From Maylandia zebra (lineage: Eukaryota; Chordata; Actinopteri; Cichliformes; Cichlidae), in the NCBI RefSeq assembly GCF_041146795.1, contig NC_135184.1:9042967-9106966 (forward strand): 64,000 nucleotides of DNA, written 5' to 3'. The notes below the pieces were generated by a model, which ran no database searches, was not told the DNA's origin, and was given only the letters and a program-made list of their open reading frames with translations. Made by a program: the position numbers and the translations under genes. Positions 1 through 64,000 of the stretch are shown piece by piece. Within the stretch, counting starts at the first letter, position 1. Each line of letters begins with the position of its first letter.

Positions 1-110
1 TAGAATAGAATTCAACTTTATTGTCATTGCACATGCACAGGTACAGGGCAACGAAATGCAGTTTGCATCCATCCAGAAGTGCTTTAGTGATATAGATATA
101 TTACAATATA
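1..110 (-). repeat. LINE/SINE 3' tail fragment
   Basis: The first ~60 bases read AACTTTATTGTCATTGCACA and then a tract on gcaacgaaatgcagtttgc. This is a 3'-end motif that recurs in teleost retroposons, here in reverse orientation. No coding part is visible. Family assignment is from memory of the motif, so it is tentative. Confidence 0.5.
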
Positions 111-377
111 TATTAGCAATAATATAGATATGTAAGTATATTACAGAAATGGGTCTATTATGGTATGTTATAATGTACACGGTATGAAGTATGTTGTGAA
201 TATTCTATAACTATAAGTATGTACAGGCTGTAGTGAGTACAAGTTATGTGCAGGATGTGGACAGGATATAAATATGAAAAACAAATTAATTCAAATTAAG
301 AGAAATATTCAGCTACCTTTAAGCTATACCACAGTATCAATAACTGTGGTCTATCTTTAGACACAATTATTTTGTCT

Positions 378-659
378 ATTTTGACCCCAACCCACGGGCC
401 ACGGACCGGTACCGCTCCCTCAGTTGTTTCATGCTGGGCCGCTAGAAATGAGGCTTGAGTGTGAAATTTTTGGTTTTGGGGGGGGTTATAGTTTTTTATC
501 TATCTATCATTTATATTGTTAAGTTTCCCTGGGCCTTTTCCTGTGTGTTATGAATAAATCTATTTTTTAGTATCATACTGGTTTTATTTTATTGTATTTA
601 TCCACAACACCTTAAAGGTGTAAACCGGTCCGTAGCACGAAAAAGGTTGTGGACCACTG
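378..659. mobile_element. non-autonomous hAT-like remnant
   Basis: The right end carries CAGTGGTCCACAACCTTTTT on the minus strand. The left part has gggccacggaccggtaccgc, the palindromic ccggtacc block seen in many short hAT elements that start CAGTGGT. The left terminal repeat is degenerate (ttttgaccccaaccc) and no transposase frame remains. The class call rests on terminal motifs only. Confidence 0.55.
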
Positions 660-779
660 CTCTAAAGTGTCCTACATATGACTGAACAAACACACATTCT
701 CATTATAATGTTTCTCTCTTGGTCAGAGTAAAATGAAAATCCACATTGTACACACAATAAACACTGTTAATCATTATAA

Positions 780-996
780 ATACAGTTATTGGTTTTCTTC
801 AGTTTTCTTCTGGGTGTTTGTTGTTGGACTGTAGAATTGGACTTTGCAGCTCTGTCACCAGGACCATACACCGTCTCTGGCTGGGGGATGTTTTCAGTCT
901 TAGTGGAAAATTTACCAAAGCATAAGTAGATGTTGGAGAATGACATAAGTCATGTCCTGAGGGAGTCTGATTTTGAGTCTGGACTGGAATGATGTC
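780..996 (-). pseudogene. decayed cytoplasmic-tail exon of SLAM-like gene A
   Basis: This block aligns along its length with the last coding exon of gene B (15739-15960). Three changes spoil it. The splice acceptor AG is AA (G>A at 997), and the next AG is one base off frame. A 16-base deletion after the codons for TYALV shifts the reading frame. The second tyrosine motif, TVYAQV in gene B, reads TVYGPG here, so the hydrophobic +3 residue is lost. The first motif (STYALV) is still legible. Because gene A already stops in its transmembrane exon (1813-1815), this exon would be untranslated 3' sequence even if spliced. Family knowledge: SxYxxV and TxYxxV are ITIM and ITSM motifs that bind SH2 proteins. 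Confidence 0.75.
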
Positions 997-999
997 TTG

Positions 1000-1808
1000 C
1001 AAATAAATCAAAAGTGCTTTGTTAGGGACATGTAATAGTCATGATAATTTATCTTACATGCAAGAAAATATCACAAACAGTGATGTCTAAATCTGACAAG
1101 AAGAAGCAATATATATAGTTAAGAGAAGCCTTTATTAGTCTCACATGTGGGACATTTTTGGTCATGGCAGAAAGTACAAGTTTAAGAGCAGTAAAAATTA
1201 AGAAAAGAACAGCAGCCATACTATTGTAATGACCACACTGTAACCTCTGCATATTTACAGAATATACACTACATATCAGTTTAACACTGACATTTATCAT
1301 CTTATATAATATTTGAGTAGTTTGAGGTATATTTATGATATATTTACGGACAACATGCATCTTTAGGTAGATAATAGACCTTTTTCTCCTCTGTCATTCT
1401 TCCTTGTGGTCTTTAACTTTTTGTTTTTGTTTTGTTTTCTAAAAAGGGGGGAAGGGAAAACAACAAAATTAATTAATGAATTTCCTTCTGAACACTTCTC
1501 CATCTTTGTTTTATAATTTTGATGGCTTTATTGTTATTTGTTTTTACTTGATATTGTTATTAATTTTTAATTGACTTCTTAAATCTCTCACTTCGGAGTG
1601 AATGAACACAGTTATAAACACACACACAGAGCATACACAAAATTAGCTCATACCTGCTGTACTAAAGTATATCTTAATCTGGGCTTCCCATGGCATTACC
1701 TAATCATAAGAGGAATGTGTATTTGTATAAAGTGTATGCTTAAACGGAAAATATAATTTTTGTGTACTTTATGTATCACCAATTCACTAAAAAAAACATT
1801 GGAACTTA
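1000..1808 (-). other. 3' intron of gene A; middle tail exon missing
   Basis: Most of 1200-1800 aligns with 16885-17570 in gene B. In gene B the small tail exon (16393-16442) lies in the stretch between the last exon and this alignable part. In gene A that stretch is replaced by about 90 unrelated bases (1115-1200, with a tttattagtctcacatgtg retroposon-like piece), so the exon is deleted. Nothing else is seen in the interval. Confidence 0.6.
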
Positions 1809-1812
1809 CATT

Positions 1813-4780
1813 TCATGATGACACAAAGGTTATGAAGAGAGTCAGCAAGAAGAGAACAGAAGTCGAAGTTGCATTTATGGTGGCTCCACTGGGAGCTGTA
1901 ATGAAATTAAATTGTTATGTCACAGAAATTTTGGTTAAATACTTGGATTTATTTGCAAAGAAAAAAAAATATAATAGCAGTAAATCTTTTACTGATCACT
2001 ACAATATTACATTACACACCCCTGGCTGTGGCAGTTTGCTTAAACAAGTTCTTTAAGAAGGCAATACAGATTTTGTTGACAACCATTCACAGTGAGTGGT
2101 CAGTTCACACCTACATTCAATTATCAGTTGAGTTAACCCCACAAACTACGTCTTTGGAGAAGTAGTTCGACATGGGGACAACATGCAAACACCACACAGC
2201 AAGTCCTTTAAAAATCTGGTTATTTCAGTTTTTCATTCATTATTATGAACTTTATTCTCACCTGTCTTTGTTTCACAGTAAGATTTGAGCACCTTCATGG
2301 TTTGATTCCAGCTCACTTGGTTGCTGTGATTACAGAAAATGGTGTCTTGCTCCAGGTAAACAATCAGAGAGGAAAATTCTTTTGTGGCCTTCAAATCCTT
2401 TTCTTCTGCATGAGCGCAGTTTTTACCATCACATCTAAAACTACTGCTGACGTTAAAGTCCACTGTGCTGCAGGTCACAGTCAGGTCACAGGAGTCTGAG
2501 CTGTTGGACACAGGGTCCACTGTCAGGTCAGCAGGAGTAACTGGATCTGCGGAACAACAGGTGTGAAAGTATTAAAAACAGGCCTATGATGTATGAACAT
2601 TTCAAAATAATGAAAAGAGAAACCTACCTTGAACTATGACCTTGTATTCAGCTACGCTTTGCTCTCGTTCTTCGACCACAACTGCAGTATAATCTCCACT
2701 GTCACTGTCTTGAACATTTTTTAATTTCAAAGAGTAATTTTGTCCAAACACCTCAGCCTTTCCTGTATATTTGTTATACACGACTGGATTTTTATTAAAA
2801 CCACATTTAGCTATATTGTTATTGGAATTAAATTTCCAGAGCAAATCTGTCTGTTCGTCAAGTGTAATAGATTCCTTTATATCCAAGCGTAAGTCCTTTC
2901 CATGCAGCACAAACACATTTTGGAGACCTAAAAGAAAACAATTAAAAAATAGAATTAAAAAACTTAACAACAATAATAACAACACTAATATCAGAACCGT
3001 GTGCATGAAGCTATATATTGTAAAATTTACTAAAATGACAGAAGGTTATGTCAACTTAAGATCACAAAAAATTTATGTGGAAGAGTATTTAATTCTCCTG
3101 TCCAAAAAACATGTCAGTGCTGACTGGGAGGCAGGCAGAGTCAGACCCAAATGCGGGAGTTGGAAACAAGGGAGGTAAACTAAAAGGCAGTTTTATTGCT
3201 AAACTTAAACATAATACAGAATAATGCAGGCTGAAAAACAAGGAAAACATAAGTGTGTTGATGCATGCTCAATCATCCAGGTAAGGAAATCCCAAAAAGT
3301 TCATTCTGATCATCTGGATGCAGCGTTTTTACTGATCCAAGACTGAAGAAGTCACTTGGATGAGTGACAAAATGTTGCTGAAAACGTTATATCCAGATGA
3401 ACAGAATCAAACTTTTGGGTAAATCTATGAGTCTTCAGGGACGACAGACTGCAAGGAAGGACACAGCAAAGGACAAACGGAGACAGAGACGATACATAAC
3501 AGAAGGGAATTAACATCATCAATGAACCAAGGACTAGAAGCAAAGATAGCAAACAGAAGAACCAAGAAACAATATCATAATCATTATACAAGGCTCAAAC
3601 ATAGATCACACAGTTACAAGGATCCTGGTGTAGAAAGTAATATTAAATAAATAACAACAGCTCATCAAGCTTAAACGTGCTGCTGCTCCAAATGCTTAAC
3701 CAGACCGCTGACAGGTCTCGCACAGCTGCTCTATCACGTGACGCATACTGCTCCGACTGCTAAGGTCATGAGCTGGGTTATGCAATGTGCAAGTTTTGTG
3801 AGGTGCTTTTGTGATATTTAATAGATCGGATTTCATTTTCCATCCAGTAATTTAGGTCAGTATCGGACCGATACCGATACTGTATATCGGCTCGGTCCAT
3901 CCCTAATGTAGGCAATGCAATAGATACATTGCTGAAGCCAAACTCTTTTTTTAATACTGTAAAATGTCCTGAAAAAACTATCTGAAGTACATTAACTGTG
4001 TTTTTCAAAGGGTCCATGAAAATACTGGGTAGTTTAGCACAAAGGTGAAAAGTCTATAACAGTTTACAGTAATACACTATGTTTAACTGGTGGAACAGAA
4101 GCTGAGGTGTTCGTAGTCATTATCAGGCTACTTCATGAGTAGCAGAGGTTAATTTAACTTTAAGCGGATGGTGCCGGTTAAGGGCACACTAAATTCCACC
4201 TTGATGTTAAACTGTTATACTGCTTGGGAGTTTAATATCCACGAAGAACAGTAAATTATGAAGCAGCAGCACACCTCAGCTGACCACACCCCATACACGA
4301 GCTTTATTTACGCTTATTTCAGAAATAAATTTATTGCTACGTGATTCTTTTCGCCACTCTGAACAACTACACTTGAGCATTAGGTTAGCTGCCAAATCCC
4401 ACTAAAACCCCTGACTATACAGATTATCTTGCAAATCTGCAACAGTTATTTTTTCATTCCCTTTCTTTGTTTTTGTTTTGTTTTTTCTGCTTGTGTTTTA
4501 AAAACAGATCTTCAAACTGAGTAAAACAATTATAATTTAGGATGAAATAAAGTTTCTATTCCTACACATATTACAGCTTTAATAACGCTCCACTTTTATT
4601 CGTTTATTTATTTATTTATTTATCTGTAGTATGTCTTACGTGTAGTCACCTAGATTTCAAAATAAATATACAGCTCCAAAAACGTATTAGCATAACTTAT
4701 TAGTATACAAATTCATCCTTACCTTGTATTTTACATGAACACAGCAATAAAACAGCTCCAAAAAACATTATGCGATCCAT
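1813..4780 (-). CDS. SLAM/CD2-family receptor-like gene A, tail-less product
   Basis: Four coding exons read on the minus strand: 4723-4780 (signal peptide), 2628-2927 (Ig V), 2262-2546 (Ig C2) and 1810-1895 (membrane segment), all joined in phase 1 with GT-AG sites. The product is 241 residues. Residues 1-20 are a signal peptide (MDRIMFFGAVLLLCSC...). Residues 20-119 form a V domain that lacks the usual disulfide, as in CD2-family first domains, and contains DSGDY. Residues 120-214 form a cysteine-rich C2 domain with several N-glycosylation sites (NSS, NVS, NHS, NQT). Residues 228-239 are hydrophobic (VLFLLTLFITFV), followed by SS and TGA at 1813-1815. Compared with gene B the membrane exon has one extra codon and one base deleted near 1831; the deletion causes the stop. 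A small-residue patch (SGA, 217-219) before a terminal hydrophobic stretch would suit GPI anchoring, as in mammalian CD48, but a plain tail-less membrane form is equally possible. An alternative first exon lies at 9021-9078. Family call is strong; function is inferred. Confidence 0.8.
3117..3600. repeat. intronic repeat shared by genes A and B
   Basis: This block (ggcaggcagagtcagaccca ... acaaggctcaaacatagatc) recurs at 18852-19740 at the same place relative to the V exon of gene B. It was therefore present before the gene duplication. It resembles dispersed fish repeats with 'caggcagttttattgc' but I cannot assign a class. The B copy has extra insertions. Confidence 0.6.
3601..4722. other. 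intron 1b of gene A
   Basis: Unique AT-rich intron sequence between the V exon and the 4723 signal exon, including a (TTTA)n run near 4602-4624. No counterpart is seen in gene B after 19740. Nothing else recognised. Confidence 0.5.
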
Positions 4781-4900
4781 TTTGAAATGACTTCAGTCTG
4801 GAAAAATGAGCCACTCCCTGTAAAACAGGATGAGGAATTACTGAAACTTAGTCCTTGTTCATCCTCATATCATTCCCCCGCTTTCTTCCGTGGGACGGTC

Positions 4901-6390
4901 TTTTTTTTTTCTTTTTTTTTTTAAACTTTATTTAACAAACAATGAGTATATAACATACGAACACATGAAGTATACAAAACAACAGAACATGAACACAAAA
5001 AGCCAGGGGTAAAAGAAAAAGGTGATCCCCACAGAAAGTACAATTAGTATTTATGTCCCTTTTAAATTTTACCATGTAGTGACTGGCTGGATAACATTTA
5101 TGTAGAATTTTAAAAGAGACTTCTTTCACCTTATTTACAATTAAATATTTATGGGGGACCATCCAGACTGTCTTCCACTTGATATCTGGAACATATCGGT
5201 TCCAATAAGATATTATATACGGGAGAGAGACGATATCTTCTTGGAATAAACTACGTATTCTCTTATTGCTGTTACCAAGTTCCTGTGAAAAGCAGATTTT
5301 TCCTATTGGTGACTCAGCTGGATCAGGGAGAGTGACTGAGGTAGATATTGAGCTGTCAGTGTTTTTATATAACATTAAAGTCCCTGAGGGTATGGCACCA
5401 AGCACCATTGAGAATTCCTGAACACTGATTGGAAAATTATATAGTGCAATAAAGTCGTTGTAAGTAAGTAGTTGTCCCTTTTTATTAACCAGCTGAGCCA
5501 CCAATAGGATCCCATTTTGGACCCAAGTTTCCAGGAAAAGTGATTTATTTTTCTATAAAATATCTCTGTTGTTCCAGATGAGGTATTTGTGAGGTGAGAA
5601 GTTGTGTTTATAAATGAGGGTCCACGCTAAGAGGACCTGCTTATGGAATGATGAAAGCTTTACAGGGAGTTTCTCAACATTGTAATTACAATTTAAAATA
5701 AAAATTAAAGCCACCAAAACGAGAGAAAATATAATATGGTATAAAGTTCCAGATAGAGGTAGGGTTTTTAAGAAAATGTTTAGCCCAATTAATTTTGAAA
5801 GTGTTATTTAAAGTAGAAAAGTCTAAGACGTTAAGCCCACCTGATTCGTACTTATTCATCACAACAGTTTTTCGAATATAATGCGTACGGTTTTTCCATA
5901 TAAAATTAAAGAGCATACGGTCAATATCTTTACTAATTTTCTTATCCAGATGTAAGGAGAGGGCAGCATATGTTAATCGGGATATCCCTTCAGCTTTAGT
6001 AAGTAACACTCGACCTTTCAAAGACAAGTCCCTTTGCAGCCACTGGTTGAACTTTTTTAGGGTTTTCTGTATAATTGGAGTGAAGTTTGAAGAGCATCTT
6101 GATTGTTGGTCTTTGGACATTAACAGTCCCAAGTATGTGACTTCTTGTTTAACAGAGATATTACAGATAGTATTTGCAGGGCAGTCTTTAATTGCTAGTA
6201 ACTCACACTTTTTTAGATTTAGGCATAAACCAGAGGCCTCAGAGAAATCCCTAATCACAGTAAGAGCTGGAGGGATTTGGTTTGCATTCTTCAAGAAGAG
6301 TGTGGTGTCATCGGCTAACTGGCTGATGACGAGCTCCTTATCAGCTATGGTGATTCCTTGTACTGATCAAAGTATAGCCGTAATTTAAGG
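4901..6390 (-). mobile_element. 5'-truncated L1-type LINE, ORF2 C-terminal part
   Basis: On the minus strand the element runs from about 6390 to a poly(A) tail (seen as poly-T at 4901-4922). Near 6320-6340 the peptide LADDTTLFLKNA is the reverse-transcriptase catalytic box (normally YADD). It is followed by typical post-RT sequence: GLCLNLKKCELLA, TYLGLLMS, LKGRVLLTKAEGISRLTYAALSL, FNFIWKNRTHYIRK, GGLNVLDF, and a C-terminal CTFCGD piece. The frame is interrupted around 5505-5690, and everything 5' of the catalytic box is missing, as expected of dead-on-arrival LINE insertions. It sits about 120 bases upstream of exon 1b of gene A and may have displaced its original promoter. Confidence 0.85.
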
Positions 6391-6397
6391 AGCTCTA

Positions 6398-6656
6398 GGG
6401 GTGACTGTGGCTACAGGTCACATACTAAAGATTGGTGGCTCGCTCCTGTCTGCACCAGTCTGCGTGCCAAAAATTATTGGGTAAGATACTAACCCCCCCA
6501 TTTCTCTCCGATGAGTCTGTGTGAATGTTACAGATGCACTTACATAGAAAGGCATAGAAAAAAATGCTAGTATGAACGGGTGAATGAGGCAAATTGTACA
6601 AAGTGCTTTGAGTTCTCAGAGTAGAAAAGAGCTGTATGAGAACCAGTCCATTTAAC
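6398..6656 (+). mobile_element. tRNA-derived SINE, diverged copy
   Basis: It starts ggggtgactgtggc, continues with ccagtctgcgtgccaa and ends gctttgagttctcagagtag ... agtccatttaac. It is the same family as 8211-8467 but with a badly eroded promoter (A box) region. It directly abuts the LINE at 6390. Confidence 0.75.
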
Positions 6657-6892
6657 ATGTGTAAGATTCAGTACATTTAGGTAACAACCAGCATTCTGGC
6701 ATAAGCAGCACAAATTACTGACCAAAGATTAAGCAGACCTGATGAGGATGCATGAAGGAGAGACTGAAGGAGAATCAATACATTTTTAAATGAAGGGTAA
6801 AGTCTTCTGATATAAACTGCTGGGGACTTGGCATGAGGTTCTAAGGACTGAGACTCAGTATTTATAGTTATCCTTGTTATTCTGTCACCATG

Positions 6893-7514
6893 TGTCATGG
6901 TCCTGGGCCATGTGGGCCCAGTATTCTTAGTTTCTTGTATTTTTGTATTTCGTTCCTTATTTAGGCCATGTTTCCTGAGTTGTCCTGTTGTGTTGTTCCC
7001 TAAGTGTTTTCCCTTCGTGACTCTTACCCCCTGTGTGCCCCTCTGTGTATTTATGAGCCCTCGTCTCTCTTTGTGTTTATTCCATGTTTCCCCTGCCCGT
7101 TATGTCTATGTTCTTCCTGTGCTCTCTCTCTCCCCTCCTGTCTGAACCCCCGTGTACTTCCTGTTTTACTTTGTGACTCTCGCGCCTGTATACGTCATGT
7201 TATGTTCACCCCGCCCTGTCTCGTTATGATTATCAGTGTCACCTGTGTTCCCCATGTGCTCCCACTTCCCTCGTTAACCCTCTGTGTATTTATGTCTGCG
7301 TCTCCCTCAGTTCCGTGTCGCGTTCTCCCTCATGCTGTGTGGATCTCCCTGTGTCTCTCTGCGAGTGCTTAGTTTGTTGTTCCCAGTTTAGTTTTGTATT
7401 TCCTGCGATCTGCCTCTCCAGCATTAAAGCTGTGATTTTTGAGTTCATCCCCTGAGTCTGTGAGTTTTGCATTTTTGGGTCCTCATCCTGCCTGCCACAC
7501 AGCGATCCATGACA
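6893..7514 (+). mobile_element. solo LTR
   Basis: The 622-base block begins TGTCATGG and ends CCATGACA, i.e. TG...CA with short inverted ends. It is flanked by a perfect 5-base target duplication, CCATG (6888-6892 and 7515-7519). The interior is C/T-rich and has an ATTAAA at about 7423 that could be its polyadenylation signal in plus orientation. No internal retroelement genes adjoin it. It is absent from the matching position of unit B, so it entered after the gene duplication. Confidence 0.7.
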
Positions 7515-7965
7515 CCATGTTTATGGTTCTGGTTTTATTTTGCCAGGCCCTTGTCCTGTGTGTGTAACAAACCCCTCAGATTTCCTCATTTCCATTTTGT
7601 GATCTCCCTCATACCTGTGTCCTCTGTGTGTTCTATTTCCCAGTTATTGTCAGTTTTTGGGGGACTATTATGACAGAGCTACATGGCAGTACTCACTTTA
7701 TAGTGAGTTCTGATGAATTCTGCTCTGTTCCAATCAAAATCACAGTATTACTGAGGAGCAGAAATAAATGGAGCTCAAATCTAAACATTCGTAATGAGGA
7801 ATGAGTGAAGAGTTTTAGAATAGATGTTTTGGCACAGCGCTCACAGCTTTGATCCCTGAAAATTGTTCAGAATTTTAGTGTACTGCTCTCTATTTATGAA
7901 TTCTCCTACCTGCCTTTCCTTAGTTTCCTTGGTCAAGAAAAGGAGATGGGAAGGAGCTGAAAAAC

Positions 7966-8210
7966 TTTTCATGTACTTGTTACTTCTGTGATGGACTATT
8001 GCAATTCTTTATCACTTTCTTCTAAAAGCTCCTTGAGAAGCCTTCAATTACTACAAAACATTGCACCAACACAAACTAAAAGGAGAAGTTATATTTTTTC
8101 TATATTAGTGTCTCTTCTTTGCCTTCCTCTTAAATCACAAATTTAGTTTAAAATCCTTCTTCTCACACATGAAAAAGCTAAATGATCAGGTCTCATCACA
8201 TCTTAAAAAT
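7966..8210 (+). mobile_element. L2/CR1-like LINE fragment
   Basis: The plus-strand reading has the pattern VMDYCNSL..SSKSSLRSLQLLQN ... FKILLLTHEKAK, typical of the C-terminal end of L2/Rex-type LINE proteins (consensus DYCNSLL ... LQLIQNAAAR ... FKILLLTYKAL). It contains stops and is 5' truncated. It joins directly to the SINE at 8211. Confidence 0.7.
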
Positions 8211-8467
8211 GGGGTGGCTGTGGCTCAGGTGGTAGAGCAAATCAGCTACTGAGTGGAAGGTTTGTGGTTTGATTCTTGGTTTCCCCAGTCTGCATGCCAA
8301 GTATCCTTGGGCCCTCCAATGTGTTCATTTGTGTGTGAATGTTGGTTAGATTGCATTTAAGTATAGAAGGAAGTGCTTGTATGAATGAGTGAATGAGGCA
8401 TGTTGTATACAGCGCTTTGAGTACTCTGGGAGAGTAGAAAAGCGTATATGAGGATCAGTCCATTTAC
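8211..8467 (+). mobile_element. tRNA-derived SINE
   Basis: The head reads ggggtggctgtggctcaggt and ggtagagc, matching a pol III A box. The B-box-like ggtttgattcttgg lies about 50 bases on. The tail has the family signature cagcgctttgagtactctgg and ends agtccatttac. The head looks like a tRNA gene but has no cloverleaf 3' half, so it is a SINE and not a tRNA. Confidence 0.85.
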
Positions 8468-9020
8468 TATTTAAAAATCTAATACTACAATATTATCTCA
8501 ATAAACAACTTCATTCACAAACCATGACTAAGTTATGCTACTACTACTGACTGAAATTACTGGGGGTCTACCCAAAATGCAATAAGCCTTTCTTCATCCA
8601 CCTTTTACTCCAAATGTGTGTATACTGCATGTCATTAGTATTTGCTTTTTCTCTCCCATAGTTTGTCTTTGGATTCTCTACACTTTAGTTGATCTTTTTT
8701 CTTGCTTCTTTTCCCCCTTTACTCAAAATCTGTCAGATAACCTCCCTGGGTTTGGCTCAGCTGGAGGTCTTGTTGTATTTGAAGTATTTTTGAGGGATAA
8801 CTTTCACTATGACTTTGGATCACTGGCTACGATTGTAGCAGATATTCACACTACTAACTGAACATCTCAATGTAAACTACATTTAACTGCATAATATTGA
8901 ATTTTATCAGCATCATGACTAAAAATACCAGCATCACTGAAAACATACCATTTTGTATTACCAAAATATTTTTAAAAGCAACAAAACAGTAGTTGTAAAA
9001 ACAACAGAGCGAGTTCTTAC

Positions 9021-9078
9021 CTTGTACTTCTATTATGTAGAGCAAAGAAAAAGCAAAAAGGACTACACAACAAGACAT
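9021..9078 (-). CDS. alternative signal-peptide exon (1a) of the SLAM-like cluster
   Basis: The minus strand reads ATG at 9078 and 19 codons (MSCCVVLFAFSLLYIIEVQ) plus one base, then the donor CAAG|GTAAGAA. Length (58 bases) and phase (1) are identical to exons 4723-4780 and 25859-25916. By position in the duplicated unit this exon, not 4723, corresponds to the first exon of gene B. Gene A may therefore use either exon, each with its own promoter. The hydrophobic core VVLFAFSLLYII makes a convincing signal peptide. Use in real transcripts is unknown. Confidence 0.7.
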
Positions 9079-10512
9079 TCTCCCAACTGAGCAGTTGAAG
9101 AAGGAAGTAGAGTAACATTTTGACAAACCACACCTCTGGGACTAGTAAAACTTTTCTTTTCTGCATTGGTTAAATGAACAGTTGTTACTTTTTATTAAAA
9201 ATGTTTCACAGAGAAATAAATTAAATAGATTTTAAAGAGGCTTGTTAGCCATATTTTTTCAAGATGAGTAAGGTTATGAGTATTTTAAGCAATACAAATG
9301 TATCTTTGACATGTGTCAGTGTCAGAAATGGCATCAAAGAGAAACAAAGACATCAAACTAGATCCCACCCGTTTATGACTGGACCAAAGACAAATGATCA
9401 TGTTAGCAAAGCTGCGTTTTGTAGATTTGTTACAAATGTACAGGCATGCTGATAATGTAGTGTTAGAGTTTCAGTAGATGCAGCTGAGGTTAACATAGTA
9501 TCAGTAAGACTTAAACCTCAATTGCAGTTTCATTTTAAGTCTTACAGTCTAAACAAACAATTCCACATGAGCATAGCTGACTAAGACCTATACACAATCA
9601 TTTTAGTTATGTACATCAGACACCAGCAATGCTTTTTTTGCTGTATGTATGTGGATTAATCAACTGATTAAAATAAGAGCATATCTGTCACAGCTAAACA
9701 CATAACTGGCACACTCACAACAGGCTCAGAGACAAAAATGTTTACAGAAAGCAGGAAAGTGCAAAAGCAGACGAGAATTCCTTATGAGCAGCAGAAAGTT
9801 CACATAATGTGAGAGTTTTCCTAGAAGAGCGAGTTCTTCCAGAGATCGTTTTCAGGGTGGATGACGAAAAGCAAAGATAAGAATAAATCACTGAGATGGT
9901 CTTTAAAGATACTTTACACTCATAATGTAATTCCAAAACAATTATTTTTCATCTTATTCAGATCCATTAAATTCATGGATCACTTCATTTGTAACTATTA
10001 ATATTCCACATTCTCACATCCCAGCACTTACCTGCATTGTACCCTACTGTTCCACTTTTTTGTCTGTGATTTCTGCAAGTGTTCAAGGAATAGTAGGCTA
10101 CCGTTTTTTTACATAAAGAAGAGTTCCTTTAATGTTTGTGCATATCTGGACACATTAATATTATTTAAGCTACAGAGACATACAAAAAAAATTACAGTTT
10201 GATTTGTTAAAAATTAATCATCTGTTTTTAAAACTAACAATTCAATGATTTTCAGTGTTTGAGTGCTTTTAGTAGACTCAAAATTTAACACACATTCATC
10301 TTAACTTTTCAAGGTACAAATTTACTTCACATACATAAAGTGCTATGTTCTGAAGCAGCAACAGCAATCACCCATGACAGAAAACATGAAATACAAACAC
10401 CATTACCAACATACAGGTCACAAAAAACGATTCAGGTTTGTCTACTTTTCAGTTGTAGTGCTACTAATTGAACTATTACAGTACATGTTTGGGTTTTTAC
10501 CAGGAAATGAAC

Positions 10513-10578
10513 CAGTCATGATTCTCTCAACTGAGCAATGAAGAAGGTAGCATAATGTTTTGTCAAACCACACTTATT
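10513..10578 (-). pseudogene. promoter/start-codon fragment of a third SLAM-like copy
   Basis: The stretch cagtcatgattctctcaact and the next ~45 bases (gaagaaggtagcataatgtt, tgtcaaaccacact) match the region around and upstream of the gene B start codon (25911-25980), and more weakly 9076-9140. The coding side is cut off: immediately left of the ATG the sequence jumps to the distal upstream block of unit A. Only the first codon and the 5' flank survive, marking a recombination joint. Confidence 0.65.
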
Positions 10579-10639
10579 GGTCCTTTCAAGCTTCTCATTT
10601 CGGTTCCGTATTGGTTCTGTTTTTTTAACCTCTTTGGTT

Positions 10640-10920
10640 CATTTTTTGTTTTGTTTGTTTTTTTTCTTTTTGCATGGTGAGCAGATCAAAAAAAGGAAAG
10701 AAGAGGGGGGCAAAGAGATAACGTAGAAAGAGTACAGACTTGCTGATTGTGTGACATTACTTCAGTGTCACAGACAGAGGGCAGTAGGTTGTACATCTGT
10801 ATGTACTGTATGTATAAGCTGAAGCTGCAAGAGGTGTTGAAACATAGACCTATGAAAAAGGAAACGGGTGAACACAGCTACTTAAATAAGTGTCCACTCA
10901 TTTAAAGCAGTAAAATTAAG
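10640..10920. other. unassigned spacer
   Basis: T-rich and then A/G-rich simple sequence followed by unique sequence. No gene or recognisable repeat is seen. Confidence 0.3.
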
Positions 10921-10989
10921 TTTTTCTGAGAGAAATTTGAGAGAAAATCAATTCAGAATTTTGAAAACATAAGATAAACCCTCTACTGC

Positions 10990-11175
10990 ATCTTTTTTTT
11001 TTTTTTTTTTTTTTTTTTGAGATAGTGGCACTCTTGTTTTGCACTGAGAGAAAAGGTATGAAAATAACATAATTAAATTGTGGGAAAAGGTCACTCGTGA
11101 ACAAGACCCCGAGATACTTAAACTCCTTCACTTGGGGCAGGAACTCGTCCCTGACCCGGAGTCGGCACTCCACCC
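10990..11175 (-). mobile_element. LINE reverse-transcriptase fragment
   Basis: The minus-strand peptide ECRLRVRDEFLPQVKEFKYL and GVLFTSD is characteristic of the region after the catalytic box in a common fish LINE (typically ...VEEFKYLGVLFTSEG). Only about 30 codons remain. A pure poly-T run (10992-11018) follows. Confidence 0.7.
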
Positions 11176-11177
11176 TT

Positions 11178-11252
11178 TTCCAAAAATTCTATAAATGTTA
11201 ACCGATGAAAGTCAGACACTGATTTCAACCATGCTCCAAGGGAATTATTTAA
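11178..11252 (-). repeat. inverted fragment of a Tc1 right end
   Basis: The minus strand of this block matches the plus strand of 12935-13002. The match is perfect for about 37 bases (aaaaattctataaatgttaa and ccgatgaaagtcagaca). It is thus a second, inverted copy of the right subterminal region of the Tc1 element beside it, making a large fold-back. Confidence 0.75.
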
Positions 11253-11269
11253 AAAATAAATGCATGAAA

Positions 11270-13102
<1,833 letters not shown>

Positions 13103-13129
13103 TAAATGTAAGTGGTCTCAGTAGAAAAG

Positions 13130-13640
13130 ACGCTATAAAGAAACCATTCTTAAGGTAAGGGAAACTGAGAGAAACTAAGGATCTTGAACTTGGAAGACAT
13201 GACAAGAGCTAACGCAGAGAACGTGACAACAAACCGGAGAAAACTGAAGACTTAAATACACAGACAGGAAAACGAGAGAATGGGGAACAGGTGGGATAAA
13301 TGTGACATAACGAGACAAAGGGGAGGCAAAACTAAATACAGTGAACACAGGACAAGGACTATCAAAATAAAACAGGAAGCATGACAAATAATGAGATGTG
13401 GACGCAGACACACAAGCTTAACACTGAGAACAGGGAGAGAGACAAACATGGGGGATTGACTGATCTGGAAAGACAGAGAGGGAACATGGAACACGGAAAC
13501 ACAAGAAATGTGAAACACAGGGACAGAAACCTAAAAACTAAAAACTATAACATAAGCACAAAACAATTAAGAGAAGTAAAATCACGAATGACACTAAATC
13601 AAAGAATATTAACCAAACTCAAAAACACATAAACACTGTG
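13130..13640. repeat. unclassified purine-rich dispersed repeat
   Basis: A/G-rich sequence with many gacaca/ggaaac motifs resembles, in reverse complement, the C/T-rich solo LTR at 6893. It may be a diverged member of the same family, but I see no clear ends or target duplication. Reading frames through it are low-complexity and not convincing. Confidence 0.4.
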
Positions 13641-14382
13641 TTACCAGACCCACAACTATGATACTTCCTCCATCTAAAGTCATGTCACATGGATGTTACC
13701 AGGGTGTAAATTGTAAATGATGAATCCACTTACATCAGGACAATGTTCAAAATATCTAGTATATAGCAATGTGAAAAAGTACACTCTTATTGCCTAAGAA
13801 TTAAGAGGTTAAGTAGTAGCCAAGTGATGCTAATCAGTTTTTGGAAAACTAAATTCAGTGTCACTAAACACACTCAGGCCTGATTAATGGCAGAACTGGT
13901 GATTCACTTAAAGAGAACCTGTCTGCCAAACTGAAGTAGGCTAAGATCTCAAAAGGCAACAAACCATGCCACGATCTAAAAAAACCCCCCAAAAAAAACC
14001 ACACCTGAGAAACAAAGTCACTTGCATCTATTATTTTGTAAAGGGTTACAAACATTTTTTTAATACTTTGGGATTAGGTGAACCACAGTGAGAGCCATTA
14101 TACACACATGGAGAAAAGCTGAAGTTTCCCAAGAATGACCAGCCAGCCGACATTACTCCAAGAGCGCACCAAGAGTAATGTCACAAAAGAACCCAGAACA
14201 GCATTAAAGAACTCCAAGCTTCACCTGTCTCAGTGAAGGTCAGAGTTCATGATTTGACAAAACAAAGAGACTGTGGAATAAATAGCATCCATGGGAGAGT
14301 TCAAGGAGAAAACCACTGCTGATCAAAAAGAATACAAAGGCTTCTCTGACATCTGTGAAAAAACAAATGAAATTGAGAAGTG

Positions 14383-14420
<38 letters not shown>

Positions 14421-15220
14421 TGCACTTATAATTAGTGTTACATGCATCTGGTTTCATGTGGTTCATGTGACATATGCTTTCAGGTGCATTTACAGGCATC
14501 CAATCGTAAGTGGGAAGCATGTGATCAGTGACCTTTAGAAGATATGGGTTATCATACAGGTGCCAATGTGTATGGACAAAGAGGACAGACACTATATACT
14601 GTAGTTAAAAGCGTCTTGATGTTCTTCCTTATTGCATGTAATAGGAATCCATGTACATATGTGAAGGTCTGTCAAACTGACTTGGTGTTCATCTCTTTAT
14701 TGTTTCAACCGCTACAAAGAAAACACATCATTACTGCAGTCAGTCTGACTAGACAAACAAAAAAATACAGAAAAAATTGCTTTTGTTTTCTCCGTCGCTG
14801 CCACAACTGTACACAAGCCCATACAGACTATACACTTATGGCTACTGTTTTTTACAACCACGTGACATTTGTGAAGTTTGAAAAAATGGCCATTGGTAAT
14901 TTAATACCAAAGTCTATTTATCTGTATGATTAGCTGTGTTGCACAGTGTGATAAAGGGGATGTTAACTAATCTGCCTATAAATGGTTTAAATGCATTCAA
15001 ATAGATTGGCATCTCATTTAAGACTTACATGTACTGTGTTAGTTCATGTATTCTCCTCTTCTTTGAGACTTCTGCCATTTTTACCTGGCTATAAATAGTT
15101 TCACATTTTCAAGACTGTAGAATATTTTTAAAGTTAAAGAGCACTGCACTGGTTTTATTATACACAAATCCAAAGCAGTTAGAGTACAATTAAACAAAAA
15201 CAAAACCAACAACAAACAAA
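13640..15220. other. spacer between units A and B
   Basis: No exon is recognised. It holds a (CA)16 run at about 14386-14417 and otherwise unique AT-rich DNA. Text near 14130-14240 (ctgaagtttcccaagaatga, agaactccaagcttcacctg) looks repetitive but could not be classified. Confidence 0.4.
14386..14417. repeat. (CA)n microsatellite
   Basis: About 16 uninterrupted CA units. Confidence 0.9.
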
Positions 15221-15290
15221 CAACCTTTATTTGTCACATGCACAATCATACAAGATGCAGTGAAATGCTTGTGCGGACACATTTACTGAT
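15221..15290 (-). repeat. LINE/SINE 3' tail fragment
   Basis: cctttatttgtcacatgcac and gcagtgaaatgcttg form a well-known teleost retroposon 3' end in reverse orientation. Confidence 0.55.
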
Positions 15291-15738
15291 TCAAAAACCA
15301 TTATATATGATAAAAAGAAACATATACACGTGTAATGTAATGTTATTAATGTAATAACATTACAAACTAAATATTGCAGATATTTCACAATATTCTGCAG
15401 GCACATACACTCATTGGTTCTCAGCTGAGTCTACCCACTTTGTTGGTATGTCTGTAAACTCTGTGTATTTCATTTTCTCAAAAATAAGACTTTGAAAGAA
15501 TAAAAATTGGGTTAACTAGCTCTGTTAGCTCAATTTTTATCTTAATTTGAATTATCTTTAAGTTAGACCACAATATCATTCAGCAACCAGCCTCTCGTGT
15601 GTAAAGTGAGCTACATGTGAGTGAACAGATCCATATGCTTTCTGATTAATATGTTTCTCTCTTGGTCAGAGTAACATGAACATCCACATTTTGCACACAT
15701 GGTACATCAGTGACCTCTGTTGATCATTATAAATACAG

Positions 15739-16838
15739 TTATTGGTTTTCTTCAGCTCTGGGTGTTTGTTGTTGGACTGTAGAATTGGGCTTTGCAGCTC
15801 TGTCCACCTGAGCATACACTGTCTCTGGCTGGGGGATGTTTTCAGTCTTAGTGGATTTTTGTCCAGTGTGAAACTCCACCAAAGCATAAGTAGATGTTGG
15901 AGAATTACATGATTCATGTCCTGCGGGAGTCTGATTTTGAGTCTGGCCTGGAATGATGTCCTGGAAATAAACCAAAAGTGCTTTGTTAGGAAAATGTCAT
16001 AGTCATGATTACTTTATCTTACATGTGTTATACAATAATAAGCCAGGAAGTCTGAATGCAAGAAAATATCACAAACGGTGATGTCTAAATGTGACAAGAA
16101 CAAGCATAAGGTTGGATCCGCATAAGCAAACTAGATGGAACAGTTGGTGTAGAAAGGAGATGGGGTTGATTTTAGAAAGTAGTTTGTGAAACAGTTTTGT
16201 TCATGTGTAGTTGCAGACTTTAGTCCAGTTAAAAATTTAAAGGATTTTGTACAGAAACAAATCTGTTTTCAATAATTTAATTACTCACAATTAAACCATT
16301 TGTTCCTACAGTTTGACTAGCAAAGTGGGAGAGGTTCTTCTTCTGGTTTTTTTTTTTTTTGGTTTGTTTTTCCAAAAAAAGTTTCCGCTTACCTCAGGAA
16401 CCGCATATATAGTATTTTCCTGGTTCCCTCCTTTACTTTTACCTGTAAGTCAGTCATAGAAAATATAGATTGACTTGCTTGAAATTTAAGTTCTTGCAGG
16501 ATAAATTTTATTTCCTTATTAAAGTGTTACATTTACATCTTCTACTAGGTGATTTTTTTAGTACATAAAAAACGACCTCACTGTAGCCAAACAGAAGTGA
16601 TATATTGGACTAATACAATAATATTTATTCCCGATTTTCTATCTTAACGCATGCTAGTTAAACAGAATTTTTTGATAAAAACCCTGTTCTGTCAGTAGAC
16701 TGTAAACAGATCAGTCTGCTTTAAAAAAAAAAGTGAGAGAGAAAAATAAACTCATCCCTCTTTGCAGTCAAAGTTAATTTGATATTTTTATAGCTTTCAT
16801 TAAGTGTGAAAAAACATGCCTATGGAACCTGTCATAGT

Positions 16839-16884
<46 letters not shown>

Positions 16885-19800
16885 AGAACAGCAGCCATAC
16901 TATTGTAATGACAAAACTGTACCCCCACATAGTCACAGAATATACACTACATATCAATTTAACACTGACATTTATCATCTTTTATAATATTTGAGTAGTT
17001 TGAGGTATATTTATGATATATTTATAGACAAATTGCATCTTTACATAGATAATGCAAATTTCAATTGTCTTTAATGGGTGGTGGACATCAAGGTTGCCTT
17101 TGAATTGTTGTAACCATCATTACACGACCTCCTAAAGCTAACAAAACAATGTTTACTGTTCCAATGTTTTCCAAGTCTATACTTTAACATGTACACTGGT
17201 ACAGCTAGGGACAAAATTAATTCAAGAATTTCCTTCTGAACACTTCCCCGTCTTTGTTTTATAATTTTAATGGCTTTGTTGTTATTTATTTTTATTTAAT
17301 ATTGTTATTCATTTTTTATTTACAGCTTAAATCTCCCATTCCACAGTGAATCAACACAGTTACAAACACACTCACACAGAACATACACAAAATAGATCTT
17401 TACTGCTGTACTAAAGTATATCTTCATCTGGGCTCCTGCCATTACCTAATCATATGAGAAATGTGTATTTGTATAAACTGTGTGCTTAAATGCAAAATAT
17501 AATTTTTGTGTACTTTACATATTACCTAATATTACCTACATATTACACTAAAAACAAATATTGGAACTTACATTTCATTATGACACAAAGGGTAATGAAG
17601 AGAATCAAGAAGACAACAGATGTCGAAGCTGCAATTATGGTGGCTCCACTGGGAGCTGTAATGAAATTAATTATATCACAGAAATTTTGGTTAAGTACTT
17701 GGATTTATTTGCAAAGAAGAAGAAAAAAGTATTATAGCAGTAAATCTTTTACTGATCACTACAATATTACATTTCACACCCCTGGCTGTGGCAGTTTGCT
17801 TAAGCAAGTTCTTTAAGAAGGCAATACAGATTTTTTTGACAACCATTCAGTCGGTGTTTAGTTCACACCTACATTCAATCATCAGCTGAGTTAACCCCAT
17901 AAACTACATGTTTTTGGAGAAGTAGTTCGACATGGGGACAACATGCAAACATCACACAGCAAGGTCTTTAGAATCTGGTTATTTCAGTTTTTCATTCATT
18001 ATGACCGTTATTCTCACCTGTCTCTGTTTCACAGTAAGATTTGAGCACCTTCATGGTTTGATTCCAGCTCACTTGGTTGCTGTGATTACAGAAAATGGTG
18101 TCTTGCTGCAGGTAAACACTTAGAGAGGAAAATTTTTTTGTGGCCTTCAAATTCTTTGCTCCTGCATGAGAGCAGATTTTACCATCACATCTGAAACTAC
18201 TGCTGATGTTAAAGTCCACTGTGCTGCAGGTCACAGTCAGGTTACAGGAGTCTGAGCTGTTGGACACTGACTCTACTGTCAGTTTGGCAGCAGTCACTGG
18301 ATCTGGGGAACAAGAGGTGTGAAAGTATTAAAAATAGGCCTATGATTTGTGAACATTTCAAAGTAATAATGAAAATAGAAACCTACCTTGAACTATGACC
18401 TTGTATTCAGCCACAGGCTGGTCTCGTCCCCCAACCACAACTGCTTTATAATCTCCACTGTCACTGTGTTGAACATTCTTTAATTTCAAAGAGTAATTTG
18501 GTCCAAACACCTCAACCTTTCCTGGATATTCGTTATACACGACTGGATCTCTATTAAAAACACATTTAGCTATATTGTTACTGGAATTAACTTTCCAGAA
18601 CAAATCTTTCTGTTCGTCAAGTGTAACAGGTTCCTTTATATCCAAGCGTAAGTCCTTTCCATGCAGCACAAACACATGTTGGAGACCTAAAAGAAAACAA
18701 TTAAAATTTTAATTAAGACTTTAACAACACTAATGTCAGAATTGTGTGCATGAAGCTACATATTGAAAAATTTAATATAATGACAACAAGATCACAAAAA
18801 ATTTATGTGGTATAGTATTTCATTCTCCTGTCCAGAAAACAAAAAACATGTCAGTGTTGACTGTGAGGCAGGCAGAGTCAGACCCAAATGCAGGATTTGA
18901 AAACAAGGGAGGTAAACTAAGGCAGTTTTATTGCTGAACTTAAACATAATACAGAATAATGCAGACTGAAAAACAAGGAAAACATAAGTGTGTTGATGCA
19001 TGTCAATCATCCAGGTAAGGAAATCCCAAAAAGTTGATTCTATTCATTTGGATGCAGCGTTTTTACTGGAAAAAACATTTCATCACTGATCCAAGACTGA
19101 AGAAGTAAGTAAGTAAAATGTATTTATATAGCACATTTCACAGATAAAAATCACAAAGTGCTTTACAATAAGATCAGTCATACCACGTGTTTTAAACCTA
19201 GTACGTGGGACCACCAGTAGCCTCTGACTTGAAGACCTAAGTGCTCGGGATGAAGCATGAGCATTTTGTCACTTGGATGAGTGACAAAATGCTTCTCTTA
19301 CTAAAACCTTTATATCCAGATGAACAGAATTAAACTTTTGGGTAAATCTATGAGTCTTCATGGAGAACAGACTGCAAGGAAGGACACAACAAAGGACAAG
19401 AGGAGACAGAGACGATACATAACAAGGGAAAACACAACAGGTGGGAAGATAACTGAAACAAATAATTAGACACCGGAAGAAGAACAGAAGACATGAGCCA
19501 ATTGGTCACCAAAGTAAATAAGGAAATGACTAACACTGACCTGGAAACCTGAACTTGACACAGACAGAAGCCAAAGCATGAAAAGAAGTCTGTTCCAGAA
19601 AGGAAGACTGGGACAGACTGAAGACAGAAGGGAATTAATATCGTCTAACAAGGGACCAAGAACTCGAATCAAAGCTAGTGAACAGAAGGACCAAGAAACA
19701 ATATCGCAAACGTTATACAAGGCTCAAACATAGATCACGCTTTAAAAACCAGAAGAGTATTACCCTGGCAGTACCCTGACAGAACATCGAAATAGTGAGA

Positions 19801-22800
19801 ATACAACAGCAATGCCCCTAAATCAAATGCAGCTTTTTATTATTTATTTGTTTGATTATTTTTATTATTGTTTAGTCACATCCAACTGCTTGCTGTCTAC
19901 GATCTCCAGAAAATGGTGTGGGCTTCACACAGCAGATAAACCTGGTTGTTTGGAGTTACAGGTTACATCCCACGGTATGAATGAATATATCAAACCACAT
20001 GAAACATATCTATGCAGGGTTGAGACCAGGAAGTAGAGAGGCAGTCTTACATATCTCTCAGCTGCTTACGTCCTCATTAAATGCCCACCAAGACCCCATC
20101 CCTACAGACACTGTGTTCTCACAGGCCACAGAATATGAACCAGAAAACAAAATACCCTCAAAATTCATAAATAAAAAATATTCAAAATGATTTCCAATAC
20201 ACCAAAGAGGAAAACTGTTATGTATTAGTTAGTGAATATTTGGTCAAAGTTCATGGTGGTGAGTGATTTTAATAATCAAGTCTTAGTAACTGCCAAAATC
20301 CTCAAACACATCTGGAAAACAGAATTTCACTCTAGTTTATACATCAACCAAATACGGAGCCCTGCAAGGGACATGGGAGAAAAAAACATAAAGTTTTGCG
20401 AGATCTCGCAAATGTTTTGGCGGCATTCTGGGATAAGGATAAGTCCAAATTCATGGGCTGCATCCTCCTGAGGACCCGGCCTTCGCGGTCTATGTGGGTC
20501 GGGTCCTCAGAAGGTCAGGCCGGAAGTAAACGGCTGTGAGATTGGACGGTCTAGCCTTCAGATTTGCGTCACCGCTGTGTCGGTGGAGTTTATTAAACTC
20601 GACCGTCTGCTCCTTGCTATCTAAAATATAACAGGACACTGGTGTAAATTCTTGACCAATGTTCCCTCTAATGTTTCATGTGTCTGAGCGAACACACAAA
20701 CTTCTTCTAATTACTTCTTTTAATTAACTGCTTTAGCCCATTTACAATGAAAATTAAAAAAAAAAAATCTTGTGTAGTATGTTAACACTATTGGAAGTAA
20801 AAAATAACTTACAGTCCAATTTTGAAAACACAACTTCCTATTTTATTATTTTTTTTATAAAGCTCTGACTAGTATTATGAGTATGAGTCTGTGGTCTGGG
20901 AGAGTCCTGTAACTCTCTGTCTGCAAAATACAGTAAATAATGACCAATGTTGGAAAATTAATTATATAGTTACTTCCTCAAAAAAGTTACTGAGTTATGC
21001 AAACAACAAAATTTTTTGCAGCTGTTTACCTAAAAATGCAGCCAAGGTGTTTTTTTGATTTTTTTAAATAAACATTTCAAACTATTTACAGAACAATCAG
21101 CTGTTCTGCATCAAATTTGATGCCACACAAATTATTTGCGCCACTCCAAAAAATAATTTCTGTCGACTATGCGATAAAGGAGAACATCACAGCCTGATAC
21201 CTGCAGGCCTGACAACAGGAGATGTATCACTCCTGTAACACCTGTAACATTCAGCAGTCGCCTCATTGTTCTGACACACACAACAAAACTATTGACTACA
21301 CTACACACTAACTACACAAGATTTGCGCTAAACGTCGCAAATCTGTCACATCTCAAAACACTCCTAAAACTACCCCCCCCCCCCCTCCCCTCCCCTTCCT
21401 AAACAACTGTTGCCATATCATTTTTTGATTGGTTGACATGGTACATTTTCCGACCAATAGGAAAGGGTGGGGGTTTTTTGGTTTTGGCTTTTCTCACAGC
21501 GAGAGCGCTTTCGAGCGTTTTCCTTATAAAACGCCGTTTTTGCTGTTTCTTCCCGCAGTAAATATAAACAACGATAGTATTCAGGAAGAAAACCAAACAT
21601 TACATATATTTTTATCATAACTCTGGTTTTACGTGGCCTTTAAAAACTGGTATAAAGTCCACAACATGTACAACCACATCTCCAATGGTTGTACATGTTG
21701 TCATTAACGTGGCTTCACTCCACATCAGCCACGCCGCTTTGCTAGCTAAAACTCCGGTGTCGGCACATGAGGACGCTGTCATAGCCTGTTAACCACGTTG
21801 ATTAGCTGCGTATATACGAATGTGAATCGCATCATTGGCTGGACTATGGGAAAGGTGGCATCGCTCTAATCCCATACAGGAGCAGCCAGTCACTTAATGA
21901 CTAACACTGCAAAACTGAATTGTTAAAGTTTTAATTTTAATTTCAATTCAGGTTAGTTTTTTTTTTTTTCGTGCGCAACGCAGATTTTCTGTGCGCAGAG
22001 ACCGTGCCAGCAGTGCGCAATTGCGCACGCGCGCAGCTTAGAGGGAACTGCATCAAGGATTCTCCTTCATACAATTTAGAAGGAATAACCTAAAAAGGAA
22101 GTGGCTTTCCAGCAATGTGGAAGACTGTTGTCTGAAAAAAATAATAAAGTAATCATTAATATTCAGGTGGAAAAATAAGAAATAGTCACACATTTCTTTT
22201 CAACACTGTACCTTGCTGGCAAAGACTGAGAGCTCTGTTAAGCCTTGTGCTACTTATTATAAAAAATAATTAATCACAGCCTTCCCATATTTATTAACTT
22301 CGGATATATTTCTAGACTGCTTCTCTCTCATTGATCTCCCTCAGCTATAACCTCAGTAATTGCTGTTTGTTGGACCTGTTCACATAAGTCTTGCCATTAA
22401 TTATTGCTTTAGTTTGGTTTTTTTTTGTTTTGCTCTGTTGTTGTTGTTGTGTTTTTTTTTGGGGGGGGGATATGATAAATTGATTATATTCTATTTTTTA
22501 TTTATCACAGGCGTTTAAGATGGCTGCAAATAAACTCATAAAAGTCCCATTCTCAAAGCCTTGGCTACTTATGGATAAGTGTCATCTTCCTTTAAGAAAA
22601 TACATAAATAACAAGTTGTTGTAAAAGAGCTATGTGAGCATTTGCAGAGATTCATTATAACACAAAATGGCACTAATGAATGATTCTTTGGCCTTTGTGC
22701 TTGTCCTGTTAGACCTCACTGCAGCATGTGATACGGCCGATCCCAACATCTTACCAGAGCAGGGCTCTAGAGTGCAACCAATTTTGTCGCAAATGGGACC

Positions 22801-25800
22801 TAAATTCTCAATGGTGCGAATAAAAACAAAATCATAGGTCGCACTGGTGCGACCAGCCATTCCAGTTTAAAAAAAAAAAAAGTTTCTGCAACTCTCAAAG
22901 TCTCTGTTTGGCCAACAGCAGACAACTTGACCATTTCGTGGCCTAAACCAATTATGAAGGTGCTGCTTAGATTAGCTGAATGAGCCGCTGAAGCGTCGCA
23001 GCACCGAATCCGTGCTGCACTGTTCGATCAATTTGTGTGTCACACGTGTCTCTGCACAGATGCGCAGAAAGAGGAAATGACGTAGGCAATTGCCACAACA
23101 ATCCAAAAGCACGCGACAACAGCTGCACATTCCACCAATGTTCCAATGTTCTACCAAAAAAATCCTAGGTCGCACCACTCTGAAAGTCTCTGTGTGGTCA
23201 ACAACAGACACACATCATGCCCATATCGTGGCCTAAATTAATCATAGATAGCCAAGGGCGGAACTTCTCAGATGCCCATGACCCATGATAAGATGTTCAG
23301 TTCGAAGGCTTTGAAGCATTTTTAATTCTGACTTTCTTTTTATTTTATATATCTTGAGATTTAAGTTTAAATTTCAGCTCAATGAAGCACTTAAAGCACA
23401 AGAGTTTTTTAGTACCGTATTTTTTGACAATAAGGCGCACTTGAAATCATTAAATTTTCTCAAAAGGACGCCTTATGTATCAATTCTGGTTGTGCTTACT
23501 GATCACAAAGTGATTTTATATGGTACACGATGCTCAATAATCTGTCAAAATGTTTTAGTACGACTTTGGTAAGCTGCGAAGCCGCACCGCTTGACGGATT
23601 GTCGGAGCAACATGGCTACCGCAGTCAGGAGCCTCTCAGAGCCGTGCTTCAACATAATATTACCGTATTGTGTGTGCATAAGGACCCCAAAATGGCAGCT
23701 GTTAAGAGACATGCTTACGAAGCGGATTTCAAACTCTATCAGTCACGCAGTAGAACATGGGAATAGAAGAGCTGTGAGAGAATTCAACATTAATGAATCA
23801 ATGGTACAGAAGTGGAGGAAGCAAGAAGAATGAGTTGAGTAAAGTTTTGTTTCGCTTAATGCTAGAGACCTGTACTACAGATATCAAAATATAGCAATAG
23901 AATACCTACTGCACTGGGTTCATATTTATTTTATATATGAAACACTGGATTTATTTTTATTGTTATGAAGATGATACCCATTTATTGTTAATCGGTGAAA
24001 GCAGATCATATCCCTAGCCCTATATGAATGGGGTTACTGTGGTCTCCAGTAACCCAGTATTGCAGTCATTAAAAAAAAACTTAGGACTGCCTTATTTCAT
24101 CTATGCAATATTGCTAAAATAAGAAACTTCTTGGGTCATTTCAAATAGTCCATTTTGCTTAAGAAGGTCCCTAAATGACTCAAGTGACCTATCTGAGTAT
24201 CTGTGTGGTGGACATATTAAGAATTGTTTGCTCTGTTCAGTTCCAAAGGAAAAGAAGCTTGAGTGCTTCCTTTATTAATTTATTACTTTAGCAAAGGATG
24301 CACTGTGATCATACTTTATGAAATAAGAGGAGAAAATGCAGTCCCATAATTGATAATGTCAGACCAGCTGAGCATTCATGAAAACAAATGATTGGACGGT
24401 GGCGCAAAGTAGCACAGATTATTCAAACATTAACTGTAACTCCATATTCAAATTCCTTCCATAACGTGCTAAATGATATAAAAAATTTAAAAACAATGTT
24501 AAATTAACGCTGCCGTAATAAAAGCTGCTTGTTGTCAAGTTGTTGTCTTGCATTAACAAGATTGATGTAAGATTTCTAAAATAAGATTAAGATATTTATT
24601 AACTGATCAAAGTGTGTTTAAGGCTCAGTATAATACAGTTTGTATCCTCATAAATGCATTTTTGCCTCAGATTAGCTGAGATAAGAGATAAATCAAGAGA
24701 AGATTGAGACAGTGAGGTAAATTACTGTGATGCTAAAGTCACAGGGTGATACTAACTTTGAGCCATAATTTAAGGAGAAATAAAATCCAGCCTGTACACG
24801 TCAGTAATAACCAGCATTCTGGCATTAGCAGCAAAAATTACTGAATAAAACTCCAGCAGACCCGATAAAGATACGGAAGAGAAAGCGCTCTCTCTGTCTC
24901 TCTCAGTGAGGTAATTCAGATCAAGATAGAATCGTTATGTTTTTAATAGAGAAGTAAACCCTTCTCATACAAACTGCTGGGCACTGAGACTCTGGTCGAG
25001 CTCAAGATTTGTTACGAGGGGAGCAGCATTATTACAAACTAAGCCACCAAATAAACCTTACAGGCTGACCTGTGCAAAGTGTAGAAGAGGACCAAAAAAT
25101 TTTTAGCGTCAGCTCATGAGTCTGCTGTTTGTTAATGAAGAAATTTATACTGTGCCTGTCTGACTGGTTATGAATTGGTGCTATAAAAATTAAAAGAACA
25201 TCTTCTGACAGTCATGCCAGCAAACGTACAGCTGGTTCCACTCAAATGTGTAACAATTCTGAATATTTTTTCAAACAGGGCAAAGGAAATACCGAAATGT
25301 GCAGAAGAAAAAAAAATTTTTTCCAACTCGTTGGGTTTTTGCTGTGCAGCAGCAGAAATTCATTTGACACAGAGACAAATATAATATACATATAATATGC
25401 ACAACATACAGCCAGACATACAGATACTGATATGAAACAGAAAAGATTATTTTATTTTTCATTTTTTCATAAAGTTTATATTTGTAGTATTTCCAGTATC
25501 TAGTGTACAGAGTTATGATTCATTTGTGTTTCTACGTCATATTTTAAGTACATACTACATTTGAACGACTGTATTATTTCAAAGCAATGTTGATAATATT
25601 GAGTAGATTATCCTAGTAAGGCAGTATTGATATGTTATTGTTCCCCCCATGCCCCAACAACAAATGTGAGCAGATATTCACACTACTAAATCAACATCTC
25701 AGTAGAAACTAAATTTACTGTATCATTTTGAATTTTATTAGCATCATGACTAAAATAAAGGCATTACTGAAAACAGCATTTTTGTTATTTGATTTGTATT

Positions 25801-25916
25801 GTGTAAAGTTCTTTAAAAATAACAACACAGTAGCTGTGAAAAAAGAACAAGTTCTTACCTTGTACTTCTATTATGTAGAACAAAAGTAGCGCAAACAAGA
25901 CTACACCACGAGTCAT
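15739..25916 (-). CDS. SLAM/CD2-family receptor gene B with ITIM/ITSM tail
   Basis: Six exons on the minus strand: 25859-25916 (signal), 18387-18686 (Ig V), 18018-18302 (Ig C2), 17572-17655 (transmembrane), 16393-16442 and 15739-15960 (tail). All have GT-AG sites and compatible phases, giving 999 bases or 332 residues. Residues 1-20 are the signal peptide; the V domain (20-119) shows DSGDY; the C2 domain (120-214) has paired cysteines and N-glycosylation sites. The membrane span is about 218-241 (IIAASTSVVFLILFITLCVI), then MKCKSK. Tail tyrosines: Tyr255 (NTIYAVPE), Tyr284 (STYALV, ITIM-like SxYxxV) and Tyr308 (TVYAQV, a canonical ITSM TxYxxV). In mammals ITSMs recruit SAP/EAT-2 adaptors or SH2 phosphatases, so B is probably a signalling receptor on leukocytes. 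The 7.2-kb first intron holds several transposons. The first exon is assigned because its length and phase fit and no nearer candidate was found; the other five exons are firmer. The orthologue is not identified. Confidence 0.85.
16841..16880. repeat. (CA)20 microsatellite
   Basis: Uninterrupted CA repeat in a tail-region intron of gene B. It lies next to the point where alignment with gene A resumes (about 16885 with 1200). Confidence 0.9.
18852..19740. repeat. intronic repeat shared with gene A
   Basis: Counterpart of 3117-3600. It is longer because of a retroposon tail insertion (19102-19262) and extra sequence at 19430-19640 not present in A. Confidence 0.6.
19102..19262. mobile_element. 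retroposon tail insertion in gene B intron 1
   Basis: aaatgtatttatatagcaca and cacaaagtgctttacaataa form a typical fish SINE/LINE 3' motif. The block is absent from the matching position in gene A (3350-3360). Short repeated words (cacttggatgagtgacaaaatg) flank the site. Confidence 0.55.
19741..20655. other. gene B intron 1, unassigned part
   Basis: No exon is recognised. A GC-richer patch at 20395-20620 contains the imperfect inverted pair gaggacccgg / ccgggtcctc-like words (20472-20505) and may be a DNA-transposon end. I could not classify it. Confidence 0.35.
20659..22050. mobile_element. non-autonomous hAT-like element
   Basis: Inverted ends GTTCCCTCTAA (20661-20671) and TTAGAGGGAAC (22038-22048) bound about 1.4 kb without a transposase frame. 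The right subterminal region has the tgcgcaattgcgcacgcgcg motif, known from fish hAT families whose ends read GTTCCCTCTAAGCTGCGC. I could not confirm an 8-base target duplication. A perfect 16-base hairpin lies inside (21661-21701). Confidence 0.6.
21661..21701. repeat. perfect 16-bp inverted repeat (hairpin)
   Basis: ACAACATGTACAACCA (21661-21676), nine bases of loop, then TGGTTGTACATGTTGT (21686-21701). The arms are exact reverse complements. Confidence 0.9.
22051..22759. other. gene B intron 1, AT-rich
   Basis: Contains T/G homopolymer runs (22420-22470) and nothing else I can name. Confidence 0.3.
22760..23250. mobile_element. non-autonomous hAT-like element with internal duplication
   Basis: The left end cagggctctagagtgcaacc and the words ggtcgcactggtgcgacc fit a hAT family with CAGGG ends and repeated 'gtgcgacc' motifs. 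Two ~65-base copies (22891-22958 and 23178-23245: agtctctgt.tgg.caaca.ca ... cgtggcctaaa) lie 287 bases apart in direct orientation. The right end is uncertain. Confidence 0.45.
23413..23840 (+). mobile_element. pogo/Tigger-like element, broken transposase N-terminus
   Basis: It begins at a TA with ccgtattttttgacaataag and gcgcac, matching terminal sequences of fish pogo-like elements. A frame from ATG at 23692 gives MAAVKRHAYEADFKL. A frameshift follows and the next frame reads ISHAVEHGNRRAVREFNINE and SMVQKWRKQEE before TGA (23831-23833). This is the helix-turn-helix DNA-binding start of CENP-B/pogo-type transposases. The catalytic domain is absent. Confidence 0.65.
23841..25858. other. gene B intron 1, 5' part
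   Basis: AT-rich, without recognised exons. 24790-25000 aligns with 6667-6870, and 25670-25858 with 8860-9020, i.e. the duplicated unit. Confidence 0.5.
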
Positions 25917-27440
25917 GATTCTCTCAAATGATCAATGAGGAAGCAGCATAACGTTTTGACAAACCAGACTTCCTGTCAGCTTTTCTTTCCTTTTTTGGGT
26001 TGATTTAATGTTTATTTGTTTTTAGTTTTTATTAAAAAAGTTTCAGTGAGAAATAAATAGTTTAAAGAGGCTTTTCCATTATAATTGTTAACAAGATGAG
26101 CAATGAAAGGGTTATTTTCAGTGTTGTAAGCAATACAAATGTATATTTGGCACGTGTCAGTGCTTGAAATGACATCAAAGAGAGACAAAGACATCCAACT
26201 AGACACCCACCCCCTTTATGACTGAACCAAAGAAAAATGATCATGTCAAGCTGCGTTTGGTAGATGTGTTACAAATCTGTAAACATGCTGATAAATTTAT
26301 GTTAGGGTTTCAGTAGGATGCAGCTGGGGTTAACATAGTATCAGTAAGACTTAAACCTCAATTGCAGTTTCATTTGAAGTCTTCCAGTCTAAACAGATGG
26401 TTCCACATGAGCATAGCTGACTAAGACCTATACACAATCATTTTAATTATGTATATCAGAGGCAAGAAACGCTGTTTAGTAGTATGTGGATTAATAAACT
26501 GACTAAAATAAGAGCATATCTGTCACAGCTAATCATATAACTGGAAGACTCACAACAGGCTCAGAGATAAAAATGTTTACAAAAGGCAGGAAAGTACAAA
26601 ATGAGATGAGAATTCCCTGACAAGCAGCGGAAAGTCCACATGGTGCGAGATGTTTCCTAGAAGAGTGAGAGTCTTCCAGAGATAGTTTCCAGGGTGGTAC
26701 AAGTTCAAGTGGGTCAAGTGGTGTACAAGAGGAGGATGAAGAAAACCAAAGATAAGATTAAGTCACTAAGCTGGTCTTTAAAGACACTTTACACTCATAA
26801 TGTGAAGGAAGTATTACAAAACATGTATTTTTCATCCTATTCAGATCCATTAAGCTCATGGATCACTTCATTTCTAACTATTACTATTCCACATTCTCAC
26901 ATCCCAGCACTCCCCTGTGATGTATCCTACTGTTCCACTTTTTGTGTGATTTGTACACTAAAAAAAATAAGGGGATCCAACAAAGTGATCACAGAAGTGT
27001 TCAAGGAATAGTAGGCTACTGCTTTTTACATAAAGGAGAGTTCCTTTAATGTTTGTGCATATCTGGACATATTAATATTATTAAAGCTACAGAGACATTC
27101 AAAAAACTGTTACAGTCTGATTTGTTAAAAAAAAATTAATCATTTGTTTTTTAAAACTAACAATTCAATCATTTTCAGTGTTTGAGTGCTTTTAGTAGAC
27201 TCAAAATTTAACACACATTCACCTTAACCTTTCAAGATGCAAATTTACATCACATACATAAAGTGCTATGTTCTGAAGCAGCAACAGCAGTCACGCATGA
27301 CAGAAATCATGAAATACAAATACCATTACCAACATACAGGTCATACTGAACACAAAACGTATCAGCTTTGTCTACTTTTCAGTTGTAGTGCTACATTTAA
27401 TTGAACTATTACAGTACATGTTTGGGTTTTTACCAGGAAA
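25917..27440 (-). promoter_or_regulatory. duplicated upstream region of gene B
   Basis: This 1.5-kb flank upstream of the gene B start codon is conserved with 9079-10505 upstream of exon 1a. It includes a near-identical stretch with aagacttaaacctcaattgc and tttcatttgaagtcttccag. Promoter and enhancer elements are probably inside, but I see no clear TATA box near the ATG. Confidence 0.5.
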
Positions 27441-28117
27441 TATAAAATATATTACTCATTTAGAGGAAATCGGGGGTAGGGAGGGGTTGCAGGAGGCAGA
27501 AAAACTGCTTTTACTCCTGTTTTACTGCAAAAACTCAGAGTCATATGACCTTTGTACATAAATGTTTACATGTAACAGGGTATGTATTTTAAACACACAT
27601 TTGCATACATTTTAGGCGTATTATACACGGTTCAGTGCTTCTACTTAAGTGGGCGGGTGTTTCCATCTCACTTCGTCATAATAACGTCTCCAAACCCACT
27701 CTTTATTCTGCTCTACTTTGGAAAAAATGAAAATTAAACACCACTGTCTCACACCTTTTTGTAACTTGGTTAGTGCCCACTGAGATTTCCATCTTCTTTA
27801 CTTGATTTTTGTATCATTTGTATTGTAGTTTTTTGAGTTAAAACTGTATGTAGTGTATGTGAAGTGAATGGACTTGTGCCGTGATCAGATGTAAAGAGCT
27901 GTAGTTATGACGTTATTCCTTCATATGAATACAGTCAAGTGAGTGTATCTATATATATCATACCCAGCAAGCATATGACAATAACATACTCCACATGTTC
28001 ATACAGTAGTCAACATTAATCTGTTCTGTTCATCGATATGATGTTTCACTGATTTGTTATTTACACTGAACTTGGCGACGTCTCCTGTTGCTTTTTAAAC
28101 CTTCTGGTTTATACTCT
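27441..28117 (-). other. gene B / kcnj10 intergenic with kcnj10 3' UTR
   Basis: On the minus strand AATAAA (27702-27707) lies about 410 bases after the kcnj10 stop, so most of 27690-28117 is likely its 3' UTR. No other gene seen. Confidence 0.5.
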
Positions 28118-31100
28118 TCACACGTTGCTGATGCGAACACTCAGAGGAGCGTCCCTGACCCGACCTCGGTCCTCTCCTCGTTGTTCCCTGTAGCTCTGCT
28201 CCAGACGAATCTTCTCTGGATCAGTCACCTCAGGTACAGTCCCCCCTCCATTGCTCTGGTACCCGTGCTGGGGGCTGGATGGCTTAAAAATGGGGGCGGT
28301 CTTGGTCTTGGCCACTTTGTCGAAGAAGGCAAAGTCTGCTACATATTTCCCTGAGGGAGACAGGGAAACTACAGGGGGAAACTCGTAGCCCCAGAGGATC
28401 TCATCTGGCAGGTAGGAGGTGCGAACCTGACAGGTGGCGGAGGTTGGCTCCACGGTGGCGCTCATGATCACCAGCAACTCAAAGTCAGCCAATTCTGGGT
28501 CAGTCCAGCCACCACCTGAAGAAGGTACATACAATGGAAAGAAATGTCACATTAAAGTTAAAGACCAAGAATATCCTTAGGACAAAATGGATGAAAGAAA
28601 GTTATAAAGATATTTCACTTAAAGACTCACAGTTAAGGTTTTTAACCACTAGTAGTGCTCTTAATTTGTGTTATTATGAGCATTTTGTGTGTATCTTCTT
28701 TTAATTGGAGATCATGTATCGGAATTTCAGGAGCGGGACCACGCCTCCAAACACGCTCCTTCTGGTTGTCATCTCTATGGGTTCCCCCAGTTCTGCAAGC
28801 TGTTCATTCTCGTTGACGTGCCCCACCCTCCCTCCCTCCTTGTTTTCGATTCTTAACTTCTTCACTTCTATTTAGTACATGGAGATCTGCCAGGCCCGGG
28901 AGCCATCGACAGTCCCCTTCGAGGCCTTCCCCAAACCGCAGCTCAATTCATGTCCAAGCATCACCTTTACCTACTAAAACGCTGTCAAACCTAAAATGAG
29001 GACATTGGCCCAGCTAGTGAATCTTTATACAGATGAAAACTGGGGTTAAAAACAAGTGTCCATGCAGATAAAGAAGTAATGGAGACAGAACTGTCATCAG
29101 CTTTACAGCCATTTAATTACTGGAAGGACATCACCCATGGTCTGGTTGGGAATCAGAGACCATGTTGTTTCATTTCACATTTCTTTTTTTCAGATGAAGA
29201 ACTGAGACAGTTTTGTTGCGTTTTCAGTGAAACAAAACTATGTCTCTGCTGGAAGTACTGTTAAAATTCTCCAAATGATCATCTGTTTTTAAAAAGCTGG
29301 TTTTATTTAGGCTCTATTTAATAGGTGATCAATAAATAACTATAATGTGGCTCATGAACTAAAATGAGTGTGAGACCCCTGAAGAATGTGACATAGTTAC
29401 TACATTAACAAATACAGCATCAAGCAACATGTAAAACATTAAGCTAGTGGCTTCATTTTTTAAAGTCTTTTTTTAATCTTTTGACTTCACAACCAAAAAG
29501 AGGAAATTTATTTCTGCATGAATTCAATTTTTGTGAACCTAGTCATGACATTTCTCAGAAACTGAAGCTATTTTTAACAGTTCATTACTAGGCTTATTAA
29601 CTAACTACAATTTGTGGAAAGCAGGCCTATTGTTAAATTCTCCACCTACACCAGAAAGGGAGGAATGAGGGATGATGTTTTTCTCTATAACACAAGTGTT
29701 GCTGAAAGCATTTGCCTTTTCCTACCAGCACCTTGGAAGGAGGTAAAATTGTGCTAGAAACCTTCAGGGTCAGATGTTTGTATGACAGAGGAATGAGACA
29801 CAAAGGTCAAAGAAATCATTCTGATGCAGTTTGTGACACCACCCACCGAGTCTACTGCTCTCATCGCTAAACTTACCCTTGGCTGCCCAAGCTCTCAAGG
29901 GACTGTTGTCATCGATGACATGGTAGAAGGTAAGGGGCAGGATGAGGAAGGGGCTGTCACTGGAAGTGTCCACTTGAAAGGGGACATTTCTCTGATCCAG
30001 ACGAACCGTCTCCCCTTCCTTGGTCAGAGACGTCTGGAGCAGTTTTCCAGTCACCTGATAGGAATATTGTGCACATGTTGCTTTAGTTCAACTGGTTCCC
30101 AGTTTGACAAATTTCTCATTCACACTAATCTATGACCTCTAAACCTATTTTTATTGTCTAGTCTTTACAAGTATGGAGTGTGTTACGGCTGTCTTCGTGG
30201 GCTGGGGTTCTGACATATAAATGTGACTGTGCAGGTGTGCCTCCAGGAGTGGTGGATCCTGAAGATGGTGTGCCTGGATTGGATGATGATCTGGAGGCGG
30301 GGTATAAGATAACGCGGTTGAGGATGGCAATCCATCCATCCTCGGTTTTACCCTCAACCAGCTGGGGTTGCGACATGCCCTGTGTTGTTTTGTGAATCCA
30401 GCAGGAAGTAGGGGTGGACCGCCTTTGCAGTTGGGCACAGTTTTCTCATGTTTTGTTAGTCAGCGAAGTAAGTGATTGTTGTTTGGTCATGTTTCTTTGG
30501 GGCTAGGCAAGCAGTCGCTCCTCTGAGTTAGTTTCCTTTTGTCTGCTATTTTGGCGTGGGTCCACCCCGAAGCCTGAGTGTCTCCTGTGAAACCCATTTT
30601 TGTTTTGTTCTTGTAAATAAACCATCTCTTATTTTAACTTATGGTGTGATGTGCTGCTTGGGGTCGAACTGGGGGTGGATCATTCCTCTTGACCTGCCGT
30701 AACAAGTGGAACTTTTCTCAGCTACTGTATACTTAAAGTATCTGCATGCATACTTGCCTGACACCCAATCAGGAGACTTTTGCGCATGTTGGCCACCCGG
30801 ATCATGAGGCAGGGGCGGCCCTCGTGGGCGGATACCACAGCATGTTGGCTAAACTTCACTGTCTCACCGCGCTTCTTTGGCCGGGCAACCTGATCAGGAG
30901 GAACTTGGTCAGAGTCATCTTTGTTAATGATTATTGAGTAAACCTGCAGCTCACATGTACACTGCAGTGTTGTTTTAGTCAAGACAACTTCTGCTTTTTT
31001 TTTAAAAAAAAAAAAAATGTTTTCAAAACACAAATTAAGACCTGCACGGCTTTGTTGATACAAGGCACTTGTCTCTTTTCATTGCATCTTACATGGATAT

Positions 31101-33584
31101 TTCATTTGTTGGCTACCTTGGCCAGAAAGGTACCGGTGATGAAGATTTCCATGAGCATGGTGATAACCAGTTGAACTATAAGAAGGATTATGGCAGCTGG
31201 ACATTCCTCAGTGATGCAGCGAAAACCGTATCCAATGGTTGTTTGGGACTCCAGGGAGAAGAGGAAAGCCCCCGTTAGCGTCTGCATCTGCATCACACAG
31301 GGCGTGTGGTTTGATGGAGGGTCAAACTCTGGAGGAAAATGTTTAAAAAAGCATCAAAAGCTCTTTTAAGTAATTCTAAAATATAAAAATAAACACTTTT
31401 GTTATTATTTGCTTTTTAGTTTTATACACATTATTATGGAACAACAGACCAGAATATTTAAAGTCTGGCTAAAAAAGGGATTTTGCTATTAAACACACTG
31501 TCTGCTGAGACACGAGTAACATCAGCGGAAGAGGGGGAGAGGCGTGTGTTAACGAAAACTAAGATAGAATAAAGATATGATATAGTTGCCAGATTATAGC
31601 TAAAACTTCACTTTAACCGCAAGATAAGTTCAGTAAAAAAAAGAAACAACAGCCTCTGCATCTCTTTACAAGCCTCCTATAACATTCACCCTCACTGCAT
31701 ATGCATCCTGGTTAGCACAAAAAGTAAGGAAATTAGTTAGTTATTTTTTTTGTTTAACAATGCTTCTTGGCAATAGATCTGTTAGATTTGTAAGTAAAAT
31801 GCATTATTAAATGCATGATTAAATTTAAATTCAAACAAATAACAAAATATAGAGCAATTAAACTGAATAGCACTGGCAGCTTTAAGACAGGAGAAGGCAT
31901 GATCACATCACCCCTGTCCTAGCTAACTTACACTGGCTCCCCGTTAAATACCGTATTGATTTTAAAATACTTTTGCTTAGTCTTAAAATTCGAAATAACC
32001 TGGCGCCTAGCTACCTAACTGGTCTCTTCGACTTGTATAACCCTAAGACAGTACTATGATCGTCTAGCCAACTGTTATTAGTGCAACCAAGGTCTTGATT
32101 AAAGACCAGAGGTGACCCTGCCTTTGCTATTGCCGACCCTAGACTCTGGAACAATCTCCCAGTCGATGTCTGCACAGCTGAGTCCATTCAATTGTTCGCC
32201 AAAAAAACCCAGTTGTTTAACTTGGCTTTTGAATCAAATTAGTTTGACTTTGACCCGCTGCATTGCACTATGTAATTGTATTGTTCGTACCTTGTTTTAC
32301 CTGTCATGCTCTGCCCCTAATTTTATCTGCACTGCGGTACAATTGTGAAACAGTTTGATGTACTCCGGTCTTTTAAAATGTGCTATAGAAATAAATTTCA
32401 TTTCATTTAGTTTGAACAGGAGATCTTGTTGGCTCCACTTTCCCTTATAGTCACTTCTTTAGTCAAGGTTATATTCACTATTATGGTTGTTTTCACACTT
32501 GTCTGTAGTCTCTTTGTTTTGGTGTGAAGAAGGCAATGAGATCTGTTTCACACTTCTTCTTGCATTGCTCAGTTGCACATACATTGAGGTTGAGTGTCCT
32601 AAACAGACATGACTGAGGTTTTGCAAGAAGTCATGACGTGTAAAGCGCAATGAACACCTGAAGTCTGGGAAGCTTCTTAGCAAACACTCCTGTTTCAGTT
32701 TATGCAATGACTGTGTGCATTCGGTTTGAATGGGTTTGAATTCACACACACAGCACAACGGTTTTTCACTTTTTAAAAGAAGTCAGCAGGAAGTCTAAGT
32801 ATTAAACTGTCAGTGGTTGACAACTGAAACACTTGAATAGTTAGATATTTTTGCACTGACCTGCAGGTTTTAGTGTTTCTCAAATGTATAAATAATTTGG
32901 GGTTTTAAAGTCAGCACTGACATTTTTTCAGACATTTCCTGTATTCGACCCATAATAAACCACAAACCTGCGCAGGAAGATTAGGTACTTTTTGTGCAGA
33001 TGACTTGAAGTCAAAACTGGAAACTTTCTGTATGATTCAGTTACTAATTATGTAACTGAAAAACACTTTTCAGGTGTAATAGTGAATGATTGTTAATGTC
33101 AGTTGAAACTTTTAACTGAAAACCCGCTTGTAGATCACTTAGAATGACTCCATGTGCCAAACTCAAGGCCGGTGAGGCGTGTCAGTGTGAACCTATGACC
33201 TGATCTTTGCTCTTTTAAATTTCTCCCTGCTTTCTCACCAAGAAGGTCTCCATGGACCAGTGCGACCAGGTACCACAGCACCCCGAACACGAACCAGGTC
33301 CCTGCAAAAGTGGCAGTGAACAGGAAGAACTTGTAGCGCCACTGCATGTCCAGAAATGTTGTCCAGAGGTCACGCATGTACAGAGCACTCCGTCCGCTGA
33401 CATGCTCGATGCGCACGTTGCTTCGCCCGTCTTTGGACAGGACACGTCTCCTCTTCCTCAGAGACCCTCCCCCACTAGATATGCCACCACCAAGTAAAGG
33501 TTTTAAGACATCTGTCTGTGTCTGCGAGTGGCAAACTTTATGTGGAGAGGAGCTACGAGAGGAAGGAGGTGTGGCAGATGTCAT
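28118..33584 (-). CDS. kcnj10: inward-rectifier K+ channel Kir4.1
   Basis: Five coding exons on the minus strand: 33239-33584, 31117-31328, 30758-30889, 29877-30054 and 28118-28515. They total 1266 bases, or 421 residues (human KCNJ10 has 379). Phases agree at every joint. Landmarks: QTQTD and [17 protein letters not shown] in the N-terminus; first membrane helix about 85-109; pore helix and filter TTIGYGF (145-151); second helix about 160-181 with the rectification Glu176 (MEIF); basic PIP2 region RPKKR (189-193); C-terminal SVRISNV, the PDZ-binding end typical of Kir4.1. The N-terminus has Ser/Gly-rich additions (about 5-15 and 32-42). The ATG follows directly after a CCCAG acceptor, so the 5' UTR is in an upstream exon. 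Known role: K+ buffering in glia and basolateral K+ recycling in kidney and inner ear, alone or with Kir5.1. Odd points: the coding region is one exon in mammals, and intron 3 has a GC donor (CAG|GCAAGT at 30757-30756). Confidence 0.95.
28516..29876 (-). other. kcnj10 intron 4
   Basis: Donor GTAAGT (29876) and acceptor TTCTTCAG (28516-28517). A GC-richer patch at 28730-28960 looks repeat-derived but is unclassified. No other gene. Confidence 0.6.
30181..30704 (+). mobile_element. solo LTR in kcnj10 intron 3
   Basis: It begins TGTTACGGC and ends GCCGTAACA, 524 bases, with the 4-base target duplication AGTG (30177-30180 and 30705-30708). AATAAA at 30615-30620 lies about 85 bases from the end and a TATAAA lies near 30217, consistent with plus orientation, opposite to the gene. 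It makes up most of the 703-base intron. Confidence 0.8.
31329..33238 (-). other. kcnj10 intron 1 of the coding region
   Basis: Joins phase 1 exons (CTTG|GTGAGA ... CCTCCAG|AG). It holds a LINE fragment (31901-32407). The remainder is unique AT-rich DNA. Confidence 0.7.
31901..32407 (+). mobile_element. L2/CR1-type LINE 3' end
   Basis: The plus strand reads [38 protein letters not shown] and, after stops, [20 protein letters not shown], the C-terminal end of a fish L2/Rex1-like LINE. It ends with the 3' repeat tract aaataaatttcatttcattt. 5' truncated and with stops. Confidence 0.85.
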
Positions 33585-33586
33585 CT

Positions 33587-36500
33587 GGGAAATAGAAAAA
33601 AATGGAATACAATGTTTTTATTGGTCATTTGTCTGACACAAAGTACACATTCTCATCCTGGAGTGCAAAATATGTTATGCTTTAAAATATACAGGATCTG
33701 CACAATCCTTGTTAGGGGTCTGCAGGTATAAGCTGTGGTGTAAGCTGCAGGAAACCTTTGCATTTTGTGGTTTTGTGCTTTTTACTTTTAGGTGTAGGCA
33801 CAAAGTTAATTGGTTGGATTTCAAAAAAAGCTCATGATTTGAGCTCCTTCAGAACAGTAAGCCTGCTAGCTGAAAAGAGGCAAGCTGAGTGTGACATCCG
33901 ACACATGTTAGAGGAACTTTAGTTTCATATTTAAGCAGAGCCAATCTGATAACAGTGGCTTCCTGTGTACAGACTTTACACTCTTCCCACTATGACTAAC
34001 TGCAGCTGTTAGTAACTTCCCTGCAGATATCTGCTCTCTCATTAACACATTTAAACTACGTGTCTAATATGTGTTTGTTTCAGCCTGGTAATAATTTTAA
34101 TAACAGAATAACAAAGATGAAAGGTCATGCAGACCCACACATGTTGTTGTGGGAAATTCTTTAGCTGGTGAAACTGTTCTGGGAGTTCACTCAGACAGGA
34201 ATCCTCTCTGGTCATGAGTCACTCTCCAACAGAAACTGATTGAATGTAATAATAGTTTGAGGAATTTACTAAAATTCACTGTGTTAATATTAGAACACCA
34301 CATATTCAGTGAGTAGTTCTGACAGAAGAATGAATAAATACACATATTAACATGTACCATATATTTCATTTCCAATATCATGGCTCAAGGAAAGTTTTCT
34401 GAAGCATGAATATTTTAGCAGCAATGAGAAGTGCCACCCTGCCAACAGTTTAGAGGCAGCAAATCAAGGATTATGAGAAGGCAAGGCCAGTGCCATATGG
34501 CTGTTCTTATAGTATGGATGAGTTAGACTGTGTAAACCCTAAAAATATAAAACAGATAACACCATTAAAAAAATGTGAGAAATAAAAGAAGAAACCCTTA
34601 GAGGGCAAGTTAACACTAACACATTTTAAATGTCTGTACCCTGCCCATTATTTCCGTAAATAGGCATTCTTGGTGTTTGGAAATTTACTGAAATATAGTC
34701 ATGAAGAAGTGACATATGCCGTCACTGTGTGGCCCAAAAGGGGTGCTTTGTTCTTCTTTTGATTGCGATCTTTGAAACTAAAACCTGAAACAGGAAGAAC
34801 AAACCTTTCTTCACGTTTCAAAACTTATTGGGTTTCAGCTTCATGTGTTGTGTCACATAGAAGATAGAGAACTCTCCTCTTGTGTAAATCATTTCTTTAG
34901 AATAGTCTGTACATGTTTTTCAGGTAAGGTGGGCTGCTTGGTGCTTTTTATGGTGGTTAAACGGTAGAGTGAGTCATTAAAATGTGGTTTCAAAAAGTAA
35001 ATTTCAGTGACTAAGTATAGTTACGCATGGAAGTCATACATTTTCTCACCATGTCGTGCCTGTGACTCACTAGCTGTAAACTACTAACCAAAAAAGCTAA
35101 CTAACAAATATGTGACCAGTGATGGAAAGATAAACTATGATATATTTCTGACTCATAGATGCTAACTCCTTTAGCATGTTCTTTGAAATGCATGCATTTC
35201 TTCAGACTGACAGCATCTCCATCACTGTCAGCTGTCAGCTCCACTTTGTGTCAGTTAACATGATGGTGAATGCTAAAGAGGAGAGACTTGGTATTAGAGG
35301 AAGTACAAGCTCACACATCTGTTAGTGTGGTTAGATCTTTCTTAAGACCAGGTTTGGGCGATGTATACTTGATGTGAAAAACAGGAAGAGAAACAGCTGC
35401 TAATCAATGTTTAGTCCCATATTTGGACTAACCCTCATCTAAAACAAAAGACCTGTCTATTTCTGTCTTTAGAAAGACAAATTGAATTTCAAATGTCCCC
35501 GTGATCTGATAGCAAGTATTTCAGTTTTTCAGTTTTTACATTTTGGTATGTTTGCATGAATATGTAGATGAAAGAATATTTAGATACAGGTCATGTCAGA
35601 CAGCTAGCTCCTGCATAATTTGACATGCTCACTTACGTTCAACAAATGATGGAGGTCAAGTGAGAGAATAGCCCACAAAACAGGGAGATAAGGAAGAGGA
35701 AGGTGAAAAGAAAGAAAGAAAGAAGACAGTAATTAGGATGCATTCATTGACGCAACAGACAACCCACACAGAGACTCATTTGTGATCCAAAGGACAGAGA
35801 AGAAACTTGAAAGAGTCAATTAAGGTCAAAATCTTTGTTGGAAACTCAGACGTTTATCAAGATAAAGTTTATTTAAAAAGCTTACTGTTGATTCTGATCA
35901 GGGAGACCTTTAGTGGACAAAGAGTGAACTTCTGACTGGAAACCAGAGACAGCAAGAGACAGTGAGAGATGGATAGGGAAAGGGCCAGTTCAGCTTTCTG
36001 TGTGCTTTGGCCTTGTTCAGCCTGAGACTTGACTCCTGTGAAGTCTTTTCTCGGGTGTTTTACACTCTGGATCCTCAGAAGATCACTCTGTGAGAACTTC
36101 TCACGCTCATTAAAGCAGAATGTAAAATTCTCCTTTTCATGTAAAAGGATATAAAAGCTCTCTGGTCTTCATGGTCCTCTCAGGCCAAAAAGTAAGTGGC
36201 CACCTGTTAACATGATAATTTGTGATTACTGGGAATCTTATTTCAGCTTCCTGATTGTTGATAAAATTTTGGAGCCTGGCTTCAGGGATTTGATCCCACT
36301 CAATGACAGAAGCATCGGTGAGCTCCAAACGTATATTAGTGGTGGAAGTAATACTCAGATGTATAAGTAAGAAGAAGTCCTGCAATGCAACTGAAATCTT
36401 TTGTAATAAAATTGTGTTTATTATATTCTGCATATAATGATCAGTGTGACAGACATATTACTAAAAACACTGTGAATTTGTGGCTTAATGGCATTTTATT

Positions 36501-38331
36501 CTTGCAGCTAGTCAAACTGACACTATTTTCAGCTGCATTTACACTGTTTTTCTAAAGCAGTTGTTTATTTCTGACAGACTAGCTTCCTCCAAAAATGACA
36601 ATGTAAATTACTCGTGCAAGCATAAGTTGGGCAAGCTTCAGCTGTCTTGCAAATGAGGTCTGGTGTAATCACCATCACATCACACAAACAACAAGGCAAA
36701 GTTTTGAGGGGTTTTCTCCATAAAAGGAATTGATGGCAAGAGTGCCAAACAGAATCTGAAAGCAAAACTTTAAACCTAATTCAAGATTCTCACCCTTCAT
36801 AATGCCGCTGTGCTGGGGACTGTTTTTCTGTCTCCTATGTTTCACTTTAGAGGCACTTACATGTGTCATCTTCATAGCATAAACGAAAATTATCATTTAC
36901 TTGGATTCTCAGCCTAGAGTTTGGACCCTACTTGGATGTTCACAATAAAAACAAAGATGTGTAAAAGGTATAGGAGAGAAAAACAAACAGCTCTTACTTT
37001 CTCTCCTTTTTCTAAATAACAGATTTTGCCCCTAGAAAATTTGAGCGAAATAAAATTAATTCATATAAACAGTTCAGAGATGAAAAATCGCTTTGCTGAA
37101 ATTTGTAACAATTCACATCTGCAACAAGACAACAGGCCCAGAGATGCTTTTGAGAAAGTTTGCACGCAAACGAGTTTAGAAACACTTTTCTTACTCGTCT
37201 GCAATGTCAAATAAATTTCCGGTGAACTGCATGTAAGTGCGGTAAAGGACTTAATTATTATACACTGTCACGGTCCAGCCTGCAGCCAGCATCTGTGCCA
37301 AAGGCATTAGATAGGGCTGAGGTCAGGGTTTTTGATAAATTCTAAACTGCAAAAAAAATTTTACTTTTTTGCACAGATGTGAAAATATTATTTCCTCATT
37401 CTCATCTCTAGACCAGGTGTGTCCATATACTTTTGCCTCGTAGCATAAATCAAAAATAGCTCCTTTGCTGATTGTGGATTACATAACCGATCAGCTTTAA
37501 TTACATCACACTTTTGTGAGCCATTCAAAGGCTTTGCACTTACAATGGATCAATTGAAAACTTCACTCTTTCAACTCTGCATCACCCTCTTACCCAGCCC
37601 TGTCCCTGTCAGCCGCGCACACACGAATACGCTCGCAAATTCCACTACAGCCATGTATCAGATAACTAATAGAGTAAATGAGAGGGAAACTATTAACGAA
37701 CCTCTCCAGCAGGATGTATTCCATCTCCATGGCAGCGCTACAACTTTACTGTACCTGCAGCCTCAGTGAGACGAATCCAAGAACTCAATCAAAACTTTTG
37801 TCTGACAAAAAGAGCAGTGGATGTTTTCCTGATCTCCCTCTTTCTCTTTTCCTCTCTCTTCTTCTCCTTTCCTCTTTCTCTCGCCTTCCTTCCTTCCTTC
37901 TCTCTATCTCTCTCCCCTCTGTGTACACAGGAATGCTTTGTTGCGAGCTCAGATAAAAGAAACAAAAGGCGCCATTGACAAATACGACTCTGTGCCCATC
38001 CATGTGTGTGCGTGTGTGAGAGTGTGTGTGATTATGTGAGAGTAGGATTGAAATTACATGTGTCTTTTATGTGATCGTAGGTGTGTCATTTTGTATGCAT
38101 GTAAATACAAGTGCACAGCTATGCATGTGTGCCAGTCATGTTGTGTCAGTATAAATACGTCTTCACATTGTGAGGACTCAACGTTTCACTGATGGAAGAA
38201 AAGCAAGTCGTCACAACGTAAACACAAATCAGTGCATTTTGGTTGAATTAGGCTTGTAGGTAGGGAAGCTTATATTAAAGTTTTTTGAGTGAATGAATGA
38301 ATGAGTAAAAGTCCTGAATGTCCTGTGAAGT

Positions 38332-38414
<83 letters not shown>

Positions 38415-39520
38415 ATGAAAGAGAGGGAGAAATGAGTAAAGTGGAAAATGAGAGCACACAGACAGAAGGGGAAAGAGAGAAAGATCTGTGACAAAAGGCC
38501 CTCATTAGTATTCTGGAGTGAGGAGTAATCCCCCTCCCTCCCCTCCAGACACACTCACACACACTTTTCTCCCCCTTCTTATTTTATTTGTTATTTTGTT
38601 TTTTTCCTTCTGTCAAAAAATTCATTAAGATTCATTAAGAAATAAAAACTTTTTTCTCATCCTCTAAGCGTCTTTTTACTGACGATCTAAAGTTCATTTA
38701 TTAGACATGTTCTCCCTCTTTAAAGATCAGATTTGGGGAAATATAATCGACAATATCATGCTATAGTTTCATTGTGATGGAGATGCGGGGAAGTGTAAAC
38801 TTCTTCAAGTGTTGATCAGATCTTCACCAAAAACTGTTGATTTACCTCTTTTGAGGCAGCATTGAACCTTTTTTTAAGGTAAACTGAAATAATAAACTGG
38901 AGCAAATATGCACAATAATAAACCTTCTGCCTGGTTTACACTGTGAAATAAACTGAACTCGATTTGTATCCACAGCTTTCAAAGCATTTTTAAGTTTGTT
39001 TTATATGGTATGTTTTACAGAGATGGAAAGAACAAACTGATCATTGCTGACAAGCTGATTGCTGATAAAATGTCCATCTATCTATCATCTTCCGGAAACC
39101 AAGATATTAAGAGAAACACTTTAAGGAACTGTGAAACTTTACTTCAAAATGCAGCACAAAAAGACAAGTCCCCTTTATTAACTTTTTATTTTGTAAATGA
39201 TATATTCAAGATCGTTTATGCTACTGTCATGGATTTTTGTGTTTTGCAACCTCTGATTGTGCAAGGCAATGCTCTCATGATCTAATTTGCAGTGTGTCAG
39301 CATTTTCTGAAATATTGTTTCGGTTCAACAATACATGCAGTAAAAAATCAAATCAATTTAATAAGCTCAAATATATAATTACACACATCTACACAATCGC
39401 TTTGTCCTGGAGAATTAATTCCATGGAGAATTATTACTTTACGAGTCTAATGATCATCGGGTCCAACTCTGATTTATTCTTTCGTATTTCCAGCGCACTT
39501 TGTTGAGAATTCATTTGCTT
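33587..39520 (-). other. probable kcnj10 5' intron / intergenic
   Basis: No coding exon was recognised in these 5.9 kb. It contains the (GT)39 repeat at 38333-38411, a C/T-rich stretch at 37830-37920 and otherwise unique AT-rich DNA. If the exon at 39523 is real this is the first intron of kcnj10. Confidence 0.4.
38333..38411. repeat. (GT)39 microsatellite
   Basis: Pure GT run of about 79 bases. Frames through it give meaningless poly-His/Thr. Confidence 0.95.
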
Positions 39521-39522
39521 AC

Positions 39523-39776
39523 CTTTTCAGCGCAGGCTGCAATCTAATTGACCCGTACAGAGAGGAGTTAGGAGCCTGGAGCCTCAGCCTTTCGTCCACA
39601 TGGCTGCTTTGTTGTCATGCTCACAGGACACAATTGGGACTGTAACTCTGCAGGAGTAACTTCAACACCCTGCGTCCCACGACACTGATACACTGCTGAG
39701 GAGAATTATGGAGACAGTCACTGGCTCATCGGGCTCTTGTTTCGGACCCAAAGCCCGCTCTCACTGGCTACAAATT
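39523..39776 (-). promoter_or_regulatory. kcnj10: candidate kcnj10 promoter and 5' non-coding exon
   Basis: On the minus strand a TATAAA box (39806-39801) is followed about 25-30 bases on by a ~250-base GC-richer segment. It ends in a strong splice donor, GAAAAG|GTAAGC (exon end 39523). No long frame runs through it. The coding exon of kcnj10 starts exactly at an acceptor (33585-33586) and so needs an upstream 5' UTR exon. Orientation, donor and TATA all fit, at an intron length of 5.9 kb. Just upstream are homeobox-like words (tgataattgatcg near 39888). It is an inference; another gene's first exon is possible. Confidence 0.5.
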
Positions 39777-41704
39777 CTTCCCAAAGTGACAGGACTTGGC
39801 TTTATAACAGGCCCCTCTCTCACTGTTCCCCCTGAGCTCTCTCATTCCTGAATCCCTGTTGCGTCCTGAAAGTCTGTGTAATTGGTGTGATAATTGATCG
39901 CCACTCCCCACAGTCTCCCTTTTTCCTTTTTTTTTTATTAAAATGACACAAAGGGCCATGAATACATCATACAGGCAGCACACCAGATTCACGCAGAGAG
40001 AAATAAACACACATGTTCAGTGCCTCGCGTGCACATTCTGCACAAACGCACACAAGGACATGTGCACGCGCCAACAAATGGCCCTAACAAACCACCCCCT
40101 GCAGCAAACCTACACACACACAAGTACACACACAAACACTCTTTTAGGGGAAACCACAGAGCACCCTATTCATTTCTTCTGTGCCCGGCGTTTGCTGTGT
40201 CCAAGAGCGTCTGTACGGAGCATCCTGTTAAGCTCCACCACATAAAGAGGGGCATCCGTGAGGTGAATACAACCCCATGGTTTGGCTCAGGAGAGGGTGA
40301 CAAAGCATTATTTAATAGAAAGAGGACCATTGGTCAATGAGGACCATTGGTCACATGTGCAGAAGAGTCCACTTTGAACAAAGTGCAGGATCAGCCCTGA
40401 ACTTTATTTTTGTGTTGTTATTGTTGCCATCAAGATGTTCTATTTTAAAGCAACACTGGAGCCTTTCTGTATTACCCCCGACCGCCAAAAAAACAAGACA
40501 CATATATGAAGAGGAAGTCAGTATCGTGGAAACGAAATAACCACTGTGAAACTGTGTAAAAGTTTTCTGTGTATTCAAAAGAAACGGAAAATATGTGTGA
40601 TCGTGGCAATGCAAGCGTGTGGCCTTTGAAGAGGAAGGAAAAAGATAAGATTAAACCACGCTGTCTGAACTTTTCTTACACAGTCAGTTTTTGCATGCAC
40701 ATCTATAAAGCTGCAGGAGCAAGAATCCTAAAATCAAAGCGTAGGCTGAAGCAGCATGAACGTTTATTCTTCTCATTTGTGGCAGTTAGTTGGTTATTTG
40801 TTCCTGCATTTTGCAGGGCATCTCCACGCAAGGTGCTTGTACTTCAACATTAGTGTATGAGCGCAAGAATTATAAAGTGTGTGTTAGTTTATAAAGTTTA
40901 AAGTAAAAGTAGAAGTAATAGTTTTCTTCAAGGGTTGTTTTGTGGTCACAGTGACAATCAAGCTCTAAGTAATTTAGCCTGAAAATCCAGTTATTACAAC
41001 ACAACAACATTCGAGCATTTAGCCAAGTATTTCACTTTGTTAAAATAATGCATGCTAACCTGCACGTGCATTAATAGCCCCGCAGTCTAGAGTTTATCTG
41101 TTTTTGGCAGGTATATTATGTGCGGAAACTACCTTTATTAACTATGTAACTATGTGAGAAAAGTATCTGTCCAAATAAAGTTGCTGTACTGCACACTAAT
41201 TATATGTAAGTTTGTGCACTGAACGTAAAGTCGACCCTCAGTGCTAATTTTACCCCAACCTGTATGAGCATCACTCAACCCACATTCAATTTCCTCCACA
41301 GTTCTTGTAAATTACAGTCAGTACTTCTGACTTGACTAGGAAGTTGGACCAAGCAAGGGGGAACGATAAAAATATGGCTTCCCTTTTACTTTAAAACTTT
41401 ATCTTTATTATACCACTTACTGATGGGTTTTTTTCTCACTTAGTTAAAAAGTATTAGTATCAACATATTCTAATTGAAGATATGTCATCAAATATGGTAC
41501 CTGCAAAAAAAGTAATGATCTCACCATCTTCTCTTTTTGAGCATGACTTTGATCATTTAAAACCTCAAGGTGCTGAAGTACTCGAGACATCGAGACATAC
41601 ATGCGTGCATGCATGTGATTCAGTTTCAGTATGAAAAGCTGTTAAAAAAATCAGCTGTTTACCGTTTTTTCTCTTCATGCGCATGCTAGGGAAAAAAAGT
41701 AGGG

Positions 41705-41708
<4 letters not shown>

Positions 41709-41759
<51 letters not shown>
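41709..41759. repeat. (GT)n microsatellite
   Basis: About 25 GT units. Confidence 0.9.
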
Positions 41760-41760
<1 letters not shown>

Positions 41761-42426
41761 TGGGGTCAGTCAGTGCTCTTGGCTCATGTTAGCTGTTAGT
41801 GGTGGTGTTGGTGAACTTACCTCCGTTCTTTAGAAACTCTTTTTCTCACCCTCCTTTTTCTCTCTGCAGCCTTTTATCTGATTCTCTCTGCACATTTAGT
41901 TGCTGTTTTGCTGTTTTTCCCACTTCCTTCCGGTTCTTACTTCTGCTTGGTGAATTCACTAAGGTGAAAACACAGACATCAGGTTACAGAGAGTTTAAAA
42001 AAAACTTGTTGCCAATATTCATGACAGACTTACAAATTCAGGGTTTATTTAAAATGTAGACTTGGTTCATTCATTCATTATGTTTAGCATCCAGCATTAT
42101 GTAATTATGATGCCGCAATAATAACAATAAAAATACATAATATCATACTATGTTTCATTCAATATCTGTCAGCTTCAGGTGAGCTTTAGGCAATAGACAA
42201 ATGGATGGATGGATGTTTGATGTTTTGTTTAAAAAATAGTAGCTGTGCAAGACCAATTACAGAAGTTTGACTTTTGCTGCAATTCCAGGTTTAGTCAGCA
42301 GAGGGAAACATATGACAGTATTTCCTACTATTGATCATTTGAGGAATGAGCTCCCTTTTAAGATAAAAAAAAACAAGTCATTATAGTATAACTCACTGTG
42401 GTTTAGGTAACGGTGAGGGTTGAGAA

Positions 42427-42488
42427 GTGTGTGTGTGTGTGCGTGTGTGTGCGTGTGTGTGAGTGAGTGTTTGCGTGTGTGTGTGTGG
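42427..42488. repeat. interrupted (GT)n microsatellite
   Basis: GT repeats broken by GC and GA units. Confidence 0.85.
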
Positions 42489-42837
42489 TACACGTATTAC
42501 TCATTTTCAGATGACCTTTATTTCTTCACACAGCCACATCACAGGGACCTGTTTCCCTTGCAAGGAAAAAACAGCAAGTTTCCATAAGATAAAGTTAAGG
42601 TGAAAATGTGCTTAACAGGAACAGGAAGTTTGGGTAATGACCTCAATATCTAAGGTACTATATGTGAGTTTACAGCAGACATTCAGGCCACCAGTTGCTA
42701 TGCTCTTTGCAGGCCCAATCACTCACACCTGATAGTATTTCATCTCCTCAACAACACTTTAGATACATTGCAGAAATATATATGTATATACAGACATATA
42801 TATTACTACAATGTATCTTAGATGCAAGATTATTGTA

Positions 42838-44380
42838 CAGGGAGTGCAGAATTATTAGGCAAATGAGTATTTTGTCCACATCATCCTCTTCATGCATGTT
42901 GTCTTACTCCAAGCTGTATAGGCTCAAAAGCCTACTACCAATTAAGCATATTAGGTGATGTGCATCTCTGTAATGAGAAGGGGTGTGGTCTAATGACATC
43001 AACACCCTATATCAGGTGTGCATAATTATTAGGCAACGTCCTTTCCTTTGGCAAAATGGGTCAGAAGAAGGACTTGACAGGCTCAGAAAAGTCAAAAATA
43101 GTGAGATATCTTGCAGAGGGATGCAGCAGTCTCAAAATTGCAAAGCTTCTGAAGCGTGATCATCGAACAATCAAGCGTTTCATTCAAAATAGTCAACAGG
43201 GTCGCAAGAAGCGTGTGGAAAAACCAAGGCGCAAAATAACTGCCCATGAACTGAGAAAAGTCAAGCGTGCAGCTGCCAAGATGCCACTTGCCACCAGTTT
43301 GGCCATATTTCAGAGCTGCAACATTACTGGAGTGCCCAAAAGCACAAGGTGTGCAATACTCAGAGACATGGCCAAGGTAAGAAAGGCTGAAAGACGACCA
43401 CCACTGAACAAGGCACACAAGCTGAAACGTCAAGACTGGGCCAAGAAATATCTCAAGACTGATTTTTCTAAGGTTTTATGGACTGATGAAATGAGAGTGA
43501 GTCTTGATGGGCCAGATGGATGGGCCCGTGGCTGGATTGGTAAAGGGCAGAGAGCTCCAGTCCGACTCAGACGCCAGCAAGGTGGAGGTGGAGTACTGGT
43601 TTGGGCTGGTATCATCAAAGATGAGCTTGTGGGGCCTTTTCGGGTTGAGGATGGAGTCAAGCTCAACTCCCAGTCCTACTGCCAGTTTCTGGAAGACACC
43701 TTCTTCAAGCAGTGGTACAGGAAGAAGTCTGCATCCTTCAAGAAAAACATGATTTTCATACAGGACAATGCTCCATCACACGCGTCCACAGCGTGGCTGG
43801 CAAGAAAGGGTATAAAAGAAGAAAAACTAATGACATGACCTCCTTGTTCACCTGATCTGAACCCCATTGAGAACCTGTGGTCCATCATCAAATGTGAGAT
43901 TTACAAGGAGGGAAAACAGTACACCTCTCTGAACAGTGTCTGGGAGGCTGTGGTTGCTGCTGCACGCAATGTTGATGGTGAACAGATCAAAACACTGACA
44001 GAATCCATGGATGGCAGGCTTTTGAGTGTCCTTGCAAAGAAAGGTGGCTATATTGGTCGCTGATTTGTTTTTGTTTTGTTTTTGAATGTCAGAAATGTAT
44101 ATTTGTGAATGTGGAGATGTTATATTGGTTTCACTGGTAAAAATAAATAATTGAAATGGGTATATATTTGTTTTTTGTTAAGTTGCCTAATAATTATGCA
44201 CAGTAATAGTCACCTGCACACACAGATATCCCCCTAAAATAGGTAAAACTAAAAACTACTTTCAAGAACATTCAGCTTTGATATTAATGAGTTTTTTGGG
44301 TTCATTGAGAACATGGTTGTTGTTCAATAATAAAATTATTCCTCAAAAATACAACTTGCCTAATAATTCTGCACTCCCTG
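42838..44380 (+). mobile_element. Tc1-family transposon with IR/DR ends
   Basis: The 1543-base element is bounded by TA (42836-42837 and 44381-44382). Its 25-base terminal repeats are perfect inverted copies (CAGGGAGTGCAGAATTATTA...). A second perfect inverted pair of 21 bases lies inside (43017-43037 and 44182-44202) and shares the core AATTATTAGGCAA. Each end thus has two direct repeats about 175 bases apart, like Sleeping Beauty-type IR/DR elements. It carries the transposase frame listed separately. Both terminal pairs are still perfect, so the copy is young. Confidence 0.95.
43056..44063 (+). pseudogene. Tc1 transposase, one nonsense codon
   Basis: The frame from ATG 43056 to TGA 44061-44063 spans 335 codons, close to the usual 340 or so of Tc1 transposases. 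The only interruption is an in-frame TGA at 43836-43838 (codon 261), in the position where relatives have Trp before PPCSPDLNP. The N-terminal part has the paired-type helix-turn-helix (LTGSEKSKIVRYLAEGCSSL, then a second helix set to about 115). Catalytic residues: Asp in LWTDEMRV, Asp in IFIQDNAPSH and Glu in DLNPIENLW. The last two are 34 residues apart, the DD34E signature of Tc1. The truncated 260-residue product lacks the third catalytic residue, so this copy is not autonomous. Confidence 0.92.
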
Positions 44381-44382
44381 TA

Positions 44383-47300
44383 TGAATAAGTCCAAGAGCA
44401 AGGAATTTTAAGAAAGTCCTCATGAAAACTTATCTGATCTGGTGTCCAGACAACACTTATAATACCTCTGGCACTGCTGCTAGAACCACAGTTGCTCAGT
44501 ATGAGAATTTTTCTTTGAATTCCAAATCATTACCTAGTGAAGTATCAGCGTCCCCTACTGAATCAGCAGCTTTTAAGACTGGAGCGCCCCCTACTGGTGG
44601 CCAAAGGCACCAACCCTCAATTTATGCTCGTTGGTGTGTGACTTCATTGTTAAAGTTTCATGAAAAATAATGAAAGCAACTATAATAACCACTTTATTCC
44701 GCGACGACTCCAGTCTTTAGGGATGGATATGATACTACTTATTATTTTCTTTATTTTGACAAAATAACAAGTTGATTATCTAACTATTCAAAACTGCCAT
44801 CATTAGTGATATGATGCTTTTAACCCCAATGTTGTGTTAGGTCAAATTTGACAACTTTAAAAGTTTTACCTCCAAAAAATGTAGTTGACTTATCAGACTG
44901 ACCTAAGATTCCATGTCTTTGTCCACAAAGAAGATTTCCTGAAAAGAAACAAGCAAAGGTTGTGGTTCTGGAGCTTGATTGGAGGTCTCGGGGACATAAG
45001 ATGATAATTTCTTCATCTTGTGCGGTCTTGGTCAGGAACTGTGTCAGAAGCAAGTGTAGTTTTGGGATACTTTCCTCGGTGCACAAATAAAACATTCACT
45101 TTTGACCAGGAACACAACGTTACATTATGTGACTGTATAAAACTTTTAAATGTTTCAAAACAAACGTTCATTATAATATTGACCCAGAGTAGTCTCTAAT
45201 ACACAGTTTACCGTTTGATCCGATTATTTCTTATAATCAATATAAGACAGAAATTGTGTTTCTATAAGAACTCAAATTCAAGACATATAAGATCAGATTA
45301 ATGAGATTAATAAAGTGGGAACACAAAATTGTTTGACGCGAAATGAACACAACATGAGGGCTAAAGTCAGCTCATAGGTCTGTAGTCAGAACACAAAAAA
45401 TGACCCAGTTTCTTTCATTGTTAAGAAATGCATGTTACAGAATAAGCATTGCATCCAGTAGGACATGCTCCCCTTCAAAGACACACTGAAACACATAAAT
45501 GTGCGTTAAAGGCAAAAGTTTCTTCAGCTTCACAGTTCAGCCTCATTCGTCCTTTATCAGAGGGCTGTGGCGACCCCTACAGGAAACAACAGAAAGCAAA
45601 AGAAGATCAAGTTTGTTTTATCCTTTTCCTTGGTATCGTGGTTTGGAAGTTTATCTGTAAAAGAACAGAAAGTAGAAAGTTACTCAACCAAAATGTTAAA
45701 TTGTCTAAGAGGCTGATTGGTGAGCCACAGCTGAACCAGTCGTCCTTGTGCAGACAGTTTTACTTGACAACTCTCAGCCTTCGCGTAGCGACTTTGACTT
45801 TCCTGCTTCTGGAAAAAAGGGTTTTAGTGCAGAACAATACTTTGTTCCAGGATCCAACACTCAAATAAACAAATCATAGCTCTGGTTCACTAAATTAAGT
45901 TGTTAATATTGATTTTTTTTTTTTAATTTATTCATTCATTCAGCATTCTGTTGACTGTGTTTCTATATATAATATATCCACATGCGCATGGATGCCTCAC
46001 TACTGCAGCTCAAATCTAACTGGTTAGCTTGGTTAGGTTTGAGGCCTATAAACAACAGGAAATAACATGAATGTGTTCAACATTCAACTGAATTCAATTC
46101 AAGATGAAGGGTTGAGGTTGTGGATGTTGTGGAGGAAGTAAAAGGGGGAAAAAAAGAGTAAAATAAAGTATGCATGTAACAACTTTCATTAAGGCCGTGC
46201 CTAAATAATAAACTCCAATTTTATCTGGAATTCTGGTTAATTAATTGTGAACCTGTTGCTCCTTAAAAGGACGTCAAAGGACAATTAACCTACAATTAAA
46301 CAGTAGCTCGAATCTGCTTTGGGTTATCAAAGCAAAATTCTTGCACTTGTGACCTGTTACTAATTTATATTCAGAGTGAGAGCAGCGGGCTTTGGCTTGC
46401 ACGTCAGGAAGCCGTGTGAATGCAAATCAGCAGTTACATAACAGTATGTAACAGAACACTGGCTGCTCTGTACAGCTCCCAAAGCAGGTATATAACACAG
46501 GACACACTGTGATATAGTGAACACATAAACTCTGGCATGCATACATTACACGTGTATGAACCTGTCATTTTAAAACCATCTGGTTTTAAAACTCTTTATT
46601 CACTAAAGCTACTGTTATGTTCACATGCATACAAATGGGCTGCCATTTAATTTGTACTTGAAGGACTATTCCTGATTATTTTGTGTTCGGCCTTCCTTTT
46701 GTAAAAACATCAATTTAGGATTTTTACTTAGTCAACACTTTAAAGAATGACTGGTGCTTAAACAGTGCTCACTAGATTTTGGTGAAATTTGGGGCAACAC
46801 TTGCAATGATCTTTAGGAGTTTAGACCCAATGTTTGTGGTAAAACCCATGGAAAATATTCACTAAATCCCAAAAGCAACATATCCTTCATTTTGGAACAT
46901 ATACTTTTCTTCTAGTTCCACCAACATCTGCAGTATGTCTCCTCTGAAGTGTAGTATTTCATTATGTAAGAGCCCAAGGGCAGATTTAGTGCTGAACTCC
47001 TCGCTACCAATGAAATGAAACGTTTTAATGTTAAAGACGCCCAGCCCTTTTACCCAAGTGTCCCCTCATGCCTGAGGAGAAGTGCATGTTCAGCCATGAG
47101 CAGAGGAAGGGTCCCCAGTCCTGACAGTTCATTTCTGTAAGCAGCAACAGCTGTAGGAAAATAGCAGACTGACAAAATAATCTGAAGAGGCTGAAAAATG
47201 TTTTTTCAGCTCTTGAAAAACTTACACTCATCTTATAAATAATTCTCAGCACGTTCTAAAATTATTTAAGAACAACCTCAGATGATTGATGGTACATGAT

Positions 47301-48976
47301 TTATTACAGTGTTATTATATATTAAAGAGAAATTCAGCAAAATGCTGAAGCAGTGAGTGAAAAACTAATTACAATCCAGCATTCAACCATTCAGTTTGCT
47401 GCAGTGCTTGGGATCATTAACTGTAGAATACTTTGGTATACAGTGTAGATCATGGTCAGCTCATTAACCGCGAGGACCACCCCCTGTGCTTGACAGATGA
47501 CTTTTTTTTAAAAAATGTCCTGATAAATATAAAGATAAAACCTTAGAACTGAAAGTGGGCTTACTTTTCTTTTTCTTTTAAATGACTGTATCTTTAGAAA
47601 ACAATTGCAAGCTGTTGCTTTAAAAAAAAACAAACTTTTTTTTTCTTTCATAATAACTTTATTAAAAGCGTAAAATTTGCACACAGAACCCAGGATAGCT
47701 CACACTGCTAAGTAGTGCCACATGGGAATGTACAACCTTGAGACTTGATCCACAATCGCCTTCTCACTATCTCAATCAACACTTACAGCTTAAAATCTTC
47801 TGAGTTCGTTTTCCTGTGAATCAGTTCATCCCTCCAAACACAGATCGATGATAAACTAGAATTTTTCATTGTTTCAAGTACATGAAGAAATGCCTACTCT
47901 TACCACGTGTGGCTAAGTTACTCTGGAAAGTTGATTTGCCTTTCCCCATCATTTGTCAACAAAGTCTGTATGCGGTAAGCTTTTTGAGCTGTGACAATTT
48001 ATTCCTTCTAATATTTCTAGTAAATACTAGAAGAAATTAAAATATGCCGGATATTATGTAGCTTATGGTCCTTTTTGTATCACGTGCAGGGCGATTGCAT
48101 CAGCACCAAAATCTGCACAACCACGTTCTTGAATGGGGTTCGGTGCTGCCTTCAAGTCCTGTGGGAAATTCGACCAAAGTTTTGATGCTTGTTCAAAAAG
48201 CTAAAGAATAACTCCCAACGTCTTACCTTCAATCTCCTTTTCAAATAGTATAACAATAATATCCCTCAGAAACATTTGCTTGTCTTTGATCCCGTTATTA
48301 AAAACGTTGTTGTTCTTTATCTATCCCAAAGTGGGTATATTCTTGTGTGCGCAGCAGTTTTATTTGGGTGTAAAACACGCTAAATAAAAGCTCGAGAAAG
48401 TTAAGAAAGCGAGGTAATATAGAATATATGAGCTAAGTAAGTAAATTTAAATGGTTTATAATAAAAGGCTAACAAGGTTAACTCATCTTAAGGGAATATT
48501 ATATATAATTAATAAAGAATGTCTTACAGTTGGTATATTTGGACAAATGCGTATTAATAATTCGTAGTTATTTTTTCAGTTTCATTCTTAAGTATTAGAG
48601 GTGTATTTCAGTCAAAGTGGGAGCAGTCTCACTAATTTCCTTTTGTAACAAAAACAGAGGACGGATCCCGGCTCCTCAAGAGGCTGCCTCGTGTGGATTT
48701 TTGTCTTAATTCCACACACATCCTTCCTTATGTCGACGCGCTGTATCCTGAACGCAGCACCGATTGCTATGACTACTTGTGTTAACCAGTGCATCAGAGG
48801 CACACGCCTGTGGGTGGACCAATCAGAGCCTCCGATGTCATGCTATGCCAGCAGTGACATAGAAGGGTGGGGGTGTGAATCTAAAACCGGTCCCACATCA
48901 GGAAACCCGAATAATACCGACAGGACTCACTCTAACACAGAACAACCTGCTGACTCCATCTGAATCACATTCCATC
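44383..48976. other. intergenic between Tc1 and pnp
   Basis: No exon recognised. A short motif gctgtggcgacccctacagg (45567-45586) is a common fish repeat trace. Long AT-rich stretches otherwise. Confidence 0.4.
48819..48976 (+). promoter_or_regulatory. pnp: proximal promoter / 5' UTR of pnp
   Basis: A CCAAT box (GGACCAATCAGAG, CCAAT at 48819-48823) lies about 155 bases upstream of the ATG. The interval is more GC-rich than its surroundings. No TATA box is evident. Confidence 0.45.
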
Positions 48977-51487
48977 ATGTCTGAGTTTATCTCTGGGTGA
49001 GTGAACTATTCATACCTTCCTTTTGTATTCGTATTAAAGACTAAACATCTGTGTGTGATTAGAACTACTCGTGTAGGCAGACCCTATTTATGATGTATTA
49101 ATCCCTCAAATACCAAATACTCGCACCTCTAGCATACGTTTTCTGTGTGGAGGCTGGATTAACTTTGTGTAGTCCATCACCGGGTTTCTATTCTGTTGAA
49201 TGTGTATAGCTGCTTCTGTCGAACATCAATAAGGAAACAAATATCCTCAAACTGCTTAATTACGGTGGTCCTGATTTAAAGAATAAAAAAAATAGATAAA
49301 TAAATAAACTGCCTGGGGCTTTAACATCTCTCCGCTCCGCTGGCAGTTTTCCTGAGTTCTTCCGCAGTCTTTGAACGCGCAATTACGCGCGGAAGAGCTA
49401 CAACGTGCCCACCGGCACTGATGGATGGGGCGGAAAAACCCCACACGAGATCCTCCGTGACGTCACTGAACCCGCTGTCCCATTACTGGCACAGGAAGGT
49501 GGTTTATTCACAGTGAACACACACTGTAATCTCCTCGTTGCCGTAATGCTTCCTTCATGTCGCAGTTTGTTTCATTTGACCACATGTGGGCCCAATGAGG
49601 TGTCCGTGAGTCAGCTACAGCCTGCACCACCATCACATAAAAGTGTGGGCTGGGTTAGTGACGGAGCGCACGTACCACTTTGAAAGAGGAAAAGAATGAA
49701 AACATTGGAAACGATTGAACAGAAAGATTAGAACATGATTTTTGTTTGTTTTATTCTGTTTTTAAATGTTGAGCGCGTAAAAAAGAACAGATCTTCACTT
49801 TCCCTCGATTTATTATCGTTTTTTTTTTATCCTTATATAAAATAAGCATATACTGCCATTATTATAGTGCTTTTTTAGTACACATTTCACTGTACTCAGA
49901 ACTATGTATGTGACAAATAAAGGATCTTGGATCTTGAATCTTGTCCTGCTTAAAACACCTAGTAGCATCATTAATAGACCCATTCTACCACCTGGATTTT
50001 TCCAACTACCGTGAAGCTTCTTTCTGAACGAAAAAGAAGGTCTTTAAAGGGGCTTTAGGGGGTTCAAAGGGCGGGATTAACTCCCAAACTCCTCCAGAGT
50101 CTTCAGTTATTCTTGTGGTAATTACACTGTGGTGATTTTAATTACAATAGCTCCACTTGGGTGGGTGAGTGGGGGAAGGGTTGGGATGTTTTGTACCACT
50201 AATGAAATGATTTAAAACACATGTGATTTTTAAAACTACATGTGATATTTCCATTGGTGATAGGCATCCACTCTACAAATCAGTGCCTTACCATATGTGG
50301 TTAAGGCCTCTGCATCTACTGCATAGGATGAGGGGGGGTGGCCAGAGGGCAAGCATGCAGTGAAGCTAATTTGGCAATACGTGGTGTGTAACAAGCAGAA
50401 TAAACAAGTTCTCTGATGCTATCTTGCTTAGCCCCTTTTTATGCTAATATTCAGCTTTAATAAGACACTTCCCCAGTCTTTGTTAATGGCTTATATATCG
50501 GATGAGCCTGTTAACAGCTCACTTTGATCCGGTTAAAGATAAAGTGTTTGTAGAAAAGAGCACAGACAGGTTAAACAATATTTAGTTTGCTTTTGATTAA
50601 ACTATTTGCTTTTGGGGTTGTTTTTAAGGTTTTATGTTATCTCATTGGTTCTATTTCATGTGGAACAACCTAGTGGCTGTAATCAAGTGGCTTTACAACA
50701 TTTTATTATTTATATAGTTTAAAAAAACGTAGCCATCCTCAGGAAATTAACAGGGTTATAAGTAAAGTTAAAGAGCCGTGCTGGTGGTGATCAGAGCACA
50801 GAAGGCAGAAAACCGTCAGTGTTGATGTGAGAATTGACTCCTCAAATGTACAGACAAACAAAACTGAACAATAAAAGGTGCATCGATGTTTGGTTGAGAA
50901 ACATTTCATTCTGTTTACATCACACAGGCATTTCACTCAACCACCTGACCGTGACACACTGTATGTTTGCACAATAACAGGATATTAAGTGTGTTTGTAC
51001 ATGTCTGTTCAAGACATTCATTTCAGCTCAGGAACTGTACAGGATACTCCTCCTTACAAATTGCATCGGCTGAAATGGCAAATCACTGTTATTTCCTGGT
51101 AAAGGAATGCTGTATGCAGTATGAATTTGTGTGTAAGAAGACTAAAGCCTCTATGTCAGACCTTTGAGATAAATACTATAAATAAAAACTGACTTTGTTT
51201 GTGTGTCCTCACATGTTAGGCCACGTTCTGCTTTGAAACACTGCATAACTTTCTCTTGCTTTCCAGCGTCAGCTATGAAGAATGCAAGACCACAGCTGAT
51301 TGGCTGCTGTCGAACACACAGGTGCGGCCGATTGTGGGAATCGTGTGCGGTTCAGGCCTGGGAGGTCTGGCTGAAATGATCAAGGACCCGCAGATTTTCA
51401 AATACAGCGATATTCCCAATTTCCCCCGGAGTACAGGTATCCACAACCTCCAGCAGTTTGGGAAACACAACTGTTTGTTTGTTTGTT

Positions 51488-51540
<53 letters not shown>

Positions 51541-54500
51541 GCGCGCGCGCACGCGCATGCTTGTGACCTTGATTCGACACAGTCCCACGGCACTTTATGA
51601 AACAGTCTTAAGATTTAATCTGCTGATTTTTTTATTCTTGGACATGAATTGTCATTACACTGCTCTTAAAAAGGGTGAGTTGAACCATATAAACTGTTCA
51701 GTTAGAATTAGGAAGTACAAATACTGTCTTAGGTGTAGAAAAAGATCATGTTTTGGGTTAAAATATAATAGTTGCCACTTTTCCTACTTTTAGAGCTTCA
51801 TCTTCTTCATTGTCAAATCCAGCTTTTCAACTGTGCTGACTCATGACTACTTCACACTTTGCCATAAGATTGGGCTGTGTTGTGAATTGCACTGGGGTCT
51901 AACAGTGTGTGTTTGTGTGTGTTGCAGTGCATGGTCATGCTGGCCGGCTCGTGTTTGGAACACTAAAAGGGAAGCCATGTGTATGCATGCAGGGCAGGTT
52001 CCACCTGTACGAGGGCTACCCCATCCAGAAGGTGAGTAGAGACAAAAAGCTAACACAGGCAATAAAAGCTTGTCGTTTTTTTGCTATCAGAGTCTTCTGG
52101 ACTAGAGCAGGTTCTTCCATTTAGAGGACATTCCATAGATTCTCACAGGGTCAATAAGTTGTATTCAGTCAGAGGACAAAAGGAAACCTGAGGCAGTGGT
52201 GGGGAGAGGAAGTACACAGTCATTTCTGGATGGCTGAACATTGTAAATGTTCTGTATCGATACTATACACCCGATTTTAGCTTTGTGGTTTGTGAGTGTT
52301 AGCAGCACATAAGTCCCAGTACTTTAAACCCCTGTAGTCCGTATCATAAAATGCTAAATTAAAGGATTGTATCCCTCAGACAACACAGCAGATGTTTATT
52401 CGAATGTATGTTTTACCTAATTGAACAATACAGAAGATTTTAGAGAGATTTACTCATAATATACTTCCAATCATAGAGATACAAAATGTGGATGAATAAA
52501 AGCCAAAAAGCTTTTAATAAAAACATTTTAAAAACTCAGCAGGAACTTTTTCCCCTCAGACACTGGTCAGGATTATGCAGGGTTATCCACAGGCTTTTCT
52601 GTCCAGTGTTTACAGTGGAATAGTTTATCTAGTAGAAAGTTATTCCCACAAAAAGTGCCAGCTCGGAGCTTTGAAGACACAAACAGCTGCTGAGCATCTC
52701 AAATGTAAATCTCAGGTTTCTAAGGCTTCTGGAAGATTACTCACTCCCAGACTTTTGCTGTGGAGCGCATGGAGACTAAACAATGAGAAAATTAGCGTTC
52801 TCTCTGACTTGGATGGCTCCTTAAATGTAACGTTGATCTAAGCTTGTTATGTCGACTGCTCTCGGGAGAAGACAACTGTATTCAGGTTATCAGTGTAGGA
52901 AATTTCTTTGTGTCTATTGTTACATCAGTGTGTTAATAAATAAAGGTGAATTTCCTAAATCGATAACTGAGAGCAGTTTTCTTCCACACATTTCATGTCT
53001 CTTGTGTTATTCAATGTTCGCTTTGCATGAGTTTTGCTTGTTTGTCTTATAACGTTAACACACGTTTTTTTTGTGTGTGTTTTATATTCACTTATTTATA
53101 CTAGATCACATTGCCCATGCGCGTCTTCAAGCTGATGGGCGTAGAGACGATGATAATGACCAACGCAGCCGGAGGCCTCAACCAGGACTACAAAGTGGGG
53201 GACATCATGGTCATCAAGGACCACATCAACATGCCAGGGTTTGCTGGGGTCAACCCGCTGTCTGGACCCAATGATGACAGGTAGGTGGAGGTGAGGGAGG
53301 GGTAGAAGCAGATATTGAAGATAGCATTTTTTGGTTTGAAGCTTTTCTAGCTAATTTTTTTCTCAGTACATTAAGCATTAAATTTTGCTGTTCCAGTCAT
53401 TGTTAACATTTCCCTGTAGCTATGAAAGTCGACCAGTCCACTATCAGTCTAAGGGCTTCTGTTGTTATAAATAAAGCAGGCTGAATGTGAACCTGTGTAA
53501 CAAGAAGCGTTGGAGAAGATTTCCTCTGAATTAAAAACAAACTGTTATGAATGAGCCGTTGTTTCGCTCAGTATAAACATTTAGACAGACCGACCGCTAA
53601 AATCATTAACAAGACCTTGGAAAATGCCTCACCCTGGTGCCACCCGATGCTACACTCTCAGCGTACACATGGTTGAATTTTACTCACAGTTAAAGTAGCC
53701 CTGGGGCCACAAGAGAGGCACCTTTCGGACTTAAGTTTGTTCAGGTTTAACCTTGGTACAAACACATTTACATGAATGTTAGAAAGGATGCGCTGCAGTA
53801 ACAGAATTTGCTCATTCTGCTACTTATTTTATCATAACTGACTGCTGTCCTCCTAAAGATCGCAAATTTTATGTTTGTAAGCAACTCGTGGTCCCCAAAT
53901 CATTTGGTTAAATATTTCAAGCGAGGGCTACACCGTCACTGTGCAAACAATTGAGCTGTTCTAAGTTCCCTCCTCCACCATGACAAATGTGCATTGTTGG
54001 GCCCTCCTACACAAAACTGTGACTCTTCAGACCTTTAACAACAATAGGCATTTGATTTTTAGGGTCAGCAAGTATGCCTGTTGTTTAGGGTGGCTTCACA
54101 CTGGAGGCTTTGCATGACACTTATTTAATGCTGGCCACAGAGCCAGGTTGAGACATTAACAACTGCCAAGTGGGGATGTTGTGGTTTATTTAAAATTATG
54201 ACCAGCTTATGTTGGTCTGTTATAATGAACATAGCACATTCTTATCTCTGTAAGAGATGCTGAAAGATAAGACAATTTGGCTGATGAAAAATATCCTTTG
54301 TGAGCTTTTTATCTTCTCATGATCACATTAAAAAACTCTGAGTATCTATTTGTTGGGTAACTTCAGTATTGAGTCATAGCTGTGTAGATTCCTGTCTTTT
54401 GTTGTGTAGATTCTTTTGCGTCAACACTCCTGTTCTCCCTTCAGGTTTGGCTTGCGTTTCCCCTGCATGTCTGATGCCTACGATCGCAAGCTCCGGCAGC

Positions 54501-55678
54501 TGGCGCACGATGTGGCCGCAGACCTGGGCTTTAGTGAATTTGTGCGTGAAGGCGTGTACTGCGTCCTCGGAGGCCCCTCCTTCGAAACCATTGCCGAGTG
54601 CCGCATGCTGCACATGCTAGGCGCTGATGCTGTCGGTGAGTTTTAAATGTTGCTCTCTCACACAAAAACACATCGACTTCTGTTTTAATATTCCTACGCG
54701 CCTCACATTGTCCCAATCCCGAATCATCACAACTACAAGCAGATATCTTTTTGAATGAATGGAGATCTGATCTGATCCAAAATGGATTTCTTGCTCTAGG
54801 ATGGATATTAGTTGCTTATTTAGGAGAAGAATTCAGATAATAGTCTTGTTCAGGATGGAGGGTGAAGTAGAGTTCAAAAGTAAAGCAGTCAGTTTACTGG
54901 TTGATCGAGGTTCCTACTCTCATCTGTCTCTGCAAACTGTGTGTCGTGGCTGAAAGAATAAAATCACAGATCCATGTTTACCCTGAGAGATAAGGTGAAG
55001 AGCTCTGTTACTCATGGGGAGCTCAGGATCGGTGCTTGGGCTTTTAGGAGGCCTGTTGAAAGTCTTATCAGATTAATTTACTTCTTAAAGGAGCTGCTTT
55101 AATCGATCAAGCAGTCTCTTTTATAATATGATATGCAGAATAGGCCTTTTTCAGATGTAAGGCAAAGGAAAATTCTTGTTAGGGACTGCAAAACACAAAC
55201 AAGGCATTTAATGGATAAAATAATAATCAACATATCAGCATACCTCACACAGACGAAACGTGTCATCCCTCTATAGAAAAAGATTGCCCAAATACACTAA
55301 TATACCCAAAACTACATCCATATGTACAATACTAAATAAAATCTGACAGTTAAATAATTTCATATTTGTTCTTCTAGTTTAAGAATAAGCTTTATGCCAT
55401 TTAATTAAGGAAGTATATTGAGAACGTCAGTGTTATAACTTACCTTTTCAATTTTTAATGCAGGGATGAGCACAGTACACGAGGTGATCGTCGCCCGCCA
55501 CGCTGGGATGCGCTGCTTCGCCTTGTCTCTGATCAGCAACCGCGCAGTGATGGACTACGACAGCCACGAGAAGGCCAACCACGAAGAGGTCCTGGAGACG
55601 GGCAGGCTGAGGGCCGAGCAGATGGAGAAGCTCGTGTCCACCATTGTGGCTCAGCTGGAGCATAACATCAATAACTGA
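48977..55678 (+). CDS. pnp: purine nucleoside phosphorylase
   Basis: Six exons: 48977-48996, 51267-51436, 51928-52031, 53105-53280, 54445-54635 and 55464-55678. All have GT-AG sites and total 876 bases, or 291 residues (human PNP 289). It splits inosine or guanosine with phosphate into base and ribose-1-phosphate in the cytosol, in purine salvage. Active-site landmarks: phosphate loop GSGLGG (35-40), STVHGHAGR (62-70), [11 protein letters not shown] (84-94), TNAAGG (117-122), GGPSFET with Glu204, GMS (221-223), SLISN with Asn246 and ANHEEV with His260. All match the trimeric mammalian-type enzyme. The first exon codes for only six residues and two bases (MSEFIS, G) and was chosen because phase 2 and a good donor fit. 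Teleosts have several pnp paralogues, some used in guanine-based pigment cells; I cannot say which this is. A Z-DNA-prone repeat lies in intron 2. Confidence 0.95.
49885..49945 (+). repeat. LINE/SINE 3' tail fragment
   Basis: gtgacaaataaaggatcttg and gatcttgaatcttg is a retroposon 3' end with short tandem tail units, in pnp intron 1. Confidence 0.55.
51474..51560. repeat. (GTTT)n(GT)n(GC)n compound microsatellite
   Basis: GTTT units pass into about 20 GT units and then into gcgcgcgcgcacgcgcatgc. It begins only ~37 bases after the exon 2 donor of pnp. Confidence 0.9.
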
Positions 55679-56425
55679 TAGATGACCTGGTGGCCACCGT
55701 CACTGCACTTGATCTCTGCATCACATCTAGAGGATTTCTATCAAAACGCTTAGCTGAAAGCAATTTTTAAAGCACAATGCTTGTAGAATGATGAACTACT
55801 TTCTTAGTGAAACTTTTTAGTCTTATGAGCTTGGAAACTAGTCCACATAATAAGCTTTGTTTACATTTACACTGCACAGATACTGTGTTAGGACAAACGT
55901 TCTCTTGACTATTTCCTGCTGTAGTATACTGTACTGTGTCCAGCTGCAAAGGGATTCAGTGAAACAGTATCGTGTTATAAAACCTAAATTATTAACCTAT
56001 TTATTTCTCATTCTCTTACATTCCCTCACATCAACTATTCGCTAATATGAAAAACAAATGATGTTCACATTTTTTTTTATTTAAGAGGACCAACTCATTC
56101 AGCATACGTTCCTGTCAATTTGACTAAAGTGGTAATAATGTTCCTTTTTTCTTTGCAGAGAAAATGTAAATTATAAACTATTTATAGAAAATGTATTTAA
56201 GTAGGTTTTTTGTATTTGTTTTTTTTTAATGTATAGACTACATTGAAGAAAGAGACATGGCACAGTTATAAAAGAAAGTAGATTACATTAAAAATGTCTT
56301 GCCATTTCCTGTCACTGTGTAAACTAACAGGCCGGCTGTGCGTCAGCCTGTGCTTTTAGTGGTACTTTACTAAGATCTGTAACAACTATAGCTCAGCTTT
56401 TACAATAAATTACTCTGTTGGAAAA
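55679..56425 (+). terminator. pnp: pnp 3' UTR and polyadenylation signal
   Basis: AATAAA at 56404-56409 follows the stop by about 730 bases and is followed by a T/G-rich stretch (gtggtttttgtgtgctgcgt), which fits a cleavage site near 56425-56430. Confidence 0.65.
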
Positions 56426-56429
56426 CTAA

Positions 56430-59400
56430 AGTGGTTTTTGTGTGCTGCGTTTGAAACTGTGGGGCTGAATGTTTCTGTGATCAATCACAGGATGTCTCTC
56501 TCCAGTCATCTTGAAATGATTTAAATCAATCTTCATTTTCATGCTAAAGCATTAAGAGACTCAAAATTAAAGTAATGTTCTTTTGTTATTCGTGTGCAAA
56601 CATTTCCTGACTGTTCTCACCTTTTTATTTGTGAAGTTAGTGTCTTTCATTCAAGTATTTTTGTACCCCTTTGGTTTATTTATTACCTTGTAAACGTGCC
56701 ACTAAAGCAAAGACAATCTGATCAGCTTAATTTAAATAACTCCTAAATTTTTAATGTTATTTTTAATATTCGGCTTCACCTAAAGGACAAAGAAAAATAC
56801 TGTTGGACCAAAAAAGGTGAAGAAATCCAAACTGTGTCCACACATAAAGGAGCCTGTTAGAAGAAAACCTTCAATTAAAGCACAACCTGCTAGCTCAGTG
56901 TAAGCTTCCCTGAGTAAGAATTTAGTAGGTACTCAGTTTGTTTCTCATTTTATCTGCAGTCCTTATCCTCCTTTCTTATCACTGACAGCCTCCCCTAACT
57001 TTCCCATGCATTTTCTACTCTGCATGCCACCTCTGGTCACTTTCTTACCCAAATATCACCCACTGCCATTTGCTCCCTTCCTCCTCCCATGAAAAGAAAA
57101 AAAATTCCATGACGCTCAGGCACTGCTGTTTATAGCCAAACAAGGTTGTGAGAATTTTACACGCTGTCTGTAATCCAGCATCCAAAAGAGGGCAATCAGG
57201 TGTCTGCACAAAATGTGCTGAATAAATACACAGAAACAAAGAATCATCCTGTGGGTGTGAAGGCTAGATTTATGGAAAAGTACGCACATAAACCTTTGTG
57301 AGTCCTCAGTGTACTGTGAGTAATTTGCTTGCTGTTCATAAAAATATGTTGAACGCAAAGCGGTTGACATATTTTCACTTCTGGTTCCTCCTTCGAACAA
57401 GAAAGTTAAAGGTACTGATCTGCACTATTTGACTTGAACACACTTTATATATAAGCTTTGAATCGCCACAGATAACACGTTCTACAACTTGCAGCTGAGG
57501 TAAAAGACAGAAGACAGATTCTGCTGAAATGTGAGTGGAAATATATACAGGATTACTAATAAGGCCATAGGAATAGATCGCACCTCTGATCTCTGAATGT
57601 ACTCGAAGCAGTCTGGCCATTCTCCTCTGACCTCTGGCCTCAACAAAGCATTTTAACCTAGAGAAGTGAAGTTCACTAGATTTGTTCTCTTTTTCAGACC
57701 TATTTTCTGTAAACTCTGTCACCAGTTTAACTTAGATGTTGAAATGCATTGAGTTGCAGTCATGATCAGATATTTACACAAGACAAACAGCTGAACAATA
57801 GTCGAAAACGCACACACAAATAAAGTGTCCGCATGTGTGCAAGTTATTAGTTAAGAGACAAAGGTTTAGACATTTCCGCTTCAGCTCTGTGTGTTATTAT
57901 TTAGAGGGGACACGATTACTGTCATCGCAGCTATAAAACTAAGAACACAGAAGCCCCGCCCACCTACTGTTTAATCCTTGTGAGAGGCATCCAGCTGACA
58001 GAAAGTTGGCTCAAAGGTAGGTGAAGTGAGCTAAAACAGGATGTTTTACACAGAGGATAAACTGAGGGGTTGTATTAAAATGGCCCATTATTGGACAAAT
58101 AAGCCTTTGAAAACTTCCTCCACTTACATCAAAAAAGTCTCACAAATATGACAGCTGTTCTCGAAAGATAATGTAGAAGAAAAAGGAAGTGTTTTTCACA
58201 CGCCATCTACCGGGGCACACTGCACCCGGGCAGTTTTTTGTTGTACTTTACAACCTCCCAATAAAAAGCCACATTAAAACTGTGTATTTAATCCTGCCCA
58301 CAAAGATAAACTTTAAATTTAACCAACAAGATTTTCCATATTAGTTCTGTGCACGTGCTCTTACCAAAAACTCTGACAGGTTTTGAACAAGGCCAAGAGT
58401 CTGGAGCCTTGAAAATGGGATAGAGAAGTAATAACAATAATGATAATACATTTTATTTTAGGCGCCTTTCAAAACACTCAAGGTCACCTTACACAGAAGA
58501 CTGACGTCACAGTGTTGATCTATTGATGATGATGATATTGAAAAGTCCATGTTAACCAAGGTTAATATTTAACATTATAGCATAATAATCATTCTTTAGC
58601 ATGTTATATTTCCAACATTTATTAATAGAACAAACCCAGAGTAAGGCCATATTTGGTAGTAAAATTGGGATATTGACTCGATGAAAGCAAATTAAAAAAA
58701 AAAAAAGTATTTCAGGTATGCCAGCATTATTTTTCTAAGAATGAATGTGTTATTTCATGGATCTGTTGTCTGGAAACCATAGAAGTAAATTTCGCAGTAA
58801 TCCACTGCTGTTTAGAGATTTCAGTATAAACCAAGTGAGCTGGCATTACAATCCAAAAGGCTTATCTTATAAACAACAGGAAGCAGTTTTATCCAAATGA
58901 TCTCAGGCCTGTTACAGCCTGTGTACGACTCAATCTACTGTCTCAGTGTTACAGGGTTTCTCCTCTTTGAGAGCCTGACAGTCCAAGAGAAAACAGCGAG
59001 TGAAGAACACAAAGCATGAAGAGGTGGAATAACGCAAAGAGACAGAGACAAGTGCTCTAGAGGCTGATGTGCCTGTCGCAGGACTGTCCTGAGAGCAGTT
59101 TATGTAAGAGGCTGTAAAATACATGAAGTTCACAGGCAGGTGGTTGCTGTTAGTTCCTGTAATAAACATCAAATTGTGAACTCCCTGTTCCTGTTCAGGG
59201 AGCAGCATAGTTCCCTTTTTGCACAGTCACCCTGGATGAGTTACAACGCCCTCTGCTGACATCTCATCTAATGGACTGACTGCAAATCTGATGAGTGCAT
59301 GGCATGCTGCAGTAGTGTCTGTCTGCAATTTCAGTCTGTTGTTCGGTGGTCGGCAGGCGAGTTTTGTAGATATAAATCAGGTTATTGATTTATGTAACGC

Positions 59401-60830
59401 CAGATCCCAACAGTCGCCTCAAGGCGCTTTATGCCTAAGTTAAAGAGGCCACAATAATAGAGACGTTTAATTGTCGTGCAATTAAAATGCTATGATGCTT
59501 ATATAAAATGATAAGTGTATAAATGCTAAAAAAAAAGGGTCATTTTCACATGTCGGTGGGTGTTTGTTAGGTAAAATAAAATTTAATCTAGATAAGGTTT
59601 AAAATTAGTTGCCATGACTATTGCTGAAGTCTTGTAGTTTGCAGAGAAGCAGACAGAAATTTGGTGGATTACAGTAGGATGCTATAATCTGAGCATCATC
59701 TGATTGCTGACCGAGTAAATTAATTATAAAATGTTCCTATTAAATATCTTGTTTGTGTTACAAAATCAAATCTTAAAATCAAAGGCTTGTTTTTTTTTCG
59801 TGTCTTTCACGTAATTGGTTTTTGGACCATTGTTGTTCAAGACAAAAAGTTAAAGCTGTGGTTTTAACCTTTTTGTTTTAAGGGAAAAATCCCCAAAGGT
59901 TTTACTAATGCTAAAATTCAGCTTGTATCCGTTTCTATTGTTAATGACTCACAAAATGGTGAATTACTTAATGGTCAACGTGACAAGAGTTAAATAACAT
60001 TAATCAGTCATATATCTTTTGAAAGTTAATGGATTAAAATAATATTTGCAGCCTAATTTTGAATGATAGTGAACTCAGGCAAGTAGTTTGAGGAACTCTG
60101 TGTCAGCAGGGAGTGGTTTCCTGGTTCAGGTGTATGAAGGAGAGGGTGTGATGGGAGCACTGCCAGCTGAGGAGAGGCACAGCTGTCTCGCATAGCTAAT
60201 TAACCTCGCAGTCAGAGTTTTCAGAACAGCCAGCGCTCCACGGCCGGGCACGTGAAGTGGAGCAAACAGAAGTGTGTACCTGTGAGTTATAGTCACATAA
60301 CTGTGAGTACAAACCACAACATGACATTCATTTTTACTACGCGAGTAGCTGCACCCAAGAGCTCGAAGTTTGTCGTTGAAAAAGTGTGACGTCCAAAACC
60401 AGAAACACTGACAAAACCCTCTATCCCTTCATCCATCTAAAGGTCTGAATTTAATTCTTTCATGTGAGTATAACAGCAAAAAAATGCATCTGTTGGTTTT
60501 GATAACAGTTTTAATATAAAGCATAACAAAGAGCAAAGGGTTTATGGGAAGAGTTTCATGGAAAATCTAACAGAGAGGACGAGTCAGGCAGGCTTCGAAC
60601 GTCTGACATTAAAGCACAAACCTGAGAAAAGTTTGAATGAATTTGAATGAAAAACCTTTGTCAGAGTGAATGGGGGTAATGAGCATCTTGTGCTTGTAAG
60701 GTTTCAGTACTGAGATGACACGAACCCCAGTTCGACATGAGAAGCAAAAACAAACAGGAAGTCAGAGCAGATCTGCACTTATGCAGGTAACTGTAAGAGC
60801 AAAGCCACATGGTTTTAGATGATGACTCAG
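56430..60830. other. intergenic
   Basis: No convincing exon on either strand. Short retroposon tails occur at 58437-58500 (tacattttattttaggcgcc, aaggtcacctta) and 59371-59440 (cctcaaggcgctttatg). Frames of up to 115 codons (57375-57722) have no family features or splice sites. Confidence 0.4.
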
Positions 60831-60847
60831 CCATTTAAGAGCTTGGT

Positions 60848-61156
60848 GGCGATCGTGGCTCAACAGTTGGGAGTTCGCCTTGTAATCGGAAGGTTGCCGA
60901 TTCGAGCCCCAGCTTGGACAGTCTCGGTCGTTGTGTCCTTGGGCAAGACACTTCACCCGTTGCTTGGTGGTGGTCAGAGGGCCCGGTGGCACCAGTGTTC
61001 GGCAGCCTCGCCTCTGTCAGTGCACCCCAGGGTGGCTGTGGCTACAATGTAGCTTGCCATCACCAGTGTGTGATTGGATGGGTGGATGACTGGTTGTGTA
61101 AAGCGCTTTGGGATCCTTAGGGACTAGTAAAGCGCTATACAAATACAGGCCATTTA
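60848..61156 (+). mobile_element. tRNA-derived SINE with perfect target duplication
   Basis: Flanked by a perfect 17-base direct repeat, CCATTTAAGAGCTTGGT (60831-60847 and 61157-61173). The head ggcgatcgtggctcaacagt and the B-box-like gccgattcgagcccc are tRNA-like. The tail holds aaagcgctttgggatcctta and aaagcgctatacaaatacag. It is a different subfamily from the copies at 6398 and 8211, and the exact target duplication marks it as recent. Confidence 0.92.
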
Positions 61157-61455
61157 CCATTTAAGAGCTTGGTTTTCCTTTTCCATTTTTTTGGATTTCT
61201 AGCTTTGGAAGGGTTTCACAAACGTGTGAACGAGGGTGCAGTTCAGTTTCACATTTTGATCATTTTAAGTACTTAAAAAGAAGCAAACATGTTGATATCC
61301 AGATGGATTTTGCATAGTAAAATATGCATTAATATACAAAGTTGTTCAGTAATGCCATATGGTTAAAAAAAAAATCCCACTGGAAAAAAAAGCTGCCGTC
61401 CACTGAATATTTGATTCTCAGACCGTCGTCTTTCACCTCGACCACTCGCACCACC

Positions 61456-62707
61456 TCAGCTGTAGGTGTGAATGATTCGGTGTCGCTTTAAATGATGCAT
61501 GAGGATGAAGGTTTTCCCGCACTGTGAGCAGCTGTATGGTCGTTCCCCGCTGTGCGTCCGCTGGTGAACCCTCAGGCTGCTCTGCTGCGTGAACCTCTTC
61601 CCGCACTGTCCGCAACCGTACGGCTTCTCTCCCGTGTGAGTCCGGTGGTGTATGCTGAGGTGCGACGAGCACTGGAAACTCTTCCCGCACACCGTGCACC
61701 AAAACGCTCGCTTTCTCTTGTGGCTCTGCTGGTGCAGCTTGAACTGGTGGAGGCGGCTGAACGACTTTCCGCACTGCGAGCACCCGTAGCATCGGGCCGT
61801 CCCAGAGAGGGGTTTGTGTAGGCTGTGAGGGTTAAAGCTGCTCGGTGTGAACGTGTTGTGCGACTGAGTTACAACTGGTCCGTCTCGAGTTGCGGTCTCC
61901 CTCTCAGGGTCTTCCTCTAGCTGGCTCAGGTGAGTGGAGTGTGACGCGTTTCTCTGCGGGTAAATTAGTTCCTTCTGCTTGTCTTGCTGCAATAACGGAG
62001 CCTGCGACCTAGGCTGGAAATCTGACGACTGTGGAACGTCCTTCTGATATTCGCTGTTGTAAATCCCATTGCAAAGCCTCTGAGAAGGCAACTGCTGGAC
62101 GTTAGTCGACTTGCTCAGGTTAGAAGCTACATTTGGATCTGAATGGTCCGGGTACGTGTTGGAATACTCCTCTACTACACTAGAGAAGTCAGGGAACCCA
62201 GTGTCAATGTCATTACCTTCAATTATGGACGACCAAATTTGATTCTCCCTTTCATCCAATGAAAATTCAGCAGCAAGTTGCGTCTGCTTCCCCACATTGT
62301 GCTGGCACCCATCCTGTCTGAATGCCAGTCGATCTTCTTCCTTCTCTGTCTTCACTGTGAACTGAAGGCTACTGATGTCTACTGCACGCTGGGCAGAGTT
62401 AAACGAGTCACTGAACTCTGATGGCTTCTGTCTGGCAACCTCTGGATGGGTTAACTGGTGGCCCTCTTCAAACTGCTGGTTCTCTGGAGCACTAGCAGCG
62501 TTAGGGTACTGAACAGCAGAACCTGCAGGTGACAGGTGTTAGGAGACTTCAGGTAAGGGTGTGAAGTTCAATTAAGGTTTAATTCTTGCACAAAACCTAG
62601 GTCTTCAACTCACCAATTGGTCCAGCAGAATCACTGATCCATAGAGCCTCATCTGGACTTTCTTCTTTAATTGTGAAGGAAACAGTTGCATCTTCAATCT
62701 CAGGAAA
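61456..62707 (-). CDS. C2H2 zinc-finger protein, last two exons
   Basis: Minus-strand exons 62614-62707 and 61456-62522 (stop at 61456-61458), joined in phase 1 (CCAATTG|GTGAGT ... CCTGCAG|GT). They give about 385 residues of a C-terminal part; the start lies beyond the window. Residues from the first exon are acidic and include a FTIKEE sumoylation-like motif. A long linker rich in Ser/Gln follows, and then four C2H2 fingers at the C-terminus: YGCSQCGKSF...HQQSH, FWCTVCGKSF...HHRTH, YGCGQCGKRF...HQRTH and YSCSQCGKTF...HRIIH. The linkers TGEKPY and SGERPY are standard; the first linker (KRKRAF) is unusual. Likely a nuclear DNA-binding regulator; targets unknown. A GTG at 62355 has been taken as a start by simple frame calling but is internal. 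Confidence 0.9.
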
Positions 62708-64000
62708 CTACACAAAAAGGGCATGGATTACCTTATTTGTTTTTCAACTTGAGAACTTCTAAGATATATGTTAATAATATAGAGATTGCAACACCAGAAT
62801 CTGCCAAATTAAGTTTTATATTTCACTTCTTTTAGCTTTGTTTTCCCCTCTACAAACAACTTACTAATTATTAATCCACCCTTTTCATAACACAGCTACC
62901 TGCCATAAATAGAAACACCTATGGGAGTGGTGTCACACAAACAAAGCCTCAGCAATGAAACCAAAACTATAAGATTAAGAGGTGACATTTCCGCAGCGAG
63001 GTGACATTTATCATATAACTGACACTATTAGATTAACACACAGGTTTTTGATCCACTTTTTGAACTAGTTTATCACCAGTGTCAGCTGCCCATTTTTCCC
63101 CCCATTTTTCTTTTACAATTTGTGAAAAAATATATACAACCACTAAAAGTTTCTGGATTTTTTTTGTTTAGAAAGGCAAACTTTTAATTCTTTTGGAAAA
63201 CAAAATAAAGATGACGCTTTAAGATAAAGTTACCATTTCAATCATTTACAGTACAAAAACAGCAACAGCAATTACTTTAACTGGTGTGTGAAGGCCTAGC
63301 AGAAATACAGTGAGGTCCTTCTGAGCCTCTGATTATGGGGAACTGTGCATAAAAATGCCCATAATTCCTGAAAGGTTAATGTAACAGTTTTGTTAAACCC
63401 CTTCAATTAAAGGCTGAAAGTCTGCGCTTTCACCACATCTCGATTGTTTGATCTAAAATCCACTGTACTGGTGTACAAAACTACACATCTTATATCCACG
63501 TCCAAACACTGTAACTTTTTGTAGGCTTTTCGGAAGTGTTCATCAGTCTGGGTGTGAAAATTTCTGATCACTCTAACATGAAAGATTTTTGAGAATCCCC
63601 TCAATGCAAACTCAACAGATGACCTCACATTATATCTAAGCAGTTTTTAATATGAAGTAGAACTCACAAGTAAATAAATGACTATAAGGGACCTTCTGCA
63701 GAGGCAGCGAAACAGCGCAAAACCACAACACTTCCACCACTAAACTTCACAGATGGTGAACAGTTTTTCTCATGAAAAGCCATCTTTTGTCTGCACCAAA
63801 CATGTCTACTGTTACTCCAGCCATACAGCTCTACTGTTTCTTTATTTTTCTGATGCTAACACTTTGACACTAACAGCTAAAGAATAAATGAACAAATGCT
63901 CAAGTTTTTTGCAAGACTTCTTGTTGCATCAGTCAATCTGCCCCTGGGTTGAACTGACCTTCCACGTGTGGGGGATTTTATCTCATATCATTTGGGGATA
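62708..64000 (-). other. upstream intron of the zinc-finger gene
   Basis: It begins after the acceptor TTTTTGTGTAG (62708-62710). No further exon is recognised before the window ends. AT-rich, with no repeat I can name. Confidence 0.45.

Follow-up and report, generated by a model that had tools for sequence, protein, structure and literature searches.

A one-base deletion and loss of the ITSM tail in a SLAM-type gene of the cichlid Maylandia zebra, with a plausible GPI-linked product

The route from a transmembrane exon to a GPI signal has precedents in two families of mammalian receptors. In Old World monkey CEACAMs, GPI signals arose when a single base was lost from the transmembrane exon. 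Human FCGR3B (CD16B), compared to FCGR3A, is GPI-linked via Ser203 together with an early stop at codon 216, as stated in a passage of PMC6563257. In the SLAM family, mammalian CD48 (SLAMF2) is a member with two Ig domains and is the GPI-anchored ligand of 2B4; cytomegaloviruses carry CD48 homologues, two-Ig proteins of the CD48 type, for which the mode of anchoring has changed in evolution (both according to excerpts from PMC7472110).

We analyzed a 64,000 nt stretch of the Maylandia zebra genome (the window; contig NC_135184.1, positions 9,042,967 to 9,106,966), which carries two SLAM/CD2-like genes, A and B, on the minus strand. For gene A (4780-1813, minus strand), which is of the SLAM type, both the one-base deletion and the loss of the tail are confirmed. 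Primate CEACAM5-8, which derive from a CEACAM1-like transmembrane exon, resemble gene A in being Ig-type paralogues within a family that has ITIM/ITSM-bearing relatives, and their transmembrane exon has turned into a GPI signal, as is proposed for gene A. They belong to a different Ig family, however, and are GPI-linked proteins with known functions, whereas gene A is a predicted gene with a putative anchor. FCGR3B is, like gene A, the duplicate of a receptor and was converted in two steps, as is proposed here, but it is an Fc receptor and was altered by point changes rather than by a frameshift. The cytomegalovirus CD48 homologues differ in being viral and in having undergone the opposite change, from a GPI-linked host protein to a viral type I transmembrane protein (again according to excerpts from PMC7472110).

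When the genome (962 Mb in 63 contigs) was searched with the V exon of gene A, at least eight SLAM/CD2-like copies with a similar V exon were detected, a count that is a lower bound. All of them are located at 8.966-9.062 Mb of the contig to which the window belongs. Besides A and B, these are six copies which we named G1 to G6 according to their order on the chromosome. The V and C2 exons are open and in the same phase in all eight copies, and the six cysteines of the C2 domain are invariant throughout. The donor of the V exon is GTAGGT in seven copies and GTACGT in G3. Over 195 alignment columns, the proteins encoded by A and B are 82% identical, while A shares 58-63% with the other six copies. 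Two short pieces on the plus strand lie outside the eight copies: one resembles the C2 exon (8960312-8960430; 77% identity to gene A over 119 nt) and one the V exon (8964995-8965098; 73% over 107 nt). They are possibly gene relics. Among the matches listed in a search of open-access titles, none dealt with a cluster of SLAM genes or with CD48 in fish.

Gene A has the V plus C2 Ig ectodomain, similar to that of SLAM members, by which the SLAM/CD2 family is recognized. Its closest relatives are those of its own cluster; among solved structures (PDB), phmmer placed SLAMF6 first (E 2.6e-6); CD276 (2.7e-6) and CD48 (5.2e-4) scored as well. A profile of the eight copies gave 2.4e-8 for SLAMF6, 1.8e-4 for CD276, and 3.8e-4 for CD48. 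In Pfam, the matches of gene A to Ig models stayed under their cut-offs, as did one chance-like match to ATP-grasp. Most family members also carry a cytoplasmic ITSM. This is seen in gene B (TVYAQV) and is missing from the tail-less gene A, which does not exclude A from the family because CD48 is GPI-anchored and yet a SLAM member. The similarity pattern speaks against orthology of gene A to mammalian CD48. The description of gene A as CD48-like, made in a sequence-only reading of this region, is better taken as analogy than as orthology. AlphaFold2 models of the V domains of A and B had a mean pLDDT of 34.5 and were unusable.

The leader exon of gene A (4723..4780, minus strand) starts with ATG, encodes MDRIMFFGAVLLLCSCKIQ, ends in phase 1 with the donor GTAAGG, and was matched by tblastn with an E-value of 2.6e-6. 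It is 83% identical at the DNA level to the leader exon of G5 over 54 nt, and by its similarity to the leaders of G5 and G4 this hydrophobic, leader-like exon is a candidate signal peptide. It is followed by the V-type Ig exon (2628..2927, minus strand; 90.7% identical to B) and the C2-type Ig exon with all six cysteines (2262..2546, minus strand; 92.3% identical to B), both of them open and with intact splice sites. For the flank that precedes the ATG, no convincing counterpart was seen next to the other copies. Reading frames that look LINE-like by eye are found there (4932-6294, minus strand), with an A-rich end about 125 bases upstream of the ATG; one of the two frames (5686-6294) had no Pfam match at 0.001. 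This sequence may have displaced the promoter of gene A.

For gene B, all exons are likewise on the minus strand. A leader exon encoding MTRGVVLFALLLFYIIEVQ is probable at 25859..25916; its phase fits, and it ranked highest in hydrophobicity among four candidates from an ATG-donor scan of 18687-64000. The V-type Ig exon (18387..18686), the C2-type Ig exon (18018..18302), and the intact transmembrane exon (17572..17655) are followed by two tail exons, cyt1 (16393..16442, read from the sequence and its splice sites) and cyt2 (15739..15960), the latter with STYALV and the ITSM-type motif TVYAQV. The whole model translates through to its stop. Genes A and B share a block of 88% identity from intron 1 onward, but they differ in their leader exons, that of A being nearer to the one from G5. 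This suggests a partial duplication or a gene conversion of the 3' part.

The remainder of the window contains two fragments of a gene for an inward-rectifier potassium channel (28118-28534 and 33135-33584, minus strand; Pfam IRK_C and IRK), which is KCNJ10-like by eye. If it is of the KCNJ10 type, its place close to SLAM genes would fit human 1q23. There is also an ORF for a Tc1/mariner-type transposase (43056-43838, plus strand), with weak matches to HTH_38 and DDE_3 below the curated cut-offs, and a C2H2 zinc-finger reading frame (61456-62355, minus strand; Pfam zf-C2H2).

The former transmembrane exon of gene A (1810..1895, minus strand) has kept its donor GTAAGT and ends with APSGATINATSTSVLFLLTLFITFVSS-stop. 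It is 86 nt long compared to 84 nt in B, having three additional bases and lacking one. The gap fits between 1828 and 1827, where A reads ACC-TTTG and B reads ACCCTTTG; MAFFT sets it a few bases further upstream at no cost in mismatches. At this site, G5 reads GCCCTTTG. Since B and G5 both carry the base, its loss is derived in A. The 3-nt difference between A and B is not polarised. The sequence-only reading had reported a base missing relative to B, and this is borne out against G5 as well; it had put the deletion near 1831, which is right as to the event and not as to its exact position. It was also correct that the frame ends at a TGA: this stop is at 1813..1815 (minus strand), 3 nt ahead of the exon end, so that by itself it should not trigger mRNA decay. 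The predicted protein of gene A has 241 residues. In the seven other copies, the membrane segment is read through into charged residues (with exons hand-picked from candidates). When each base of the B exon was deleted in silico, 78 of the 84 deletions brought a stop codon into the exon itself, and an uncharged hydrophobic end was left by 28 of the 84. The outcome seen in gene A is thus an easy event. With the separate damage in its tail exons, however, it is more than a stray base.

The tail exon cyt1, which has a counterpart in B, G4, G5, and G6 (the matches in G5 and G6 being short and weak), was not found in gene A. A piece of 92 bases (1109..1200, minus strand) stands opposite about 773 bases of B that include cyt1. 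Between it and B, blastn found no match; a forced alignment pairs some parts loosely, so a plain deletion is possible. An AATAAA within this piece (1136-1131) could provide a new 3' end for gene A. What is left of cyt2, the tail exon with the ITSM (786..996, minus strand), was delimited by alignments with B and G4. Compared to both, it has lost the acceptor AG and has a 16-nt deletion. At another place it is 5 bases longer than B, a difference that is unpolarised because G4 carries a length change of its own there. The motif TVYAQV has become TVYGPG, and the relic was matched only as two pieces in different frames, one of them with a stop. By these alignments, the tail exons of gene A are shown to have decayed, and we infer that this decay came after the one-base deletion.

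Might the truncated end of gene A serve as a GPI signal? In APSGATINATSTSVLFLLTLFITFVSS, the residues S-G-A are followed by eight mostly polar ones (TINATSTS) and then by the hydrophobic stretch VLFLLTLFITFVSS. This layout fits descriptions of GPI signals in passages of PMC2571997 and PMC7125958, although the 12 to 14 hydrophobic residues of gene A are short compared to the "about 20" given in the latter. A rule-based GPI test was passed by gene A, but also by 2529 of 5000 shuffled sequences and by four of the five cut paralogue segments submitted to it (out of seven), and only four of eight control GPI signals passed. As it does not discriminate, the test was dropped as evidence and given no weight.

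Hydrophobicity is more informative, with the one insertion-energy scale and the eight control GPI signals used here. The best 19-residue insertion sum is +0.94 for gene A, +0.32 to +7.28 for the eight GPI signals, and -1.19 to -3.98 for all seven transmembrane segments of the paralogues. With 21 residues, the sums are +1.57, +0.60 to +7.57, and -0.29 to -4.61, respectively. On this scale and against these controls, gene A thus has the marginal C-terminal hydrophobicity, weaker than that of a transmembrane helix, which Galian et al. in 2012 are said to have described for GPI-signal segments. Truncation is not what sets it apart. When cut at the place of the gene A stop, B keeps a sum of -2.81, and B with a comparable in silico one-base deletion still reaches -1.93, as hydrophobic as a transmembrane helix; it is therefore gene A's own residues that make the difference. 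An Asn in place of Ile contributes 2.65 of the 3.75 by which the sums of A and B differ, and the residue at this position is Ile in both B and G5. This suggests that a conversion of gene A took at least two steps, not one, although the weakening by Asn could also be drift after gene A had died. GPI attachment of the product is plausible from these properties. The proposed resemblance of the C-terminus to a GPI signal is made plausible by the hydrophobicity that separates A from its paralogues, and not by a rule test that half of the shuffled sequences pass. As to the view that the frameshift created this end, the deletion is real but would be only part of the cause, as gene A's own residues, chiefly the Asn, make the difference on this scale.

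We consider the conversion of a signalling receptor into a GPI-linked ligand or decoy the most likely mechanism, with a probability of about 0.43. Under this proposal, gene A is a tandem paralogue within the SLAM/CD2 family and has been left without an ITSM tail. The one-base deletion ends its protein inside the hydrophobic segment, as the reading frame shows, and residues specific to A, chiefly Asn for Ile, weaken this segment, as seen in the sequence. GPI transamidase would then cut after the Ser and add a lipid anchor. The result would be a surface protein with two Ig domains that might bind the partners of B-like receptors without SAP/ITSM signalling, and that may serve, similarly to CD48, as a ligand or decoy.

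Close behind this stands the reading of gene A as a young pseudogene, killed by the frameshift or by the loss of cyt1 and decaying as a whole, with an ectodomain that has been lucky so far. The damaged tail exons and the transposon-like sequence close upstream of the leader would fit this, and the divergence between A and B is of similar size in exons and introns, with JC distances of 0.081-0.100 for V, C2, TM, and cyt2 and of 0.061-0.147 for pieces of intron. On its own branch, no purifying selection on the ectodomain of gene A was found by replacement and silent counts: replacement changes number 16 and silent ones 4, which equals the ratio expected under neutrality (about 464:121 by sites), compared to 20 and 9 on the B branch, with 1 ambiguous. 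Given this neutral ratio, an early pseudogene is about as likely as a GPI-linked protein. Positions invariant in the other seven copies are not spared in A (3 changes; mean of neutral simulations 4.7, P 0.26), whereas they are in B (2 against 6.4, P 0.026). The counts of A and B are nevertheless alike (Fisher P 0.52), and paralogue pairs with open V and C2 exons have similar replacement/silent ratios (0.37-0.94 across the cluster; A-B 0.77, G4-G1 0.94, G5-G1 0.72). The whole cluster evolves fast, so the neutral ratio on the A branch does not settle the question. The absence of a stop codon on this branch has P 0.44 under neutrality. What speaks against a pseudogene is that the splice sites are kept from the leader to the TM exon and that the 585 bp of V and C2 contain no indel between A and B, compared to 17 gaps in 1330 bases of aligned intron (leaving out the poorly aligning 1462-1376 and 1200-997). 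For the half of the divergence that falls to A, the expected number of indels is 3.7 (P0 0.024; 0.15 if gene A had been neutral for only half that time). Besides the frameshift, clearly A-derived exon damage is confined to the tail, with two events (the loss of cyt1 and the 16-nt deletion) and none that is clearly derived in the remaining 722 bp of coding exon. By length alone, this distribution has P 0.075. It falls to 0.02 when the 5-nt difference is counted as A's, and is 0.065, even with that event counted, if the 3-nt transmembrane difference is an insertion in A; both differences being unpolarised, the test is weaker.

The other alternatives are less probable. Gene A may be expressed and not GPI-linked, its product being a tail-less membrane protein, one retained and degraded in the ER, or one shed in soluble form. 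We regard this as unlikely. A hydrophobic end is present, the rule test did not discriminate, and unprocessed GPI precursors go to ERAD according to a passage of PMC7125958; the sum of +0.94, compared to the negative values of all paralogues on the insertion-energy scale used, would however make this end a poor membrane span. Very improbable is an error of assembly or sequencing that hides an ordinary tailed receptor. The base is missing from a short C run in the one assembly examined, but cyt1 was not found, and cyt2 has the lost acceptor, the 16-nt deletion, and a further length change. As these tail exons were broken independently, a single assembly error cannot explain the tail loss, and gene A would be without a B-type ITSM tail even if the base were restored.

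The tail loss of gene A is one among several tail changes in this SLAM-type cluster. Tail exons of the ITSM type are found in B, G4, and G6. G1-G3 (contig positions 8965778-8996961, plus strand) have a lysine within the membrane segment and a short, mostly basic tail that is followed by a stop (e.g., ISICVVKTVVFSVGLIIMVIAVISVHIMEKIKKQK-stop). Such a layout is like that of activating receptors which pair with ITAM adaptors. Read by hand, the first tail exon of G5 (contig positions 9011003-9010965, minus strand) appears to run into a stop in frame (YSKKGGGQENAAYVVALK-stop), and the stretch from this exon to the leader of G4 gave no match to an ITSM exon. G5 thus appears to represent a second, different tail loss within the cluster.

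Only tentatively do we propose the wider reading that a GPI-linked ligand or decoy of the CD48 kind has arisen within this fish SLAM cluster from an ITSM receptor, in at least two steps (the one-base deletion and the Ile-to-Asn change in the polar spacer), and that the mode of anchoring, besides ligand binding, is under repeated turnover. The modes would then be ITSM-tailed (B, G4, G6), short-tailed with a membrane lysine (G1-G3), shortened (G5), and GPI-linked (A). If gene A is expressed and its product GPI-linked, the SLAM family would join the CEACAM and Fc-receptor families in the conversion of a receptor to a lipid-anchored protein, a conversion which, if true, needs only minimal changes in the transmembrane exon. 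CD48-type ligands would then have arisen more than once. With ectodomains that are so similar and modes of anchoring that would differ, genes A and B would form a natural pair in which a role as decoy or ligand could be tested directly.
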